In this document: piece after piece, positions 1 through 64,000 of the stretch
Position numbering within the stretch: position 1 is the first letter of the stretch
Layout: each line of letters opens with the position of its first letter
Origin: Chelativorans multitrophicus
GTDB lineage: Bacteria; Pseudomonadota; Alphaproteobacteria; Rhizobiales; Rhizobiaceae
Direction: 5' to 3'
Length of the DNA: 64,000 bases
Assembly: GCF_011317445.1 (NCBI RefSeq)
Contig: NZ_JAAAPL010000001.1
Span: 2,189,001 to 2,253,000 of the forward strand
Notes under the pieces: generated by a model
What the model saw: the letters and a program-made list of their open reading frames with translations, nothing else
Told to the model about the DNA's origin: nothing
Database searches by the model: none
Translations under genes and position numbers: made by a program

Positions 1-417
1 CTTCGACAGGGCAACTGCCTTGCCCCGCAAATCGTCGAACGACTTTATTTCGGGGCGAGCCACGAGGCTGTAAATGGTGGTCGCCGGCCCACCCACAACG
101 GCCACGGCATTCGAGCCGGCCAGAGCGCCCTGTATCAGGTAGGGCGACGCTGTGTAAGAAATGTCGACCTTACCATCGTCAAGCGCATCAATCATGTGAC
201 TGGTGCCTTGAAACGGAACGAGTTCCAGGATGACTCCTTCCTTGTCGAGCATTCCCTTTTGCTGCGCCACCTCCAATGCGATGGATTGAAACAGCCCCAG
301 CGATGCCTCAATGACACCGTAGCGCAAAGTCACTTGATCAGCGCCGAGAGCGTGCGGAACTGCCACACTGGTTGCGAGGACTGCGGCTGCAAATAACTTT
401 CCGAATAAAATCCTCAT
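1..417 (-). CDS. ABC transporter substrate-binding protein (NitT/TauT-like), 3' end outside window
   Basis: The frame is open from an ATG at 417 to the window edge, giving the first 139 residues. It starts with a Sec-type signal peptide (basic start, hydrophobic core, cleavage near ALGA-DQ at residue 25) and continues into a periplasmic binding-protein fold. Its pattern (VTLRYGV, LFQSIALEVAQQKG, VAVVGGP, IYSLVARP) closely matches the protein encoded at 1025-2011, so the two are paralogues. Such proteins capture small acids or sulfonates for ABC importers. No permease or ATPase is adjacent inside the window; one could lie beyond base 1. It is last in a minus-strand group after the binding protein and cytochrome c. 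The ligand is unknown. Confidence 0.85.
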   Translation of the reverse strand, partial: MRILFGKLFAAAVLATSVAVPHALGADQVTLRYGVIEASLGLFQSIALEVAQQKGMLDKEGVILELVPFQGTSHMIDALDDGKVDISYTASPYLIQGALAGSNAVAVVGGPATTIYSLVARPEIKSFDDLRGKAVALSK

Positions 418-509
418 TTTACTTCCTCCCAGAAATTCCCTTGTCATTGTCTTATCGACGGCGGCAGCAAGTCGCGGCGACCACGGACAGAACCGCTCAT
501 CTGGCCCGG

Positions 510-911
510 CTACTTGGCCTTGGACACTTCAACGAGATAGGCCACAACATTGGCGATCTCCTCCTCGGTCTTAAGGCCAGTGAAGAACATCCTAGTGCCA
601 GGCACGAATGCCTTCGGGCCACTTATGAAGGCACTGATATTTTCGGGATCCCAGACAATTCCTGAATCCTTGAGCGCTTGGCTGTACCGGGGAAAGTCTG
701 TGGAGGCCGCCGGCCTGCCGACAACACCCAGCAGGTAAGGCCCGGCGCCGTTGCGCATCTTTTCCGCCTCGTGGCACACTTGGCAGTTCTTCTCGAACAC
801 CGCCTTGCCAGCCACCGCGTCGCCTTCGGCAAACGCCGGGCCACTCGTATAAACCATGGCCACGAGAACGCTGACTAATCGAAAGGTCCGACTGATCTTC
901 ATGGGGCTCAT
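510..911 (-). CDS. Periplasmic class I cytochrome c
   Basis: This encodes 133 residues with a signal peptide ending near PAFA-EG (residue 28), a single haem-binding CQVCH (C43, C46, H47) and a probable axial methionine in GTRMFFTG (M108). This is the layout of small soluble c-type cytochromes (c2/c550 type), which carry electrons in the periplasm. It sits between two paralogous binding-protein genes on the same strand, so it may accept electrons from a periplasmic oxidoreductase not visible here. An ATG three codons downstream (902) is an alternative start and neither has a strong ribosome site. The family is clear; the redox partner is unknown. Confidence 0.9.
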   Translation of the reverse strand: MSPMKISRTFRLVSVLVAMVYTSGPAFAEGDAVAGKAVFEKNCQVCHEAEKMRNGAGPYLLGVVGRPAASTDFPRYSQALKDSGIVWDPENISAFISGPKAFVPGTRMFFTGLKTEEEIANVVAYLVEVSKAK

Positions 912-1024
912 CTCAACATTGACGCCCTACGACTCCGCGCATTTTTTCAGTGATTGCGCGGCCGCTATTCGGCGAGTCTGCTTTGGAAACTGCAATTTCT
1001 TCCAGGCGGTGCTACAGCGGCCGC

Positions 1025-2011
1025 CTACTGCATTCCTGCGGCTTCAAGGTACTGCGTATCGACGAATTTCTCGGTCGGCCAGACCTCGCTAATGGCATCC
1101 GCGCGGTGCATCAGCTCGATCACCTTGGCAAATCCGCTCAGGCTGATTTCCCCATGCTTGGGAAGAACGCCGTTATAGGGTTCATAGTCGGCGGCATAGA
1201 GTTCCTGAACGATTTCGATAGGCTGGCCAGTCATTTCAACGGCCAATGCAATAACATCGTCCTTGTTTGCGGGATCGGCGATGTATTTATAGGACTCCCC
1301 CATGGCGCGGGCGAACCTAACCATCAACTCCTTATTCTCTTCCGCCCAGGCCCGCCTGGCTGCATATACCGTGTATTGAAGGTCTTGGTAAACTTCGTGC
1401 GACGAACCGACGACATTGTAGCCCTCCTTCGCAAGGCTGATATCGAACGGCTGAGCGAGCATGGCTGCGGCACAGTCGCCGGCCTTGAGGCATTCAGCGC
1501 GATTAACCGAGCCAAGAAGCAACACCGGCTCATAGCCCTTTAGATTGTGCGCGGCAAAGAGGTCATCGGCAGCGAGCGTAATGATATCGGCAGGCAGCGA
1601 GATAGCTATGGGCTTGCCCTCGAGCTGGTCGATGGACGTAATATCCGGCCGCGCAATCATTGCATAAACCGGATTCCGCGGGCCACCGACGATAGCGACC
1701 GCGTCAGAGCCGTCAATAACCTCCGGCACCAGGTCCGTAACGGCAACATAGGTCACGTCGACAGTGCCCGCGTCGAGTTCCTCGACCTGATGATAGCTGC
1801 CGGCCAGCATGTGGACATCAAGAGTGATATCTTCCTTTTCCAGAAATCCGCGCTCGATCGCAACCTTAAAACCCAACGACTGAAACAGAGTGACCGAGCC
1901 CTGGTTGAAGCCGAATTTCAGGGTTGTGGGCTCTGCTTGCGCAGTTGCCGCAAATTGCAGTCCGGCGATTATTGCCGCAGCCGACAGAATTTTTGATCTT
2001 GTCCTGGCCAT
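1025..2011 (-). CDS. ABC transporter substrate-binding protein (NitT/TauT-like)
   Basis: This is a 328-residue protein. I chose the ATG at 2011 because AGGAGGA lies just upstream and a signal peptide follows at once (cleavage near AQA-EP, about residue 26); the frame stays open further upstream to 2089. The mature part has the two-lobed binding-protein pattern (TLKFGFNQGSVTLFQ, VAIVGGP, YAMIARPDI) and is a paralogue of the partial gene at 1-417. It heads the group SBP, cytochrome c, SBP. No ABC permease or ATPase is seen nearby. A GACGTCTGATTAATA element lies about 100 bases upstream. The ligand is not deducible; a carboxylate related to the neighbouring aromatic genes is an inference. Confidence 0.85.
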   Translation of the reverse strand: MARTRSKILSAAAIIAGLQFAATAQAEPTTLKFGFNQGSVTLFQSLGFKVAIERGFLEKEDITLDVHMLAGSYHQVEELDAGTVDVTYVAVTDLVPEVIDGSDAVAIVGGPRNPVYAMIARPDITSIDQLEGKPIAISLPADIITLAADDLFAAHNLKGYEPVLLLGSVNRAECLKAGDCAAAMLAQPFDISLAKEGYNVVGSSHEVYQDLQYTVYAARRAWAEENKELMVRFARAMGESYKYIADPANKDDVIALAVEMTGQPIEIVQELYAADYEPYNGVLPKHGEISLSGFAKVIELMHRADAISEVWPTEKFVDTQYLEAAGMQ

Positions 2012-2612
2012 TGGTTTTCCTCCTCCAAGGTAACGTGACCGGCGCGCCATGAGCCCTCCCTCACGTTCAATGGACATTATCGCCAGCATATTGTTGCGTC
2101 AATAATTAAGTTTGACGTCTGATTAATAGCGCGATCATTCTCCGATGGTTCAGCAGTCGAGTGCTCGCGGAGGCGACGAGGATCCGGCACATAATATGCA
2201 CGATAGATTGGGCCACACGCTATGCTTTTGCAAACGCAGCCATGCGGCCGATAGCAGGCACAGCCGCGGCCACGCCAGCTGACACAACCGAACAATTTGC
2301 TCAGACGTCTTCATTTGTAGGCAAAACAACTCTGTTCCCCTTCGGGGCGGCGACCCGCGCGGAGGATGGATAGCCCCATGCGGGACATCGGGTAAGCCAG
2401 CCGGCAAGTGATCGAACCCACGGGACCGGGCCGTTTTGGCCCAATTACCGGCTTGATTTCATCGCCGACAGCACGCAGCCACAGGACGATGTTCCACAGC
2501 CCGCTAAGCGCTCATGCCATTTGCCATATCAGGTCTGCCTAGCCTGCATGCCGCCGACACCTGCATAGACGGCATCGGCACATTGCCAGGAAACTTGTGC
2601 GAGAAATCAGCG
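2012..2612. other. 601-base intergenic region
   Basis: Lies between the ThDP enzyme (3' end) and the binding-protein gene (5' end), both minus strand. It has an AT-rich part near 2090-2130 containing GACGTCTGATTAATA (2114-2128), probably the promoter/operator zone of the binding-protein operon. I see no convincing gene, RNA or terminator in the rest; the small frames here resemble nothing I know. Confidence 0.5.
2114..2128 (-). promoter_or_regulatory. GAYRTCTGAT-type element, site 1
   Basis: GACGTCTGATTAATA on the plus strand. Near-identical words occur at 8791-8805, 9574-9588 and 14431-14445, each upstream of a minus-strand gene of the aromatic-acid region. Inferred to be an operator; the regulator (tandem MarR or another) is not known. 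Confidence 0.35.
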
Positions 2613-4343
2613 TCAGGATGTGGTGCAGACCACGTTGAGTAGCACCTGGCGGCCCTCTGTACGGGTGATGTCCATCGCCCGATCCATTGCCTTTTGAAGA
2701 TCGTCCGGATGCTCCACCCGTTCGCCGTGACCGCCGACGCTTTCCACGATTTTTTCAAAACCGATATCAACGCTAAAGTCGGTGAGCGGTTCGCGGCCGA
2801 ATCTTGAGGCTTCGGCGGAATGACCGTCACTATACATGCCGCGTGTTGCCCTGCGCACTGCGTGCCAGCCGCCATTGTTAAAGACGATAAACACCACCGG
2901 CAGCTTCTGCTCGGCAGCCACATAGTGAGCGGCAAGCGGCGTACCGAACATATAGGAGCCATCACCCACCGTGGAGATAACTGTCCGGTCAGGTGCCGCC
3001 AGCTTCGCGCCCAGCGCCGCGCCAAGGCTCCAGCCCAGCCCCCCGGCCGCGCCAGAAAAGAAATACGTCCCCGGCTTTCCGAAGCTCATGTGATCGATGC
3101 GAATACCGGATTCGCGGAAGATGAGGCCGTCATCGCCCTTCACCTTGTCGATGGTCCGGCTGATATGCAATGGCGTGATTTCCTTGGAAAGCTGCGCCTT
3201 CTGCCATGCGGCTAGCCTCGTCTCGTCCAGCTTCCGGCGCCTTTGCGCAAGTGCTGCACGACGGCGGTCCACCAGTTCAGGATCGTTCGATGGGGAAGTA
3301 GCCAGTCCATCGGCGATTTGGACCAGCGCCGTCTCAAGGTCGGCGGCGATCGCCAGATCACAGCGGAAACTGCGGATTGGCACCTCAGTATAGAGCGGGT
3401 CCTCGCCAATATGTATGATCTTGGCAGCAGCGTTCGGCCGGGTTTCCGACGGTATCCAAGGCACGATCGTATCGAGCACCAGAACCACATCGGCCTCTGG
3501 AAGCCAGGCATTGATATTCTGGCCCATGTTCATGGGGTGGGCGCTCGCGATTTCCATGTAGCGCGGGTTGAATGAGATAACCGGAATGGCATGTTCGAGA
3601 GCCAACCGAGATAGGGCGGCGACGCCCCCCGCCGTACGCCCGCTGGTCGACGTAATGATCAACGGGTTCTCAGCTTTCTGCAGCATTTCCACTGCTTGTT
3701 GAATCGAGCCCGCGCTGGCCGCCGACGGGGCAGAGCATCTCTGCATGCCCCCGCCCGGCGTGTAGGTAAAGCTCTCCAGCGTCTCGGCAAGGACTTCGCG
3801 CGGCAGCGTCAGATAGACCGGACCCGACGGCGCATTGTTGGCAATCGATAGTGCCCGATCGAGAACTGTTTCAATCTGCACCGAATTGCGGAGTTCGTAG
3901 TCCCACTTCACGGCCTCGCGCACCATACCGCCCTGGTCGTACATCTCCTGGGGCCAGTGAATAAAGCTGGACCGATGGCCGGGGAGCCCCTCCTCCAAGA
4001 TAGGCGTTCGCCCGGAGGTGAACAGCATGGGTGCGCGCACCCGCTGGGCGTTGAGCAGGCCGCACAATGCGTTGGCAGTACCCACGTTCACATGAACCAT
4101 CACCGCCTGCGGTTTACCGCTGACCAGGGCGTGACCGAGGGCCATTGATACCGCGACATTCTCATGCGGCGCGGTGATGGGTTTCGGAAGGCGCGTCCCC
4201 TCGACTTCGCCTTTGGCGAAAGCTTCGATGAGCGGGGCAAAGTCTGTCCCGGCATTGGCAAAAAAATAGTCTACGCCGCGATCCGCCAGCAGGTGCAGGT
4301 AAGCCTCGGCCACCGTCACGTTCTTTAGCGTTTTTTGGTTCAT
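2613..4343 (-). CDS. Thiamine diphosphate-dependent enzyme (benzoylformate decarboxylase/acetolactate synthase superfamily)
   Basis: This encodes 576 residues from the ATG at 4343, chosen for GGAGA upstream and because it leaves a 22-base gap after the aldehyde dehydrogenase gene. It has the three-domain ThDP fold: the cofactor-activating glutamate in APHENVA (E61), a central FAD/DHS-like domain, and the GDGS...NN cofactor/Mg motif at about residues 460-490. Family members decarboxylate or carboligate 2-oxo acids. Placed directly after an aldehyde dehydrogenase, it resembles the mdlC/mdlD arrangement (2-oxo acid to aldehyde to acid), but the substrate is inference. A paralogue lies at 20616-22328. 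Annotation as a housekeeping acetolactate synthase would be unlikely in this context. Confidence 0.85.
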   Translation of the reverse strand: MNQKTLKNVTVAEAYLHLLADRGVDYFFANAGTDFAPLIEAFAKGEVEGTRLPKPITAPHENVAVSMALGHALVSGKPQAVMVHVNVGTANALCGLLNAQRVRAPMLFTSGRTPILEEGLPGHRSSFIHWPQEMYDQGGMVREAVKWDYELRNSVQIETVLDRALSIANNAPSGPVYLTLPREVLAETLESFTYTPGGGMQRCSAPSAASAGSIQQAVEMLQKAENPLIITSTSGRTAGGVAALSRLALEHAIPVISFNPRYMEIASAHPMNMGQNINAWLPEADVVLVLDTIVPWIPSETRPNAAAKIIHIGEDPLYTEVPIRSFRCDLAIAADLETALVQIADGLATSPSNDPELVDRRRAALAQRRRKLDETRLAAWQKAQLSKEITPLHISRTIDKVKGDDGLIFRESGIRIDHMSFGKPGTYFFSGAAGGLGWSLGAALGAKLAAPDRTVISTVGDGSYMFGTPLAAHYVAAEQKLPVVFIVFNNGGWHAVRRATRGMYSDGHSAEASRFGREPLTDFSVDIGFEKIVESVGGHGERVEHPDDLQKAMDRAMDITRTEGRQVLLNVVCTTS

Positions 4344-4365
4344 GATGGTCTCCGTGGGCCCGCGT

Positions 4366-5835
4366 TCAGCTTTGGCCAAAGGGTAAGTAGATGTGTTTGG
4401 TCTGCTGGAACTCACCGATGGCGTCCGCCCCATGCAGGCGGCCTATCCCGCTTTCGCGGTGGCCCTCCATTTCGGCTTCAGCAATCAGCTTGCCGTGGGT
4501 ATTGAGCCAGACCGTGCCCGCCCGCAGTCGCCGTGCCATGCGGAGCGACCTGTCCAGTTCGCGCGTGAATACGCTTGCGGCCAAGCCATAGGCAGTTGCG
4601 TGGGCCTTTGCGAGCGCTTCGTCCTCGTCTGCGAATGGCTCCAGCGTGATAATCGGGCCGAACAACTCTTCCTGAACGGTGAGCGCTTCAGTACTTGACA
4701 CCAGGACCAGGCTTGGCGTCAGGAAAGCGCCACCGGGGTAGCGTTCATCGAGGGTTTCACCGCGCAGCAGGATATCGCCATCGTCTGCGCATCTGTCGAG
4801 CCAGCCCAGCAAGCGGTCGCGGTTCGGCCGGTCAATGATCGCGCCAACCAGATTGTCCGTGTCGTAACCTGGACCAACGGGAACACTGCGCAACCGCTGC
4901 ATCATGCCGTCCGCAAAATCGTCCAGCACGTTCCTGTGTACGAGAAAGCGGCTGGCGGCAACGCATTGTTGGCCCGAGTTGACGAGCGAGGCCCGGGCCA
5001 ATTCCGATATGGCCTTGTCCAGATCGGCGTCGTCGAAAATGATCGAGGGGGTTTTTCCACCCAGTTCAAGCGAAACGCGCTTTAGAGTGGGGGCAGCGGC
5101 GGCCATGATGCGTTTACCGACGGCGGAAGAGCCTGTAAAACTGATTACGTCCACATCGCTCGAGGCAACAAGCCGTTCGCCGACGGCGGGACCACCGTCA
5201 TTGATCGAATTGACTACGCCGTCGGGTATTTCCGTAATAGCAACCAAATGTTGGATTACGGCGGCATTGATGAGCGGGGTTTGCGGAGCGGGCTTGACCA
5301 CCGCGGTGCAACCTGCGGCAAGCGCCGCAGCAAGCGAGCGCAGCAACAGTGTGACGGGTGCATTCCATGGCACGATGATGCCGGCTACGCCCATCGGTTC
5401 GCGGCTGATCAGCGAATAGCAGCCCGGCTCAGGCTCCATCATGCGGCCCGTCATCGAACGGGCTAGGCCTGCATAATACTTGGCTTCGGAAATAGCGGTG
5501 GCGACTTCGTTCTTCGCCTGGATGAAGCTCTTGCCGTTCTCGTAGGCGTTGAGCGTGGCCAACCGCTCATGATCAGCAGAAAGGCGGGCGGCCAGTTTCA
5601 GCAGCACCTCGGCACGCAGGCGTGGGGCGCTTGCCCATGCGGTTTCATCGAAGGCACGACGCGCGGCAGCGATCGCCTCGTCCATCAGATCCACGGTCCC
5701 CGGATCATAGTGGCCGAGTATTTTGCCGGTCGCCGGATCAAATGTCTCGCGTCGTTCACTTACTGGCCCGTGGCGCCAGATGCCGTCAATATGGTTTTGA
5801 GCCGGACCGACTTGCGGATGTTCTAGCAGTGCCAT
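4366..5835 (-). CDS. NAD(P)-dependent aldehyde dehydrogenase
   Basis: This is a 489-residue enzyme of the ALDH superfamily, oxidising an aldehyde to the acid in the cytoplasm. Visible active-site features are PWNAP (N158), the cofactor lysine in VVKPAP (K181), the general base in LELGGKTP (E257) and the nucleophile in NSGQQCVA (C291). The ATG at 5835 is preceded by CCGGAG; an open frame continues upstream to 6081 but overlaps the UbiD gene and lacks family similarity. It sits between the decarboxylase-type genes ubiD and the ThDP enzyme, so it probably oxidises the aldehyde formed by the latter. The exact substrate is unknown. Confidence 0.92.
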   Translation of the reverse strand: MALLEHPQVGPAQNHIDGIWRHGPVSERRETFDPATGKILGHYDPGTVDLMDEAIAAARRAFDETAWASAPRLRAEVLLKLAARLSADHERLATLNAYENGKSFIQAKNEVATAISEAKYYAGLARSMTGRMMEPEPGCYSLISREPMGVAGIIVPWNAPVTLLLRSLAAALAAGCTAVVKPAPQTPLINAAVIQHLVAITEIPDGVVNSINDGGPAVGERLVASSDVDVISFTGSSAVGKRIMAAAAPTLKRVSLELGGKTPSIIFDDADLDKAISELARASLVNSGQQCVAASRFLVHRNVLDDFADGMMQRLRSVPVGPGYDTDNLVGAIIDRPNRDRLLGWLDRCADDGDILLRGETLDERYPGGAFLTPSLVLVSSTEALTVQEELFGPIITLEPFADEDEALAKAHATAYGLAASVFTRELDRSLRMARRLRAGTVWLNTHGKLIAEAEMEGHRESGIGRLHGADAIGEFQQTKHIYLPFGQS

Positions 5836-6043
5836 GTTGTTACTCCGGACGTTTTCATGTGCTTTCGCTGTGCCGGCGTGTAGGGGGGCAGCAGGCCTCG
5901 CGCCGGTCGGACCAACGACCTGACCAAATGGGAGAATGGCGGCCACTTTTGACCGGTACGCGGGTTGCACCGCGCATCTCGCTTCCGGCCGTTGGGCCAA
6001 ATTTTGCCCTCCCCGGCGTTTTTTCATCCTCCCCTGGACGGAA

Positions 6044-7495
6044 CTATTCGAGATAGTGCTTGAACTTCTCCGCGATTTCATTGCGGAACTTGTCGGATGC
6101 CCGCGCCACTGGCGGAAACGTCTTCAACCGCTCAAATGGCCGACAGGCATCGATGAGTCCGCGCGAATTGGTGCCATCCGCCTCGTTGAGCATTGGATCA
6201 AGCGGGCCAGACCAGGCGCGACGGATAAAATCCACGTCTTGGGCAGGATCGCAGCGGGTCGATATCGCCCAAAGCACGTCAAAAGTATTGGTCGGATCGA
6301 TATCCTCATCGACAACGACCACCCAGCGCCCGAGATATGACGCCGATTGGCAGCTGGCGGCCAGGTGCAGCGCCTGCCGGGCATGTCCGGGATAGCGCTG
6401 CTTGATAGAAATGATGTTGAACATGCGCGCGCCACCGGCCTCGTGGCACCAGACCCCGCGCACGCCCGATAGACCGGCGCGCTCCACCTCGTCCCAGATC
6501 ATACCGGATTTCGTGACGCATTTTGAAAAGCTGAAATCGGATGGCGGCTGCATTGGCGACGCCATAGTCATGATCGGATTGTTGCGGTGGTAAATGTGTT
6601 GGATACGCACTACCGGCTGCGGGCTTGGATTGCTGGCGTAATAGCCGGTAAACTCGCCAAACGGGCCCTCCATTCTGAGCTCGCCGGGGTGCATTTCACC
6701 CTCAATGACGATTTCGGCATGAGCCGGCATCGGCAGGCCATGGACGTCGCTTTTGACGACCTCGAATGGCACGCCACGATGCCCACCCGCATAGTCAAAC
6801 TCGGAAAGGCCATAGGCCAACTCGTTGCCCGACGCCAGGAACAGCAACGGGTCGTGCCCGATGCAGATCAACACTGGGCAAGGCTTGTTCTGGGCAAAGT
6901 ATTTGTCGCGGATCTGGCGGCCCTGCTTTCCCGGCGAAATCCATAGGCCGAGCGACCTGGCATCATGCACCATCGAGCGATAGGTGCCGATATTGACCCA
7001 ACCATCCTCGGGATCCTGCATGATGACAAGATCGTCTGTACCAGCGTAGCGCCCGCCATCGAGTTCGTGCAGCTTGGGAATCGGGAACTTCAGGATATCG
7101 ATCTCGTCGTCGCGCAGCACATTCTCGTAGATCGGCGCTTCCTCGGATGAAACAAATCGCGGAGGTAGCGGCTCGTGCACTTTCATGCGGTCGCGGTAGC
7201 TCTGGACGATGTCGAGCGGATTCTTGGAAAGCGGGAAGCCGAGCGTAATGGCAAGCCGCTGGCTGGAATTGGTCAGCCCGGATACGCAACGAAAGCCCGG
7301 ATATCCGGGAATATCTTCGAAGCAGATCGCCGGCGGGCTTTCCTGATCATTATGATAGATCAGTTCGGCCAGGCATCCCATTTCCAGGTCCCAGCTCGCG
7401 CCTTTGACGGTTTTCAGCTCACCGATCGCCTCAACCTGCGCCAGGAATTCACGCAAATCCTTGTAGGGCTCCGGCCGGTTCTTCAGGTAAGTCAT
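6044..7495 (-). CDS. UbiD-family prenylated-FMN-dependent (de)carboxylase
   Basis: This 483-residue protein matches the UbiD/Fdc family, which reversibly decarboxylates aromatic or alpha,beta-unsaturated acids using prenylated FMN. The catalytic set is present: arginine in NIGTYRS (R173) and the paired glutamates of EGPFGE (E276 and E281), corresponding to R173, E277 and E282 of Fdc1. The start overlaps the stop of the FAD monooxygenase by ATGA, so the two are translationally coupled. The ubiX-like gene that would make the cofactor is two genes upstream. It is not ubiquinone-pathway UbiD by context: it lies in a monooxygenase/aldehyde dehydrogenase operon. The substrate is not deducible. Confidence 0.92.
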   Translation of the reverse strand: MTYLKNRPEPYKDLREFLAQVEAIGELKTVKGASWDLEMGCLAELIYHNDQESPPAICFEDIPGYPGFRCVSGLTNSSQRLAITLGFPLSKNPLDIVQSYRDRMKVHEPLPPRFVSSEEAPIYENVLRDDEIDILKFPIPKLHELDGGRYAGTDDLVIMQDPEDGWVNIGTYRSMVHDARSLGLWISPGKQGRQIRDKYFAQNKPCPVLICIGHDPLLFLASGNELAYGLSEFDYAGGHRGVPFEVVKSDVHGLPMPAHAEIVIEGEMHPGELRMEGPFGEFTGYYASNPSPQPVVRIQHIYHRNNPIMTMASPMQPPSDFSFSKCVTKSGMIWDEVERAGLSGVRGVWCHEAGGARMFNIISIKQRYPGHARQALHLAASCQSASYLGRWVVVVDEDIDPTNTFDVLWAISTRCDPAQDVDFIRRAWSGPLDPMLNEADGTNSRGLIDACRPFERLKTFPPVARASDKFRNEIAEKFKHYLE

Positions 7496-8766
7496 ATCGT
7501 GTTTCCCGTGATTTGAGGCCCGGACGCTCGCGCGCCGAGATGCTCTCGATCATAACCCGCGATTTTCTTGTAGTTGTTGGACAGTCGGACGAGCTCCTCG
7601 ACCGAAATCACATCATTGATGTCCTCGAATGGTTTATCGCCGGTACGCTCAAAAACTTCCTTGAGTATGATGTCCGGCGGCATCGAACGATTGGTCAACA
7701 CGACCTTCGTCGTCGAAGGGCGCCGCTCGTCTTCATAACTTTTGAAGGCGGCGGCAGGCTGCTCGTGCGAAAGCAGCGCATCGGCAAGCGCCTTCCCGTC
7801 GATGATGGCCTGGCAGGCGCCATTGGAGCCGCGGGGATACATAGGATGAGCCGCATCGCCCATCAGAGTGACCCTGCCCTGGGTCCAGAATGGCAGCGGG
7901 TCCTGATCCACCATCGGATATTCGAGCACCTTTTCCGTGCCCCGCAACATGGCCGGCACATCAAGCCAATCAAATCGCATGTCCTCGAAAGCGCCGATGA
8001 AATCATCAATCGACCCTTCCTTGTTCCAGTCGCGCTTGTCCTTGTGGTGCGGCGTCTCGATCTCGACGACCCAGTTGATAAGTTGATTGCCGAACCCGTC
8101 GACATTGTTGCGTATGGGGTAAACAACCAGCTTTCCCGTGGAAAGCCAGCCGATCCGCACCATATTCGCGCCATTAAGGAAGGGCTTGTGAACGATGGAT
8201 CCACGCCACATGTTAACGCCGGAGTAAACAGGGCCTCCCTCGTCCGGATGCAGCTTCTTACGGATGACGGAATGAATACCATCGGCGCCAATCAGGACAT
8301 CACCCCGCACTGAGGGAAGGACTGCACCGGATTGCGGGTCTTCGAAATGAGCGGTGACACCGTTGTGACCCTGATCAAATCCGACGCACCGATGGGATGT
8401 ATGGATATGTTCGTTGCCAGCTACTTCAATGAATCTCCTGAGCATTGCGCCATGGAGATCACCCCGGTGGACCGAGTATTGCGGCAAGGCATAGCCCGCC
8501 CGCAAGCCAGCCGGTTCTGAGAATATATGCTGGCCGAACCGGTTGAAGAAGGTCGACTCATAGGTTTCTACGGCGCGAGCGGCAATATCGGCCAGCACGC
8601 CGATCTCTTGCATGATCTCGGCCGCATGCGGCAGCAGGTTGACGCCAAGGCCGATCGGGTCCAGTCGCGGTGCAGCATCAAAGATCTCGGCGATAACGCC
8701 CTTCAGGGCCAACTTGCAAGCAAGCGTGATGCCCCCGATACCGCCACCAATGATGATAACTTTCAT
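7492..8766 (-). CDS. FAD-dependent aromatic monooxygenase (salicylate hydroxylase/PhzS-like)
   Basis: This 424-residue protein is a group A flavin monooxygenase, hydroxylating an aromatic ring with NAD(P)H and O2. It shows the Rossmann GGGIGG at residues 7-12, the DG motif (GADGIHS) and the GD motif binding the FAD ribityl chain (GDAAHPM). Overall wording resembles the PhzS/salicylate-hydroxylase branch, which can couple decarboxylation to hydroxylation. It is followed by ubiD with an ATGA overlap and preceded by ubiX with an 86-base gap that contains a strong palindrome. Proposed role: an early ring hydroxylation in the unknown aromatic-acid pathway. The substrate is unassigned. Confidence 0.9.
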   Translation of the reverse strand: MKVIIIGGGIGGITLACKLALKGVIAEIFDAAPRLDPIGLGVNLLPHAAEIMQEIGVLADIAARAVETYESTFFNRFGQHIFSEPAGLRAGYALPQYSVHRGDLHGAMLRRFIEVAGNEHIHTSHRCVGFDQGHNGVTAHFEDPQSGAVLPSVRGDVLIGADGIHSVIRKKLHPDEGGPVYSGVNMWRGSIVHKPFLNGANMVRIGWLSTGKLVVYPIRNNVDGFGNQLINWVVEIETPHHKDKRDWNKEGSIDDFIGAFEDMRFDWLDVPAMLRGTEKVLEYPMVDQDPLPFWTQGRVTLMGDAAHPMYPRGSNGACQAIIDGKALADALLSHEQPAAAFKSYEDERRPSTTKVVLTNRSMPPDIILKEVFERTGDKPFEDINDVISVEELVRLSNNYKKIAGYDREHLGARASGPQITGNTI

Positions 8767-8790
8767 TTGTGCACTCCAAATGCAACAGAA

Positions 8791-8817
8791 GATGTCTAAT
8801 AATAAGACGTCGTCTTA
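8791..8817 (-). promoter_or_regulatory. Overlapping palindromes upstream of the monooxygenase gene (element site 2)
   Basis: GATGTCTAATAATAA (8791-8805) matches the element repeated upstream of other minus-strand genes, and overlaps TAAGACG-T-CGTCTTA (8803-8817), a perfect palindrome with 7-base arms. It lies 25 bases before the monooxygenase start, inside the operon, so it may be an internal promoter/operator. Binding protein unknown. Confidence 0.45.
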
Positions 8818-8852
8818 ATTGGCGAAATGGCTGCCATTCAGCCTCGTTGGTT

Positions 8853-9455
8853 CTAGTCGGAGATTTGTGTGACGGGTCCTTTCAGCCCCTCCCACCGCTT
8901 CAGCTTTCCAGTGTCGAGGCCGAAGAGATCGAGAGTCCGACCGATTGTATGATCCACCATCTCGTTGAGTGACTTCGGGTGAGTGTAAAATGCGGGAACC
9001 GGTGGCAGTATGATGCCGCCCATTTCAGTGACGACCGTCATGTTCCGCAGATGCGTCAAGGTCAGCGGCGCTTCACGCGCCAACAGCACCAGCCGCCGGC
9101 GTTCCTTGAGCACCACCTCGGCTGCCCGCGTCAACAGGCTGGAGGTTACACCAACGGCGATCTCAGCAAGGCTGCGCATGGAACACGGCGCTACGACCAT
9201 GCCAAGCGTTTGAAACGATCCGCTCGCACAAACCGCACCAATATTGCCAGGCGCATGGCAATAGCTTGCAAGTTTCCTGAAGTCCGCAGCTTTCATATTG
9301 AGCTCCTGCTCAATGGTCAGCACAGCGCTTTTTGAAACTATGAGATGCGTTTCGACCCCAAGGTCACGCAACAGCTCGAGGCACCGAAGGCCGTAAATGG
9401 CTCCCGAAGCACCGCTAATCCCGACAATCATCCTAGGATGAGCCACACCCAACAT
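8853..9455 (-). CDS. ubiX: UbiX-family flavin prenyltransferase
   Basis: About 200 residues with the UbiX signature: the FMN-binding GISGASGA near the N-terminus, PCSMRSLAEIA, TRAAEVVLKERR and REAPLTLTHLRNM, then PPVPAFY and GRTLDLFG near the C-terminus. UbiX joins dimethylallyl phosphate to FMN to make the prenyl-FMN needed by UbiD enzymes, so it serves the UbiD protein encoded two genes downstream. The start is uncertain: ATG 9455 (adjacent to GGGGG) and ATG 9431 (directly before the FMN motif) are both possible, as is an intervening GTG. It is the first gene of the minus-strand operon ubiX, monooxygenase, ubiD, aldehyde dehydrogenase, ThDP enzyme. A dedicated copy for catabolism is typical of such clusters. 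Confidence 0.9.
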   Translation of the reverse strand: MLGVAHPRMIVGISGASGAIYGLRCLELLRDLGVETHLIVSKSAVLTIEQELNMKAADFRKLASYCHAPGNIGAVCASGSFQTLGMVVAPCSMRSLAEIAVGVTSSLLTRAAEVVLKERRRLVLLAREAPLTLTHLRNMTVVTEMGGIILPPVPAFYTHPKSLNEMVDHTIGRTLDLFGLDTGKLKRWEGLKGPVTQISD

Positions 9456-10030
9456 CCCCCAAGTGGTTTCATGCGAGACATTTCTGGTACTGCCAGAGTG
9501 TACGCATTCTGCAAGCATTCTGGAGCTGCTGTTCAATGGCCGAGCCGCCGCAAAACACTCCAAATAATAGGATGACATCTGACGATATGTCAACGTGCTT
9601 TCGATATAGCGCGCAACTGAGTGCCATGCCTTGCCGGCCATCCATCTGCAGACAAGCACGATTTAGTTTAGCAGCCACCGGTCCCCAGCGTAAACCGCAG
9701 CGCTCAACCTCATCGACTGGAGCTTCGGGTTGAAACCTGAATTAGAAAACTTTGGCCGGGTTGCGATTCCCGTGATTGGAGGTCCGATGCACTCTGGAAG
9801 GCAACCGGCAGTATCTGCCACCCTTTTACCGGAAGCGGATGCTGGAACTGCCTGAAGGAAGCCGAATATGCCCGGTCTAGTGTCCAAGGCGATAGCGGGC
9901 CGTGACGATGCGCTATTTTTAGCAACCGCCAATGGCAAGGGCTATCATGCGCATCGAACCTGGCAGACATAGCCATGCACACAACGCGTCATGGGCCAAT
10001 GGCCTACCGGCAGAGGGGGAAGATGGCAGA
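9456..10030. other. 575-base intergenic region before ubiX
   Basis: Lies between the tandem-MarR gene (3' end) and ubiX (5' end), both minus strand, so it should contain the operon promoter. It carries the inverted repeat at 9573-9592. I recognise no gene or RNA in the remainder. Confidence 0.5.
9573..9592 (-). promoter_or_regulatory. Inverted repeat TGACAT-N8-ATGTCA with element site 3
   Basis: A 6-base-arm inverted repeat (9573-9578 and 9587-9592), with GACATCTGACGATAT (9574-9588) matching the recurring GAYRTCTGAT word. It is 118 bases upstream of the ubiX start. Likely an operator of the ubiX operon; the neighbouring tandem-MarR protein is the natural candidate regulator by proximity only. 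Confidence 0.4.
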
Positions 10031-10996
10031 TTAGATGTCAGGAACCGTCGAAAAAAGCGCCTCATTGCGCCCGATTATCCGGTCAATCATACCGAACAGC
10101 GCAGCTTGGTCCGTTTCTGAAAGCGGCGCCACCAGGTCATTCATTGCCTGACGGGCCGGGATGCTCGCCCTCTGCAGGAGCTCGCGGCCTTCGCTGGTGA
10201 GAGACAGGATGCGCCGCCGCATGTCATCCTCGCCAACCTTCTTAACGACGCAACCACGTTTGCGAAGCAGTCTCAGCACCAGCGCGATTGTTGAACGGTC
10301 GATGGCGATCAGACGTGCCAGCGTCACCTGATCGATATTCTCGCATTTATCGAGAACATACAGCACACCATACTGGCTCGGGGTGAGTTGCAAATCTTTG
10401 CAGTGATCCAGGAACAGCGCGACCGAAAGCTGGTGCGCTCGACGCAATAGAAAGCCTGGCCGCCGATAAAGCTCCTGTAGCTTTTTGCGATCGGCACCCT
10501 GCTCAGGCGCGAGGTTACCATGGTTCACCAATTGCGTCAGGAGCTTAATGAGATGGCGGCGCTCATGGCTCAAAAGACAGTCAAGCAGCCGCAACTTGGC
10601 CCGCTCGGCGGGTTTTGCCGCTTGCCTGAACACCTCCTGCCCTTGCGGAGTGAGGCGAAGGATGCGACGACGCCGATCATTGACGTCGGTTTCACGGGCA
10701 ATCAGCTCCCGACTTTCGAGCAGCCCGATCACCAGGCCTGCGGTGGACCGATCAAGGCCAATGAGACGCGCCACGGTAATCTGATCAAGGCTATCCAACG
10801 CATTCAAGGCAAACATGACCCCAAACTGCGTCGTAGTAATGCCTAGTGACGAACACGCCTCGTCAAAAATGGATTGCGAAATCTGCTTTGCGCGGCGAAT
10901 TTTGAATCCTGGACGACGATAAAGGTCGGTTAAGCGCTTACGGTAGATTTGCGTCTCGTCTTCTTCTTCGCCGATCAACAATGCACCCCACCACAC
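10031..10996 (-). CDS. Fused tandem MarR-family transcriptional regulator
   Basis: This 321-residue protein contains two complete MarR winged-helix units in one chain. LYRRPGF occurs at residues 25-31 and again at 177-183, each followed by the DNA-recognition part (TVARLIGLDRST, then TLARLIAIDRST) and an arginine-rich wing (DRRRRILRLT, then DDMRRRILSLT). The period is about 152 residues, the length of one ordinary MarR subunit, so an internal duplication gave a covalent pseudo-dimer. MarR proteins usually repress catabolic operons and release DNA on binding an aromatic ligand. The start is GTG at 10996, with no ATG nearby. It lies next to the ubiX operon, its probable target. Confidence 0.88.
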   Translation of the reverse strand: MWWGALLIGEEEDETQIYRKRLTDLYRRPGFKIRRAKQISQSIFDEACSSLGITTTQFGVMFALNALDSLDQITVARLIGLDRSTAGLVIGLLESRELIARETDVNDRRRRILRLTPQGQEVFRQAAKPAERAKLRLLDCLLSHERRHLIKLLTQLVNHGNLAPEQGADRKKLQELYRRPGFLLRRAHQLSVALFLDHCKDLQLTPSQYGVLYVLDKCENIDQVTLARLIAIDRSTIALVLRLLRKRGCVVKKVGEDDMRRRILSLTSEGRELLQRASIPARQAMNDLVAPLSETDQAALFGMIDRIIGRNEALFSTVPDI

Positions 10997-11198
10997 ATCG
11001 TCGGACTTTTCACATAACGCCGTAGCATTGAAACTGGGCTCAAGGATACCACCCCAAACGTTGCCAAAATGGGTACAACATGCCGCGCTGTCAACTTATC
11101 TGCGAGCCTGGGAACAACAAACGGCAGCGTCTACCACCGATGCCGGCATAAAGCGCATTACACATCGCCGTCTCCTCAACTTTGCTATCGGCTTGATG

Positions 11199-12239
11199 TC
11201 AAGATCGAAGGCTCTGCGCAGCACCGTTTGGCCGTGCCCTTGGATCAAGCACAACCTTTCCAAGCACGTCGTTTCCGTCCGCCAACACATGCCCCTCGCG
11301 CACCTGATAGAGCGGCAGCACACAGCCGATCAGTGGCCGAAACTTGCCGCTGGCCGCAAGCTCAATACCCTTGCGGATGTCATCCGGCGTCTGGCCGGTC
11401 GATCCCATAATGGTCAATTGGTTGAGGTAGAGAAAGGCAACATCGAGAGGAACAATTCCGCCCCCGTGAGTGCCCACGCTGACCAGTCGGCCGAAACGGC
11501 GCAGGCTTTTAAATGCCGCCGGGAATAGAACCGGATCGCTGATATTCTCGCAAACCACATCGACTCCTGCATTGCCGGTGATACGCATGACCTCGGCGTG
11601 CAGATCCTGGCTGCGATAATTGATCCCGAATTCCCCGCCCAGCGCCATCGCCGCGGAAACCCTTTCGTCCGCACCGGCGGCCACAATCACCCGCGCGCCC
11701 AGATGACGGGCGACCTGCACACTTGCGCTACCGAGGCCGCCGGAGGCGCCCATGACCAGGACCCATTCGCCCGGCTGCAGCTTCGCCTTTGTCTCCAGCA
11801 TATGGAAAGCTTGAGGGACATGCCGAATGGCAATGCTGGCTGTTGCAAAATCAAGACCCGCGGGCAACGGAAAGGCACTGGCAGCGGGTACACAGACATA
11901 CTCGGCATAGCCGCCCCAGAGATCAACACCCAACATCCGCGGCACGTCCTCGGGCTCATAGCGAATGCGGGATGACACAGCCACGGGGTCGCCGGGCTTG
12001 AAGTCGCTTACCTCCGCCCCCGTCTCCACCACGACCCCTGAGGGATCGACCCCTAACACATGCGGCAAAACGGGGCGCTTGGCATACGCCCCCTGACGCA
12101 CCTTTATATCCAGGGTGCGGTTTACGGTGACAGCATGTACCTGCACCAGAACGTCATGGGGACCGGGTCGCGGCGTAGGAACCATTTCCCAGCCAATGAC
12201 TTCCGGACCGCCGAAATCATGCATGACGGCGGCATACAT
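11199..12239 (-). CDS. Zinc-independent MDR oxidoreductase (quinone oxidoreductase-like)
   Basis: This 346-residue medium-chain dehydrogenase/reductase carries a GroES-like N-terminal domain and a Rossmann domain with the NADPH-binding VMGASGGLGSASVQVA. The zinc ligands of classical alcohol dehydrogenases are not seen, so it is probably a reductase of activated double bonds or quinones. ATG 12239 is preceded by AGAGGA and lies 25 bases after the stop of the dioxygenase gene; the frame opens five codons earlier without a ribosome site. It is co-transcribed with the extradiol dioxygenase, consistent with action on a ring-cleavage or ring-modified intermediate. The specific reaction is unknown. 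Confidence 0.85.
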   Translation of the reverse strand: MYAAVMHDFGGPEVIGWEMVPTPRPGPHDVLVQVHAVTVNRTLDIKVRQGAYAKRPVLPHVLGVDPSGVVVETGAEVSDFKPGDPVAVSSRIRYEPEDVPRMLGVDLWGGYAEYVCVPAASAFPLPAGLDFATASIAIRHVPQAFHMLETKAKLQPGEWVLVMGASGGLGSASVQVARHLGARVIVAAGADERVSAAMALGGEFGINYRSQDLHAEVMRITGNAGVDVVCENISDPVLFPAAFKSLRRFGRLVSVGTHGGGIVPLDVAFLYLNQLTIMGSTGQTPDDIRKGIELAASGKFRPLIGCVLPLYQVREGHVLADGNDVLGKVVLDPRARPNGAAQSLRS

Positions 12240-12264
12240 CTTGTCCTCTACCATCGAGTGCGGC

Positions 12265-13263
12265 CTATCCCTGTTCGCGTTGGCGCCGGAAGTCCGGCAG
12301 AGGCGGCAATCCCCAGGTCATGGATTCCTCTTGCAGCCAGACGCGCGGCCATTGCGGCTTCTCGAAATGCCAGGGCCGCGCCTCGAAATAGCCAAGCGCT
12401 TCATCGGCCATCTGATCCAACTCGGCATAAAATTCAATGATATGGTCATCCGGGTCGCGGTGGTAAAGGAACAAATTGTGCCCGACGCTGTGTCGGCCTG
12501 GCCCCCAGATCACCTTGATCCGGTTTTGGCCAAGAAGGTCGGCGGCCCGCATGATGTGCGATGCATCGAGCAATTCGAATGCGATGTGGTGCATCCGACC
12601 GGTACGGCCCTTTAGGAAATTTACCGTATGGTGATCCTTGTTGCAGCGCAAAAATGCAAAGTAATCCTCGATCCAATCGGATTCACGGAACCCCAGAACT
12701 TGTTTGTAGAAGTCCACGACCTTGTGAATTTCCGGCACGCTGAAGGCGATATGGCCCATCTTTAGTGGCGCTACGCCTGTGACGCGCGACAAGTCACCCA
12801 CAGCATCCCATGATTTAAACAGTTCGATGCGCGTGCCCTTGGGGTCGAGCAGCGTCAGGCTGCCGCTGATACCAGGAGCCGGATCACTCGCCAGGTCGCT
12901 GTCGACTCCGGCATTTTTCAAATCTCTGGCGACGGCGGTGAAGTCCGTATCGGGAGCAACCTCGAAGGACAACGCGGAACAATGTGCGGCATCGCCCTGC
13001 CGAATGTGGATGGCCAATTGACCGGAACGGCTTGCAAGAAAGGCGTCCTTTCTCTGCCTGTCTACAAGGGAAAACCCAAGCAGGTCGGTGTAGTAGTCTA
13101 GTTGCCGCCCGAGATCAGGCGTCTCAAGCACCGAATGGCCTATGCGGCGCGCTTGAACGATACAGGTCCAGGGATAGGGGTTCTCAAGCCGTCTTTGTTT
13201 GATGTTACTGTTAGTGCCGTTTACCAAGGTTTCCATTTCGAATTTCCGGTCGATGAGGCTCAT
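12265..13263 (-). CDS. Extradiol ring-cleavage dioxygenase (VOC family), copy 1
   Basis: This 332-residue protein has two vicinal-oxygen-chelate domains as in type I extradiol dioxygenases. Metal ligands are visible in the C-terminal domain: His in MGHIAF, His in MHHIAFE and Glu in IIEFYAE, with the family motif GPGRHSVGHNLFLYHRDPD. Such enzymes insert O2 beside a catecholic diol using Fe(II) or Mn(II) (meta-cleavage). The HpaD/2,3-diol branch looks closest by wording. It has an N-terminal extension of about 35 residues; ATG 13236 is an alternative start. A paralogue lies at 15650-16537. It is followed by the MDR gene and preceded by a strong hairpin. Confidence 0.87.
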   Translation of the reverse strand: MSLIDRKFEMETLVNGTNSNIKQRRLENPYPWTCIVQARRIGHSVLETPDLGRQLDYYTDLLGFSLVDRQRKDAFLASRSGQLAIHIRQGDAAHCSALSFEVAPDTDFTAVARDLKNAGVDSDLASDPAPGISGSLTLLDPKGTRIELFKSWDAVGDLSRVTGVAPLKMGHIAFSVPEIHKVVDFYKQVLGFRESDWIEDYFAFLRCNKDHHTVNFLKGRTGRMHHIAFELLDASHIMRAADLLGQNRIKVIWGPGRHSVGHNLFLYHRDPDDHIIEFYAELDQMADEALGYFEARPWHFEKPQWPRVWLQEESMTWGLPPLPDFRRQREQG

Positions 13264-13270
13264 TGAACTC

Positions 13271-13300
13271 GTGCTGCGCTGACAGCGACCAGCGCAGCAC
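13271..13300. other. Perfect 11-base-pair hairpin before dioxygenase copy 1
   Basis: GTGCTGCGCTG (13271-13281) pairs with CAGCGCAGCAC (13290-13300) across an 8-base loop. It sits between the TctC-type gene and the dioxygenase gene on the minus strand. No T-run follows on either strand, so it is more likely an mRNA processing/stability or attenuation structure than a simple terminator. Confidence 0.5.
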
Positions 13301-13318
13301 TAGAGCTATTGAAGCAAA

Positions 13319-14299
13319 TCAGTTTGCGTCTGCCGTGGCGGTGATGTGAGCCTCTTTGATGACGGCCTCCCAACGCACACGCTCTTCCTCAAGAAACGCA
13401 TCCATCTCTGCCGGCGTACTGCCGATGCTGACCATTCCAATCGCAGCTATCTGCTTTTGGGTATCTGGATCTGCCTGGGCCTCGAGCACTGCCTCATTCA
13501 GGGTATTGACAATCTCCTCAGGTGTGCCGGGAGGTGCGGCGATTGCGTTCCAGCTCTCGATGTAGACGCCCGGAACGCCAAGCTCGTCAAGCGTCGGCAC
13601 ATCAGGCAACTCCGGAAGGTGCTCGCGCGAGGCCACCGCAAGTATCTTAGCGCCAGAGGACTCCACCAGGTTTCGAGCAGCCACCGGCATCAGGATCATC
13701 ATATCGACGTTGCCGGCCGCTACGTCGTTCATTGCCGTCGCAGTGGAGCGAAAGGGCACATGCAACAGGTCAATGCCGGCCACTGTCTTGAGAAGCTCCG
13801 AGCCCAGATGCGGAAGCGTCCCGATGCCCTGCGACGCATAGCTCACCTCGCCTGGATGCGATTTCGCATAGGCAAGGAACTCTTCGAAGTTTTTGGCCGC
13901 GACATTCTTGCTGACGACGACCGTATTGTTCGCCGAGTTGACCACTGAAATCGACGCCAGCTCCTTCGGATCATAGCTGAGCGATCCATAAAGCGCCTCG
14001 TTGATCACCAAAGGGGCGGGCGCAGCCATCAGAAGCGTGTAGCCGTCGGGATTGGCACGGCTGACATAGTCCGCCGCGACGCTGCCGCCAGCACCCGGCC
14101 GGGCCTCGACAAGAACCGGCTGCCCCCACTTCTTGCTCATCTTGTCTGCCAGCATGCGCGCCGTGGCGTCAATATTACCGCCGGCACCACCTGCCACTAC
14201 AATGGTGATAGGCTTGTTCGGGAAATTTTCCTGAGCATGCGACGCGGAGACGCCGCACAAAGCCAGGAAAACACCGCACAACAGTCCAACATTCCTCAC
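13319..14299 (-). CDS. Bug/TctC-family tripartite tricarboxylate transporter binding protein
   Basis: This 326-residue periplasmic binding protein has a signal peptide ending near SHA-QE (residue 22). The Bug-family pattern follows: PNKPITIVVAGGAGG, ARPGAGGSVAADYV, PDGYTLLMAAPA and a C-terminal part with PGTPEEIVN. Bug proteins bind di- or tricarboxylates, aromatic acids or amides and pass them to TctAB. No TctA or TctB gene is in the window, so it is an orphan. The start is GTG at 14299 behind GGAGGAGG. It is the first gene of a minus-strand run leading into the dioxygenase and MDR genes. An uptake or sensing role for the pathway substrate is inference. Confidence 0.9.
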   Translation of the reverse strand: MRNVGLLCGVFLALCGVSASHAQENFPNKPITIVVAGGAGGNIDATARMLADKMSKKWGQPVLVEARPGAGGSVAADYVSRANPDGYTLLMAAPAPLVINEALYGSLSYDPKELASISVVNSANNTVVVSKNVAAKNFEEFLAYAKSHPGEVSYASQGIGTLPHLGSELLKTVAGIDLLHVPFRSTATAMNDVAAGNVDMMILMPVAARNLVESSGAKILAVASREHLPELPDVPTLDELGVPGVYIESWNAIAAPPGTPEEIVNTLNEAVLEAQADPDTQKQIAAIGMVSIGSTPAEMDAFLEEERVRWEAVIKEAHITATADAN

Positions 14300-14430
14300 T
14301 TGATCCTCCTCCTGCCACGGTTCTTTTGCCCGCGGCGTCCATGCTCAACAGTCGCGAGAGCATCCATTGGCACCTTCGCCTGCGCCTCGAATGGTAGAAG
14401 CGGCCAAGGTCTTCGTCAACATAAAACGAT

Positions 14431-14445
14431 GATATCTGATTATTT
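14431..14445 (-). promoter_or_regulatory. GAYRTCTGAT-type element, site 4
   Basis: GATATCTGATTATTT, 132 bases upstream of the TctC-type gene start and in the same orientation as the other three copies. Operator function is inferred from recurrence alone. Confidence 0.35.
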
Positions 14446-14841
14446 GGTCCGAACGATGCGCCACAAATGCGAGCGCTCGGACAGCTTTTCCTTTCAGCTG
14501 CAACTCGGCTGGGATAAGCGACGAAGAGTTGCGCCCGGGCCATTTTCTCCGTTAATGGTGGGATTCAACACAGTCCGGATAGCCAGCGTCTTCTCTCAGC
14601 ACGCCCCAGATTGGCCCATTCTGGCACGGCTACCGCAGATTGCACACAAATGGCAGACGTCAGCTCATATACGCCAGGATGCTACATGGACTTTCACGCC
14701 GCCGCCGAAACAACAAGCCAGCCGGCGGCATGGTCGCTCGAATGCAAGCCTCCCCTTTTACCGGAATCGTCCCGCGGGAAAGATGCTCACCCAATTTCAA
14801 TCGGCCAAAGCCCCCTGTCAGCGATTGCATAATTCATCGAT

Positions 14842-14851
14842 TTGTGCACAA
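14842..14851. promoter_or_regulatory. Palindrome TTGTGCACAA upstream of gntR gene
   Basis: A perfect 10-base palindrome ending 31 bases before the GntR-family gene, in an AT-rich stretch typical of a promoter. Related words occur at 22531 (ATTGTGCATAA, before the Tat-exported binding-protein gene) and 8767 (TTGTGCAC). It may be the autoregulatory operator of the adjacent FCD-type regulator. Confidence 0.4.
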
Positions 14852-14882
14852 TATTATCTAAACACCACAATATGAGCCATTC

Positions 14883-15620
14883 ATGCACACTGTTTCGCTA
14901 AGGACCGATCAACTATCGGAACAGGCCTATCGCCTGATCCGGAAAGCTATCTTGCGGGGCGACATTGAGCCTGGCTCACGCTTGAAAATAGATATGCTTC
15001 AGCGCCAGTTTTCGTTCTCCAGCAGCCCATTGCGTGAAGCTCTGAACCGGCTCGTCTCCGAAGATCTTGTTGAGATTGATAATCGCCGCGGCTTTCGGGC
15101 GGCGGCCGTTTCGCTGCGAGATATGAAAGACCTGACGGCCTTCCGCCTGAACATAGAGCCGATTTCGTTACGCGAGTCGATCGAGCATGGCGACGACGAA
15201 TGGGAGGCGCAGGTGCTTGCCGCCTATCATCGCCTTGACCTTCTGGAGGCGCGAGAGGATGAGCAGGCGCCCTACAGCGACGAATGGGCTGAGCGGCATA
15301 GAGCCTTCCACGCAGCACTTATCGCCGCCTGTCCTTCCTCCCGGCAGATTTCGGTCTGCCTGAACCTTTTCGATCATGTAGAGCGCTACCGGCGGCTTTC
15401 GATCTGTTGGCGAAAATCCAAACGCGACCGTTCAAACGAACACAGGGAGATCATGGATGCCGCCTTGGCGCGTGATCATGAAAGAGCAGTCTCGAAGCTG
15501 ACGGAGCATATCGAGCGGACAACGCTGCATGTGGCGAGGATGCTAAAGGCGCTGGAAACAGAAAAAACTGCCACAGGACAGGAGCAGGTCGAAGGTCTCG
15601 GTCGGGCAATGAAGGCCTGA
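14883..15620 (+). CDS. GntR-family regulator with FCD ligand domain
   Basis: This 245-residue protein has an N-terminal winged helix (AYRLIRKAILRGDIEPGSRL, then SSSPLREALNRLVSEDLV and a wing with NRRGFRAA) followed by an all-helical FCD domain (about residues 85-225). The FCD domain contains metal/ligand-type histidines in RHRAFHAAL and LTEHIERT. FadR/VanR/CsiR-like regulators repress operons for organic or aromatic acids and release DNA when the ligand is bound. It lies 29 bases before the second dioxygenase gene and TRAP system, its likely targets. The palindrome at 14842 is a candidate autoregulatory site. Confidence 0.9.
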   Translation: MHTVSLRTDQLSEQAYRLIRKAILRGDIEPGSRLKIDMLQRQFSFSSSPLREALNRLVSEDLVEIDNRRGFRAAAVSLRDMKDLTAFRLNIEPISLRESIEHGDDEWEAQVLAAYHRLDLLEAREDEQAPYSDEWAERHRAFHAALIAACPSSRQISVCLNLFDHVERYRRLSICWRKSKRDRSNEHREIMDAALARDHERAVSKLTEHIERTTLHVARMLKALETEKTATGQEQVEGLGRAMKA

Positions 15621-15649
15621 ACCGGACCAGGAGGGCGGGGGAGTATCCG

Positions 15650-16537
15650 ATGGGGATCATCAGAAAGATTGGCTACGCCACGTTCCAGACCGCCGACCTA
15701 TCGCGTCTTTCGGAATACTATCAGCAGTTGCTAGGGCTGACCGTTCAGGCGCAAACAGAGTCGACGATCTATCTCGCTTGCCCGCTGGACCGCCATTCAG
15801 TGGTGCTGGAGAAAGGCAGCCTGCCGCATTGCAGTGCCATTGGGCTGGAAGTTGCGTCCGATGAAGACCTTAGCATTTTGGTCCGGCACCTAAAAACTGC
15901 AGGCGTTGCGGTCGCTGAGATCTCCGATCCCGCACCGGGCGTGAAGCGGCGGATCAGCTTCGCCGGACCAGATGCTTTTGGCATCGAAGTGCAGGTTGAA
16001 AATCCGAGCACCGGCAATGTGGAGGACCGGAAGGCGATTGACGCGCGCAGGCTTGGCCACGTGGCATTCAAGGTGCGTAATGTGCAGGCAAGCGCCCGGT
16101 TCTTCTGCGATGTACTGGGCTTTCGGGTCAGCGACTGGATTGGTGACTATTTCACATTTCTGCGGTGCGGTACCGACCATCACACAGTTAACTTCATTCA
16201 GCACGACAAGCCAGAACTGCACCACATCGCGTTTGAGCTCGACAACTTCTATCACATAAAGACCGCATGCGATTTCCTGGGCAGGCATCGCATTGCGCTC
16301 ATGTCGGGTCCCGGACGTCACGGCCCCGGCCACAACATCTTCACCTACCATAAGAACCCTGACAGCCAGACGGTCGAGCTTTATGCCGAGCTCGATCAGA
16401 TGCTGGACGAAGAAATGGGTTGTTTCGACAGCCGGCCTTGGCACGAAGACAGCCCTCAACGCCCGAAGGTGTGGGAGCCTGGGCTTTTTACCACCAATAG
16501 CTGGGGTGTGCCTCGGACCTACAGCGTCCGCGACTGA
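15650..16537 (+). CDS. Extradiol ring-cleavage dioxygenase (VOC family), copy 2
   Basis: This 295-residue two-domain VOC protein is paralogous to the one at 12265-13263 but lacks its N-terminal extension. Probable Fe/Mn ligands are His in RLGHVAF, His in LHHIAFELD and Glu in VELYAELDQ; GPGRHGPGHNIFTYHKNPD is shared with copy 1. It should open a catecholic ring by meta-cleavage. GGGGG lies shortly upstream of the ATG at 15650. It is followed by TRAP transporter genes, an FAH-fold hydrolase and a ThDP enzyme, a plausible lower pathway. Two copies may act on different intermediates or be induced by different regulators. The substrate is unknown. Confidence 0.88.
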   Translation: MGIIRKIGYATFQTADLSRLSEYYQQLLGLTVQAQTESTIYLACPLDRHSVVLEKGSLPHCSAIGLEVASDEDLSILVRHLKTAGVAVAEISDPAPGVKRRISFAGPDAFGIEVQVENPSTGNVEDRKAIDARRLGHVAFKVRNVQASARFFCDVLGFRVSDWIGDYFTFLRCGTDHHTVNFIQHDKPELHHIAFELDNFYHIKTACDFLGRHRIALMSGPGRHGPGHNIFTYHKNPDSQTVELYAELDQMLDEEMGCFDSRPWHEDSPQRPKVWEPGLFTTNSWGVPRTYSVRD

Positions 16538-16554
16538 GGGTGTGCCCACACAGC

Positions 16555-16601
16555 CGGGGACTGCTGAGACACGTAGATTGTCTCCTACATGCGGCTCCCC
16601 A
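16555..16601 (+). other. Nested hairpin between dioxygenase and TRAP genes
   Basis: GAGACA (16566-16571) pairs with TGTCTC (16579-16584), flanked by GGGGA and TCCCC that could extend the fold. No T-run follows. Probably an intercistronic RNA structure that separates expression of the binding protein from the upstream gene. Confidence 0.3.
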
Positions 16602-16628
16602 GTTCTGACACCAATAAGGGAGGAAGCA

Positions 16629-17711
16629 ATGCTGTCATCTAACGTCGTAACAACCGCCGCAGCGGCGGCGTTTACGTTCATATCCTGGCAATCGGCAGCA
16701 ACGGCGACGGAAACGATCAAGCTGCGGGTATTGGCGGCTCAGTCGAACCGGATGCTCTCGGTTTCAATGCTCGGCGAGTTCATGCTTCCCGAAGTCAACA
16801 AGCGGCTGGCCGAGCGAGGCAACAATTATCAAATCGAATGGCAGGAATCCTATGCCGGGGTTGTCGCGACAAGTAACGAAATGCTTTCGGCAATCGAAGC
16901 CGGGATCGGCGATATTGGCTATGTCGGCACTCTCTTCGAGCCGGCAAAGCTGCCCCTCTCCCAGATTTCCTACTACGTGCCCTTTACAGGCACGACGCTC
17001 GAGAATGTCCTTGGCGCGGCAACCGATCTGGAGAAGACCTTTCCCGAGATCGATGCAGCTTTTGAAGCAAACGGACAGCATGTGCTGACATTGATGGGCA
17101 CGGCGCGTTATGTCCTGACCACAAATTTCCCGGTTGACAGCATAGACGACCTGAACGGCCGAAAGCTTGGCTTGGCAGGCGCTTCAGTTAATTGGATCAA
17201 AGGCAGCGGCGCAGTCCCCGTCAACGCGGTCGTATCAGATTACTACAACTCGATTAAGACCGGAATCTACGACGGCGTATTCGCTTTCGCTTCCGGCCTT
17301 ATACCCTTCAAGCTCTACGAAGTCGCACCATACGTAACCGACGTCGGTCTAGGCTCCATGCAGTCGACCGCCCTCACCATAAACATGCGCAAATGGCAAA
17401 GCCTCCCCGAAGAAGTACGGGAAGTTCTGACCGAAGTTGGCACCGAATTCGGAACCCTGTTGGCGAAGGCCGAAGACGAGGCCGCGGAGGATGCCTTGGC
17501 GAAGGCCGCCGAACTTGGTGCGACCGTTACGGTGATGTCGGATGAGGAGCGCCAGAAATGGGCCAACTCCATGCCTAACATCGCTGCCGACTGGGCCGCA
17601 ACATATGAAGCGCAAAATCTGCCCGCACGAGCAATGGTCAGCGCCTACCTCGATGCGCTTCGGTCCAGAGGCGCGAACCTCGCACGCGACTGGGCGGCAG
17701 AGTGGAAGTAA
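16629..17711 (+). CDS. TRAP transporter substrate-binding protein (DctP-type)
   Basis: This is a 360-residue periplasmic binding protein. The ATG at 16629 follows GGGAGGAAG and begins a signal peptide cleaved near ATA-TE (about residue 25); a longer upstream frame overlaps the dioxygenase gene and is not real. The DctP pattern is visible: an N-terminal strand, the GIGDIGYVGTLFEP region, and the conserved LNGRKLGLAGA with the anion-binding segment. The small and large membrane subunits follow directly, making a complete TRAP carrier that imports an organic acid using a sodium or proton gradient. The ligand is unknown; association with ring-cleavage genes suggests an aromatic or dicarboxylic acid. 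Confidence 0.9.
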   Translation: MLSSNVVTTAAAAAFTFISWQSAATATETIKLRVLAAQSNRMLSVSMLGEFMLPEVNKRLAERGNNYQIEWQESYAGVVATSNEMLSAIEAGIGDIGYVGTLFEPAKLPLSQISYYVPFTGTTLENVLGAATDLEKTFPEIDAAFEANGQHVLTLMGTARYVLTTNFPVDSIDDLNGRKLGLAGASVNWIKGSGAVPVNAVVSDYYNSIKTGIYDGVFAFASGLIPFKLYEVAPYVTDVGLGSMQSTALTINMRKWQSLPEEVREVLTEVGTEFGTLLAKAEDEAAEDALAKAAELGATVTVMSDEERQKWANSMPNIAADWAATYEAQNLPARAMVSAYLDALRSRGANLARDWAAEWK

Positions 17712-17719
17712 CGCCGCCA

Positions 17720-18268
17720 ATGTTGCACCCTTTCAAACTGCTGCATCTGCTCCGATCGGCCTTTGACCGGCTGGTCGGCGCGATGAATCAAATCGGGACC
17801 CTTTGGATCCTGGTCGTGATGGTACTGATCAATACCGATATCCTCGGGCGCAACCTGATGAACCGCCCGGTGCAGGGGGTGAATGAGATCGTCAGCATGT
17901 CGATCGTGGGGATCGTCTTCATGCAGCTCGGTCACACACTGCGCAGCGGCCGCTTCATCAGATCGGACGGCCTGGTCGATGTCCTCATAGCCAGGAATCC
18001 AGTGCTCTTTCAGATACTTGAAAGAATCTACGGGATTATTGGCTTTATTATAATGGCAACGATCTTCTATTTTTCACTTCCACATTTTCTTGATGCCTGG
18101 AAACACAATCTCTTCGTCGGCAATGTCGGTCAGTTCACCTTTCCAACCTGGCCGATCAAGTTGATCCTCCTGATTGGACTTGCCGTACTGGCCATTCAGT
18201 TCCTCCTGACGGCCATCGATGCCCCGCGAGGACCTGCCAACCGAGATCAGCAGGGAGAGGCATCGTGA
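17720..18268 (+). CDS. TRAP transporter small permease subunit (DctQ-type)
   Basis: This encodes about 182 residues with four hydrophobic segments (roughly residues 25-45, 50-75, 90-115 and 135-160), as in DctQ proteins. The conserved DILGRNLMNRPVQGVNEI lies after the first helix. It partners with the large permease encoded next in the inner membrane. I chose ATG 17720; a GTG at 17702 overlapping the previous stop is the alternative. The 3' end overlaps the next start by GTGA, showing translational coupling. Confidence 0.88.
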   Translation: MLHPFKLLHLLRSAFDRLVGAMNQIGTLWILVVMVLINTDILGRNLMNRPVQGVNEIVSMSIVGIVFMQLGHTLRSGRFIRSDGLVDVLIARNPVLFQILERIYGIIGFIIMATIFYFSLPHFLDAWKHNLFVGNVGQFTFPTWPIKLILLIGLAVLAIQFLLTAIDAPRGPANRDQQGEAS

Positions 18269-19587
18269 GTTCGTCAAGCATCGGCATCCTATCGATTGTC
18301 TGCGTGCTGGTGCTGATACAAGGCGGGATGCCGATTGCAATTGCGTTGCTGCTGATATCTTTGGTCAGCATTTGGATACTGACCTCCAGCATCACAGTGG
18401 CGGGCAACCTTGTTGTTTTGGCGGTCAGCGACAGCATCTCGAACTACAACTATGCGGTTGTTCCGCTTTTCATGCTGATGGGACTGTTGATCAGCGTCTC
18501 GGATATTGGCCGCGATGCGTTTCAGGTGGCCAGCCAGCTGTTTCGGCGGGTGATAGGAGGCGTCGGCATTGCCACAGTGGCTGCGAATGCGCTCTTTGCA
18601 GCGGTGACTGGCACCAGTATAGCTTCGGCGGCCGTGTTCACCCGCATAGCGGTTCCCGAGCTGACGCGGTTGGGCTACACTAACCGCTTCGCCGTAGGCG
18701 TGGTGGCTGGCACTTCTGTGCTGGGCATGTTGATCCCGCCGAGCTTTCTGATGATCGTCTTCGGTATCATTGCCGAAGTATCGATCGGCGACCTATTTAC
18801 GGCCGGCATCCTGCCTGGCCTGCTGCTTGCCTTCGCTTACGTGCTGCTGATCATATGTCTGTCCTATTTCTGGACCGGCTATATCGGCGCGGGCGCAAGA
18901 CGCTCGCACGCCAATGATGGCGAGATACCCTCAATGTCGCCCATCGAGCTCGTAAAATGCGCGACTCCGATCACAGCCTTGGCCGGGATTGTGCTGGGCG
19001 GCATCTATGGCGGTTTCTTTACCCCTACCGAAGCGGCAGCGGCTGGCACACTCGGGGCCCTGATACTAGCAATCGCCAAAGGGCGTTTGACTTTGAAAAA
19101 GTTCTGGTCGGTTCTGGCCCAAGCCGGGCACGCAACAGCCGCTATTTCGATCATCCTTATCAGCGCGCACACCTATTCGCGCATGCTGGCTATGAGCGGC
19201 CTGCCAAATGCGATCGGTCAAGCGGCAGTAGACTCCGGCCTTGGAGTGGATTCGCTCATCGTGCTTTACCTTATTGGCGTGCTGCTTTTGGGGACGATCC
19301 TCGATGCTGTCGCGATCATGCTGATCCTCGTGCCGCTTATCCTGCCCACCTTGGTTCAGCATCATGTCGACCTGGTTTGGTTTGGCATCATCAGCATTAT
19401 CGCCATCGAAGTGGGACTGCTAACACCGCCGCTCGGACTCTCTGCCTTCGTGGTGAAGTCCAATCTGGAAGACAAATCGATCCGCCTTGGCGACATCTTC
19501 AAAGGTGCGTTCCCCTTCACACTAATGATGATTGTCGTCCTCGCCCTCATTTTCCTTCTTCCGGGCATAGCGACCATTCTCGTCTGA
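18265..19587 (+). CDS. TRAP transporter large permease subunit (DctM-type)
   Basis: This 440-residue integral membrane protein has about 12 hydrophobic segments and the DctM signatures: the first re-entrant region around TGTSIASAAVFTRIAVPEL, LIPPSFLMIVFGI, and later YGGFFTPTEAAAAG and LTPPLGLSAFV. It forms the transport path and uses the binding protein encoded at 16629. The start is GTG at 18265, overlapping the TGA of the small subunit. It is the third gene of the TRAP set and is followed after 55 bases by the FAH-fold hydrolase. Confidence 0.93.
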   Translation: MSSSSIGILSIVCVLVLIQGGMPIAIALLLISLVSIWILTSSITVAGNLVVLAVSDSISNYNYAVVPLFMLMGLLISVSDIGRDAFQVASQLFRRVIGGVGIATVAANALFAAVTGTSIASAAVFTRIAVPELTRLGYTNRFAVGVVAGTSVLGMLIPPSFLMIVFGIIAEVSIGDLFTAGILPGLLLAFAYVLLIICLSYFWTGYIGAGARRSHANDGEIPSMSPIELVKCATPITALAGIVLGGIYGGFFTPTEAAAAGTLGALILAIAKGRLTLKKFWSVLAQAGHATAAISIILISAHTYSRMLAMSGLPNAIGQAAVDSGLGVDSLIVLYLIGVLLLGTILDAVAIMLILVPLILPTLVQHHVDLVWFGIISIIAIEVGLLTPPLGLSAFVVKSNLEDKSIRLGDIFKGAFPFTLMMIVVLALIFLLPGIATILV

Positions 19588-19642
19588 AGCCTTTCCAGAC
19601 GTGCCAAATTTCCTTTCTTCACCATTACTGGGAGTGAACGAA

Positions 19643-20566
19643 GTGACTGACCTGAAACTGGTATCCTACAGTGGTCCTCGCGGCATTCGAACGGCGGCCG
19701 TGAAGGCCGACCGCTACGTCGACGCCGCCGATGTCACAGGTGTGGCGGCACATGCCAGCATGCCCGGGCTGCTCGCCGACTGGGCAGCGGCCGAGAGGCC
19801 GCTTCAAGCAGCTTTTGCGGCAGGCCAAGCCATGGTCGGCCTGCCAAAACTGGTTGCACCGCTACCGTTGCCGGGCGCGATTTATTGCATCGGCGCCAAC
19901 TATGCGGATCATATCGCCGAGATGCAGGGTGGGGGCACGAACGGAGCCTCCGTCGCGGCCGAGAGAAAGCAGCAAAAGGAGGACGGGCTAAAGCCATGGT
20001 TTTTCATCAAGTCCTCTCACTCCGTCTGCGGACCTGAAACCAAAGTCGCGCTACCAGCCACATCCAAGAAAGTCGATTGGGAGGCGGAACTGGCTGTGGT
20101 GATCGGCCGAAAGTCGCGCGACCTGACAATAGAAAATGCGCTCACCGCAGTATGGGGCTACACGATCGCCAATGATCTTTCTGCCCGTGATCTCAGTCGC
20201 CGCCCACCTTTGCCACAGGGCTCACCGTTCTTTTTCGACTGGACCTCTCACAAATCCTTTGACGATTCCTGCCCGATGGGACCCTGGATCGTTTCCGCCA
20301 GCCAAATCGTAGACGCAAACGACCTGGATATCGGCCTGAGCATCAATGGCCAGCCAATGCAAAAGTCCAATACAAGCCAGATGATCTTCACCGTCGCCGA
20401 ACAGGTCGCGCATCTTTCGCAGCGCATCACCCTCTGGCCCGGGGATATTATCCTCACGGGCACCCCGGCAGGTGTCGGTGCTGGCCGTAACCTGTCGCTC
20501 AAACCGTCGGACGAGGTCAGCGTCTATATCGAAGGAATTGGAGAGCTCCGGCATTCGATTGCATGA
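19643..20566 (+). CDS. Fumarylacetoacetate hydrolase-family enzyme
   Basis: This is a 307-residue FAH-fold protein. The GTG at 19643 has GGGAG eight bases upstream; an ATG at 19601 is possible but poorly placed. It shows IYCIGANYADHIAEM, the metal-binding glutamates of WEAELAVVIGR, and YTIANDLSARDLSRR, then KSFDDSCPMGPWIV and the C-terminal DIILTGTPAGVG. The family includes 2-oxo-hydroxy-acid hydratases, decarboxylases and acylpyruvate hydrolases that act after meta-cleavage. Placed after an extradiol dioxygenase and TRAP genes, a role in processing the ring-cleavage product is likely; the exact reaction cannot be fixed from sequence. Confidence 0.9.
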   Translation: MTDLKLVSYSGPRGIRTAAVKADRYVDAADVTGVAAHASMPGLLADWAAAERPLQAAFAAGQAMVGLPKLVAPLPLPGAIYCIGANYADHIAEMQGGGTNGASVAAERKQQKEDGLKPWFFIKSSHSVCGPETKVALPATSKKVDWEAELAVVIGRKSRDLTIENALTAVWGYTIANDLSARDLSRRPPLPQGSPFFFDWTSHKSFDDSCPMGPWIVSASQIVDANDLDIGLSINGQPMQKSNTSQMIFTVAEQVAHLSQRITLWPGDIILTGTPAGVGAGRNLSLKPSDEVSVYIEGIGELRHSIA

Positions 20567-20615
20567 AGGTTCAACAGGACCTCGCAACACCAGCCATGAC
20601 AGATAGGGGAACGCT

Positions 20616-22328
20616 TTGACTCAATCTTCCGATCACATGGCATGCCGGACAGGCGCCGCCGAATTGCTTCGCGGGCTTAAGGCCAACGGCATTGAGTACC
20701 TTTTTGCAAATTCTGGTACCGATTTCCCTTCGATTGTCGAAGCTTACGCCAATCTCCCAGCGCGGGAAGCACCCACGCCCTTGATCGTACCACATGAAAC
20801 GGCGGGCATCGGTATGGCACACGGTTATTATCTGATGACCGGAAAGCCGCAGTCGGTCATGGTGCATGTCAATGTCGGGCTGGCGAATTCAATCATGGGG
20901 ATCATCAACGCCGCGAGCGACAATATTCCGGTGGTGGTTATGTCTGGCCGCACGCCTGTTACAGAACATGGGCGCCTTGGAGCCCGGGCAACGCCGATCC
21001 AATACGGCCAGGAGATGTTCAATCAAAGCTCCCTGGTCGCCGATCTCGTGAAATTCCACTACGAGATGCGCTATCCGGAGCAGGCGGGCATGCTGGCAAC
21101 CCGAGCAACGAGCCTGGCCATCAGCGAACCCCGTGGGCCTGTGTATCTGAGCCTGCCGAGCGAAGCCCTGGCCGAGAAAACCGAGGATGGTCTTGCGCCG
21201 CCTCCGGCGGGGCAGGTCGCTGCAACGCGGTCTGCTCCCGAGCCCAGTTCCATTGCCCGCGCAGCCGCTTGGATCGCGCAGGCCCGCTCTCCGCTGATCA
21301 TATGTCAGCGGACCGACCCCGCGGGCCTGGATGCTGCGGCGCTGATCCGGCTGGCGGAGGCTCATGCCATTCCGGTGGTCGAACCCTTCAGCCTACGCAA
21401 CGTGATGGCCAGCGACCACCCGCTGTTTCTAGGGTACGACGTCAAGGACCCTTTAGCCGCCGCCGATGTGGTCATCGTGGTCGACTGCCTCGTGCCATGG
21501 ATCGAAAAACATCATCGGCCCGACCCCGCGAAAAGGATCATTCATATCGGCCCTGATCCGACATTTGGAAGACTGCCAATGCGCAGCTATCAGGCCGATC
21601 TCGCAATTGCCGGAGACACTGCACTAACCCTGGATGCGCTCAATGCAGCGCTTACCTGCTCGCCAGATGCCGTCGCCACGCGCCGCAAACTGTACACGGC
21701 TATGTCGGCAAAGCGCGTTGCGTCCGCCGACAACACTGCGCTGAACGGGCAAGCAGACCCGATGTCTGCGGAATGGATGAGCCGTTGCCTCTCTGACATT
21801 ATGGACGATCGCGCGGTGCTGTTCACCGAGCTTGGAGTCGTGCCGGGGGCGATGCGCCTTGCTGGTCCCAACCGCCTCTTTACAGTCCCGCATTCGGGGG
21901 GGCTTGGCTGGGCATTGCCGGCAGCGCTGGGCGCACAGCTTGCCGATCGTGATCGCCTGTGCATCGCCTGCGTTGGCGATGGCTCGTACATGTTCGCCAA
22001 CCCCGTAGCCTGCCACCAGATTGCCGAAGCACTGCGTCTCCCGATTTTGATCATCGTGAAGAACAATGGCCTCTGGAACGCTGTACGAAGATCGGTGCGG
22101 AACATGTATCCCGCGGGCGCTGCCAGCCAGATGAATACCATGCCGCTCACCTCCCTCGAACCATTGCCGGATTTTACACTGATCGCGAAGGCAAGCCGGG
22201 CCTATGCTGAACGGGTGACAAACGGGCAGGATCTCCCCGGTGCCTTGAAGCGCGCCTGTGCCGCCATTATCGAGGAGCGGCGGGCCGCCCTGCTTGAACT
22301 GCAGGTCCAGATCTCCGACCTCTACTGA
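20616..22328 (+). CDS. Thiamine diphosphate-dependent enzyme, paralogue 2
   Basis: This 570-residue protein is clearly paralogous to the enzyme at 2613-4343: both begin with a LLRGLKANGIEYLFANSGTDF-type segment, carry the activating glutamate (here PHETAG) and end with VGDGSYMF followed by KNNGLWNAVRRS for ThDP/Mg binding. The start appears to be TTG at 20616, with GGGGA just before; ATG 20637 is the alternative but lacks a ribosome site. It lies after the FAH-fold gene in the plus-strand catabolic operon. Decarboxylation of a 2-oxo acid is likely; no aldehyde dehydrogenase accompanies this copy. Confidence 0.85.
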   Translation: MTQSSDHMACRTGAAELLRGLKANGIEYLFANSGTDFPSIVEAYANLPAREAPTPLIVPHETAGIGMAHGYYLMTGKPQSVMVHVNVGLANSIMGIINAASDNIPVVVMSGRTPVTEHGRLGARATPIQYGQEMFNQSSLVADLVKFHYEMRYPEQAGMLATRATSLAISEPRGPVYLSLPSEALAEKTEDGLAPPPAGQVAATRSAPEPSSIARAAAWIAQARSPLIICQRTDPAGLDAAALIRLAEAHAIPVVEPFSLRNVMASDHPLFLGYDVKDPLAAADVVIVVDCLVPWIEKHHRPDPAKRIIHIGPDPTFGRLPMRSYQADLAIAGDTALTLDALNAALTCSPDAVATRRKLYTAMSAKRVASADNTALNGQADPMSAEWMSRCLSDIMDDRAVLFTELGVVPGAMRLAGPNRLFTVPHSGGLGWALPAALGAQLADRDRLCIACVGDGSYMFANPVACHQIAEALRLPILIIVKNNGLWNAVRRSVRNMYPAGAASQMNTMPLTSLEPLPDFTLIAKASRAYAERVTNGQDLPGALKRACAAIIEERRAALLELQVQISDLY

Positions 22329-22347
22329 CACTGCCCCAGGCGCCGGT

Positions 22348-22382
22348 CGTCTGTCACTTTCCCAAAGGAAAGGCTCCAGACG
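22348..22382 (+). terminator. Imperfect hairpin after ThDP enzyme gene
   Basis: CGTCTG...CAGACG encloses CTTTCC-CAAA-GGAAAG, beginning 20 bases after the stop at 22328. There is no T-run, so factor-independent termination is doubtful; it may only protect the transcript end. Confidence 0.35.
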
Positions 22383-22571
22383 GTGATGAAGCACATGGCG
22401 CCGAGCCCTCTTCAGCAGACCGACTAGGTAAGCGCTCCAGAAACGATCTCTAACCACGCCTCCGTTTGCTTAGCATGGAGAAGCCGCCTGTCCTTGGCTG
22501 ACGGTACGCGCATATTGCGTGGTTTTCTAGATTGTGCATAAATTTTAGTTTCACACATATGGGAGGGAAAA

Positions 22572-23672
22572 ATGCACTATCTGAACCGCATGCTGAGCCG
22601 CCGGCGCTTTCTTGAGGTATCGGCATTTACAGGGGGAGGGCTGTGTTTGTCCGGCGTCGGAGCGTTGGCCCAGGACGAGATCGCGAGGCTATACGAAGAT
22701 GCAAAGCAAGAGGGCGCGGTATCATATTACGCGGGCGGCCCCATCGCTCCGCATCAAGCGGACATCGAAGCCTTTTCCAAAGAGTTCCCGGGCATCAGCT
22801 TCGATCTGAAGACCGGCTTTTCAAATCAACTTGTGCCGCCGATCAACGACCAGATTGCTGCTGGCAAGCTTGAGGCCGACATCGCCAACCTGCAGACAAT
22901 CCAGGACATCGAAGCCTGGAGGCAGGCCGAGGTCCTCGCCTCCTACCGCAGCCCGAATTTCGATGCGATCCTCGACACGTTCAAGGAAGAGGACGGCACC
23001 AGCGTTGGCGTGCATGTCTATGGTTTATGCTATGGTTACAACCCTAATCTGGTGGCGGCCGAAGATGTGCCGAAATCGGCGCCTGACTTCCTGGATTCAA
23101 AGTTCCGCGGCAAAATCATTTCCACCTACCCCCAAGACGACGACATCACGCTCTATCTGTACTGGACGATCGTCGACAAATATGGCTGGGGATACATGTC
23201 CGAGCTGATGAAAAATCAGCCGCGCTTTATTCGTGGTCATCTGGGAATCGCGCAGGAGATCGCGGCTGGTAATGCGGCACTTTCATTCGACGCATCGGTA
23301 ACCACGATCACCCGCGCGCAAGCCGCCGGGGGCACAATCGAGGCCGCATTCTCGCAGACTGACCCCATGCCTATCTGGGACAATCGACTCTGCATCTTCA
23401 AGGATGCGCCGCACCCAAATGCCGCGAGACTGTTCCAGACTTGGCTTCTATCACGCGAACATCAGATCGCGGCTGGGCTCTGGTCAACGCGCCGCGACGT
23501 CGAACCGGAGGGCGGAAAATTCAAAGGCATCGACGAGTATTTCACGGCGCACAATTTCAAGGATTTTATCCTGCAGCCGGCTGACGAGCTCCAGGAGTTG
23601 CGCGTACGTTTTGAGTCCTTTATCGGGCCCGTTGAGGGCATGCCGGTGCTTTCTGCGCCAGCCAAAAACTAG
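22572..23672 (+). CDS. Tat-exported iron/polyamine-type ABC substrate-binding protein
   Basis: This 366-residue extracellular solute-binding protein begins with a twin-arginine signal (SRRRFLEVSAF, then hydrophobic stretch to ALA-QD near residue 34). The mature part resembles the AfuA/PotD-like family: EGAVSYYAGGP, a central YGYNPNLV segment, and FRGKIISTYPQDDD followed by conserved aromatic residues. GGGAGGG precedes the ATG. No permease or ATPase follows; the next gene is on the opposite strand, so it works with an importer elsewhere. It is separated from the catabolic operon by 243 bases containing a hairpin and an ATTGTGCATAA word like the operator candidate at 14842. The ligand is unknown. 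Confidence 0.87.
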   Translation: MHYLNRMLSRRRFLEVSAFTGGGLCLSGVGALAQDEIARLYEDAKQEGAVSYYAGGPIAPHQADIEAFSKEFPGISFDLKTGFSNQLVPPINDQIAAGKLEADIANLQTIQDIEAWRQAEVLASYRSPNFDAILDTFKEEDGTSVGVHVYGLCYGYNPNLVAAEDVPKSAPDFLDSKFRGKIISTYPQDDDITLYLYWTIVDKYGWGYMSELMKNQPRFIRGHLGIAQEIAAGNAALSFDASVTTITRAQAAGGTIEAAFSQTDPMPIWDNRLCIFKDAPHPNAARLFQTWLLSREHQIAAGLWSTRRDVEPEGGKFKGIDEYFTAHNFKDFILQPADELQELRVRFESFIGPVEGMPVLSAPAKN

Positions 23673-23720
23673 ACGGCCAGGTCCGAAAATTATCGGCTTT
23701 CTCGGCGCCATGCGTTGTTG

Positions 23721-23749
23721 GATGACGCGGGCGCATTCCGCGCGTCATC
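23721..23749 (+). terminator. Probable terminator hairpin between convergent genes
   Basis: GATGACGCG (23721-23729) pairs with CGCGTCATC (23741-23749) over an 11-base loop, followed by the pyrimidine-rich TCTCTTGTCTCC. It lies between the stop of the binding-protein gene and the convergent aldo/keto reductase gene, the expected terminator position. Confidence 0.6.
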
Positions 23750-23832
23750 TCTCTTGTCTCCGCCGCTTGGCCCCGGAGCGGGAAGGAGGACGCGGAAATT
23801 CAGCGCCCTCCGTGGGGATGCGGGCGGAACGA

Positions 23833-24687
23833 CTAGGCTGTGGCGTCGAGCTCGGCTACTTCGGCACTCGTCAGCCTCAGAGAGGCCGCCCCTACGTTCT
23901 CTTCCAGATGGGCGACCCGCAGCGTGCCGGGTATGGGTAGCATGACCGGGCTGCGCTGCAAGAGCCAGGCAAGCGCCACCTGACCGGAGGTGGCCTCATG
24001 CGCCCTGGCGATGCGATCCACCACCCCGCCGGGCCGGGTCAAATTGCCAGCCGCCAACGGATACCACGGGATGAAGCCGATGCCGTTCGCCGCGCAATAG
24101 GCCAGCACCTCCTCGCTGCCGCGATCCACGAGGTTATAGCGGTTCTGCACCGTCGCCACCGGGAACATCTTGCGGGCGGCTTCGATCTCCTCAACCGAGA
24201 CCTCGCTCAGCCCTGCATGGCGGATGATGCCTTCGTCCAGAAGCTGCCTGACCGCGCCGAACTGCTCGTCGCGCGGCACTTTTCGGTCGATGCGGTGGAG
24301 TTGCCACAAATCTATCCGCTCCACCCCAAGCTTCTTGAGACTACCCTTGGCGCGTTCGATCAGATAGTCCGGTCGGCCGTTCGGGGTCCACACATCCGGG
24401 CCGCTCCGCGTAAAGCCCGCCTTGGTGGCGACCAGCAGCCCGTTATAGGGATGCAGCCCCTCGCGGATCAGTTCTTCGGAAACGTCCGGGCCGTAGCTGT
24501 CGGCGGTGTCAATGAAGTTGACGCCGATCTCGGGCAAGCGGCGCAGCGTGGCGAGTGCCGCGTCGCGGTCAAGGGGAGGCCCCCAGATGCCAGGGCCGGT
24601 GATCCGCATGGCACCGTAGCCCAGGCGGTTGATCTCGATGTCTCCGATCCGGAACTGGCCGGAGTGGCTGGCGTCGATTGTGCTCAT
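23833..24687 (-). CDS. Aldo/keto reductase
   Basis: This 284-residue TIM-barrel NADPH oxidoreductase carries the catalytic tetrad: Asp and Tyr in DTADSYG, Lys in VATKAGF and His in LWQLHRID. The C-terminal NADP segment ([16 protein letters not shown]) is also clear. It reduces aldehydes or ketones in the cytoplasm; its family (YdbC/AKR-like small members) is broad-specificity. It is followed (upstream on the same strand) by an SDR gene with a 65-base gap, so the two probably form an operon opposite the LysR gene. The substrate is unknown. Confidence 0.92.
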
Positions 24688-24752
24688 GGTTGTTTTCCTT
24701 TGTCTGTGTTGCTGGAGGAGGACAGTGGGATCTGGCTTCTCGGGACCAGAGG

Positions 24753-25595
24753 TCAGGCCCGGGAATCCTCGGCGAAATCCGTCGAAAGCGTCACGTCCTT
24801 CCAGGCATCGTATTCGGCGCTCAGTTCGGCCAGCTTGCGGTCGACCAGCGCAACCGCGTCGGAGCCGAGCAGCAAATGCGCCGGCGGCTCGGGGCTGTTC
24901 ACCAGCCGCACCACAGCCTCGCCCAGCTTGGCTGGATCGCCGATCTGATTGCCGCTCATCGCCAGCCGCCTTTCGCGGATCGGATTCATCAGCGCATCGT
25001 AGTCGCCGATGCCGCGCGGCGCACGGATCATCGACCGGCCGGCCCAGTCGGTGCGGAACGACCCCGGTTCGACCGCAGTGACGCGGATGCCGAAATCCTT
25101 CACCTCTTTGCCAAGCGCCTCGGACAACCCCTCGAGCGCAAACTTCGAGCCGTGATAAAAGCTGAGGCCCGGCATGGTGATCAGCCCGCCCATCGATGTG
25201 ATGTTGACAATATGTCCCGCACGGCGCTTGCGCATCGAAGGCAGCACAGCCTTGGTGACGGCGACGGCGCCGAAGACGTTCACTTCGAACTGATGGCGCA
25301 GATCGTCCATGGTCGATTCCTCGAAGGTGCCCTCGTGACCGTAGCCGGCATTGTTGACCAGCACGTCGATCGGACCGACTTCACGCTCGACGAGATCCAC
25401 CGTCGGCTGAATCTTCGCGTCATCGGTTACATCGAGGATGACGCCGAACGAGCGGCCCGGGGCTATTGCTGTAAACGCCTTCTTCTGTTCCTCGTTGCGC
25501 AGGGTTCCGATAACGCGGTCGCCGGCCGCAAGGGCCGCGCTGGCAATGGCACGGCCGAAGCCGGAACTCACGCCCGTGATGAACCAGGTTTTCAT
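24753..25595 (-). CDS. Short-chain dehydrogenase/reductase
   Basis: This 280-residue classical SDR starts with the cofactor motif TGVSSGFG, has NNAGYG, the catalytic Ser in VNITSMGG and YHGSK as the YxxxK pair. I chose ATG 25595 because AAGGAG is correctly spaced; GTG 25604 is three codons upstream. It lies divergently from a LysR gene 115 bases away, which is probably its regulator, and in line with the aldo/keto reductase. The wording resembles many rhizobial oxidoreductases of unknown substrate. Confidence 0.92.
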
Positions 25596-25709
25596 GAATG
25601 ACACTCCTTGGACTATCTCCGGCAGTTCCGCCGTTGCCCAGTATCTAAATTTTTTGTCGCATGAGATTAGGCACTGGATTTTTCCTGAGGTGCTGAGCAG
25701 AATTCAGGA

Positions 25710-26603
25710 ATGTCACGGATTGAACCCAACGACCTGTCGGTTTTCCTCGCCATCGCCCATCATCGCAGTATCCGAAAGGCCGCCGATATGTTGGGTGTTA
25801 CGCCCTCGGCGCTCAGCCATTCGCTGCGAGGGATTGAAGAACGGCTGGGGGTCCGACTCTTTAACCGAACGACGCGCAGTGTTGCGCCGACCGAGGCTGG
25901 TGAAAGGCTTTTCGACCGCATCGCGCCGGCGTTCAGAGACATCGAAGATGCGCTCGAGGACCTGAACACCTTTCGCGATACGCCTACGGGCAGCCTCAGG
26001 ATTAATGCCGGCCGCTCATCGGCCGAGACCGTGCTGATCGACGTCGTGGCCAGATTTCTCACCGCATATCCCAATGTGAGCGTGGAGATCGTGGTCGAAA
26101 ACGCGCTGGTGGACATGGTCTCGCAAGGCTTCGACGCAGGAGTACGGTTTGGCGAGGTTCTGGCCCAGGATATGATCGCCGTTCCATTGGGACCGCCGCA
26201 GCGCAATGCCTATGTGGCTTCGCCAGCGTTCTTCCGGCGCTACTCCATGCCGACGCATCCAGAACAGCTCAAGGAGTTGCCCTGCATACGGTTCCGGTTT
26301 CAGAGCGGTCGGTATTATGCGTGGGAATTCGAGCGCGACGGCGCCGAACTGGCGGTCGAGGTTGAAGGGCCGCTGACTGTGGGTGAGCAGGACCTTGGCA
26401 TCCGCGCCGCGCTACGGGGCACAGGTATCGCTTTTGCCTTTGAGGACCAGGTCGGGGATCTCCTGGCCGAGGGCAAGCTGGTGCGTGTTCTGGAAGACTG
26501 GTGTCCGTATTACAAGGGTTACCACCTGTATTACCCTAGCCGCCGGCAGCTACCGGCGACCTTGAGGGCTTTCGTGGATTTTGTCCGAAGCACGGGCAAA
26601 TGA
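25710..26603 (+). CDS. LysR-family transcriptional regulator
   Basis: This 297-residue protein has a LysR winged helix at residues 1-60 (FLAIAHHRSIRKAADMLG, TPSALSHSLRGIEERLG, VRLFNRTTRSV) and a periplasmic-binding-like effector domain from about residue 90. It is divergent from the SDR/aldo-keto reductase pair and likely controls it from the 115-base shared region. The effector is unknown. The branch resembles the CrgA-like LysR regulators of oxidoreductase genes. Confidence 0.92.
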   Translation: MSRIEPNDLSVFLAIAHHRSIRKAADMLGVTPSALSHSLRGIEERLGVRLFNRTTRSVAPTEAGERLFDRIAPAFRDIEDALEDLNTFRDTPTGSLRINAGRSSAETVLIDVVARFLTAYPNVSVEIVVENALVDMVSQGFDAGVRFGEVLAQDMIAVPLGPPQRNAYVASPAFFRRYSMPTHPEQLKELPCIRFRFQSGRYYAWEFERDGAELAVEVEGPLTVGEQDLGIRAALRGTGIAFAFEDQVGDLLAEGKLVRVLEDWCPYYKGYHLYYPSRRQLPATLRAFVDFVRSTGK

Positions 26604-26635
26604 GCTGAGTTTTTTAGTGCCATCGATCCGCACAG

Positions 26636-26770
26636 CCGCTTTCGCCGCGTCGAGGTCTGCATCCGCGAAAACGATATGGGGCGACTTGCCGCCAGCTCGA
26701 GCGCGACGGGGATCAGCCGCTCGGCGGCAGTCTTGGCGAAAGATGCCTTGGCGCTGTTGAACACCGATGC
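26636..26770 (-). pseudogene. Aldehyde dehydrogenase relic (frameshifted fragment)
   Basis: Reading the minus strand, AKTAAERLIPVALEL (from about 26745 to 26693) runs into a one-base deletion near 26690-26697, after which the next frame gives GGKSPHIVFADADLDAA (down to about 26640). Together these are the hallmark ALDH segment around the catalytic glutamate. Nothing else of the enzyme remains; the flanks are the LysR gene and the DJ-1/PfpI gene. It is therefore a decayed piece of about 45 codons, not a working gene, within the 304-base gap at 26604-26907. Confidence 0.7.
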
Positions 26771-26907
26771 CGGGCCTTATGCGTCACTGGTGGGAACTAC
26801 AATCGATTTGTCATTTCTGCCATATATTCGGACTGCTAGATTCCTGCGAAATCAGCGAGGCAGCGCCAACTCACGGCCTATCCAATGCTCTCACTGGAGA
26901 ATTAGCC

Positions 26908-28044
26908 ATGTCGAAGTCCATCTTTGTCTGGGGTGGTGTCGCGGTCGTCCTGCTTGGGCTGGCCGGCTTTGGCGCCTGGGTTTTCAGTCTGCCTTCCGCT
27001 ACCGCCGCCGCGGAGGCTCCGCCTGTGCCGCAGGAAGAGACGGAAGCCATGCTCGCCGCACTACGGCACGAAGGGGAAGACCGTCCCGTTGTTGCGGTCA
27101 TCGGGCTCAACGACGCCACTGAGACCAATGACTATATAACGACAACCGGCATTCTGAGGCGTGCCAACATCGCCGATGTGGTGATGCTGGCAACCGGACC
27201 GGGCCCAGTCCAGCTCTATCCCGCGCTTCGGGTGGAGCCGGACGCAACCATCGCAGAGTTCGACGCTGAGCATCCCGAAGGGGCTGACTATGTCATCGTT
27301 CCGGCGATGAGCCGCGATGACGAGCCGGTGGTGCTTGCCTGGCTGCAGGACCAGTCCCGCAAAGGGGCAAAGATCCTCGGGGTATGCGCAGGGGCAAAAG
27401 TGGTCGGCGCGGCCGGCCTGCTCGACGGCAAGCGTGCGACAACCCACTGGTATTACCGCGGAGAGCTGCTCAAACGCAGCCCAACCATCGATTATGTCGC
27501 CGACCGGCGCATGGTGGCCGATGGAAATGTCGTGACCACGACGGGCATCACCGCCGCCATGCCGATGATGCTGACGCTGATCGAAGCACTCGCCGGGCAC
27601 GAGAAGGCTGAAACGGTCGCCCATGATCTCGGTGTCAACTCCTGGGATATGCGTCATGCGAGCGATGCGTTCAAACTGACCCGCCCTTTCGCGACCACGG
27701 TTTTGGCCAACAGGGCTTCGTTCTGGATCCACGACATCTGGGGTATTGAGCTTCAGCCCGGCATGGACGAGGTGTCCCTCGCTCTTGTTGCCGATGCCTG
27801 GTCGCGCACCTACCGATCGGGCGCGGTCACATTTGCAGAGTCTACATCCGCCATCACAACGGTCAACGGTGTTCGCGTCCTGCCGGATCGTGCCGGCGAC
27901 GACTGGCCGGAGGATCGTCGCATCTCGATCTTCCCCGACCAGCCAGCTGCAGAAGCACTGGAGCGCACACTCGATACGATCACCAACCGCTACGGCGAAC
28001 GCACGGCGAATGTCGTGGCAATGCAGCTCGAATACCCGCGCTAG
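26908..28044 (+). CDS. Membrane-anchored DJ-1/PfpI-family protein
   Basis: This is a 378-residue protein. ATG 26908 is preceded by TGGAGA and opens with one transmembrane or uncleaved signal segment (about residues 5-28). A DJ-1/PfpI (class I glutamine amidotransferase-like) domain follows, with the nucleophile-elbow cysteine in GVCAGA and ATTHWYYRGEL after it, then a C-terminal extension of about 150 residues. Family members include chaperones/glyoxalases and the sensor part of AraC-type regulators; here no AraC helix-turn-helix is present. Periplasmic orientation is likely. No operon partner is evident. Function unknown. Confidence 0.82.
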   Translation: MSKSIFVWGGVAVVLLGLAGFGAWVFSLPSATAAAEAPPVPQEETEAMLAALRHEGEDRPVVAVIGLNDATETNDYITTTGILRRANIADVVMLATGPGPVQLYPALRVEPDATIAEFDAEHPEGADYVIVPAMSRDDEPVVLAWLQDQSRKGAKILGVCAGAKVVGAAGLLDGKRATTHWYYRGELLKRSPTIDYVADRRMVADGNVVTTTGITAAMPMMLTLIEALAGHEKAETVAHDLGVNSWDMRHASDAFKLTRPFATTVLANRASFWIHDIWGIELQPGMDEVSLALVADAWSRTYRSGAVTFAESTSAITTVNGVRVLPDRAGDDWPEDRRISIFPDQPAAEALERTLDTITNRYGERTANVVAMQLEYPR

Positions 28045-28250
28045 ACAGATCCGATCGACTTAACGTCGGGGGAAGAGACATTGTGCGCCATTGGCACAGA
28101 AGGCGCTCGTTGCTGCGCATTACCACGCTATCATGGTTCGTACTTTTCATGGAGCCGCATTAGCCCTGCTGCGTCGGCGGAAGAACTTGGCAATAACCAT
28201 TGAATGCTGATTGCTGGCTCTTCGCCGACGCGACGCAGTGTAAGTTTCGC

Positions 28251-29219
28251 TTAGTGACTGAAATGAGCTGACACAAAGCGCCCGATGCTGTCGATCGAGT
28301 CTTTGGCTTCAGGAAGAAGTTGAGGGTAAAGCTGCCACTGATGCGTCACGTGCGGCCAGACTTCCAGCGTCACGGAAACGTCGGCCGTCGCAGCGTTTCG
28401 GGCAATGGAGAGCGTATCGTCCAGAAGGAGCTCACCCGCACCCACCTGCATGAAGATCGGGGGCAAATCGGTTAGCTGCGCATTGATTGGAGATGCATCG
28501 GGACTGGCCGGATCCTTCCCTGCCATATACGTCTCGGTAACCTTCAAAATACCGTTGCGGGTGAGGAGTTTGTCGCGGGAGGCATTTTCTTCCGCCGATT
28601 GCCCCGTCGCGTTCAAATCCGCAATCGGGCTTAACATAACCAAGGATGCCGGACGCCCCATTCCGCGATCCCTCAAATACAGGGCAGCTTCGAGGACAAT
28701 GTTGCCTCCCGCGGAATCGCCTGCGATCGAAATTCTTTCAGGTTCGTAGCCTTGCTCGACAAGCCATGAGAAGCTGATGACCGCATCCTGGATCTGGGAG
28801 GGATAAACATGTTCGGGCATACGGCGGTAATCGATTGCCACCACGTCCGTCGCCGCGCTCTTTGCCAGCGCCTCCCCCAGATATTTATGCGTTTCACTGG
28901 AACCGCTGTAGAATCCGCCACCATGTATGTACAATATGACATTCGCCGATCTCTCCTTCTTGTCGGAGTGATAGATCCACAAACCCGGAACGCCATTGGC
29001 CTCGATGGGCTCAGAGGCCGCGTCGAATGTCTGGCCAAGTGACTCAATAAACGTTGCGAAGGCTTCCCTCCCTTCAAGATAGCCGTTGGCGGATTTTCCT
29101 GCCGCGCTCCTCATCGAGTCGATCTGCTCCATTGAACTGGTGGACGGGCCTGCATATGCGGGCAAATGGGAATATGCCAGAAGCGCAAAAGTGATTTTGG
29201 CAAGTAGTAATCTTGTCAT
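28251..29219 (-). CDS. Secreted alpha/beta hydrolase (hormone-sensitive-lipase-type esterase)
   Basis: This is a 322-residue esterase. ATG 29219 has GAGGGGGAG upstream and begins a signal peptide cleaved near AYA-GP (residue 23). HSL-family features are YIHGGGFYSGS (oxyanion hole), GDSAGGN (nucleophile serine), a C-terminal aspartate region and HVTHQW for the catalytic histidine. It should hydrolyse short-chain or aromatic esters outside the cytoplasm. It stands alone on the minus strand; an imperfect inverted repeat lies downstream near 28170-28240. Possibly it releases acids for the neighbouring pathways (inference). Confidence 0.9.
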   Translation of the reverse strand: MTRLLLAKITFALLAYSHLPAYAGPSTSSMEQIDSMRSAAGKSANGYLEGREAFATFIESLGQTFDAASEPIEANGVPGLWIYHSDKKERSANVILYIHGGGFYSGSSETHKYLGEALAKSAATDVVAIDYRRMPEHVYPSQIQDAVISFSWLVEQGYEPERISIAGDSAGGNIVLEAALYLRDRGMGRPASLVMLSPIADLNATGQSAEENASRDKLLTRNGILKVTETYMAGKDPASPDASPINAQLTDLPPIFMQVGAGELLLDDTLSIARNAATADVSVTLEVWPHVTHQWQLYPQLLPEAKDSIDSIGRFVSAHFSH

Positions 29220-29376
29220 TGTAAACTCCCCCTCTATGTTCGATACGCGTCCTGCGACGCAGCCCAATTAAGTGCGCGACAATGCCCAGCACCATCGTTG
29301 CCCCCTCCCCCACGAGTTGCTTGAAACGCTGTCATCGCGGGGTGCGGCGAGCCCGCGGGGTTCGGGATAAACTGAC

Positions 29377-30834
29377 TTAAGCCGCGCTAACCTCCCGGTC
29401 CCAGCCTTCTTCCATAACAGCCTTGCGCAGCGCGAACGATGCCCGGTAGCGCATGTCGCCCGTCATAGTCATTAACTGATCGAGAACCGCTAGAATGCGC
29501 GCGAGGCCGATGTCGCGAGCCCATTCGATCGGTCCGCGTGGATAGTTCACGCCGAACCGCATGGCCAAATCGATACTCTCTTCGTCAGCGACACCTTGCA
29601 ACACCGCCTCGAAGGCTTCATTTGCAATCAGTGCTAGCGTCCGCATAACGACCAGCCCCGGCCGATCCGGCAACTCAGTAGCGCTGTAACCTTGCCCAGC
29701 AAGCGTTGCCACCAGCGCCGCGCGAACACCATTCGGCACATCAGGCGAGGTCGCAAAGCCTACGCGTCCCTTCTCGGGCGCCTCCGCGCAAAGGTCCAGT
29801 ATTATCGCTGGACGCCCTTCCTCTTGTGCACGTTGCATCGCGGTTCGCCCATCGGTTAGGGCGATCAACACATCCTGGCGCCACTGCTCGCCGCCAAGAT
29901 CCAGCGGCGCCCAGCTTGACGTGGCGGAACGGGCCAACGTGGCCGGAGTGACGTCCGGCCCATCGCCGGCATAGGAGTAGAAACCATGCCCGGTTTTCCT
30001 TCCGAACCGCCCGGCATCAACAAGCTCGCGCTGCATGAGAGAGGGGCGGAAGCGAGGCTCGTAGTGATATGCTTCGAAAACAGAGGTACTGACGGCATAA
30101 TTTATGTCATTGCCGATGAGATCCATCAGCTGAAATGCCCCCATCCGAAAGCCACCACCTTCTCGCATGAGAGCGTCGAGCGTAGCAATGTCGGCCATCC
30201 CCTCCTCAGCCAGACGCAGAGGCTCACCATAGAAAGCCCGCGCGACCCTGTTGACGATGAAGCCAGGCGTGGATTTCACATGGACCGCCGTCTTGCCCCA
30301 TGCCCTTGCGGTGGCATGAGTGATCTGGGCGACCTCGGGCGAGGTGGCCAGTCCCGAGACGACCTCGACAAGTTTCATAATGGGCGCCGGGTTGAAAAAA
30401 TGCATGCCCACCAAACGCTCCGGGCGTTTAAGTGCGGCGCCAATCGCGGTGATCGAGATCGAGGAGGTATTGGTGGCCAGGATAGCATCCTCCGCAAGGA
30501 TGGCTTCAAGCTGGGCAAAGACTTTCTGCTTGACGTCCAGGCGTTCGACAATCGCTTCGACCGTCAGCGCGGCAGGCGCCAGATCCTCCAATTTTTCAGC
30601 GATGGTGATCCTGCCGATGATCTCCTCGGCACGCTTCTGTTCCATTTTGCCGCGCTTGACCAGTGTGGCTAGTTCTTTGGCGGTGCGCTCAAGGCCTGAC
30701 GCGGCGGCTCCGCTCGCGACATCGAACAGCAGCACCTTGTGCCCGGCAGCCGCCGCAACCTGCGCGATGCCCGCGCCCATGGTGCCCGCACCGATGACGC
30801 CAATGCTGCAAGTATTAGGAATTTCCGTCATCAT
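29377..30834 (-). CDS. 3-hydroxyacyl-CoA dehydrogenase, copy 1
   Basis: This 485-residue protein has the NAD-binding IGAGTMGAGIAQVAAAAG near residue 13, catalytic-region motifs MHFFNPAPIMKLVEVV (His) and STPGFIVNRVARAF (Asn), and two C-terminal 3HCDH domains, like PaaH/FadB2-type enzymes. It oxidises a 3-hydroxyacyl-CoA to the 3-oxo form in beta-oxidation. It is the last gene of the minus-strand cyclohexanecarboxylate-type operon, 7 bases after the MDR gene. A role in beta-oxidation of pimeloyl-CoA-like products is inferred from context. Confidence 0.92.
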   Translation of the reverse strand: MMTEIPNTCSIGVIGAGTMGAGIAQVAAAAGHKVLLFDVASGAAASGLERTAKELATLVKRGKMEQKRAEEIIGRITIAEKLEDLAPAALTVEAIVERLDVKQKVFAQLEAILAEDAILATNTSSISITAIGAALKRPERLVGMHFFNPAPIMKLVEVVSGLATSPEVAQITHATARAWGKTAVHVKSTPGFIVNRVARAFYGEPLRLAEEGMADIATLDALMREGGGFRMGAFQLMDLIGNDINYAVSTSVFEAYHYEPRFRPSLMQRELVDAGRFGRKTGHGFYSYAGDGPDVTPATLARSATSSWAPLDLGGEQWRQDVLIALTDGRTAMQRAQEEGRPAIILDLCAEAPEKGRVGFATSPDVPNGVRAALVATLAGQGYSATELPDRPGLVVMRTLALIANEAFEAVLQGVADEESIDLAMRFGVNYPRGPIEWARDIGLARILAVLDQLMTMTGDMRYRASFALRKAVMEEGWDREVSAA

Positions 30835-30841
30835 TCTTCTT

Positions 30842-31849
30842 TCAATGAGTTTCCGGCAGTAGAATTATCTTTCCACGTGCATCGCCCATCGCGACTGCCT
30901 CAAACGCCTCGGCAGCGCGCGATAGCGGCAACCGGCGCGAAATTCGCGGCGAAAGCCGGCCGCTGCGCCACAGATCGAAGATCTTTGCCTGTGCGTCGCG
31001 AATGCCCTGCGGATCGCGAGCCTGGTAATCGGTCCACTGCATGCCGCAGACGCTGATGCCCTTGATCAACAGATAATTGCCCTTGAATGAAGGGATGTCG
31101 CCCGAAGCAAAGCCCACCACCACGAGCCGGCCGTGCCATGCAAGCGTGCGTAACGCTGCTTCGCCCACACTTCCGCCGACCGGATCGATCACCACATCAA
31201 CACCGGCTCCGCCCGTCACCGATCTTACGCCGTGGCGCAGGACCTCTTTGAGTTCTCCTTGCCTTGTGTCGATCACATGATCGGCACCCATCTCCCTGGC
31301 TATTTCCGTGCCTTCCTTGCCTCGCGTCGCAGCAATCACACAGCTTGCGCCCAAGGCGCGGGCAAGTTGGATAGCGGCCATTCCGATTCCACCGGTCGCC
31401 CCTAGCACCAGAACGCTCTCACCGGGTTGCAGCAACGCGCGCCGCGTCAGCGCCGCATGAGCCGTCTGATAGGCAAGGCCGAGTGCGGCCCCGATGTCGC
31501 TGGGCACGTCTTCTGGTGCAATGAAGCAAAAGCGAGCAGGCACGCGCGCTTTCTCTGCATGGGTTCCCGCATGGGCGCCATCGGGCAGAGCGAGCACTCT
31601 TTGGCCCAAGACGAAATCTGCCACTTCCGGTCCGACAGCGGATACGCGGCCAATCGCGCCAAGGCCCGGAATGAACGGACGCGGAGCGCGCACCTGATAC
31701 ATTCCTTCGATCTGAAGGATATCGGGAAAATTTACATCGGAGGCTTCGATGTCGATCACAAGCTCGCCAGTCCCTGGCACAGGGTCGGGCATCTGCTCGA
31801 CTAGAACGTGCCTGAACGGTGCGAATTCGTGGCTGACGACCGCTTTCAT
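30842..31849 (-). CDS. NADPH:quinone oxidoreductase-like MDR enzyme
   Basis: This 335-residue zinc-independent MDR protein has a GroES-like domain with VNFPDILQIEGMYQ, the nucleotide-binding VLGATGGIGMAAIQLA and a C-terminal GKIILLPE. The QOR branch reduces quinones or acyl-CoA/enoyl double bonds. The ATGA overlap with the upstream 3-hydroxyacyl-CoA dehydrogenase shows co-translation, so its substrate is probably a CoA thioester (enoyl-CoA reduction) or related compound. That reaction is inference. Confidence 0.9.
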   Translation of the reverse strand: MKAVVSHEFAPFRHVLVEQMPDPVPGTGELVIDIEASDVNFPDILQIEGMYQVRAPRPFIPGLGAIGRVSAVGPEVADFVLGQRVLALPDGAHAGTHAEKARVPARFCFIAPEDVPSDIGAALGLAYQTAHAALTRRALLQPGESVLVLGATGGIGMAAIQLARALGASCVIAATRGKEGTEIAREMGADHVIDTRQGELKEVLRHGVRSVTGGAGVDVVIDPVGGSVGEAALRTLAWHGRLVVVGFASGDIPSFKGNYLLIKGISVCGMQWTDYQARDPQGIRDAQAKIFDLWRSGRLSPRISRRLPLSRAAEAFEAVAMGDARGKIILLPETH

Positions 31850-33366
31850 ACGGGGCCTCGTTGTGCCGCGCGATCGGCAGCGACCACGGCGCGCCGCGCC
31901 GGCGCATATGCCGGAAGCCCCGTCAGCCGGTAGATCTCTCCGCTCACGGCACAGTGATAGGCCAGTCCTCCTCGGGTCACACGTTCGATCGGGCCCTCGG
32001 GATATCCCAGGCCCAGGCGGCAGGTCATGTCCATGTCCTCGGCCGTTGCCAGCCCCTCGTCGAGAAGGCGCAGAGCGTCGTTGTATTTCGGCCGAACGAG
32101 ACGGTCGACGATGCGGCCCGGCTGATCTGCGCAGATCACCACATCGAAACCCGCATCCTCGAAGATCGCGCGGGCAGCCATGATCGCTTCGGCATCCGTG
32201 CGGGGCTGGCGGACCAGCTCAACCAAATTTGTCGGCGCGTCCCCGCCGTTACGATAACGCGCGAAGCCAAGCACATTTGATCCTTCGCGCCCCGAATTCT
32301 CACCGGTATGAAAGCCAAGGCATTCGCTGCCCAACTCAACGAGTACCGCCTTCCGCCCGGAATCTTCCTGATAAGCGCCGCCAAGACAAACAAGCACCTC
32401 GCCACCATCTACAGCTCTTGAGAGGAACGCATCATCGCCCTTGGGAAAGGACCGGCTCTCACCTGCTGCCATGGCCTCGAAAGAGGGTACTCGGCTGGCG
32501 CGCTTGGGCTCATATCCCGTCAGCAGGCCCTTGCCGGATTTATTTCCCAGAACACCAGCGGCAACCATGCGGCGCAGTATCGGCGGAACAGAGGCGCGTT
32601 TGTCCAGCGTGATCGGATAGAACGCCTCGCCCAGCCGGACCTGTGTATCAAGTCCGATCAGGTCCAGCAGCGTGCAGGGCCCCATTTTATAGCCAAGACC
32701 CGAGCGTATCGCCAGGTCGATATCCTCAGCTGTGGCAAGTCCAGCCTCTATGGCGCGCAACACGTCGTTATTGAACGGAACCAGAAGCGCGTTGAGGATG
32801 AAGCCTGGCTTATCCTGCGTCTCGACCGGCAATTGCCCCGCCGCCTTCGTCCACGCAAGGGCGGCGGAAAAGACGCCGTCGGAAGTGTTGATGCCGCGTG
32901 ACATCTCGACCAGTTTCATCAGCTGAGCGGGCAGGCAAAAATGCGTTCCCACCACGCGGTCCTCACGGCCGCAGCCCGACGCGATCTGTGTGATTGAGAG
33001 AGTCGAAGTGTTGGAGGCCAGTATGGTCTCGGGCTTACAGATCTCGTTCAGACTGCGGAACAGCTGCTGCTTAGCCTCGAGGTTTTCGAAGATCGCCTCG
33101 ATGATCAGGTCGCAATCAGCCAAATCCTTCAGATTGGTCGAAGTCGTCATCCGGGATAAAGCATTGTCGCAATCGTCCGGGCTCATCCGGCCCTTTTCCA
33201 CCGATTTGCGAAAAAAATCCTCAGCAGCGCCGATGCTACGTCTCAACGCTTCGCCATTCTGGTCGAAACAGATTGTCTGAAAACCGGCTCGGGCAGCCAC
33301 CATCGCTATACCCGCCCCCATGGTTCCGCCTGCGCCGCAGATGGCAACCTTCTTGATCTCGGTCAT
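31846..33366 (-). CDS. 3-hydroxyacyl-CoA dehydrogenase, divergent copy 2
   Basis: This is a 506-residue protein from the ATG at 33366, which overlaps the acyl-CoA dehydrogenase stop by ATGA. It has a Rossmann domain, an EAIFENLEAKQ helix and two 3HCDH C-terminal domains like copy 1, but two key segments differ. The glycine loop reads GAGGTMGAG, one glycine longer than GAGTMGAG, and the catalytic-histidine segment reads THFCLPAQLMKL instead of HFFNPAPIMKL. The histidine is kept but FNP is lost. It may act on an unusual hydroxyacyl-CoA, perhaps a ring-derived one. It overlaps the downstream MDR gene by ATGA. Confidence 0.88.
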   Translation of the reverse strand: MTEIKKVAICGAGGTMGAGIAMVAARAGFQTICFDQNGEALRRSIGAAEDFFRKSVEKGRMSPDDCDNALSRMTTSTNLKDLADCDLIIEAIFENLEAKQQLFRSLNEICKPETILASNTSTLSITQIASGCGREDRVVGTHFCLPAQLMKLVEMSRGINTSDGVFSAALAWTKAAGQLPVETQDKPGFILNALLVPFNNDVLRAIEAGLATAEDIDLAIRSGLGYKMGPCTLLDLIGLDTQVRLGEAFYPITLDKRASVPPILRRMVAAGVLGNKSGKGLLTGYEPKRASRVPSFEAMAAGESRSFPKGDDAFLSRAVDGGEVLVCLGGAYQEDSGRKAVLVELGSECLGFHTGENSGREGSNVLGFARYRNGGDAPTNLVELVRQPRTDAEAIMAARAIFEDAGFDVVICADQPGRIVDRLVRPKYNDALRLLDEGLATAEDMDMTCRLGLGYPEGPIERVTRGGLAYHCAVSGEIYRLTGLPAYAPARRAVVAADRAAQRGPV

Positions 33367-34529
33367 TTTGTTCTGAAGCTCCGTCCGATGAGTTGGCGGT
33401 GAATCTGGTTCGTGCCTTCCCAGATCTGGGTGATCTTGGCATCGCGCATCAGCCGCTCGGCGCGGTAATCGCGGCAATAGCCGTATCCGCCGTGCATCTG
33501 CACGCATTCGATGGCCATCTTCATTGCGAGATCGGACGCGCGCAACTTGGCAACAGATGCGGCCAAGCCGATGTCGGAAACCTTCGAATCCACAAGCGAG
33601 GCGACGTGGTCTATCCAGGTTTCCAGCATGGCAAGTTCGCATGCAAGATCAGCAAGCGTAAATTGATTTCCCTGGAAATCCAGTATCTTGCGCCCGCTTT
33701 GCACTCTATCGTTCCCATAAGAGACCATGTCTCGAAAAGCGGCGCGGGCGATGCCGCGCGCATGTGCCGCGACCGACGGTCGAGAATGGTTGAGCGAGGC
33801 CAGCAGGATGGACAGGCCATCGCCTGGCTCTTTGAGAAGATTGGCCCTCGGAACACGAACATTGTCGAAGGAGAGCGTGCAGGTGGACGAAGCGTTGTGC
33901 CCCATCTTCCGCTCCTTCGAAACCACCTCAAAGCCCTCGGCGCCCTTCTCAAGGATAAGCGCGGAAATGGCTTTCTTTGGGTCCTCGATCTGGCTCCACT
34001 TACCAAACAGGAGGTAGAGATCGGCGACGTCGCCATTCGAGATGAAGATCTTCGAACCGTTGACAACGATCTCGTCGCCGTCGGGAGAAAAGCTGGTCTT
34101 CATGGAGGTGGCGTCCGAACCGGCGCTTGGCTCGGTAATCGCCAGCGCGCCCAATCCCCCCGCGGCGATCCGCGGGAGCAGACGTTCGCGCTGCGCATCA
34201 TCGCCGAACTCGACCAGCGGCTTCATCCCGTGGAAATTGGTAGCATAAATGATGCCTGTCGACGCACAGGCCTCGGAAATTATGGAGACGATCTCAAGGT
34301 AGAGAGCGTAAGACATCGGCATCCCGCCATAAGCCTCGGGCAGGAAAATCGTATTCAATCCGAGCTCGTTGATTGCCTCCACGTTTGCCCAGGGAAAATC
34401 GCCGCTCTCGTCGTAGGCAGCGGCGTTCGGGCGGATCACCTTCTCTACCATGCGCTCGACCTGGTCGATGACGGCGCGTTCGTCGTCGTTCCATTTGCGG
34501 GCGGCGTTTATCTGCTCGAGTAGTTGCAT
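33363..34529 (-). CDS. Acyl-CoA dehydrogenase (AliB-like candidate)
   Basis: This 388-residue FAD enzyme shows ALAITEPSAGSDATS and WS...EDPKKA (FAD/substrate loops), and QMHGGYGYCRDYRAERLMRDAKITQIWEGT shortened here to its key parts: QMHGGYG, ERLMRDAK and IWEGTNQ, the last carrying the usual catalytic glutamate. It introduces a 2,3-double bond into an acyl-CoA. Its ATG directly follows the TAG of the SDR gene. Beside a CoA ligase, hydratase, SDR and BadI-like hydrolase, the natural role is cyclohexanecarboxyl-CoA dehydrogenation to cyclohex-1-enecarboxyl-CoA. The assignment to AliB is by context. Confidence 0.93.
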   Translation of the reverse strand: MQLLEQINAARKWNDDERAVIDQVERMVEKVIRPNAAAYDESGDFPWANVEAINELGLNTIFLPEAYGGMPMSYALYLEIVSIISEACASTGIIYATNFHGMKPLVEFGDDAQRERLLPRIAAGGLGALAITEPSAGSDATSMKTSFSPDGDEIVVNGSKIFISNGDVADLYLLFGKWSQIEDPKKAISALILEKGAEGFEVVSKERKMGHNASSTCTLSFDNVRVPRANLLKEPGDGLSILLASLNHSRPSVAAHARGIARAAFRDMVSYGNDRVQSGRKILDFQGNQFTLADLACELAMLETWIDHVASLVDSKVSDIGLAASVAKLRASDLAMKMAIECVQMHGGYGYCRDYRAERLMRDAKITQIWEGTNQIHRQLIGRSFRTK

Positions 34530-35234
34530 CTAATGGTTTATCCCTTGCGCGCCATCGACATAGATAGTTTCACCCGTGAGAAACCCGATCTCCTCGTTGA
34601 ACAATGCCGCGACGAGCCGGGCAACGTCCTCCGGGTTGCCGGGCCCGCCGGTTGGAATTCGTCCTTCCATCCAGTTGCGCACCTTCGCGCGGGACAGATA
34701 TTCGCGGTTGAGATCGGTCTCGATATAGCCAGGCGCGACGTTTATCACGCGGATCCCATATTTGGCCCACTCCACCGCCTGTACCCGCGTCATCGCGGCA
34801 ACCGCGGCCTTCGAGGCGCAGTAGGCGAGGTTATCGGGAACGCCAAGCTTATCGAAGAAGGAGCCTATATTGACGATTGTACCGCCCGCGGCCCTCAGAT
34901 GGGGAAAAACCTCGCGCGCGGCGACCATCACCGCGGTGGTGTTGAGCGCGAAAGTCTTTTCGAAATCCCTTGTTGTCACCGTGGCGGCCGAGCCTGGAAT
35001 ATGGACGCCCGCATTATTGACGAGCCCCACGAGCGGACCTGACGCGCCGATTTCGGCGAAAGCGCGCCTTACCGCAGACTCGTCGGTCATGTCGCAGATG
35101 ACCTGCCTGCCCACATCCCCCTTGCCTGAGCGCGAAAGGCAGACCGGCAGGTAACCACGCCGCGCGAGCTCAGAGGCGACGGAAAGGCCGATCCCCTTGG
35201 ATGCGCCGGTGACGATGATCTGCCGATTATTCAT
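34530..35234 (-). CDS. Short-chain dehydrogenase (BadH-like candidate)
   Basis: This is a 234-residue SDR. ATG 35234 overlaps the 3' end of the enoyl-CoA hydratase gene by 8 bases and is followed at once by IVTGASKGIG. NNAGVH, the serine in VNIGSFF and YCASK complete the active site. The product fits 2-hydroxycyclohexanecarboxyl-CoA dehydrogenase (BadH), oxidising the ring hydroxyl to the 2-oxo compound before ring cleavage. Generic SDRs look alike, so the specific role rests on the operon order. Confidence 0.92.
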   Translation of the reverse strand: MNNRQIIVTGASKGIGLSVASELARRGYLPVCLSRSGKGDVGRQVICDMTDESAVRRAFAEIGASGPLVGLVNNAGVHIPGSAATVTTRDFEKTFALNTTAVMVAAREVFPHLRAAGGTIVNIGSFFDKLGVPDNLAYCASKAAVAAMTRVQAVEWAKYGIRVINVAPGYIETDLNREYLSRAKVRNWMEGRIPTGGPGNPEDVARLVAALFNEEIGFLTGETIYVDGAQGINH

Positions 35235-36000
35235 CCTTAAACTCCGCCTGGCGCTTTTCCTCGAAAGCCGCCATGCCTTCCTCCGCGTCAGCGGTGCGAT
35301 ATGCCAGCGTGGACAGCTCCGCTTCCATCTGAAGCCCGTCGGCAAGCGGCATTTCTGCGGCACGCTGCACCGCCCGGCGAGCAAGTTCCAGAGAGGGCAA
35401 GCTGAACCGCGTGAAGCGGCGGGCGAAGGCGACACCGGCTTCCCAAAGGTCCCCGTCGTTTACGACTTGGTGTATCAGCCCAATACGCTCGGCCTCTTCA
35501 GCCGCCACGGAGCGCCCGGTCATGATCATCTCGAGAGCCCGCGCCTCGCCCACGATGCGTGGTAGGCGTTGCGTTCCGCCATAGCCGGGGATGAGCCCTA
35601 ATTTGACCTCCGGCAGGCCGAACAGCGCGTTGGAGCTTGCAATGCGGAAAGTTGCCGCCAGGGCCAATTCAAGCCCGCCGCCGAAGGCATAGCCATTGAT
35701 CAGTGCCACCGAGGCGATCGGCAAACGGTCGAGCCGGGCGAAGGTCGCCTGGCCGGCTTCAGCGCCGCGTTTCTGCTCCGACAGGCTACGATGACGCAAT
35801 TCCTTAATGTCGGCGCCGGCGCAAAACGCCTTCTGGCCAGCCCCCGTTATGAAGAGCGCGCGCACATCTCGCCAACCGGCCACTTCGTCAAGCGCATCGG
35901 CGATATCCTTCAAAAGCGCGAAGGACAATGCATTCAAAGCCTCTGGGCGGTTCAGCGTAAGAAGCGCAAACTCTTCCTTTCGAACCAATGTGAGTGTCAT
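35227..36000 (-). CDS. Enoyl-CoA hydratase (BadK-like candidate)
   Basis: This 257-residue crotonase-fold enzyme has the oxyanion-hole segments AFCAGADIKEL and NGYAFGGGLELALAATFRI, and the catalytic-loop LPEVKLGLIPGYGGTQRLPR with its glutamates. Family role: addition of water to a 2,3-enoyl-CoA. In this operon it would hydrate cyclohex-1-enecarboxyl-CoA (BadK function). It overlaps the ligase stop by ATGA. Confidence 0.93.
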   Translation of the reverse strand: MTLTLVRKEEFALLTLNRPEALNALSFALLKDIADALDEVAGWRDVRALFITGAGQKAFCAGADIKELRHRSLSEQKRGAEAGQATFARLDRLPIASVALINGYAFGGGLELALAATFRIASSNALFGLPEVKLGLIPGYGGTQRLPRIVGEARALEMIMTGRSVAAEEAERIGLIHQVVNDGDLWEAGVAFARRFTRFSLPSLELARRAVQRAAEMPLADGLQMEAELSTLAYRTADAEEGMAAFEEKRQAEFKDE

Positions 36001-37622
36001 CTGCTTGCTACCTTGGGGGTGGTGTATCGGACGGGCTCCGGCGCAATTTCGCTCCGGCGCACCATTTCCGTCAGTTCACGTTTAAGTATCTTCCCGCTCG
36101 GGGTCAGCGGCATAGCCGGCAAGCTTATGAACCATTCGGGCATGTCGTATTTCGACAGCCCCTCTGCGGCGAGATGGTCCATCAGTTCTCGCGCGCTTAT
36201 CTCGCCGATGACCGCAATGCAGACCTTTTCACCCAAACGTTCGTCCGGCACGGGGAAAGCGGCCACTTTTTCAACGCGCGGATGCGTTGCGGCCAGAGCC
36301 TCTATGCGGGAAGGAAAGATGTTATGCCCGCCACGGATGATCAGATCCTTGATCCGTCCCTCGACGCGCAAATTGCCGTCGGCATCGAACGAGCCCAGAT
36401 CGCCCGACAACAAATATCCATGACGGTTGAACGTCTTTTCAGTCGCGGCTTGGTTGGCGTAATAACCCAGCATCAGTGCCGCGCCACGCCCGCCGATTTC
36501 GCCCGTCTCGCCAGCCGGCATCTCACGGTCGGGATCCTGCGGGTCCCAAATTTTGACCTCATAGGCCGTTCCGCCACGGCCACAGGTCGCGACCGCCACC
36601 TCCAATGGGTCGTCGGGATGGGTGTACTGATGCGACGAACACTCGGTCATGCCGTAGATGTTTTGCGGCTTGATGCCCTGTTGCGCGAAGCTCCTGGCGA
36701 TCGCGTCAGGAATGGGCGCACCCGCCATGTAAAATATCCGGACCTTCCCCATGCTCTTTTGTGCACGGAGCTTCTGTTCGCTTAAAAGGTCCATCGCGTG
36801 GGTCGGTACACCCAGCACATAACTCGCGCCGGTTTCTTCGATCCAGCTCAGCATGTTGGGAATGGTCTTCGGCTCATACAGAACGAATTCGGCGCCGCTG
36901 AGCAACCACTGCGCCGCCGCGACCCAGCCTATGTGATGCGATAGCGGGCTCAGCGTCAGGATTACGTCCTTCTTGGATATTCCCCAATCACTCACGAGGT
37001 TCCGAGCGTTGGCCAGCAGCGTATTGCATGAGTGCATCACGCATTTGGGCGTGCCGGTGGAGCCGGAAGTAAACGCGAGATAAGCGACACTGTCGGGATT
37101 GTCGTGCGCGTCCGCCGAGATGTGCGTGATGTGCATCGGCAGCCGGCCTGCCTTATAGATCTTCTTCAGAAATGGCAGCTTTGCCGCCATCTCCTCAAAA
37201 TTGTGCCTGTCGCGGTCCACGCCCCAGCCCTCCGCGGTCAATAGCGCGGAAGCCTGAAGCATGGTCAGCAGATCGATAATCTGCGCGCAGGTGTAGCTGT
37301 GATGAAGCGACGGGTTGCATGCCGCACCAATTCGCGAGCACGCCAGAAAGGCTACGACCACATCCACGCTGCTCGGCATCCAGATCGACACGCGGTCACC
37401 CGCCACAATGCCACGCTCGGCAAAATCATCGGCCAGGGCATCGACCCGTGCCCGCAACGTGCCCCAGTCTATGCGCTCGCTGCCATCTCGCAGGGCGTTT
37501 GCCGAAGGCATATGTTCGGCATGTCTACACATCAAATCGTAGAACGTGTCGTCGCCCCACAGGCCCTTTCCATAGAAGGATCTGGCCTGTCCGGGATCGT
37601 GCAGTGTCAGGAATGGTCGCAT
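35997..37622 (-). CDS. Acyl-CoA ligase (cyclohexanecarboxylate-CoA ligase-like)
   Basis: This is a 541-residue AMP-forming acyl-CoA synthetase. Motifs in order are the P-loop TSGSTGTPK, YGMTECSS, YLLSGDLG, RIKDLIIRGGHNIFPS and the C-terminal PLTPSGKILKREL with the adenylation lysine. I chose ATG 37622, 10 bases after the BadI-like stop with GAGAG upstream; ATG 37673 would overlap that gene by 41 bases. It activates a carboxylic acid to its CoA thioester in the cytoplasm, in context the first step of the alicyclic acid pathway (AliA). Medium-chain or aromatic acids are alternatives. Confidence 0.92.
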   Translation of the reverse strand: MRPFLTLHDPGQARSFYGKGLWGDDTFYDLMCRHAEHMPSANALRDGSERIDWGTLRARVDALADDFAERGIVAGDRVSIWMPSSVDVVVAFLACSRIGAACNPSLHHSYTCAQIIDLLTMLQASALLTAEGWGVDRDRHNFEEMAAKLPFLKKIYKAGRLPMHITHISADAHDNPDSVAYLAFTSGSTGTPKCVMHSCNTLLANARNLVSDWGISKKDVILTLSPLSHHIGWVAAAQWLLSGAEFVLYEPKTIPNMLSWIEETGASYVLGVPTHAMDLLSEQKLRAQKSMGKVRIFYMAGAPIPDAIARSFAQQGIKPQNIYGMTECSSHQYTHPDDPLEVAVATCGRGGTAYEVKIWDPQDPDREMPAGETGEIGGRGAALMLGYYANQAATEKTFNRHGYLLSGDLGSFDADGNLRVEGRIKDLIIRGGHNIFPSRIEALAATHPRVEKVAAFPVPDERLGEKVCIAVIGEISARELMDHLAAEGLSKYDMPEWFISLPAMPLTPSGKILKRELTEMVRRSEIAPEPVRYTTPKVASR

Positions 37623-37632
37623 GCCGCTCTCG

Positions 37633-38412
37633 TCAATGGCCGAATTTGGAGCTATCGGGCTCACGCCGTTCATTGAAGCTTGCGAAAAGCTCCTTCTGTT
37701 CTTCCGTGCCCAGATATTGGGACAACAGCAGATCGTGCGTCACGCGTGACAAGCCGGCGACGCCTCCATGCCGCGCCAGGAAAGCGCTTTTGATCGATGC
37801 AAGCGCAAACGCACCCCGACGGGCGATCTCGAGCGCGAATTCGCGCGTTTTTTCCTTCAGCTGATCGTCGGGAACCACGCGGTTGATCAGACCGATGTCC
37901 AGAGCCTCGGCGGCTGTCATCTTGTTGTTGCAGTACCAAATTTCCTTGGCGCGCTTCTTCCCGACAAGATCCTCCAGATACCAGGTGCCATAACCGGCAT
38001 CAAAAGAGCCCATCGACGGCCCGACCTGACGAAAAATCGCGCTTTCCTTCGCAATGGTGAGATCGCAGACGACCTGAAGCACATTGCCCCCGCCCACGGC
38101 GAAGCCATTGACCGAGGCAATGACCGGCTTTTGCAGCTTATCGATCGCGTCATATATCTCCAGAACTGGCAGCGTTCCCGCATAGAGCTTGGAATCCTCC
38201 ATGCCGGTCTTTTCTCCGCCGATGCAGAAGAATTTATCGCCGGCGCCCGTCAACACGATGACGCGGGTGCGCGTCTCCCGCCGTATCTCGTTGAGGCAAT
38301 CGCGGATCTCGTGGCACATGGTGGCCGTAAACATGTTGCCATTGTCCGGACGATTCAGCGTAATGGTGCCGATTGGTCCGTCTTCTTCATAGAGGATCTG
38401 CTGGTAGGTCAT
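37633..38412 (-). CDS. badI: BadI/MenB-like crotonase, candidate 2-oxocyclohexanecarboxyl-CoA hydrolase
   Basis: This is a 259-residue crotonase-fold protein that departs from ordinary hydratases. It shares with BadI and MenB FFCIGG, NGFAVGGGNVLQVVCDLTIA, FRQVGPSMGSFDAGYG and GKKRAKEIWY. BadI opens the ring of 2-oxocyclohexanecarboxyl-CoA to pimeloyl-CoA; MenB forms naphthoate rings by the reverse chemistry. Neighbouring ligase, acyl-CoA dehydrogenase, hydratase and SDR genes match the Rhodopseudomonas ali/bad set, so ring hydrolysis is preferred over menaquinone synthesis. AAAGGA precedes ATG 38412. Symbol given by family and context, not by biochemical proof. Confidence 0.8.
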   Translation of the reverse strand: MTYQQILYEEDGPIGTITLNRPDNGNMFTATMCHEIRDCLNEIRRETRTRVIVLTGAGDKFFCIGGEKTGMEDSKLYAGTLPVLEIYDAIDKLQKPVIASVNGFAVGGGNVLQVVCDLTIAKESAIFRQVGPSMGSFDAGYGTWYLEDLVGKKRAKEIWYCNNKMTAAEALDIGLINRVVPDDQLKEKTREFALEIARRGAFALASIKSAFLARHGGVAGLSRVTHDLLLSQYLGTEEQKELFASFNERREPDSSKFGH

Positions 38413-38442
38413 TTGATGTCCTTTCACTCGCTCCGGAATTCA

Positions 38443-39669
38443 CTAACAAGCGCCGCGAAACCTGGTCAGCACCTCCTCTGTGTGCTGGCCCAGAAGTGGC
38501 GGGCCCGACCGCGGTATTGCCGACGCACCGTCGATGCGTATGCCCAGACCAATCTGCGGCACCTTCCGGTCGCCGTCCTCTAGCGTGTAGAACATGCCCC
38601 GTTCCTGTAGTGCGCGGTCGTGGGCCACGTCCGAAACGGTGTTGATGGGGCCGGCAGGCACCCGTGCCCGCGCAAAAATGTCCAGCCATTCGCGGCTCGT
38701 TCGGCAGCGCAAGATGGACTGGATATGTGAAACTATCTCGTCTCGCCTCTCGCGACGTCTCGTATTGGAGGCAAACTCCGGGCGGGCTCCGTATTCGGGA
38801 TCGCCCAGCCCCGCCCAAAACCTCGTCCAGATCGCGTCCGAGCCGATCCCGATAGTGATTGGACGATCGGCGGTTTCGAAGCACTGATACACCGCGATAA
38901 CGCTGTCTGTGCCACCCGAGCGCACCGGAACCTCTCCAGACCCTAGATAGCTTGAAATGCGGCATGTCAGAAAGCGCGTCATGCTTTCCACCAGGCTTAT
39001 GTCGATTTTGGCGCCCCTTTTGCTGGTCTGCCGGGCAAAAAGCGCCGCCATGACAGCCATCGCCGCATCCTGCCCGGCCAGCATGTCCGCGGCGGGCGCA
39101 CCGATCTTCTGCGGCGGCCCGTCTGCCGCGCCCGTGATATCCATTATGCCGGAATATCCTTCGGCAATGAGGTCGTAGCACGTCAGATCGGATCGCTCCC
39201 CATCAACGCCAAAGCCGGTAATCGAAACAAAAACGACCGAGTCGTTGATGGATCTGAGCGTATCATAATCGAGACGCAGCTTGCGCTGAACGTTCGGCGG
39301 CTGGTTGCTGACGACCACATCCGCCGTTGCCGCCAGCGCCTCGAAGCACCTTCGTCCCTCTGGCTCATTCATGTCCAGAACGACACTTTTCTTGTTGCGG
39401 TTCACCGAAGTGAACCACAGCGCCTCCTCGTCTAAAAAGGGAGGGCCCCAATGACGCGCGTCATCTCCCGCGGGGCGCTCGATTTTGATGATTTCGGCGC
39501 CAAAATCCGACAGCAGCATAGTTGCGTATGGTCCGGCGACAGAGGTGGTCAGATCCAGCACCCTGATGCCATTGAGCATTTTGAAGCCCTCACCGGGCCT
39601 CACGACCGGAAGGCGGGACCAAGGAGCCTCAACCCCATCACGGCTCGCGCCTGCTACTGTAGCTTCCAT
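38443..39669 (-). CDS. Family III CoA transferase (CaiB/BaiF-type)
   Basis: This 408-residue protein has the family III pattern VLDLTTSVAGPYATMLLSDFGAEIIKIE, NRNKKSVVLD, ITGFGVDG and the catalytic aspartate in PAADMLAGQDA. It transfers CoA between acids without ATP. It is the first gene of the cyclohexanecarboxylate-type operon, 31 bases upstream of badI, and GGGAGAC precedes its ATG. A perfect sigma-54 promoter lies 31-45 bases upstream of the start. It may activate the substrate acid using a product CoA ester, saving the ligase ATP; donor and acceptor are unknown. Confidence 0.92.
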   Translation of the reverse strand: MEATVAGASRDGVEAPWSRLPVVRPGEGFKMLNGIRVLDLTTSVAGPYATMLLSDFGAEIIKIERPAGDDARHWGPPFLDEEALWFTSVNRNKKSVVLDMNEPEGRRCFEALAATADVVVSNQPPNVQRKLRLDYDTLRSINDSVVFVSITGFGVDGERSDLTCYDLIAEGYSGIMDITGAADGPPQKIGAPAADMLAGQDAAMAVMAALFARQTSKRGAKIDISLVESMTRFLTCRISSYLGSGEVPVRSGGTDSVIAVYQCFETADRPITIGIGSDAIWTRFWAGLGDPEYGARPEFASNTRRRERRDEIVSHIQSILRCRTSREWLDIFARARVPAGPINTVSDVAHDRALQERGMFYTLEDGDRKVPQIGLGIRIDGASAIPRSGPPLLGQHTEEVLTRFRGAC

Positions 39670-39699
39670 TATCAGTCTCCCGTTTCAACGGAAGACTTC

Positions 39700-39714
39700 G
39701 CAATCACCGTGCCA
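39700..39714 (-). promoter_or_regulatory. Sigma-54 (-24/-12) promoter of the alicyclic-acid operon
   Basis: On the minus strand: TGGCAC-GGTGA-TTGC, an exact match to the -24 (GG) and -12 (GC) consensus with correct spacing. It lies just after the stop of the sigma-54 activator gene and 31 bases before the CoA transferase start, so it should drive the nine-gene operon down to 29377. Confidence 0.85.
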
Positions 39715-39731
39715 AACCCCGGCAGATTTGT

Positions 39732-41366
39732 TCAGCCCGAAAGCTTCTTGTAGAGATAGCTGCGCGAGATCCCCAGATACTCGGCGGCCTTCTTCTTGTT
39801 GCCGTGGAACCGGTCGAGCGCCGCCACGACAAGTTCCTGTTCGACGCGATCCAGCGTGTCACGCAGGGAGCCAGGTGTGTCCGTTCTAACGACGCTCGCC
39901 TCGCGCGGCGCAGCGCGCCCCATCCGCTCAGCCTCCTGGAAATTCTCTATTCGCAATTTTCCATTGTCGCAGAACACAAGCGCGCGCTCGATGTTATGAA
40001 AGAGTTCACGCACATTGCCCGGCCAGCTTCGTTCCATGAGATAATCGGAGACATTGCTGTCTACCTCGGGAACATCCCGGCCATGCTGCGCCGACAGTTC
40101 CTTCAAAAAATGTGCGAGCAGCAGGGGGATGTCTTCCAGCCTATCCGCCAGTGGCGGAATCTGGATAATTATGGGGCTTATCCGGTAGAACAAATCGAGC
40201 CGGAAACGGCCCGTTTCGACAAAATCCGCAAGGTCGCGGTTTGTCGCCGAACATAAGCGAAAATCTATCTTCTTGGGGGTGGCGCCGCCGACCCGCTCGA
40301 CAACACGGTCTTGCAGAATGCGCAGCAGCTTAGATTGCGTTTCAAGCGGCATATCGCCGATTTCATCGAGAAAGATCGTACCCTTGTCGGCCAGTTCGAA
40401 CTTACCTGCACGGCCTTTCCTGTCGGCGCCTGTGAACGCGCCTCCCTCGTAGCCAAAAAGCTCGCTCTCAACCAGTTGCGCCGGCAGCGCGGCAGCGTTG
40501 ACATTGACGAGCCGAGCATCGCGACGTGGGCTCATCATGTGGAGCGCTCGGGCAACCAATTCCTTGCCCGTTCCGCTCTCGCCTTGCACCAGAACGGGGA
40601 TGTCCAGCGGCGCAATCTTGCGAATCTGGTCTCGCAGGCGAACCATAGCCTCGCTCTGCCCGATGATGCACGAGAGGTATTTCTCGGCCTCTGTGTGCTT
40701 GCGCTGCTCGGACTTATACGTGGCGATTTCCTGTTCCAGCGCACTGATCCGGCGCGCTAGCGCTTCCACCTGTTGCGGGCCCTTGAACATCACGCGGCCT
40801 ATCGCGCCGACAATCTTTCCCCCTCGTCGGACCGGCAGGCGGGAAACCACGCGCTCGCTTCCATTCATCTTCTGGATCTGACCGATCTCGGCAATGCCGG
40901 TGCGCACCACGATATGCAGCCGCGTATTCTCGATCACGTCGCGTACTTTACGACCGATGCCGCCGCCCGGCTCCAGGCCGAAGAATTTCTCATGAACGGG
41001 CGAGACGTAGACGAGCCGTTCATCGGCATTGATTATGGCCATTCCATCATAGGGGTCGCTAAGCAACTGCTCTATAATGTCGAACGCGAAATCCACGTTC
41101 AGCAAAAATTTGATCGCGGTCGCTCCACGTTCCTCGAACAATGCGATGAAATGCCCGCCAACAAACGGGACGGCCAGCACCGCCATGCTCTGATCGTTTA
41201 AAGTGAGAGCGCTAAGCCGCCGCTCCGCCGCTTCAGCGAGCCAGGCGGGGTCGCTGATCATGGCGCGCACTCGCATGTCTGAGGCGGCGCCTGCGTGAAA
41301 CTGCACCGCTCCCGTCGGATCGATTACCGCGATTCCATGCACGTGCTCGCCATCGCTGTGCGTCAT
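39732..41366 (-). CDS. Sigma-54-dependent transcriptional activator (PAS, AAA+, Fis HTH)
   Basis: This is a 544-residue enhancer-binding protein, with ATG 41366 behind GGAGGAAAAA. The N-terminal half contains sensory PAS-like domains (one around residues 95-210). The AAA+ domain has Walker A GESGTGKE, the sigma-54 contact loop GAFTGA, Walker B TIFLDEIGD and SWPGNVREL, and the end is a Fis-type helix-turn-helix (NKKKAAEYLGISRSYLYKKL). It activates sigma-54 promoters from distant sites using ATP. It lies between the operon it probably controls and the divergent rpoN copy; absence of a response-regulator receiver suggests direct ligand sensing through PAS. Confidence 0.94.
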   Translation of the reverse strand: MTHSDGEHVHGIAVIDPTGAVQFHAGAASDMRVRAMISDPAWLAEAAERRLSALTLNDQSMAVLAVPFVGGHFIALFEERGATAIKFLLNVDFAFDIIEQLLSDPYDGMAIINADERLVYVSPVHEKFFGLEPGGGIGRKVRDVIENTRLHIVVRTGIAEIGQIQKMNGSERVVSRLPVRRGGKIVGAIGRVMFKGPQQVEALARRISALEQEIATYKSEQRKHTEAEKYLSCIIGQSEAMVRLRDQIRKIAPLDIPVLVQGESGTGKELVARALHMMSPRRDARLVNVNAAALPAQLVESELFGYEGGAFTGADRKGRAGKFELADKGTIFLDEIGDMPLETQSKLLRILQDRVVERVGGATPKKIDFRLCSATNRDLADFVETGRFRLDLFYRISPIIIQIPPLADRLEDIPLLLAHFLKELSAQHGRDVPEVDSNVSDYLMERSWPGNVRELFHNIERALVFCDNGKLRIENFQEAERMGRAAPREASVVRTDTPGSLRDTLDRVEQELVVAALDRFHGNKKKAAEYLGISRSYLYKKLSG

Positions 41367-41575
41367 TGCTTTTTCCTCCGCTGGACAGCGCATTGGCCGT
41401 GATGGCGCCATCTTGTGTCCTCAGCGCACACACAGTCAACCCGGTTTCCCGATAAAGTGTACACATACGGAAACTGGCACGAACATTGCATTTTGGAGTA
41501 TCGACCGTGTCGTGCCGACCGACACGGGGAGAGACGTGAGGAGCTTCTGTCCAGTTCCTCTGCCAGGGAGGCAAC
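41367..41575. promoter_or_regulatory. Divergent activator/rpoN control region with candidate enhancer palindromes
   Basis: This 209-base region carries the perfect palindromes GATGGCGCCATC (41401-41412) and GTGTACAC (41457-41464), plus TGTGT-N9-ACACA (41414-41432), all upstream of the sigma-54 promoter at 41475. Any could be an activator binding site. CCGTGTCG (41505-41512) pairs with CGACACGG (41520-41527) in the rpoN leader. Confidence 0.4.
41475..41490 (+). promoter_or_regulatory. Sigma-54 (-24/-12) promoter of the local rpoN gene
   Basis: TGGCAC-GAACA-TTGCA, an exact consensus match, 86 bases before the rpoN start. The sigma factor gene is therefore probably transcribed by a sigma-54 holoenzyme and may be self-amplifying. 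Confidence 0.8.
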
Positions 41576-42946
41576 ATGAACATCGCCGTCAACTTGGGGG
41601 TTGGCGTCCGCCAATCGCTGACGATCAGCCGGGAGATGGTCCAGGCTGTTGAGATATTGCAATATGACCGTGAAGAGCTGGCAGCATTCTTGCGGGAGCA
41701 AGTAGAAAAAAATCCCCTGCTGCGCATGAAAGATCGTGCTGAAGCTGCTCCGGGACAAGGACTTGGCGAGCGCTGGAGGCGCGACTCCGGCGACAGGGCC
41801 TTTGCGACCGGGGCGGCAGGCGATGCTCCGGATATAGCCTCCTCCATTGGCGAAGAAGTCACGCTATCCGCGCACCTCCACCTTCAGCTTGCCTTGGTAA
41901 AGTGCACGCCAGAAGTGCGGGTCCGCGCCGGTCAAGTGATCGACTCGCTTGAGGAGGACGGATATCTGCGGCAGGACCCGGTGAAGCTGGCCGAGCTTCT
42001 CGGCTGCTCGCAAGATGAGATGGACGCGGCGATTGCTCTTGTGCAGACCTTCGATCCGGCCGGTGTCTGTGCGCGCAACCTTGCTGAATGTCTGCAGCTC
42101 CAGCTACGGGAGCAGGGGGAATTGCGCCCTGCAATGGCTGCTTTGCTTACCCACACCGATCTCATCGTGAAGGGCGAAGTCAAGCGCCTTGCAGCGATCT
42201 GCGGCGTGAGCGAAAGCGAGGTACGCGTAATGCTTCGAAAGTTGCGTAGCCTTGACCCAGCACCAGGACGCGCGCTGGATTGCACTCCCGTCTGTCCGGC
42301 CTTGCCGGACGTGTTGGTGGATTTGACGCCAACCGGGGCACTCAAAGTAGAGCTCAATCCGGATCTGATACCGAAGCTGCTGCTGGATCGGAGCTATCAT
42401 GCTGAGGTTTCCTCGCAAATACGCGAGAAGGATGAGAAGAGCTATCTCGACGAATGCATGCGCAGCGGAGCTCTTCTGATGCGGAACCTCGATCGGCGCT
42501 TCACGACCATGCTGCGGATCTGTCGCGAGATCGTACGCCGGCAGGAGGCATATTTCCGGCACGGCTTGTCCCATTTGCGGCCGCTGACTCAGGGCGAGAT
42601 CGCTCAGGAGCTGGGCATTCATGAATCGACGGTCAGCCGTGCTACGGCGAACAAATACATATTGTGCTCGCGTGGGCTCCTTCCTGTGAAATTTTTCTTT
42701 TCGGAGGCTTTGGGCGGCACAGGAACCGATGGCCTGGGCCATGCCTCCGAAACCATTCGCCGGCGCATCCGCGAGGTAGTGGACGGCGAAACGCCTGAAA
42801 AGATCCTATCCGATGATGTGATTGCCGCGCTTTTGCACGGTGAGGGGATCGATATAGCGCGGCGAACAGTCGCCAAATACCGCAGCCAGCTCAAAATACC
42901 CTCGTCAGCCGATCGGCGGAGACTTGCACGCCTGGAGTGTGCTTGA
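41576..42946 (+). CDS. rpoN: RNA polymerase sigma-54 factor, pathway-linked copy
   Basis: This 456-residue protein has all RpoN regions: the N-terminal activator-interacting region (RQSLTISREMVQAVEILQY and NPLL), a core-binding domain, the helix-turn-helix EIAQELGIHESTVSRATANKY and the C-terminal RpoN box ARRTVAKYRSQLKIPSS, which reads the -24 element. It is somewhat shorter than housekeeping RpoN, and none of the usual rpoN neighbours (lptB, hpf, ptsN) is here, so it is probably a second, dedicated copy like rpoN2 of some rhizobia. It is divergent from an activator gene and flanked by sigma-54 promoters. Confidence 0.95.
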   Translation: MNIAVNLGVGVRQSLTISREMVQAVEILQYDREELAAFLREQVEKNPLLRMKDRAEAAPGQGLGERWRRDSGDRAFATGAAGDAPDIASSIGEEVTLSAHLHLQLALVKCTPEVRVRAGQVIDSLEEDGYLRQDPVKLAELLGCSQDEMDAAIALVQTFDPAGVCARNLAECLQLQLREQGELRPAMAALLTHTDLIVKGEVKRLAAICGVSESEVRVMLRKLRSLDPAPGRALDCTPVCPALPDVLVDLTPTGALKVELNPDLIPKLLLDRSYHAEVSSQIREKDEKSYLDECMRSGALLMRNLDRRFTTMLRICREIVRRQEAYFRHGLSHLRPLTQGEIAQELGIHESTVSRATANKYILCSRGLLPVKFFFSEALGGTGTDGLGHASETIRRRIREVVDGETPEKILSDDVIAALLHGEGIDIARRTVAKYRSQLKIPSSADRRRLARLECA

Positions 42947-42954
42947 TCCTGGTT

Positions 42955-42970
42955 TGGCATGTGCCTTGCG
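42955..42970 (+). promoter_or_regulatory. Sigma-54 promoter candidate before CaiB-type gene
   Basis: TGGCAT-GTGCC-TTGCG has correct -24/-12 spacing with one departure (T for C) in the -24 box. It starts 9 bases after the rpoN stop, predicting a transcript start near 42981 for the CaiB-type gene. Confidence 0.65.
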
Positions 42971-43017
42971 GAGCAATGTAGAGATCGAAGTTGTACGCGG
43001 CGAGCGAAAGGCCGGTT

Positions 43018-44130
43018 GTGGGACCATTGAGTGATTTGCTGGTGCTGGATTTCAGCACGCTTCTGCCCGGCCCTATGGCAACGCTGGTGATGGCGGATGC
43101 CGGCGCGGATGTGGTGAAGATCGAGCGCGCCGGAACGGGCGACGACATGCGCGGCTATGAACCCGCCATTGAGGGAGCCAGCGTGAACTTCACCATGCTC
43201 AACCGCGGCAAGTCGAGCATTGAAATCGATTTGAAGGCTCCTGGCTCGCTAGCCCGACTGCGCCCGCTGCTTGAAAAAGCGGATGTGCTTGTAGAGCAAT
43301 TCCGCCCTGGGGTGATGGACCGCCTGGGCCTGGGATATGAGGATGTGAAGAGTCTCAATCCGGATATCATCTACTGCTCGATCTCCGGTTGGGGCCAAAC
43401 CGGCCCCAAGGCGCATCTGCCGGGGCATGACATCAATTACATGGCCGAGACAGGCGTGCTCGGTCTGAGCGTTGGCGCCGATGGCGCGCCGGTCCTTCCG
43501 CCTGTGCTGGCGGCCGATATTGCAGGCGGCGCCTATCCCGCGATGATCAACATTCTCCTGGCCCTCAGGAGACGGGACCAATCGGGAAAGGGCTGCTGGA
43601 TAGATATATCCATGGGAGAAAACCTGTTCCCCTTCGTTTATTGGGCGCTGGGAAATCTCAATGCGGTGGGAAGGGGCCCGATACCCGGCGGTGAGACGGT
43701 TACGGGTGGGACGCCTCGCTATCAGATCTATAGGACGCGCGATAACAAATTCATTGCTGCCGCGCCGCTTGAAGACAAGTTCTGGAAGAATTTCACGACA
43801 GTCGTGGGACTGCCGGCCGCTCTCTGCGACGATACCAAGGATCCGATCAGGACCCAGGCGGCAATTGCTGAAATCGTCGCCAGCAGGGACGCCGCGGAAT
43901 GGGCAAGCGCCTTTGCCGGCAAGGATGTATGCTGCTCATGCGTCATGGAGCTGAGTGATGCGGTGCAAGATCCGCACTGGGCTGCGCGGAAGACTTTCTC
44001 GCGACTGGTTACGCGAGGAAACATGACCCTTCCTGCGCTGCCAAGCATACTCGCACCGGAGCTGCGAGACCCTGCCGCCGCGACCAGCGCTCCCCATCTG
44101 GGCGAGCACGATGCCCGCCTTGCTGATTGA
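43018..44130 (+). CDS. Family III CoA transferase (CaiB/BaiF-type)
   Basis: This encodes about 370 residues. LLVLDFSTLLPGPMATLVMADAGAD, NRGKSSIEIDLK, DRLGLGYEDV and the catalytic aspartate in LAADIAGGAYPA identify a CaiB/alpha-methylacyl-CoA racemase-type enzyme. I chose GTG 43018 (AAAGG upstream, within the predicted sigma-54 transcript); TTG 42991 is an alternative. It follows rpoN and precedes an SDR and a PcaC-like gene, apparently within the same sigma-54 regulon. It could be a CoA transferase or a racemase of branched acyl-CoA; sequence alone does not decide. Confidence 0.85.
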   Translation: MGPLSDLLVLDFSTLLPGPMATLVMADAGADVVKIERAGTGDDMRGYEPAIEGASVNFTMLNRGKSSIEIDLKAPGSLARLRPLLEKADVLVEQFRPGVMDRLGLGYEDVKSLNPDIIYCSISGWGQTGPKAHLPGHDINYMAETGVLGLSVGADGAPVLPPVLAADIAGGAYPAMINILLALRRRDQSGKGCWIDISMGENLFPFVYWALGNLNAVGRGPIPGGETVTGGTPRYQIYRTRDNKFIAAAPLEDKFWKNFTTVVGLPAALCDDTKDPIRTQAAIAEIVASRDAAEWASAFAGKDVCCSCVMELSDAVQDPHWAARKTFSRLVTRGNMTLPALPSILAPELRDPAAATSAPHLGEHDARLAD

Positions 44131-44166
44131 TTCCCGTCAGCAGACCGGCTCCACGAGGAGAGTGAC

Positions 44167-44301
44167 ATGCCTGCCGCGTATGTTTGCAACTATAACCGCT
44201 CGCCGGGTTCTCTCGGCCATGTGTCGGCGTTTGCGTGGCACCGCCATTGCGCTGGAGCGGATTTGATTGTGCCGACCATTTCAGCAGGGGAGCTACAATG
44301 A
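44167..44301 (+). pseudogene. Short 44-codon frame resembling a thiolase N-terminus
   Basis: The ATG at 44167 has a strong ribosome site (GAGGAGAGTGAC) and the frame ends in ATGA overlapping the SDR start. Its beginning, MPAAYVCNYNRSPGSLG, resembles the first residues of PcaF/PaaJ-type thiolases (AFICD.IRTPIGRFGG), and ADL follows at the expected distance, but the catalytic cysteine region is absent. It may be a thiolase remnant now serving as a leader for the SDR gene, or chance. A sigma-54 promoter lies inside it. Confidence 0.35.
44236..44250 (+). promoter_or_regulatory. Sigma-54 promoter candidate before SDR gene
   Basis: TGGCAC-CGCCA-TTGC, an exact -24/-12 match, 48 bases before the SDR start at 44298. 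Predicted start of transcription near 44262. Confidence 0.7.
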
Positions 44302-45101
44302 CAAAGCCAACAGACATGAGGCGGGCGGCCTTCGGGTTCAGCGGAAAGACCGTCCTTATCGCCGGAGGGAGCCGGGGCATCGGTTTCGCCTGCGCGCAAG
44401 CGTTCGAGGAGCTGGGCGCAGAAGTCATTATCCTGGGGCGCGAGCGCACTGCGCTGGAGCAGGCCCGCACAAGGCTTGCCGATGCGCATGGTTTCATGTG
44501 CGACGTCAGGAGTGCCGAGGATGTTGCCCGCCTTGTTGCCGAGATCGATAAAACGTTCAACGGCATCGACGTTCTGGTGAATTGTGCCGGATCGGCCCCC
44601 CGCTGTGCGCCGGAAAAACTGTCGCCCGAGATCTGGCACCGCGCAATGGAGGACAAGTTCCTCAGCTACATGAATGTCGCTCAGCCGGTCATTCATGCGA
44701 TGCTACGCCGCGGTACGGGGTGTGTTGTGAACGTGATCGGCACGGGAGGAAAGGTGCCAAGCAATTGGCACCTTGCCGGCGGGGCGGCCAATGCGGCGCT
44801 TTCCCTTGCGACGGCAGGTCTTGCCAGGGCACACGCGGCGGCGGGCCTGCGCATACTTGCGGTGAGCCCCGGAGCGACGGCCACGGATCTTACTCTTGGC
44901 CGCATCCAGCGGCAGGCCTCCGAGACAGGCCTCACCCCTGACGAGCTTGAGAGGGAAATCGTTCGGAACATTCCGCAGGGCCGCATGGCCGACCCGAAGG
45001 AAGTTGCCAACGCGATCACCTTCCTCGCCTCGGATTGCGCGCCTTTCATCAACGGCGTCAATTTGATGATCGACGGCGCTATGACTGCCGGAGTTCTATG
45101 A
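44298..45101 (+). CDS. SDR-family protein with non-canonical active site
   Basis: This is a 267-residue protein with GGGGAG before ATG 44298. The cofactor loop IAGGSRGIG and NCAGSAP are standard, and the C-terminal SPGATATDL is present, but where YxxxK is expected the sequence reads WHLAGGAANAAL, without the usual tyrosine and lysine. It may use a different proton donor or have lost redox activity. It is followed by the NIPSNAP gene with a 4-base overlap and lies behind its own sigma-54 promoter. The substrate is unknown; participation in the sigma-54 catabolic regulon is inferred. Confidence 0.85.
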   Translation: MTKPTDMRRAAFGFSGKTVLIAGGSRGIGFACAQAFEELGAEVIILGRERTALEQARTRLADAHGFMCDVRSAEDVARLVAEIDKTFNGIDVLVNCAGSAPRCAPEKLSPEIWHRAMEDKFLSYMNVAQPVIHAMLRRGTGCVVNVIGTGGKVPSNWHLAGGAANAALSLATAGLARAHAAAGLRILAVSPGATATDLTLGRIQRQASETGLTPDELEREIVRNIPQGRMADPKEVANAITFLASDCAPFINGVNLMIDGAMTAGVL

Positions 45102-45694
45102 TGCGTACTGAAGAATTCTACGGACTGGCAACGATTACGGCGAAGCCCGGCAGCGCGACGATCCTCATGGAGGCGCTTTCTACGCTGGGGCCGACTTGCG
45201 TTCTTGGGTGCTGGATGACCGAATTTGGCGATGCCAATTGCATCCGGGTTCTGTCACCGGCCATCGAGCACGAAACGACCTTCTCGGAGACACTAAGATG
45301 TCGCCTCCCGGAGAATCATGTCGCCCACATGGACACTTCCCTTTTTCGTTCGTTGCCTTTTGCGCCGCCGCCGCAGGCCGGTTCCTTCGGAAAGCTGCAT
45401 GAGTGGCGCAGTTATGAGTTCCGGCCGGGAGCGCTGCCAGATCTGATGGAATCGTGGAAACCTTGCTTCCCGCCCCGAGCAGCCATGTCGCCGGCCGTTT
45501 TTGCGCTGCACGCAGTTTCCGGCAACCCCAATCGCGTTGTCCACGTATGGGGTTACGACGATCTGGACCATCGCAACATGGTTCGGCAACGTGCCCGCGC
45601 TGAAGGTATCTGGCCAGCGCCGGGCGGCGCGGCACGCTGGCTATCGCAGCACAGCTATCTCACCCTTCCGGCGTCGTTTTCGTGCATTTCCTAG
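45098..45694 (+). CDS. NIPSNAP-domain protein
   Basis: This 198-residue protein carries a dimeric alpha+beta-barrel NIPSNAP-like half (LHEWRSYEFRPGALPDLMESWK, then VVHVWGYDDLDHR and a RARAEGIWP tail), preceded by a related half with FYGLATITAKPGS. The start overlaps the SDR stop (ATGA at 45098; ATG 45101 equally possible). NIPSNAP proteins in bacteria often accompany aromatic or terpenoid degradation, but no reaction is established. Here it belongs to the SDR transcription unit. Confidence 0.82.
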   Translation: MMRTEEFYGLATITAKPGSATILMEALSTLGPTCVLGCWMTEFGDANCIRVLSPAIEHETTFSETLRCRLPENHVAHMDTSLFRSLPFAPPPQAGSFGKLHEWRSYEFRPGALPDLMESWKPCFPPRAAMSPAVFALHAVSGNPNRVVHVWGYDDLDHRNMVRQRARAEGIWPAPGGAARWLSQHSYLTLPASFSCIS

Positions 45695-45730
45695 TCTGAA
45701 TTGCATCAAAAAACATAGGCCAAGAGACTT

Positions 45731-45745
45731 TGGCATCGAGTTTGC
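45731..45745 (+). promoter_or_regulatory. Sigma-54 promoter candidate before PcaC-like gene
   Basis: TGGCAT-CGAGT-TTGC has correct -24/-12 spacing, one mismatch in the -24 box. It ends 29 bases before ATG 45775, in the 80-base gap after the NIPSNAP gene. Confidence 0.6.
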
Positions 45746-45774
45746 GGTCTTGAACGTAAGTATGGAGAATCGAA

Positions 45775-46155
45775 ATGCCGTCACAAAAATATGAGACTGG
45801 AATGCGTCGTCGCCGGCAAATCCTAGGGGATGCCTATGTCGATGCCGCTCTGAAAGCCAGCACTGATCTTACCGCGCCCTTTCAGGAGCTTGTTGCCGAA
45901 TATGTATGGGGCACCATCTGGTCGCGCGAGGGATTGGATGAGCGCACCCGCAACCTGATCAACGTAGCGTTGATGGTAGCCATGAACCGGCCGCACGAAC
46001 TTCAGCTCTATATCAAGGCGCGGCATCAAACCGGAGCCAAGCTGGAAGAGATTTCCGAAACGATACTCCAAACCGCGGTTTACTGCGGCGTCCCGGCGGC
46101 GCTCGAAGCCTTCAAGGAATTCAACGCAGTAGTGGAGTCGGAGAAGGCATCTTGA
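45775..46155 (+). CDS. Carboxymuconolactone decarboxylase-family protein (PcaC-like)
   Basis: This 126-residue protein has the PcaC layout: RRQILGDAYVDAAL, FQELVAEYVWGTIWSREGLDERTRNL and ILQTAVYCGVPAALEAF. PcaC decarboxylates 4-carboxymuconolactone in the protocatechuate ortho pathway; relatives act as isomerases, decarboxylases or peroxidases on other rings. The AhpD CxxC is not present, which favours the PcaC branch over AhpD. No other pca gene is here, so it probably has another substrate in the sigma-54 regulon. GGAG lies upstream of the ATG. Confidence 0.88.
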   Translation: MPSQKYETGMRRRRQILGDAYVDAALKASTDLTAPFQELVAEYVWGTIWSREGLDERTRNLINVALMVAMNRPHELQLYIKARHQTGAKLEEISETILQTAVYCGVPAALEAFKEFNAVVESEKAS

Positions 46156-46236
46156 GGAATGCGGCCGGTCTCAGAACATACCGATGACAACAAAGAACGA
46201 AGCCCGAAGGGTCCACTCGCCGAGGGAGGTATTCAA

Positions 46237-47052
46237 TTGAAACACAGTAACGCAATATCCAAACCGCCGGAGGTGGCGGAACGGCAGGAATTGATCCGGT
46301 TTTCCGACGTCTCCAAGCAATTCGGCGCATTCACAGCTGTCACTGATGTGAACCTTCAGGTCGCCCGAGGCGAGATCATCACCCTTGTCGGACCGTCCGG
46401 ATGCGGTAAGTCGACCCTTCTGAATATGACGGCCGGTCTGTTCGCGCCATCGATGGGGGATGTCACCTACGCTGGCAAGCCGGTCGAAGGTGTCAATGTC
46501 CGTACTGGATACATGACACAGAGCGATCATCTCCTGCCCTGGCGCAGTGTTGCCGACAACATCGCCATCCCGCTGGAAATTGCCGGTCACGGACGGAAGA
46601 AGATCCGCGAGCGCGTTGAAGGTTTGATGGAGTTGGTCGGCCTCAGCAATTTTGCCTCCGCCTACCCAAGCCGTCTGTCTGGCGGCATGCGCAAGCGCAC
46701 GGCGCTTGCCCGGCTGTTGGCCTACGATCCGGAAACCCTGCTGCTCGACGAGCCCTTTGCCGCGCTTGACGCGCAAATGCGCCTCAACATGCAATATGAG
46801 CTGCTGCAGATCAGCAGGAAACTTGGAAAGACCGTTCTATTCGTCACGCACGATCTGGACGAGGCGGTCAGCCTGGGAGACCGCATTGCCGTCTTCTCGA
46901 AGAGTCCCGGCACTATCATCCGTCTTGTGACCTCACCGCTCGGTGCGGACAGGAATCTGCTGCGCATTCGTCACGACCCGGCTTACGCCAGCCTGTGCGC
47001 GGAACTCTGGGATCTCATTGTCCCGTCAAACAAGCAGGAGGCAATGGCGTAA
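46237..47052 (+). CDS. ABC transporter ATP-binding protein (NitT/TauT family)
   Basis: About 271 residues from TTG 46237, which has GGGAGG eight bases upstream; ATG 46159 gives 26 further residues but has poor ribosome spacing. It carries Walker A GPSGCGKST, the Q-loop TQSDHLLPW, the signature LSGGMRKRTALARLL, Walker B LLLDEPFAALD and the H-loop VTHDLDEA. It powers the importer formed with the permease that follows and the two binding proteins after it. The SsuB/TauB branch handles sulfonates, nitrate, pyrimidine precursors and aromatic acids. Confidence 0.9.
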   Translation: MKHSNAISKPPEVAERQELIRFSDVSKQFGAFTAVTDVNLQVARGEIITLVGPSGCGKSTLLNMTAGLFAPSMGDVTYAGKPVEGVNVRTGYMTQSDHLLPWRSVADNIAIPLEIAGHGRKKIRERVEGLMELVGLSNFASAYPSRLSGGMRKRTALARLLAYDPETLLLDEPFAALDAQMRLNMQYELLQISRKLGKTVLFVTHDLDEAVSLGDRIAVFSKSPGTIIRLVTSPLGADRNLLRIRHDPAYASLCAELWDLIVPSNKQEAMA

Positions 47053-47053
47053 A

Positions 47054-47896
47054 ATGTCTGTAACCGGAAACGCTGTAACAGGAAAAGTGGGCGCGGCGAG
47101 CGCTCCCGTTCCTCTCATTGGCCGAAAGCTGAAGATCAACATCGGACGGCTCGTTCTGCTGGCTGCCTTCCTCGGAATTTGGGAGTTTGCCTCGGGCCGC
47201 CTGGTGGCAGAATTCTTTGTGTCCAAGCCCAGCAAGATCTTTGCCGTTCTTAACGAGTGGCTGTGGTCCGGCACCCTTGCTTTCCATGCGAGCATCACCG
47301 CAACGGAAGCCCTTACCGGCTTCATCCTCGGCGGCTTCATAGGGATGATCATGGGAACTATTCTCGGGCGTTCCCAAGGGCTTGCCGAACTTCTCGAACC
47401 CTTCATCATGGCGTTCTACAGCCTGCCAAAGGTGGCCTTGGCGCCGCTTTTCGTCATGTGGCTGGGTATCGGCATCTCGATGAAGATCACCCTGACCGCC
47501 GCAATCGTCTTCTTCCTGGTCTTTCTGAATACATATACCGGTGTGCGGAGCGTCAGTAAGGAACTGGTGACAATCATGCACCTAATGGGTGCAAAGGAAC
47601 GTCACATCCTGCTCAAAGTCGTCATCCCCTCCGCGCTAAGCTGGGTATTCGCGGGCCTGAAGGTGTCAGTACCTTATGCCCTGATCGGCGCCATCGTCGG
47701 AGAGCTAATCGCCTCCAACCGGGGTCTGGGTTACCTGCTCTCCAGTTCGGCGGGACAGTTCGATACCGCGGGTGTTTTCGCGGCCCTTGCGGCAGTCATC
47801 GCGCTTGCCGCGCTACTGAACCTTTTCGTGAAGCTGCTCGAAGTCAAAATGGCTCCATGGAAAACGGTCGAGACTCAACAAGAGTTCACAATCTGA
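47054..47896 (+). CDS. ABC transporter permease (NitT/TauT family)
   Basis: This 280-residue membrane protein has about six hydrophobic segments. The cytoplasmic EAA-type loop (ELVTIMHLMGAKERHILLKVVIPSAL) is shortened here to MGAKERHILLKVVIP; it contacts the ATPase. The start ATG 47054 is one base after the ATPase stop, and its ribosome site AGGAGG lies inside the end of the ATPase gene. It forms the channel of the importer with binding proteins at 47917 and 49020. Confidence 0.93.
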   Translation: MSVTGNAVTGKVGAASAPVPLIGRKLKINIGRLVLLAAFLGIWEFASGRLVAEFFVSKPSKIFAVLNEWLWSGTLAFHASITATEALTGFILGGFIGMIMGTILGRSQGLAELLEPFIMAFYSLPKVALAPLFVMWLGIGISMKITLTAAIVFFLVFLNTYTGVRSVSKELVTIMHLMGAKERHILLKVVIPSALSWVFAGLKVSVPYALIGAIVGELIASNRGLGYLLSSSAGQFDTAGVFAALAAVIALAALLNLFVKLLEVKMAPWKTVETQQEFTI

Positions 47897-47916
47897 CAAG
47901 CAAAAGGGAGGAATAG

Positions 47917-48942
47917 ATGAAGTACCTGAAAAGCATTGCTTTAGGCTTGGCGCTGCTGGCAACGCCAGCCACCGCGGCGGATACCATCACTGCCGCGCAG
48001 TCAACGGTCGGCTTCGCCTACCTGCCGAACCTCGTTGCAATCGCGAGTGATCTCTACGCCACTGAGGATCTCGATGTAGACCTTGTCATCACCGGCGGCG
48101 AGACCAAAGCTCTCGCCGCGCTCGTCGGCGGGGGAGCTGACGTTTATTTTGGCTCCGCTCCCACTGTCATCCGCGCGCGTGAGAATGGCGTCGAGGTGAT
48201 GATGGTCGGTTACCAGCTCAAGGAATACGCCACCAACTTCGTGATGTCGCGAAAATGGATCGAGGAGCATGGCATCGACGTTAACGGAACCGTCGAAGAA
48301 AAGCTCTCGGGCCTCAAGGGTGCAACGCTTGGCATAACCGCGCCGGGGAGCGGGACGGATCTCATCATGCGGTACTTCGCGCACCTGGCCGGCCTAGACC
48401 CGGATCGCGATCTAACGCTTTCTGTTCTGGGCGGTGGCGACATCCTGCAAAAGGCTTTCTGGGAGGGCCGGATTGACGGCTTCGCCCTGTCCGCGCCGGC
48501 TGCCGAGAACGCCGTGAAAAATCACGATGCTCTCATGCTGCTCGACCTCGCAAACGGGGAATTGCCCTCTCTCGACGGCATTCTTTATACCTCGATCAAC
48601 ATGCGCCAAGAAACGCTGGACGAAAACCCGGATCTGGCGGTCCGCATCCTTCGTGTACAGCAACGTGCGCTTAATCTGATCAACGATCCGGCAACCACTG
48701 AGCAGGCACGCGATGCCGTTTGGGAAATGTACTGGCCCAAATTGGACAAGGAGCTGTTCAACGAAATGTGGACAGCATGGAAGAACGCCTGGCCGGAATC
48801 CATCGTCATTCCCGATGAGGCGGTCCAGAAAGCCGTAGACTTTACGAACACGGTCGATAGCAAGCAGATCGATATCGAAGCCGCGAAGGCTGCGTATACG
48901 AATGAGTATGCCGTAAAGGCGACAGAGACACTTCAGAACTGA
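47917..48942 (+). CDS. ABC substrate-binding protein A of tandem pair (NitT/TauT family)
   Basis: This 341-residue protein has a signal peptide cleaved near TAA-DT (about residue 21). The binding lobes show YLPNLVAIASDLY, GGETKALAALVGGGADV and LGITAPGSGTDLIMRYF. GGGAGG precedes the ATG. It is the first of two adjacent paralogues (roughly half of residues identical by eye) after one permease and one ATPase. Two binding proteins for one channel usually widen or separate ligand range. The ligand is unknown. Confidence 0.9.
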   Translation: MKYLKSIALGLALLATPATAADTITAAQSTVGFAYLPNLVAIASDLYATEDLDVDLVITGGETKALAALVGGGADVYFGSAPTVIRARENGVEVMMVGYQLKEYATNFVMSRKWIEEHGIDVNGTVEEKLSGLKGATLGITAPGSGTDLIMRYFAHLAGLDPDRDLTLSVLGGGDILQKAFWEGRIDGFALSAPAAENAVKNHDALMLLDLANGELPSLDGILYTSINMRQETLDENPDLAVRILRVQQRALNLINDPATTEQARDAVWEMYWPKLDKELFNEMWTAWKNAWPESIVIPDEAVQKAVDFTNTVDSKQIDIEAAKAAYTNEYAVKATETLQN

Positions 48943-48956
48943 TAGCCGAATGCGAA

Positions 48957-48986
48957 GCGATCTTCGCCCGATTGGGCGAAGATCGC
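48957..48986 (+). other. Perfect 13-base-pair hairpin between tandem binding-protein genes
   Basis: GCGATCTTCGCCC (48957-48969) pairs with GGGCGAAGATCGC (48974-48986) around loop GATT. No T-run follows, and the next gene begins 33 bases later, so it is probably a transcript-stabilising structure that raises the upstream binding protein over the rest, or a partial attenuator. Confidence 0.6.
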
Positions 48987-49019
48987 ATTAGGCATAAATC
49001 CTGTTCCAGGGAGGTAAGT

Positions 49020-50042
49020 ATGCGTTTCAAACTTTCGACTGCCGTAGTTGTAATCTGCGCATTTGTTTCGCCCGTCCAGGCGGCTGATAAGGTCACAGCA
49101 GCCTTTTCATCCCATGGTTTTGCTTTTCTTGTCCCGCTTGTTGCGGACGCGAACGGCCTTTTTGCCGATGAAGGAATCGAGGCGGAGCTGACCGCCACCG
49201 GGGGTGATTCAAAGGCGCTTGCTGCCCTGGTGGGAGGCAGCGTGGACGTTGGCTTCCTCGCCGCGCCTACCGTCTTGAAAGCGCGTCAGCAGAATGTTCC
49301 GGTCAAAATGCTCGGTTACATCCTTAACCAGTATCCGACGAATTTCGTCATGTCTGACGAATGGGTGAAAGAGCACAATATAACCAGCGAGACACCGCTG
49401 AATGATCGCTTCAAAGCGCTCAAGAATACGACGCTCGGCATCACCTCGCCGGGAAGCGGGACTGATCTGATCATGCGCTTCATGGCCGGCGAAGCGGGCC
49501 TGGACCCGGACCGCGACCTGACCTTATCGACCCTCGGGACGACACCCACGATTGGAGCAGCTTTTTCGCAGGGCCGCATCGATGGCTTTGCTCTGTCAGC
49601 ACCCATCCCGGAGATCGCGATAGCAAACGACAACGCCCATATGATCGTCCGCTACTCGGCGGGCGAGGTCGATGCGCTGGACGGTATCCTTTACACCAGT
49701 GTCGCCTTCCATGAGAACATGATCGAAGAAAATCCGGATCTTGTCGTGCGATTCCTACGCACGCAACAAGCAGCGATCGACCTGATACGCGATCCTGAGA
49801 GAAGCGCGCAGGCGCGCGATGCAACTTGGAACAAGTATTATCCGAAAATAGATAAGGCGATGTTCGATCAGATCTGGGAGGATTGGAAATCGGCCTGGCC
49901 GGCCTCCATCGTTATCCCGGAAGATGCACTTGCTAAGGCCGTAGATTTCAATAACCGGTTTACCGGCGACGTGATTGAACTCGATGAAGCCAAGCTCTCC
50001 GTCGACAACACACTGGCTAAACAGGCGTTGAACCAGGAATAG
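49020..50042 (+). CDS. ABC substrate-binding protein B of tandem pair (NitT/TauT family)
   Basis: This is a 340-residue paralogue of the preceding gene. ATG 49020 follows GGGAGGTAAGT and opens a signal peptide cleaved near VQA-AD (about residue 20). The shared core includes GGDSKALAALVGGSVDV, LGITSPGSGTDLIMRFM, GLDPDRDLTLS and GRIDGFALSAP. Differences concentrate in loops expected to line the ligand pocket, so a related but different ligand is plausible. An SDR gene follows after 39 bases. Confidence 0.9.
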   Translation: MRFKLSTAVVVICAFVSPVQAADKVTAAFSSHGFAFLVPLVADANGLFADEGIEAELTATGGDSKALAALVGGSVDVGFLAAPTVLKARQQNVPVKMLGYILNQYPTNFVMSDEWVKEHNITSETPLNDRFKALKNTTLGITSPGSGTDLIMRFMAGEAGLDPDRDLTLSTLGTTPTIGAAFSQGRIDGFALSAPIPEIAIANDNAHMIVRYSAGEVDALDGILYTSVAFHENMIEENPDLVVRFLRTQQAAIDLIRDPERSAQARDATWNKYYPKIDKAMFDQIWEDWKSAWPASIVIPEDALAKAVDFNNRFTGDVIELDEAKLSVDNTLAKQALNQE

Positions 50043-50081
50043 CGCGCGGGCGCATCAGATCCATTTTTGCAGGACATGATT

Positions 50082-50924
50082 ATGGAATATCACAAAAATG
50101 TCCTGATCACGGGCGCGGCCTCGGGATTGGGAAAAGCGATGACGCTGGGCTTGCTTCAGGCAGGCTATCACGTCTGCGGTGTGGATCGTGACGAGAAGGC
50201 TCTGGATGATCTCGCGAAATCCACAAACGGGCGATTGAAGACGCGCGTTGCAAATCTCGCTGATCCATCCGTGACATCACTGATCGGCGACATTGAAGAT
50301 AGCTTCGGCCCTATCGGGATTCTCATCAACAACGCCGGCGTGGGCCAAGGAGCTTGGCGCAAAGATTACCATGTCAACAAGCTGCGCTTCTACGAAATGA
50401 CCAAGGCGCAGTGGGAGACGGCAGTGAGCGTTAACGCAACCGCCGTATTCGTCCTCAGCCGCGACGCCGCCCTCCGAATGATGACACAGGGCTGGGGACG
50501 GATCGTGAATGTCACCACAAGCCTGGGCACCATGCTGCGCCCGGGCTGGGTGCCCTATGGACCCAGCAAGGCAGCCGCCGAGGCATTGAGCGCTTGTATG
50601 GCTGGCGATCTGGAAGGGACAGGCGTAACCGTCAATGTCATGACGCCAGGTGGCATCGCCAATACCGGGCTCATTCCCGAGGCGGCTCCCTATGATCGGG
50701 ACAAGTTGATTCAGCCCGAGGTGATGATCCCGCCATTGCTTTGGCTGCTCTCCGACAGCGCGGCTGAAACGACTGGCATGCGCATCGTGGCATCGTCCTG
50801 GGATCGTTCTCTTCCGTGTGAAGCGGCGGCCTCCAGGGCTCTGGCTCCCATTGGTTGGCGGGATCTGGCCGTGATGCCGATCACGCCGGAAGTAGTGGAA
50901 ACCGCCTCTGTTGGAGAAGTGTGA
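50082..50924 (+). CDS. Short-chain dehydrogenase/reductase
   Basis: This is a 280-residue SDR with the cofactor motif ITGAASGLGKAM, NNAGVGQG, serine in VNVTTSLG and YGPSK for YxxxK. ATG 50082 has AGGA suitably upstream; 50067 and 50076 are alternatives. A longer than usual loop follows NNAG (KDYHVNKLRFYEM). Its TGA overlaps the next SDR start by one base (TGATG). The substrate may be an alcohol or ketone brought in by the adjacent importer; this is inference. Confidence 0.9.
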   Translation: MEYHKNVLITGAASGLGKAMTLGLLQAGYHVCGVDRDEKALDDLAKSTNGRLKTRVANLADPSVTSLIGDIEDSFGPIGILINNAGVGQGAWRKDYHVNKLRFYEMTKAQWETAVSVNATAVFVLSRDAALRMMTQGWGRIVNVTTSLGTMLRPGWVPYGPSKAAAEALSACMAGDLEGTGVTVNVMTPGGIANTGLIPEAAPYDRDKLIQPEVMIPPLLWLLSDSAAETTGMRIVASSWDRSLPCEAAASRALAPIGWRDLAVMPITPEVVETASVGEV

Positions 50925-51706
50925 TGCGGCTTGCAAACAAAATCGCGTTCATCACGGGCGCCGCTGAAGGTATCGGCGCATGTGCTGCTGGGCTCTTCAG
51001 TCGGGAAGGGGCAAAAGTAATCCTGTCCGACATCGACGAAGATCGCGGCCGAAAGGTTGCGGACCAGGTGACGAGCGCTGGCGGAGATGCGGTCTTCGTC
51101 CGTTGTGATGTGACCTCGGAGGCCTCCGTGAGGGAAGCTGCCGCCGCGGTGCAGGAACGCTATGGTGCTCTGCATATCCTTTACAACAACGTAGGGGGGT
51201 CGACGCCCAGGGACGATCGCGTGACCGATGTTGACCTTGAGGAATTTTGGTCCGCGATGAAGCTGAACGTGCTGAGCGTGGTGCTGCCGGCGCGGCACTT
51301 GATCCCGCTTATTGCCGCGTCCGGAGGCGGATCCGTCATCAACACGGCCTCTTACATGGCACTGCTCGGCACCGCCGGCCGGGATTGCTACACCGCGTCG
51401 AAGGGCGCGGTGGTGTCGCTTACCCGGTCCATGGCAGTTGAGTTCGGCCCCGACAACATTCGCGTCAATGTGATAGGACCCGGCGCGGTGGACACGGAAC
51501 GGCTCCGCCGCTTCCAGTCAGCCCGTCCCGACCATCCCACCTTCGATCCGCGAAACCGCCATCGCCGCCCCGAGGTCGCCTCGCATATCATGGGGCTCGT
51601 TCAGCCAGAAGATGTTGCAAACATGGCGCTCTTCCTCGCTTCGGACGAATCCGTGAGGATCACCGGCAGCCTTCATATGGTGGACAGCGGCGCTTCATGT
51701 TGGTGA
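50924..51706 (+). CDS. Short-chain dehydrogenase/reductase
   Basis: This is a 260-residue classical SDR: ITGAAEGIGACAAG, NNVGGSTP, serine in INTASYMALLG, YTASKGAV and GPGAVDTE. ATG 50924 shares a base with the previous stop and GGAGA is upstream. The pair of SDRs downstream of the ABC genes suggests successive oxidations of a hydroxylated substrate. The IclR regulator gene begins 95 bases downstream. Confidence 0.92.
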   Translation: MRLANKIAFITGAAEGIGACAAGLFSREGAKVILSDIDEDRGRKVADQVTSAGGDAVFVRCDVTSEASVREAAAAVQERYGALHILYNNVGGSTPRDDRVTDVDLEEFWSAMKLNVLSVVLPARHLIPLIAASGGGSVINTASYMALLGTAGRDCYTASKGAVVSLTRSMAVEFGPDNIRVNVIGPGAVDTERLRRFQSARPDHPTFDPRNRHRRPEVASHIMGLVQPEDVANMALFLASDESVRITGSLHMVDSGASCW

Positions 51707-51718
51707 ATATTGCACCGA

Positions 51719-51728
51719 AACATGGATT
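51719..51728 (+). promoter_or_regulatory. AACATGGATT word upstream of iclR-type gene
   Basis: Shares AACATGGATT with half of the palindrome at 53614-53634. It lies 74 bases before the IclR-type gene and may be an autoregulatory half-site. GCGTTC/GAACGC (51764-51783) forms a small hairpin in the same leader. Confidence 0.3.
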
Positions 51729-51801
51729 GTAAGATGATTGCACTTGATTGATAGGCTTGGCTGGCGTTCGCTGTAAGGAACGCTGCTACTGAGGAAATTT
51801 C

Positions 51802-52632
51802 GTGGTCAAGCTTGCAACAGGTCAGACACTTCGCTCCGCAGAAAGAATGCTTGATGTTTTGTCGGTATTTTCGACGACCGAGCCGGCCTTGACCGCCCGG
51901 CAGATCGCCGGCCGGCTAAATCTGGCGCAAAGCACCCTCAGTCGCATCCTCGAAGTGCTGACGCGCCGGAACTTCATTAGCTATGATGAAACACGCGGGG
52001 TATACACGCCGCACTTCGAAATTATTCGCCTGGCGGAGGCGGTCGTCTCCAACAATGATTTGATCTCCGCCACGCGTATTCCGATGGACCGCCTTTTGGA
52101 GAAATCAGGCGAGAGCAATCAGCTTGCTGTCCTCAGTGGCGACCAATGCGTATTCGTGAACCGGCGCGTCAGCAACCAGGTCGTGAAGGTGTTCAGTCCG
52201 CTCGGTCAAAGCCTTCCGTGTTGGGATGGCCGTGCTGCCGGACAAGCCCTGATTGCGTGGTGCAGCGCATCCAAAATTGATGAGATTCTGCCGGAGGATT
52301 CTGCTTGGCGGCGGATTGGCAGCGCCATTTCAGGACGCGCCGAATTCCTGGAGCTTTTAGCGCAGGTGCGGCAGCTTGGATATGCGATCAACAACGAGTT
52401 TTCCGCTCCGGATGTCTGGGCGGTGGCAGCTCCGGTCCGCGACCATACGCGCGAGGTGGTGGCGGCAATCACCGTTCCCGTCCTCGCCTCCCGCATTACA
52501 TCGCAAGAGCGCATACTAGAACTGGCTGAGATGGTCTGCGATGCAGCACAGGCCGCGTCCGCGAATTTATTCTATTCCGGAGACTATCAAACCGGCCAGA
52601 CATGTGGATCAGGATCCAATCGTCCTGCGTGA
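51802..52632 (+). CDS. IclR-family transcriptional regulator
   Basis: This is a 276-residue protein starting at GTG 51802 behind TGAGGAAA. It has an N-terminal winged helix (TARQIAGRLNLAQSTLSRILEVLTRRNF) and an IclR effector domain with the conserved LPCWDGRAAGQALIAW and GYAINNEF. IclR proteins bind small acids and control catabolic operons. Its 3' end overlaps the convergent epimerase gene by 46 bases. Likely targets are the CoA transferase/epimerase divergent region, which carries a 9-base-arm palindrome. Confidence 0.92.
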   Translation: MVKLATGQTLRSAERMLDVLSVFSTTEPALTARQIAGRLNLAQSTLSRILEVLTRRNFISYDETRGVYTPHFEIIRLAEAVVSNNDLISATRIPMDRLLEKSGESNQLAVLSGDQCVFVNRRVSNQVVKVFSPLGQSLPCWDGRAAGQALIAWCSASKIDEILPEDSAWRRIGSAISGRAEFLELLAQVRQLGYAINNEFSAPDVWAVAAPVRDHTREVVAAITVPVLASRITSQERILELAEMVCDAAQAASANLFYSGDYQTGQTCGSGSNRPA

Positions 52633-53567
52633 TACTGGTAGCCTGGCTCGCAATCCTCGGCGAGCAGGAGCGGGCCGTCGAGGTGAAGAAACTCGGCGAA
52701 TTGAGCAATCACCAAGCCCGGCCCGACTGATAGCGACGACGACACCATACTGCCGACCATTATGCGCAGGCCCGCCGCGCGCGCGGCGGTGATCAGAGCC
52801 AGGGCCTCGGTCAGTCCGCCAGTCTTGTCCAGCTTGATGGTCGCGAAGCTGTATTTCCCAACAATGTCGTTAAGCGAGGCCAATGATCGGCAGGTTTCGT
52901 CAGCTGCCAAGGGCACCGGGCTGTTCAAACCTCGCAGGGCAGCATCTCGACCAGCGGGCAACGGCTGTTCCAGCAGTTCGATGCCCAATTCTGCAAAGCG
53001 CGGGAGATGGGTATCGAGGTGCTGCGGCGTCCAGGATTCATTCGCGTCCGCAATTAAGCGCGCGTTGGGCGCTGCCGCGCGAACCGCTTCCACCCGCGCT
53101 ATGTCATCCCGTCCGTTCAGCTTCAGCTTAAGGATTGGAAGGTCGGCATTGCGCTGGGCGGCGTTGGCCATGGCTTCAGGCGTATCCAGGCTGAGCGTGA
53201 AGGCAGTGGTAACTGGCGCCAGCCGCGGAAGGCCGGCATATTCCGCAATGGCGTGGCCAGAAAGCTTGCTCCGCAGGCTCCACATGGCGCAGTCCAGCGC
53301 GTTTCGAGCCGCACCGGGAGGCAGAGCCTCTTGAAGGGCCTCGATGCTAAGCCCGGCCTCCACCTCTTTGCGCAACGCGGTGATTTGCTCCATCACCGAC
53401 TCAACGGACTCCCCATAGTGGGCGTAGGGAATGCACTCGGCTCTGCCGGATTCTTCGCCCTCCGTCAGAGTTACCTCGACCGCATTTGAAACAGTCTTCT
53501 CCCCCCGCGCGATCCTGAATACGCCACGAATGGGAAGAGCATAATGGCGCACCGCCATGTAACGCAT
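52587..53567 (-). CDS. Enolase-superfamily dipeptide epimerase/N-acyl amino acid racemase-like enzyme
   Basis: This is a 326-residue protein. ATG 53567 has AAGGA upstream; the frame extends to 53627 without a ribosome site. The muconate-lactonising subgroup pattern is complete: KLKLN (acid/base lysine), metal ligands in DANES, LEQPLP and ADETC, and the second lysine in IKLDKTGGLTEAL, a hallmark of L-Ala-D/L-Glu epimerases and DgcA-like racemases. It inverts the carbon next to a carboxylate using Mg. It is divergent from the CoA transferase operon, so a non-peptide acid substrate is possible. Confidence 0.87.
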   Translation of the reverse strand: MRYMAVRHYALPIRGVFRIARGEKTVSNAVEVTLTEGEESGRAECIPYAHYGESVESVMEQITALRKEVEAGLSIEALQEALPPGAARNALDCAMWSLRSKLSGHAIAEYAGLPRLAPVTTAFTLSLDTPEAMANAAQRNADLPILKLKLNGRDDIARVEAVRAAAPNARLIADANESWTPQHLDTHLPRFAELGIELLEQPLPAGRDAALRGLNSPVPLAADETCRSLASLNDIVGKYSFATIKLDKTGGLTEALALITAARAAGLRIMVGSMVSSSLSVGPGLVIAQFAEFLHLDGPLLLAEDCEPGYQYHAGRLDPDPHVWPV

Positions 53568-53613
53568 AAAGTTATCCTTCCGGCTTGACGTGAGAAACCA
53601 TAAAGTGGATAAT

Positions 53614-53634
53614 GAAATCCATAACATGGATTTC
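53614..53634. promoter_or_regulatory. Perfect palindrome GAAATCCAT-AAC-ATGGATTTC, probable IclR operator
   Basis: Nine-base arms with a 3-base spacer, located between the divergent epimerase and CoA transferase starts, 19 bases before ATG 53653. The arrangement of TGGA/TCCA half-sites resembles IclR-family operators; an AACATGGATT word also precedes the IclR gene itself. Confidence 0.6.
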
Positions 53635-53652
53635 TACACTGGAGACGTTGCG

Positions 53653-54555
53653 ATGTCCACTCAGGTGCCGATGTCCCGGTCGACCGTACGGACAAGCAAA
53701 CTCGTTGACTTGACGGAGGCCATGGACGTCGTTTGCGACGGTCAGCTCCTGGTGCTTGGAGGCTTGTGGTTTCACAACAATCCATCCGCCCTTGCGCGTG
53801 AGATCGTCCGGCGGCGCATTCAAAATTTGCGCATTATCGCCGCGCCGCCTTCCGGATATGCCGTCGATCTATTGATCGGCGGGGGCTGCGTCGCCGAAGC
53901 CACGATCGGCCATGTGTCATTCGAGCATATGGGGCTTGCCCCAAATTTTCAGCGCGCCGCGCAGACGGGGGCTGTCAAGATCATCGACGCGGATGAAGCC
54001 ACGATACTCGGCGGGTTCATGGCCACGCTGGAGCATCTTCAAGACCACCCCGTCACGTCCGTGCGCGGAACGGACATCATGTCCTCCCCAATTGCTCGAC
54101 GCAACTCCGACGGCGTGGTTGCGCCTCGCGCCGTTGTTCCTGACGTCTGCCTCTTGCACGCACAAGAGGCCGACATTTATGGAAACGTGCGGAATTTCGG
54201 CAATTCCTTCGCCGATCCGCTGTTTGCAAAAGCGGCGCGCCACGTCATCGTCAGCGTGGACCGCATCGTCGAAAACAGCGAAGTCCGGAAGGAGCCGCAC
54301 CGGACGACTATTCCCGGCTATCTGGTGGACCGGATTGTCTGCGCTCCAGGTGGGGCGCATCCAGGCTCCAGCCAGGGCCTTTACCCGCACGACGAAACCG
54401 CGATCAAAGCATATATCAAGGCCGGCCAGGACCCCCGATCGTGGGAGGCCGACTATCTCGAGCCTCTGGTACACGCCCCTGGCACGCACGAAGACTATCT
54501 TGCGGCGATAGGGGGCTGGGAGCATTTGGTCGCCCTGAACGAGGTAGTCAAATGA
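53653..54555 (+). CDS. CoA transferase subunit A (GctA/IpdA-like)
   Basis: This is a 300-residue protein; ATG 53653 has GGAG eight bases upstream, while earlier in-frame starts (53590, 53626) would run through the palindromic operator. It has the alpha-subunit pattern LVVLGGLWFHNNPSALARE-like opening and AAPPSGYAVDLLIGGG, HVIVSVDRIVEN and PGYLVDRIVCAPGGAHPGS. Together with the next gene it forms a heteromeric class I CoA transferase or, as for IpdAB, a ring-opening CoA hydrolase. Overlaps subunit B by ATGA. Confidence 0.88.
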   Translation: MSTQVPMSRSTVRTSKLVDLTEAMDVVCDGQLLVLGGLWFHNNPSALAREIVRRRIQNLRIIAAPPSGYAVDLLIGGGCVAEATIGHVSFEHMGLAPNFQRAAQTGAVKIIDADEATILGGFMATLEHLQDHPVTSVRGTDIMSSPIARRNSDGVVAPRAVVPDVCLLHAQEADIYGNVRNFGNSFADPLFAKAARHVIVSVDRIVENSEVRKEPHRTTIPGYLVDRIVCAPGGAHPGSSQGLYPHDETAIKAYIKAGQDPRSWEADYLEPLVHAPGTHEDYLAAIGGWEHLVALNEVVK

Positions 54556-55322
54556 GCGGGTATTCGATAGGCGAGCTCATGGTCGTCCTCATCGCACGCG
54601 AACTGCGTGACGGCGATCTGGCCGTCACCGGGGCTTCATCACTGGTGCCGGTGGCAGCCTGCATGCTTGCACAGTCCATGCATGCACCCAACCTCACCAT
54701 GATCAGCCCAGCCGGGGTGGTGAATGCGCGGCCGCCCCGGCTCTATCATTCCGCATCGGACGGCCGCTGGTGCTTCAATGCAGAGGCAATCAACACCGGT
54801 TACGACTTGTTCGAGATGTCCGAAAACGGCCTGCTCGATGTCATGTTCTACGGAGGTGTCCAGATCGACCGTCGTGGCAATATCAACCTGACGGGAGTGG
54901 GCTATGACGAACATGGACGCCCCAAATTCCGCGGACCGGGCCTTGCCAACACTTCTTTCGCCGTGGTTTCGGGACGTATAATTCTATTCAGCGCGACCCA
55001 TACCAAGCGCACCTTTGTCGAAAAGCTGGATTTCCTGTCAGCAGCCGGTCACCTCGACGGCCCAGGCGCACGCCGCGCCAATGGCATCGAGACAGAAGGG
55101 CCGGTCTGTTGCGTTACGCCGAAAGTGGTCTTCGAGTTCGATGAGGAAAAGAATCTTCAGGTTCGTTCGCTCCATCCTGGCGTCTCCCAAGACGACGTCA
55201 TGGCAAACACGGGTTTCGAGCTGGCATGCGATGGCCCTTGGCCGAGCACCATCGAACCGACGGAAGAGGAACTGACGGTTCTTCGCACGCAGGTTGACGT
55301 GAGCGGTGAGCTCGCTCCCTAA
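54552..55322 (+). CDS. CoA transferase subunit B (GctB/IpdB-like)
   Basis: This 256-residue beta subunit begins at ATG 54552, overlapping subunit A (ATGA). It shows ELRDGDLAVTGASSLVPVAACMLA, FYGGVQIDRRGNINLTGVG and GPGLANTSFAVV, then a C-terminal VFEFDEEKN segment. In glutaconate CoA transferase the catalytic glutamate is in this subunit near residue 54; no clearly equivalent ExG was found at that position, which leaves open an IpdAB-type hydrolase role. It is followed by a CaiB-type gene after 29 bases. Confidence 0.85.
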   Translation: MSGYSIGELMVVLIARELRDGDLAVTGASSLVPVAACMLAQSMHAPNLTMISPAGVVNARPPRLYHSASDGRWCFNAEAINTGYDLFEMSENGLLDVMFYGGVQIDRRGNINLTGVGYDEHGRPKFRGPGLANTSFAVVSGRIILFSATHTKRTFVEKLDFLSAAGHLDGPGARRANGIETEGPVCCVTPKVVFEFDEEKNLQVRSLHPGVSQDDVMANTGFELACDGPWPSTIEPTEEELTVLRTQVDVSGELAP

Positions 55323-55351
55323 ACAACTAACCGCAAAAAATACGAACAAAG

Positions 55352-56611
55352 ATGAAACAGAGTAAACAGAACATGCAGCAGACATCGCTCAAAGGCGCAC
55401 GTGTAATCGACCTGACGCGGGTCGTTGCAGGTCCTTTCTCAACGACTATTCTCGCTGATCTCGGCGCGGATGTGATAAAGGCGGAGCGCCCTGGCGTGGG
55501 CGATGACAGCAGAAGCTGGGGGCCACCCTTCGTCGGGGAAGCGAGTTCGTATTTTCTTGGCTTGAACCGCAATCGGCGCAGCATCGCGATTGACCTGCAG
55601 TCTCCAGAGGGCGCGCAGATTATCCGCGATCTGGTCAAGCATGCGGATGTGCTTGTCGAGAGTTTCCGTCCAGGCGTGATGGAGCGACTGGGCCTGGGTT
55701 ACGAAACGCTCAGGCAGATCAATCCTTCGCTCGTCTATTGTGCCATCTCCGCCTACGGTCAGACCGGGCCATACAAATCACGCCCCGGATATGATCTGAT
55801 GATATCAGCCATGGGTGGGCTGATGAGCGTAACCGGGACTCCGGGTGGCGAGCCGGTCAAGACGGGCGTGGCGCTCATCGACGTGTGCACAGGCCTTCAC
55901 GCTGCTATCGGCATCCTTGGCGCCTTGTATCACCGGCAGGCTACCGGAGAAGGCCAGCGCGTTGACGCTTCGCTGCTGGGTTCACAGCTTGCGATGTTGA
56001 TCAATGTGGCCAGTGAATACCTCATCGGGGGCAGCATTGCGAAGCCGCAGGGCTCTGCCCATGCCAATGTTGCTCCCTATCAGGCATTCCCAAGCAAGGA
56101 TGGCTGGGTGCTCATGGGATCGCCGAACGACAAGCTGTTCGGGGTGATGTGCGATGCGCTCGGGCAACCTCAATGGAAGCATGATCCGCGCTTCGTCACC
56201 AATGGGGATCGCGTGGCGCACCGCGAAGAGCTCGTTGCCTTGATCAGCGATGTCACGCGCCAGCATCCAACCGATTACTGGGTGGACCTCTTGTCTTCGA
56301 CCGGCGCGCCGGTTGCTCCGATCAATACAATGGACAAGGTGTTCCAGAACGAGCAGGTTCAGCATCTCGCGCAAGTCGAACAGGTCGAGCATCCATTGTT
56401 CGGCAGTTATCCGGTTGTCACCTCTGCCTTGCGTATGTCGGCTACACCACCGGTGAAGGCCGCGCCTGCACCGCGTCTCGGACAGCATAGTCGTGAGGTC
56501 CTGTCGGAAGTGCTCGGGTGGGAAGACGATCAAATCGAGAAGTTAATCGCGGCAGGCGTTATAGAATTCCGTGAAGCCGGCGAACCTTTCCAAGGCAAGA
56601 ACGGCTCCTAG
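55352..56611 (+). CDS. Family III CoA transferase (CaiB/BaiF-type)
   Basis: This 419-residue enzyme has RVIDLTRVVAGPFSTTILADLGADVIK, NRNRRSIAIDL, AYGQTGPY and the catalytic aspartate in ALIDVCTGLHA. Close in type to the transferases at 38443 and 43018, it is the third such gene in the window. It is co-directional with the CoA transferase A/B pair, so the operon has two classes of CoA-transferring enzyme. ATG 55373 is a possible alternative start. Its end overlaps the convergent YeiH gene by 4 bases. Confidence 0.92.
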   Translation: MKQSKQNMQQTSLKGARVIDLTRVVAGPFSTTILADLGADVIKAERPGVGDDSRSWGPPFVGEASSYFLGLNRNRRSIAIDLQSPEGAQIIRDLVKHADVLVESFRPGVMERLGLGYETLRQINPSLVYCAISAYGQTGPYKSRPGYDLMISAMGGLMSVTGTPGGEPVKTGVALIDVCTGLHAAIGILGALYHRQATGEGQRVDASLLGSQLAMLINVASEYLIGGSIAKPQGSAHANVAPYQAFPSKDGWVLMGSPNDKLFGVMCDALGQPQWKHDPRFVTNGDRVAHREELVALISDVTRQHPTDYWVDLLSSTGAPVAPINTMDKVFQNEQVQHLAQVEQVEHPLFGSYPVVTSALRMSATPPVKAAPAPRLGQHSREVLSEVLGWEDDQIEKLIAAGVIEFREAGEPFQGKNGS

Positions 56612-57627
56612 GGTAAAGGTACAAGGAATGAGACGAGCACAAACCCCATCAGGGCGAGCAATACTACGGAGCATGTTGCAGCCAACATGACTCGTCCACC
56701 GGCGTGGAAAAAGGACCTGACATTCACGGAAAGCCCAAGCGCAGCCATAGCCAAGGTTGTCAATATGCTGGCGATTTGGGCCAAGATCTCTGCCTGTGCG
56801 GTTGACACAAGGCCAGAGGATCGAAGTGCAACCATCCCGAAGAACCCCAAAATGAACCAAGGGACCAGGGGTCTGGTTGCTTCACCCTTTTGACCGCCAA
56901 CTCGCACTTTCATTGCAGAGTTCAGTGCGAATACGACAGGGCCTAACATCAACACGCGGATGAGCTTCACGAGTGTCCCGATTTGAACGCTAACGGCCCC
57001 GACGGGCGCGGTAGCGGCAAGAACCTGAGGTACCGCATACGCTGTTATACCTGCGACAACGCCATATTGAGCGAGGGTCAGCTCAAGGTGATAATAAAGT
57101 AGGGGCAGCAGGAAAATCGCAAGAATGCCCAAACCTGCGGTGAACGCAAGCGCTGCAGCAACATCTTTAGCTGGCGCTTCGATGACAGGCGCAACAGCGA
57201 CGATGGCGGAGTTGCCGCAGATCGAATTACCGCAGGCAATAAGGATCGCAAGCTTTGCCGAAAGGCCAAGCAGCCGACCTATCAAGTAGGTGGCAGCAAT
57301 CGACAAGAATACAATGCTTGCCACGCCAACCACCAGCTCCACACCTGCATCGCGAATGGCCGAATAACTTATCGAAGCCCCGATAAGAACGATTGCAGCC
57401 TCCAGCAGACCTTTGGCGCTGAACTCGATGCCTGGTCTGAAGCGAGCTTCGATCGGGCGCCAGGTTGCGATAAAGATCCCGATGGCGATGGCAAGCACAA
57501 TGCTCTCGACCCACCGCACATGGAACACCATGAACTCTGCGTGCTCCATAGCGAGGGCCAGGCCGGCGACCGCTGCGGACAAAATAACGCCCGGAAAAAG
57601 TCGGCGGCTATTTTTAAGTATAGACAT
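56608..57627 (-). CDS. YeiH-family (UPF0324) putative sulfate/sulfite-type exporter
   Basis: This 339-residue inner-membrane protein has about 10 hydrophobic helices and the family motif ACGNSICGNSAIVAVAP, with AIVLIGASISYSAI and YAVPQVLAAT. YeiH homologues next to sulfonate-degrading genes are proposed sulfate or sulfite exporters; the transport reaction is not proven generally. It is divergent from a LysR gene as yeiH is from yeiE. The start codon lies inside TATAGACATTAT, a word also found beside the HutC-type regulator gene at 61341, which may link it to that regulator. Confidence 0.87.
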   Translation of the reverse strand: MSILKNSRRLFPGVILSAAVAGLALAMEHAEFMVFHVRWVESIVLAIAIGIFIATWRPIEARFRPGIEFSAKGLLEAAIVLIGASISYSAIRDAGVELVVGVASIVFLSIAATYLIGRLLGLSAKLAILIACGNSICGNSAIVAVAPVIEAPAKDVAAALAFTAGLGILAIFLLPLLYYHLELTLAQYGVVAGITAYAVPQVLAATAPVGAVSVQIGTLVKLIRVLMLGPVVFALNSAMKVRVGGQKGEATRPLVPWFILGFFGMVALRSSGLVSTAQAEILAQIASILTTLAMAALGLSVNVRSFFHAGGRVMLAATCSVVLLALMGFVLVSFLVPLP

Positions 57628-57630
57628 TAT
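57619..57630 (-). promoter_or_regulatory. TATAGACATTAT word over yeiH start, candidate GntR/HutC site
   Basis: Exactly identical to 61341-61352, upstream of the HutC-type GntR gene. HutC-subfamily regulators often bind GTATAGAC-like operators. At this site binding would block the YeiH translation/transcription start. Chance overlap with codons for Met-Ser-Ile is possible. Confidence 0.35.
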
Positions 57631-57734
57631 AGCTCATCATCGGCATGATCGATGATGGAACCTGTCACCTAACGTTGACCACATCCATCGAAAAAAAATC
57701 CATACAACGTTCGGAAAAATAGAATGATCTTCCC

Positions 57735-58637
57735 ATGACGTTTGAGCAGCTTGTCGTTTTCGTCGCCGTTGCGGAGCGAGAGCACCTAACCCAGGCCGCC
57801 GACGCTATCCATCTGACGCCATCCGCGGTGAGCGCGGCCATCAAGAACCTCGAGGGTTATTACGGTGTTGAACTCTTCCACCGCGTGGGTCGACGGATCG
57901 AACTCACCAGTACCGGGAAGACGTTTCTCGTTGAAGCGAAGGCGATGCTAGCACGCGTTCGTGCGGCCGAATTGATGTTGTCCGAATTGGGTGGATTGCA
58001 GCGGGGCAACCTCGGCGTGGCGGCAAGCCAGACCATTGCCAGCTATTGGCTTCCGCCAGTCTTGGTCGGGTTTCGCTCCAATTATCCGGGTATCCAAATC
58101 GACCTTACCCTTGGCAATACCCGGACCGTTGCCGAGGCAGTCCTTGATGGGCGCGCGGAAGTAGGCTTCGTGGAAGGCGAGATCGAAGCTGCAGCTTTGT
58201 CATCCGTGATCATTTCGGAAGACGCACTCATGATTGTCGTTAGCGCCAATCATCCTTGGTCTAAGGCCTCGTCGCTTAGTGTTGATGAATTGGTTCGCGG
58301 AAGCTCCTGGGTGATGCGCGAGGAAGGCTCCGGGACACGCTCCGAATTTGAAAATGCGCTCAAGCGATTGGGAGGAGCGCCGAGCGAACTGGATGTCGTC
58401 CTTACCCTTCCCTCCAATGAAGCCGTCCTTTCGGCCGTGCGAGCAGGCCATAGCGCCGCCGCGGTGTCGCATGCTGCCGCTGGGATCTACCTGCAGGAGG
58501 GCATCCTTGTACAAGCGCCGTTCGAATTGCCTACACGCGAGTTTCGCTTGCTCCGTCATAAGCAGCGACAACCGAGCAAGGCCTCGCTTGCCCTTGAGGC
58601 GGCATGTCGAAATTGCCGGGCGCCGCCGCCGCTTTAG
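57735..58637 (+). CDS. LysR-family transcriptional regulator (YeiE/CysB-like position)
   Basis: This 300-residue LysR protein has a winged helix at the N-terminus (FVAVAEREHLTQAADAIH, TPSAVSAAIKNLEGYYG, VELFHRVGRRIELT) and an effector domain beginning near residue 90 (GNLGVAASQTIASYWLP). Its divergence from the yeiH-like gene copies the enteric yeiE/yeiH layout, so it probably controls that gene. The 107-base shared region is AT-rich. The ligand is unknown. Confidence 0.92.
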   Translation: MTFEQLVVFVAVAEREHLTQAADAIHLTPSAVSAAIKNLEGYYGVELFHRVGRRIELTSTGKTFLVEAKAMLARVRAAELMLSELGGLQRGNLGVAASQTIASYWLPPVLVGFRSNYPGIQIDLTLGNTRTVAEAVLDGRAEVGFVEGEIEAAALSSVIISEDALMIVVSANHPWSKASSLSVDELVRGSSWVMREEGSGTRSEFENALKRLGGAPSELDVVLTLPSNEAVLSAVRAGHSAAAVSHAAAGIYLQEGILVQAPFELPTREFRLLRHKQRQPSKASLALEAACRNCRAPPPL

Positions 58638-58752
58638 AAGCAGGCATAAGGAAATTCATTCGATTTTACCGAACATACCGTGAAAAACGTTCTGCTAGTG
58701 CCCTCAACGGCAGCACGTTAGTAAGAAAAATCACAAGAGGGGAGAAAAACTT

Positions 58753-59757
58753 ATGCAAGAAATCTGGATTGACTATCTGAACGCGTTGGACGCAAAAGCG
58801 CTGGCACTTAGTAACGATGAAATCCTCAACGCGGTTTCCAAGGCGTTAGAGGCGCAGGGGCGGGGCGAAACCGTTATCGAGCCTCGCGTTCATCTCGTTC
58901 CCGAGAGCTCCGACAAGGGTCATTTCAACGTCCTCCGCGGTTACGTTAAGTCCCTTGGTTATGCCGGCGTCAAAGTCGTTGGAGACTTCGTCGACAACTA
59001 CAAACAGGGACTTCCATCAGAGATGGCAGTGCTCAATCTCTTTGATCCCGAGACCGGCGTACCTCGGGCTATTATCGATGCGACCGCGATTACGGATATG
59101 CGTACTGGCGCCGTTACCGCAATTGGAGCCCGGCATTTGGCCCGCAAGGGCAGCAAGATCCTGGGACACGTTGGTGCGCGAGGAACGTCTTATTGGAATA
59201 TCCGACTTCTCGATCACATCTTTGATTTTGACGAAATTCGCGTTCACTCCAGACGGCCAGAGAGCCGGAATGTATTTGCGAAGCGGCTTGAGAATGATCT
59301 CGGAAAGAAGATCATTGTGACCGATAACTGGCGCGATTGCCTTGAGGGCGCCGATATCATGGTTGAGGCGAGCCGGCTGCCGGAACCAACCCCTCTTTTC
59401 GAGACAAAGTGGGTAAAAAAAGGTGCATTCGTCGTTCCTTATGGGACGATGAGCGCGCTGGAATTCGATCTGACGGATATCATGGATAAAGTAGTCGTCG
59501 ATGATTGGGGCCAGTGCGGGCCCGGTCGCCCCTATGGTGCGCTTCGCCGACACGTTGACGCCGGAAAGGTGACAGCTGAAAACCTGCATGCCGAGATGGG
59601 GCAAATCGTGGCCGGCCTGAAATCCGGCCGCGAGAGCGACGACGAAACAATCCTTTTCTGGCACCGAGGCCTTAGCAGCACAGACGTGGCGCTGGGTGCT
59701 GCGATGGTTGAAAAGGCCCGTCAGCTCGGAATTGGGCAAAAACTCCGCTTCGCGTGA
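58753..59757 (+). CDS. Ornithine cyclodeaminase/mu-crystallin-family enzyme
   Basis: This 334-residue protein has an N-terminal substrate domain (RVHLVPESSDKGHFNVLRGYV, KVVGDFVDNYKQGLPSEMAVLNLFDPETG), ATAITDMRTGAVTAIGARHLAR, and the Rossmann domain with GHVGARGTSYWNI, where the family usually has GxGxQ. The family includes ornithine cyclodeaminase, ketimine reductases and amino acid dehydrogenases. GAGGGGAG precedes the ATG. A PhnD-like gene follows with a short overlap or gap, so an amino acid or imine derived from an imported compound is the probable substrate. Reaction unassigned. Confidence 0.88.
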   Translation: MQEIWIDYLNALDAKALALSNDEILNAVSKALEAQGRGETVIEPRVHLVPESSDKGHFNVLRGYVKSLGYAGVKVVGDFVDNYKQGLPSEMAVLNLFDPETGVPRAIIDATAITDMRTGAVTAIGARHLARKGSKILGHVGARGTSYWNIRLLDHIFDFDEIRVHSRRPESRNVFAKRLENDLGKKIIVTDNWRDCLEGADIMVEASRLPEPTPLFETKWVKKGAFVVPYGTMSALEFDLTDIMDKVVVDDWGQCGPGRPYGALRRHVDAGKVTAENLHAEMGQIVAGLKSGRESDDETILFWHRGLSSTDVALGAAMVEKARQLGIGQKLRFA

Positions 59758-59768
59758 GGAAGCACGCT

Positions 59769-60581
59769 ATGCTGGTCGCCTCATCGAGGATGTACAATGT
59801 CGCTCCTGAGGTCCGGAGCCTCTGGGACGGCTTTTTTGATTGGCTGTCCCGCCAGGCGGATGCCGATCTGGAGATTGTTGCTCACGACGCTCCGGCGCCG
59901 CTCTCTGAACTGTGGCAAAGACCTGACCTCGGCGCGGTGTTCATGTGTGGATATCCATTCATCAGCATGGCGCCTGAGCTTCGCCCAATCGCACTCGCCG
60001 CGCCTGTGGCTCTGGCGGCTTGGTCGCAAGCGAAACCGCTTTACGCAAGCCATATCGTCGTTGCCGCAAATAATGCGGCAAAGACGCCAAAAGACCTGTT
60101 TGGCATGACCTTCGGCTGGACCGTCCGGGACTCGCAGTCAGGATATCATGCGCTGCGTCGGTTCCTGCTGGAAGGCTTTTCCTCCGAATTCCGTGATGCT
60201 CTTCCTCCCGCCAAGGGGCCGTTCTTGAACCCTACGGGTATCATACAGGCGGTAAGAGAGGGGCTTGTGGATGCGGGGCCGGTCGATGCTTACGCATTCG
60301 AACTGTTGCGCGTCCACGCGCCGGAAAAAATATCCGGGGTGAAAGTGATTGCAACCACCCCATCAACCCCCTGCCCGCTGCTCATCGCGTCACGTGGTAC
60401 ACCTCATTCTCTCAGCGACAATCTGCGAAACGCGCTTTTGAGCGCACATGAGGACGCCGAAGGTGCCAAATGGCTAGAGTCTCTCCAGTTACGCCGCTTC
60501 GCCGAGGTCGCAATTGATGACTACGCGATCCTCGCCGAATACCCTGGCCGGATCGAGCTAGAGAGCTTGCACGCATGGTGA
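59769..60581 (+). CDS. PhnD-like phosphate/phosphonate-type binding protein without signal peptide
   Basis: This encodes about 270 residues of a PhnD-type binding fold: LGAVFMCGYPF, YASHIVVAANN, the conserved DLFGMTFGWTVRDSQSGYHA, and DAGPVDAYAFELL. No signal peptide is visible from ATG 59769 (GAGGAAG upstream) or from GTG 59754, so it may act in the cytoplasm as a sensor or enzyme-associated ligand carrier. It is directly downstream of the ornithine-cyclodeaminase-family gene and no ABC permease is near. Convergent with the HutC-type regulator gene 7 bases away. Ligand unknown. Confidence 0.82.
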   Translation: MLVASSRMYNVAPEVRSLWDGFFDWLSRQADADLEIVAHDAPAPLSELWQRPDLGAVFMCGYPFISMAPELRPIALAAPVALAAWSQAKPLYASHIVVAANNAAKTPKDLFGMTFGWTVRDSQSGYHALRRFLLEGFSSEFRDALPPAKGPFLNPTGIIQAVREGLVDAGPVDAYAFELLRVHAPEKISGVKVIATTPSTPCPLLIASRGTPHSLSDNLRNALLSAHEDAEGAKWLESLQLRRFAEVAIDDYAILAEYPGRIELESLHAW

Positions 60582-60588
60582 ACATGGA

Positions 60589-61317
60589 TCACAACGTCGG
60601 CAGGACGTACTCGCCGCGAAGATCCATGCGATCGCCGGCAAGGACCATGCGCACGCGCGTGATCGGCAAGGCAAGATGATAGGTTTTCCGCTCGATTGCC
60701 ATGCAAGCCGCACCCGGAGTCAGGTCCAGGGCACGCGCAAGCTCTTCGCCACTGGAAATGGCGCTGATGCGATGACTGACAGACGACCACGGAATATTCG
60801 ACATCAGCCACGGACTGGGTGCGATAGTCGAAAAATCGATGTTGCGCGCATCCGGCGCGGCCCCCAGATTGATGTGCCGGGTCTCGAGCATGACAGGCAC
60901 GTCGTCGCAATAATGCAGGAGCTCGACATAAACGACCTCCGCATCGTCAGGTAAATCTGGCCAGCTAAATGCGGTGTTGTTTCGCAGAACCGTCTGCCGA
61001 CGCAGCTTGAACGCATAGATGGAATTGCGTTTGAAAACATCTTCGCTGATATCGGTGAGGGGCAGCACGAATGTCTGCTGGAACTTTCGGATAACGATCG
61101 TTCCCGCACGGCGATTTCGTTCGACAAGCCCGAACTTTGCAAGTTCTCGTAGGGCCTTATGAATGGTCTGGCGGGAAACATTGAACTGTTTGACGAGTTC
61201 GGCCTCGGAGGGCAGTCTCTCCCCGTGAGCATAAAACCCGTTAAGGATTCGACCGGTCAACTCGATCTCGACCTGCCGTACTCTCGATTGAGATCCGCCC
61301 TTTTCAAACGCTGTCAC
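60589..61317 (-). CDS. GntR-family regulator, HutC subfamily (UTRA domain)
   Basis: This is a 242-residue protein from GTG 61317 with GGGGAAG upstream. It has an N-terminal GntR helix-turn-helix (HGERLPSEAELVKQFNVSRQTIHKALRELAKFGLVER) and a C-terminal UTRA ligand domain (VVYVELLHYCDDVPVMLETRHIN, then ALDLTPGAACMAIERKTYHLALP). HutC itself senses urocanate. Here the divergent genes are a betaine-type binding protein and a MIO-less lyase, so a thiourocanate-like effector is plausible (inference). TATAGACAT words in the shared region are candidate operators. Confidence 0.92.
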   Translation of the reverse strand: MTAFEKGGSQSRVRQVEIELTGRILNGFYAHGERLPSEAELVKQFNVSRQTIHKALRELAKFGLVERNRRAGTIVIRKFQQTFVLPLTDISEDVFKRNSIYAFKLRRQTVLRNNTAFSWPDLPDDAEVVYVELLHYCDDVPVMLETRHINLGAAPDARNIDFSTIAPSPWLMSNIPWSSVSHRISAISSGEELARALDLTPGAACMAIERKTYHLALPITRVRMVLAGDRMDLRGEYVLPTL

Positions 61318-61340
61318 AAGCTACTTCCCCAAAAATAACA

Positions 61341-61352
61341 TATAGACATTAT
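61341..61352 (+). promoter_or_regulatory. TATAGACATTAT, candidate HutC-type operator (regulator side)
   Basis: Located 24 bases upstream of the GntR gene start. TATAGACAT recurs inverted at 61472-61480 and the full 12 bases recur at 57619-57630. Confidence 0.5.
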
Positions 61353-61471
61353 TGCAAATCCGCCGGTCGTGAAGACCGGGAAGTCGCCATCAAACGCCGC
61401 TTCCGTCTGCCAACGAAATACAAATAATACCTTTACAATTTAGCGTTCCGGCTTGCGACCCTCCTCCGATT

Positions 61472-61480
61472 ATGTCTATA
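61472..61480 (-). promoter_or_regulatory. TATAGACAT (inverted), candidate HutC-type operator (binding-protein side)
   Basis: ATGTCTATA on the plus strand, flanked by TT and CTAAT, 142 bases before the binding-protein start. With the site at 61341 it forms a widely spaced inverted pair suited to control both directions. Confidence 0.45.
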
Positions 61481-61621
61481 CTAATTATCAAGCACACGAA
61501 GAGGTGCATCGAGGGGAAGATCAAGCGCACTCGAGCGGCTGTGACCTTCCGACAATTCAAATCTGCCCACTGCCAGCCTGATTGCGCTGCAGGGCCCCGA
61601 AGCTTTGACAGGAGTATTCCA

Positions 61622-62503
61622 ATGAGGAAGTCTGCATTAATCGCAGCCTCGATTGTAAGCTTGGCATTCGGCATGGCGGCCCATGCCGCCGACAAAATTG
61701 TAGTCGGAACCAAAAATTTCACCGAACAGTACATTTTGGGCGAGATCTATGCCGGGGCACTTGAAAATGCTGGCATCCCGGTCGAACGAAAAATCAATCT
61801 CGGCGGGACCTTGATCGCTCACCAGGCCCTCGTTTCCGGGGACATCGATATGTATCCGGAATACACGGGGACGGCTCTGATCTCAGTCGTCAAAGGACCT
61901 GTCTCAAGTGACGCGGATGCAGTTTATAAGACCGTGCAGGACCACTACGCCAAGAATTTTCAACTGACGTGGCTTAAGCCGGCCGGCATCAACAACGGTT
62001 ATGCGCTCATCGTCGGGCCGGAAACGGCAGCCAAATACAATCTCAAAACGATGAGCGACCTGTCCAAGGTCTCCAAGGATCTCGTCCTTGGCGCCGGACC
62101 GGAATTTGCCGACCGGACGGATGGCCTGCCGGGTCTGAAGGCGAAATATGGCATGGAGTTTAAAGAGTTCAGGCAATTTGCGAAGCTCGGCTTGCGCTAC
62201 GACGCGCTCGCAGCAGGCCAGATCCAGGTCGGAAATGGTTTTGCGACCGACTGGCAAATCGCTGACAAGAAGTTTGTTTCGCTTGCCGACGATAAGGGGC
62301 TCTTCCCGCCGTATTACGTCGCGCCAATCATTCGCGACGACATCCTCAAGCAATTCCCAGGCGCAGAGGATGTTCTCAACAAGGTCAGCGCGGTTTTGGA
62401 TAATCAGGTAATGCAACAGTTGAACGCACTCGTCGAACGGGATCACGAGGAGGCGAAGGACGTTGCCGCCGAATTCCTTAAGCAACACGGGTTCGGCAAA
62501 TAA
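61622..62503 (+). CDS. Quaternary-amine-type ABC substrate-binding protein (OpuAC/ProX-like), candidate ergothioneine binder
   Basis: This is a 293-residue protein; ATG 61622 follows CAGGAGTATTC and starts a signal peptide cleaved near AHA-AD (residue 22). The mature part is the OpuAC/OsmF type: IVVGTKNFTEQYILGEI, NLGGTLIAHQALVSGDIDMYPEYTGTAL and DRTDGLPGLKAKYG. Members bind trimethylammonium compounds such as glycine betaine, choline and, for EgtU, ergothioneine. The lyase homologue encoded next would act on such a betaine. Permease genes are not between them and may lie beyond the edge. Confidence 0.88.
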   Translation: MRKSALIAASIVSLAFGMAAHAADKIVVGTKNFTEQYILGEIYAGALENAGIPVERKINLGGTLIAHQALVSGDIDMYPEYTGTALISVVKGPVSSDADAVYKTVQDHYAKNFQLTWLKPAGINNGYALIVGPETAAKYNLKTMSDLSKVSKDLVLGAGPEFADRTDGLPGLKAKYGMEFKEFRQFAKLGLRYDALAAGQIQVGNGFATDWQIADKKFVSLADDKGLFPPYYVAPIIRDDILKQFPGAEDVLNKVSAVLDNQVMQQLNALVERDHEEAKDVAAEFLKQHGFGK

Positions 62504-62520
62504 ATCGCCACATTAAGATT

Positions 62521-62543
62521 GTCCCGCCGACATTCGGCGGGAC
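62521..62543 (+). other. Perfect 10-base-pair hairpin between binding-protein and lyase genes
   Basis: GTCCCGCCGA (62521-62530) pairs with TCGGCGGGAC (62534-62543) over loop CAT, 17 bases after the stop and 17 before the lyase start. No T-run. Probably an mRNA stabiliser/partial terminator favouring the binding protein. Confidence 0.6.
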
Positions 62544-62560
62544 TGGCAACGGAAGACAGA

Positions 62561-64000
62561 ATGCAGATCGTCCTCAAGAGTACAGGCGCCTCGGTTGATG
62601 AGATATGCGCGATCGCTGGCGGTGCAAAGGTTGCCGTTTCTGACGAAGCGATAAAGCGTATTGCGAGCGCTTATGAATGCCTATCCCGTCACTCGGCGAC
62701 CGGTAAGGCTATCTATGGTGTCAGCACCGGACTTGGGGCGGCTGTGGACACCCGGGTCTCCCCAAATTCGGGTGGCGGTCAACATCGCATTCCGCTGGCG
62801 CGAGCGGTCGGCGTTGGGCACTACGCCGGGACCGAAGAGGTTCGAGCGATGATGGCGGCGCGGCTCGCGCGGCTTTGCCTAGGGAATGCCGGAGCGTCCA
62901 CTTCGGTCGTTTCCGCGCTCGCGTCAATGCTCAATCATTCCATCCATCCGTTGGTGCCCATGATCGGATCGGTTGGCGAAGCGGATCTTGCGCCCCTGGC
63001 CCACATTGCGAGCGTACTGACCGGATCTGGCTTCGCTTATTTACCGGATGGAACTCTTGTTGATGGAGCGAGAGCCTTTGAAGCGTCCAACATTCAGCTT
63101 CCGGAATTTGGCCTGAAGGACGGCCTGGCACTTGTTTCCTCCAATTCGGGATCATTGGGGTTGACATGCCTCATAGTTCGCGAGGCACGGCGTGTGCTGC
63201 AGTCGCACGTGACGGGGCTGGCATTATCTTTTGAAGGCTTCCGAGCGAACCTCCATCCAATCTCTCCGGAAGCCGTCCGACTGCGACCGGCGCCAGGCCA
63301 AGCCGCGGTCTCGGCCGAGCTCTTGCGGCTTCTCGATGGCGGCGAGCTTGCAGGGGGCGCGCCGGCCAGGAGATTGCAGGACCCGATCAGTCTTCGCTCT
63401 GCATCCTCCGTAGTCGGCTCGGCGGTTGCGGCCCTTGAGGCGCTCGAGTCTTCCGTCACACTCGAGTTGAGCTGCAGTGACGACAATCCTGCGGTGCTTG
63501 CGGATGAAGACCTTGTCCTTCCAAACGGAAATTTCGAGCCGACCCATCTGGCGCTTGCGATCGACATGCTTGGGCTCGCTTTGGCGCGTCTTGCCGCTAT
63601 GGCAGCGGAACGGATGATGAAGCTCTTGTCGCCGATCTTCTCCGAGCTACCCCGTTTTCTTGCGCCAGCGGAGGCCGGCTCGAACGGGTTTGCCACAGTC
63701 CAGAAGACGATTTCAGCTTTGACGGCCGAGATTGGACATCTTGCTTTACCCCTGCCCTTTACAGCTCCGCCGGTGGCCGACCGTGTGGAAGATTACGCAT
63801 CACTTGCCTTCTCCGGGGCCGACAAGCTCAAGAGGATTGTCGAGCGGGTACGCCTGCTTACCGCAGCAGAAATGATGATCGCCGCTCAGGCCATTGACAT
63901 GAGAGGAAACATACGGATCGGATCTGGCTGTATCCAGGCCTTGGAAGACATCCGTGCGGTTTGCCCCCCGCTCGATGTGGACCGCCCCACCGGTACTGAC
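62561..64000 (+). CDS. Histidine ammonia-lyase-family protein lacking the MIO triad, candidate ergothionase (3' end outside window)
   Basis: The frame is open from ATG 62561 (GGAAGAC upstream) to the edge, 480 residues. It is a full HAL/PAL-fold sequence: IYGVSTGLG (Y52), LCLGNAGAST, QDPISLRS, NGNFEPTHLALAIDML and AAERMMKLL. Where HAL has GSVGASGDLAPL, forming the MIO electrophile from Ala-Ser-Gly, this protein reads GSVGEADLAPL (136-146), one residue shorter, so MIO cannot form. HAL's active-site His83 position appears to be Arg here (PLARA) and Tyr280 is Ile. Ergothionase, which releases trimethylamine from ergothioneine, is a known MIO-less HAL relative; the betaine binding protein upstream supports that reading. 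A hercynine lyase is the main alternative. Confidence 0.8.
   Translation, partial: MQIVLKSTGASVDEICAIAGGAKVAVSDEAIKRIASAYECLSRHSATGKAIYGVSTGLGAAVDTRVSPNSGGGQHRIPLARAVGVGHYAGTEEVRAMMAARLARLCLGNAGASTSVVSALASMLNHSIHPLVPMIGSVGEADLAPLAHIASVLTGSGFAYLPDGTLVDGARAFEASNIQLPEFGLKDGLALVSSNSGSLGLTCLIVREARRVLQSHVTGLALSFEGFRANLHPISPEAVRLRPAPGQAAVSAELLRLLDGGELAGGAPARRLQDPISLRSASSVVGSAVAALEALESSVTLELSCSDDNPAVLADEDLVLPNGNFEPTHLALAIDMLGLALARLAAMAAERMMKLLSPIFSELPRFLAPAEAGSNGFATVQKTISALTAEIGHLALPLPFTAPPVADRVEDYASLAFSGADKLKRIVERVRLLTAAEMMIAAQAIDMRGNIRIGSGCIQALEDIRAVCPPLDVDRPTGTD

Follow-up and report, generated by a model that had tools for sequence, protein, structure and literature searches.

A candidate locus for ergothioneine sulfonate catabolism in Chelativorans multitrophicus, with a MIO-less HAL-fold lyase and an OCD-family partner

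The window, that is, the whole stretch of 64,000 nucleotides of Chelativorans multitrophicus DNA analysed here (contig NZ_JAAAPL010000001.1, positions 2,189,001 to 2,253,000), contains a locus which we consider fairly likely to import and degrade ergothioneine sulfonate, a histidine betaine with a sulfonate at C2. The sulfonate is an oxidised form of ergothioneine, an antioxidant of mushrooms, and urocanate is a normal product of histidine breakdown. In the proposed pathway, import of ergothioneine sulfonate would fall to the OpuAC binding protein together with a pair of permeases and an ATPase, and the lyase would eliminate trimethylamine to give 2-sulfourocanate; as the leaving group is quaternary from the outset, this step would not require MIO. 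The OCD-family reductase would then deliver a hydride from NAD(P)H to C2 of the ring, with release of sulfite and formation of urocanate, which would enter the hut pathway encoded next door, and the YeiH-type exporter would remove sulfite or sulfate. The features concerned are as follows.

56608..57627, minus strand: YeiH-family putative sulfate/sulfite exporter (PF03601, 210.6 bits)
57619..57629, minus strand: putative operator TAATGTCTATA at the YeiH gene start, the third of the three motif sites genome-wide
57735..58637, plus strand: LysR regulator, distantly YeiE/CysB-like (PF03466 and PF00126)
58753..59757, plus strand: candidate reductive desulfonase of 2-sulfourocanate, an NAD(P)H-type reductase of the OCD/mu-crystallin family (PF02423)
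59754..60581, plus strand: PhnD/SsuA-like binding-fold protein (PF12974, 102.2 bits), by eye without a signal peptide
60589..61317, minus strand: predicted HutC-like GntR repressor with GntR and UTRA domains (TIGR02018)
61341..61351, minus strand: putative operator TAATGTCTATA, an inverted-repeat arm (one of the three sites)
61470..61480, plus strand: putative operator TTATGTCTATA, an inverted-repeat arm (one of the three sites)
61622..62503, plus strand: binding protein of OpuAC type (PF04069, 233.4 bits), with a histidine betaine as its probable ligand
62561..64000, plus strand, past the window end to L006:4075: MIO-less HAL-fold lyase, predicted to be a probable trimethylamine-lyase of a histidine betaine (PF00221, GSVGEAD)

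The open reading frame of the lyase starts with ATG at 62561 and is still open at the window end, and the genome sequence gives a whole protein of 504 amino acids, which scores 391.9 bits against PF00221 (cut-off, 27.3) and 316 bits against the HAL family TIGR01225, under its cut-off of 539. Since residues 136 to 142 read GSVGEAD and the HutH of the same genome reads GSVGASGD, one residue is missing and the Ala-Ser-Gly triad that forms MIO in HAL enzymes is absent. The first-pass annotation had described this replacement, the OpuAC binding protein upstream, and the divergent HutC-like GntR gene, and all three are confirmed. Genomic context was read for the best 80 of 253 relatives, to which every count out of 80 given here refers. 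Loci L010 to L044 were read for 1.5 kb on each side. In the 80 relatives, the first site of the altered motif is E in 46 and A in 34, and the next is A in 56, S in 17, and G in 7.

A HAL fold without the MIO triad is the arrangement found in ergothionase, and the ergothionase of Treponema denticola (Td; PDB 6s7j) is the top PDB match of the lyase both by sequence (243.5 bits) and by Foldseek E-value, with a TM score of 0.92 and 30% identity, as expected from the kinship suggested earlier. The two proteins are identical at Td Y53, N196, E226, R280, K355, R366, K383, and E411. Different from the Td enzyme, R57 is replaced by T and W61 by A in 80/80 relatives, and the partner genes are also different. 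The position of Td K383 is basic throughout (K in 63 and R in 17 of the 80 relatives) and is V in HutH. In a tree of 85 of 162 sequences, the window lyase falls in a separate clade, apart from the group that holds the Td ergothionase and the lyases of thiourocanate clusters. An AU test rejected a joint clade of its group with the Td ergothionase (p 0.00048), a value to be read in the light of a quick tree, long branches, a single characterised sequence, and a group picked after the tree was seen. The profile model of the lyase comprised 30 rows, with L060, L065, and L105 excluded.

The binding protein has the OpuAC fold of the ergothioneine importer EgtU (EgtUC; PMC9732360), and it retains the residues for carboxylate and imidazole contact as well as most of those of the cage. 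Of 13 EgtUC positions checked, 8 (K242, T275, T296, N339, Y341, E375, R379, and Y443) are identical in 28/28 binding proteins. Different from EgtUC, the thione contacts I243, G244, and T274 are replaced by N/S, F, and G (the EgtUC chain used has A at 243), and F293 is Y in 28/28, so that the set of ligand residues including the thione contacts is not that of EgtU. Moreover, choline-type sensor precursors are the top PDB matches (216.6 bits), above EgtUC (171 bits), and the N/F/G at the thione contacts may be ancestral, because choline-type proteins have the same residues. As judged from sequence, the binding-protein residues would fit a histidine betaine and not its thione.

These residues bear on the nature of the substrate. 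Hercynine, the plain histidine betaine, would be converted by the lyase alone to urocanate and trimethylamine, with the OCD protein otherwise employed; the retention of the betaine contacts without the thione contacts agrees with it, as do the HutC-type sites and the neighbouring hut genes described below. However, it accounts neither for the near-constant OCD partner (77/80 loci) nor for the constant presence of K or R at Td K383 nor for the motif shared with YeiH, and we regard it as quite improbable. Another betaine, for example, an aromatic one or proline betaine, could yield an acrylate and then a CoA ester by way of linked CoA-transferase, SDR, and MaoC genes. Such genes occur in the Rhizobium johnstonii operon, CoA-transferase-like and CaiB-type genes lie upstream in the window, and the choline-type matches of the binding protein point in the same direction. 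The conservation of the imidazole and carboxylate contacts in 28/28 binding proteins, together with the HutC-type regulators and sites, makes this reading very unlikely.

One pointer to the preferred substrate, ergothioneine sulfonate, is the OCD-family gene, which lies before the region singled out in the first-pass annotation (60589..64000); that region captured the lyase and its regulator and started too late to include this near-constant partner. The gene is present in 77/80 related loci (67 to 91% identity) and on the strand of the lyase in 76 of these 77, with a greatest gap of 3.1 kb. The family is sharply bounded and occurs in 18/199 genomes of the same family, in 17 of which a gene for a HAL-fold lyase lies no more than about 3 kb off; G133 has the OCD gene and no lyase nearby, and G106 has a lyase and no OCD gene. 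Both domain and fold are found in the protein, which scores 177 bits against PF02423 (cut-off, 24) and matches alanine dehydrogenase 1omo with a TM score of 0.88. Among named NCBIfam families, 13 are hit at an E value of 1e-5 and none at its cut-off, the best reaching 190 of the 409 bits required.

The GntR protein scores 216.6 bits against TIGR02018 (HutC), just under the cut-off of 220, compared with 297.7 for the hut-linked HutC of the same genome and 280.1 for the regulator adjoining the lyase in L097; its earlier assignment to the HutC type is supported. The 12-bp motif TWATGTCTATAY has three copies in the 4.82-Mb genome, two before the importer-lyase operon and one at YeiH, and so appears to tie this operon to the putative sulfate exporter. 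The conserved OCD partner and this common motif would be in keeping with a putative scheme of lyase action, sulfonate removal, and sulfite disposal. As a general feature of relatives, the window motif was rejected, as TAATGTCTATA was found only in the window's own genome and in no fetched locus of another (185 loci searched). Two matches to TAATGTCTATA with one mismatch occur in the Aureimonas locus L056 (at 2674 and 19146; 0.07 expected), away from the lyase operon. A different element, TGTATATACA, fits the HutC operator TGTA-N2-TACA as published (PMC12977541), and 34 copies of it, where 0.1 would be expected, are spread over 25/80 loci in the vicinity of lyase operons and hut genes. In some relatives, putative operators of HutC type stand before both hut genes and the lyase operon, which suggests urocanate as the product. 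The YeiH protein scores 149.5 bits against TIGR00698, under the cut-off of 232.6, and has homologues in 11/80 loci only, within the stretches read. The LysR regulator likewise has homologues in 11/80 loci, and of the 25 NCBIfam families shown for it, none reaches its cut-off.

Downstream of the lyase, the sequence continues with genes for the permeases and the ATPase of an importer of betaine type, and thus part of what had been predicted for this side was found. The thiourocanate hydratase, desulfurase, hydantoinase, and carbamoylase predicted with them are not beside the lyase. Ordinary hut genes, named beforehand, along with activity on histidine, as a sign against an ergothioneine locus, do follow, namely, HutU (960 bits; cut-off, 375), hutG, and hutI, but they are convergent and have their own MIO-type HutH. 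They fall inside the stretch in just 4/80 loci. A urocanase is absent from 2 of 40 lyase genomes chosen from the 80 loci, and 17/26 lyase genomes (25 of those 40 and G000) have a single one. As proof of a urocanate product, urocanase presence was rejected, since it holds for 38/40 lyase genomes, yet the Acetobacteraceae background is 77/150 genomes (4 of the 6 lyase genomes there have a urocanase).

The same genome has a five-step ergothioneine cluster (C1:1848713 to about 1867400), comprising ergothionase, thiourocanate hydratase, thiohydantoin desulfurase, hydantoinase, and carbamoylase. The window locus is also headed by a MIO-less HAL-fold lyase but, different from that cluster, does not have the four later enzymes beside it, and the lyase of the cluster (P0004) belongs to another clade. 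The hydratase and the desulfurase, which adjoin other lyases, are separated from the window locus by about 400 kb. A further cluster of the same genome, of the S-methyl-thiourocanate type (NF058531; L008), resembles the window locus in its MIO-less lyase and quaternary-amine-type importer. It has hydratase, hydantoinase, and carbamoylase genes and no OCD partner seen in its stretch, and its lyase (P0002) has Y at the Td K383 position in place of K/R. P0002 was rejected as an ergothionase, as its urocanase passes the S-methyl-thiourocanate hydratase cut-off (980 against 880) and fails the thiourocanate one (723 against 930); a plasmid search with P0002 gave no match at 1e-70.

The conversion of ergothioneine to thiourocanate first proposed for the window locus is therefore unsupported as written, because the genome encodes the thiourocanate and S-methyl-thiourocanate genes elsewhere, with other lyases, and the window lyase is in a separate clade, away from the Td ergothionase with which it had been expected to group. 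Ergothioneine could still be the substrate if the lyase formed thiourocanate and the OCD-family protein converted this to urocanate by reductive removal of sulfide, which would bypass the five-step route. The first PDB match of the lyase is in favour of this, a thiolate is another possible ligand of the basic residue at the Td K383 position, and the HutC-type sites are compatible with a urocanate product. However, the lack of the EgtUC thione contacts, the place of the lyase in the tree, and the hydratase and desulfurase encoded elsewhere speak against it, and a co-regulated sulfate-type exporter would be superfluous; we deem it unlikely.

With ergothioneine sulfonate as the substrate, the pathway has probably been described before and is not new. 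A bacterial ergothioneine sulfonate catabolic pathway (Yan, Huang, Zhang 2022, ACS Catal 12:4825), known here by its title, is tied to Agrobacterium radiobacter in PMC13405746; it shares the substrate proposed here and is reported from an Agrobacterium/Rhizobium, and Rhizobium rhizogenes OV677 (L109) carries a cluster of the window type. The literature searched offered nothing on the proposed pathway beyond that title, from which we do not claim its absence from print. More tentatively, and with doubt, it is possible to hypothesize a previously undescribed function, in which an OCD-family reductase cleaves the C-S bond at imidazole C2 (2-sulfourocanate desulfonation), near-constantly paired with a MIO-less trimethylamine-lyase; HutC-type regulation would cover this pair and a sulfite exporter alike, and a single genome would possess distinct sets of genes for ergothioneine, for its S-methyl form, and for its sulfonate.

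If the proposal is right, the locus reveals a possible fate of the sulfur and nitrogen in oxidised ergothioneine, a role is assigned to a lyase group without the cofactor motif, and the OCD family gains a C-S-cleaving member. In public annotation, the lyase and regulator genes are named hutH and hutC (R. johnstonii 3841 pRL12), and a betaine pathway is therefore read as histidine use. Some neighbours are unused by the proposed pathway, such as the CoA-transferase, SDR, and MaoC-type genes of Rhizobium operons (R. johnstonii) and a fatty-acid-desaturase-family gene in Pseudomonas and Acetobacter loci. The PhnD/SsuA-like protein has a homologue in 45/80 loci, and an SsuA-type protein is in the cluster of 15/17 Pseudomonas loci, the one scored reaching 385 against a sulfonate-binding cut-off of 299.

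The genes around the lyase are arranged as follows:

58753 to 59757, plus strand: ornithine-cyclodeaminase/mu-crystallin-family reductase (OCD)
59754 to 60581: PhnD/SsuA-like binding-fold protein, whose reading frame starts before the OCD gene has ended, with no signal peptide seen by eye
60589 to 61317, divergent: HutC-like GntR gene
61622 to 62503: OpuAC binding protein, upstream of the lyase
62561 (ATG) to beyond the window: HAL-fold lyase, the window's last gene, from ORF reading

The first-pass annotation had described a MIO-less HAL homologue with a binding protein upstream and a divergent HutC-type GntR gene, and the open reading frames and motif confirmed all three. The lyase carries GSVGEAD where HutH of the same genome has GSVGASGD, so that the Ala-Ser-Gly triad is absent; the regulator scored 216.6 bits in the profile search against a HutC cut-off of 220. 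Downstream of the lyase follow two permeases and an ATPase (L006:4075-6306, in the stretch of the same genome that continues the window); among NCBIfam families, the ATPase best matches that of the betaine/proline/choline type, with 313.6 bits against a cut-off of 326.6. The permeases and ATPase anticipated on 3' extension were thus found, but the thiourocanate hydratase, desulfurase, hydantoinase and carbamoylase expected with them were absent beside the lyase in the 16.5 kb read. Beyond the importer genes, past the window, lie a convergent hutD-hutU-hutG-hutH-hutI set and then hutF and hutC. Ordinary hut genes directly downstream, together with activity on histidine, had been held to speak against ergothioneine cleavage; an ordinary HutU (960 bits; cut-off, 375) does occur there with hutG and hutI, but the set is convergent and stands behind the importer genes.

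The proposed route from ergothioneine to thiourocanate has its enzymes elsewhere in this genome, which holds five PF00221 genes and three urocanases. In particular, the cluster L007/L154 (G000:C1:1848713 to about 1867400) codes two different MIO-less lyases, P0004 (GSIGCAD) and P0005 (GSVGVGD). Its thiourocanate hydratase and thiohydantoin desulfurase pass their models with 1047 and 584 bits (cut-offs, 930 and 440), and its hydantoinase and carbamoylase homologues match those of another cluster, L008, at 62% and 50%. With the same two models, the equivalent Rhizobium cluster (L155) scored 1062 and 589. L008 (G000:C1:1654977-1669938) contains the lyase P0002 and a urocanase of 980 bits, above the S-methyl thiourocanate hydratase cut-off of 880. 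Since both gene sets occur with other lyases, the window lyase is not needed for either route. By eye, L007/L154 also has dipeptide-type ABC transporter, argininosuccinate-lyase-like and old-yellow-enzyme-like genes. L008, of the S-methyl-thiourocanate type, has a ProXWV-like importer, hydantoinase, carbamoylase and molybdopterin oxidoreductase, with rhodanese-like and persulfide-dioxygenase-like genes nearby (some of these genes read by eye).

A quick maximum-likelihood tree built from 85 rows placed the window lyase apart from the Treponema denticola ergothionase with which it had been expected to fall. The window lyase lies in a 41-row clade (support, 99) nested in a 55-row group (93), while the ergothionase joins P0005, the lyase of genome G138 and seven rows of thiourocanate-cluster lyases (92), and the 19 rows from HAL fall together in a single clade (99). 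Forcing the ergothionase into the 55-row group was rejected (p 0.0005). This result is not final, because P0002, P0005, T. denticola and others have long branches, the T. denticola row has an odd letter make-up and the 55-row group was defined once the first tree had been seen. An OCD gene is nearby in 43 of the 55 rows; among the other 12, nine were covered for only 1.5 kb on each side.

The lyase model (pLDDT 91.6) had ergothionase as its first Foldseek match by E value (TM 0.92); since HAL reached a TM of 0.93, the fold cannot separate the two. Among 80 relatives, the positions of T. denticola E411, Y53 and N196 are invariant, that of R57 is T in all 80, and that of K383, which we take from HAL structures to lie on the C2 side of the imidazole, is K (63) or R (17), being V in HutH.

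The binding proteins were compared with EgtUC, of the EgtU ergothioneine importer, by means of its published ligand-residue roles (PMC9732360). All 28 keep the carboxylate residues K242, T296 and R379, the imidazole residues E375 and T275, and the cage residues N339, Y341 and Y443; the thione-sulfur contacts are altered, namely, I243 to N (25) or S (3), G244 to F (28) and T274 to G (28). F293 is Y in 28/28, and Y419 is variable. The altered positions of the window protein carry residues also present in a choline-type protein, and its top PDB matches are choline-type sensor precursors (216.6 bits; EgtUC, 171); for these reasons, the sequence differences at the thione contacts may represent an ancestral state.

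The most constant partner of the lyase is the OCD gene. In a scan of genome contigs, the best 80 of 253 relatives were taken as loci, and an OCD ortholog (67 to 91% identity) lies within 3.1 kb of the lyase in 77 of them, on the same strand in 76 of the 77. Of L058, L065 and L111, which have none, only L065 is a full miss, because the L058 stretch opens 12 bases ahead of the lyase match and the L111 stretch closes 136 bases past it. The full set of lyase, OCD, PhnD-like protein, binding protein, two permeases and ATPase occurs in 27/80 loci, and the PhnD/SsuA-like protein, for which a cytoplasmic role is possible, has homologues in 45/80. OCD occurs in 18 of 199 same-family genomes, each at an identity of at least 67%, with a sharp boundary (no further match to E 1e-40), and a HAL-fold lyase stands within about 3 kb in 17 of the 18. 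Genome G133 has two OCD copies with the lyase absent from the 16 kb read around each; G106 has the lyase, with OCD absent in the 16 kb read. The OCD model (pLDDT 89.2) matched NAD(P)-dependent imine reductases and alanine dehydrogenase. A Rhodococcus plasmid (pdjl-6-5; L188:6001-12786) carries an OCD match, a PhnD-like gene, a gene annotated hutH and ABC transporter genes; therefore, the pairing of OCD and lyase extends past the proteobacteria. An OCD and PhnD-like pair without a lyase in the stretch covered (L183, L187) was seen in G133 and on a Terrarubrum flagellatum plasmid, where its neighbours are genes for a desaturase and a B12-binding-domain protein.

Taken together, these features suggest that a histidine betaine is imported, that the lyase would eliminate trimethylamine without MIO and that, as the simplest second step, the OCD reductase would place a hydride onto C2 with loss of sulfite, the output likely being urocanate; a sulfate-type exporter (YeiH) shares a motif with the importer-lyase operon. 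The substrate uniting import, elimination, reduction, urocanate output and exporter would be ergothioneine sulfonate, the elimination and reduction steps being those that we infer. Most likely, the locus belongs to a kind of pathway already published, judging from the title of a 2022 paper on bacterial ergothioneine sulfonate catabolism (Yan, Huang, Zhang; ACS Catal 12:4825) cited in PMC13405746, which ties it to Agrobacterium radiobacter, and in PMC9967237; the OCD step would be new should the second enzyme of the published pathway prove not to be OCD-like. The proposed pathway does not account for the CoA genes found in Rhizobium and in the window, the PhnD-like protein, the desaturase-family gene carried by Pseudomonas and Acetobacter, the lack of a urocanase in two lyase genomes, or the presence of hut genes in only 4 of the 80 stretches read. 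In the window, CoA-transferase-subunit-like genes and a CaiB-type CoA-transferase lie upstream, at 53590 to 56611.

The gap separating the GntR and binding protein genes contains an inverted repeat. The 11-mer TTATGTCTATA, with at most one mismatch, has three sites in the window (0.13 expected), two between these genes and one where the YeiH gene starts. The refined pattern TWATGTCTATAY, composed after the three sites had been seen, matches these same three alone in the whole 4.82 Mb genome (reversed control, 0), and it was absent from the loci of other genomes in the locus set. A palindrome, TGTATATACA, has 34 sites in 25/80 loci of the relatives (0.1 expected from Markov resamples), many of them close kin, so that the count is not one of independent events; 55/80 loci lack it. 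In six Enterobacterales loci the palindrome falls at, or immediately ahead of, the start of the binding-protein ORF that precedes the lyase; in Hoeflea and two Salinicola loci it precedes the lyase itself. In 16 Rhizobium-type loci it is found 1 to 3 kb upstream of a hutC-like ORF, which in L097 places it 67 bases after the YeiH ORF, and it also accompanies hut genes in L066, L111, L114 and the genome of the window (L006:12402). The regulator beside the L097 lyase scored 280, above the HutC cut-off of 220. HutC operators are given as TGTA-N2-TACA, with urocanate as effector, in PMC12977541.

The window's YeiH gene scored 210.6 bits with PF03601, fell below the cut-off of a second model, TIGR00698, and has homologues in 11 of the best 80 loci. 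On R. johnstonii pRL12, the order is putative sulfate exporter, CoA-transferase, SDR, MaoC-type gene, hutC, hutH, betaine binding protein, OCD, PhnD-like gene, two permeases and ATPase. An SsuA-like protein belongs to the cluster in 15/17 Pseudomonas loci, and the one scored reached 385, above the sulfonate-binding cut-off of 299. Finally, a fatty-acid-desaturase-family gene occurs in Pseudomonas and Acetobacter lyase loci (21/80; L070:691-6799, L060:4238-9911), adjoining in L070 a PhnD-like gene and a TonB-dependent receptor.
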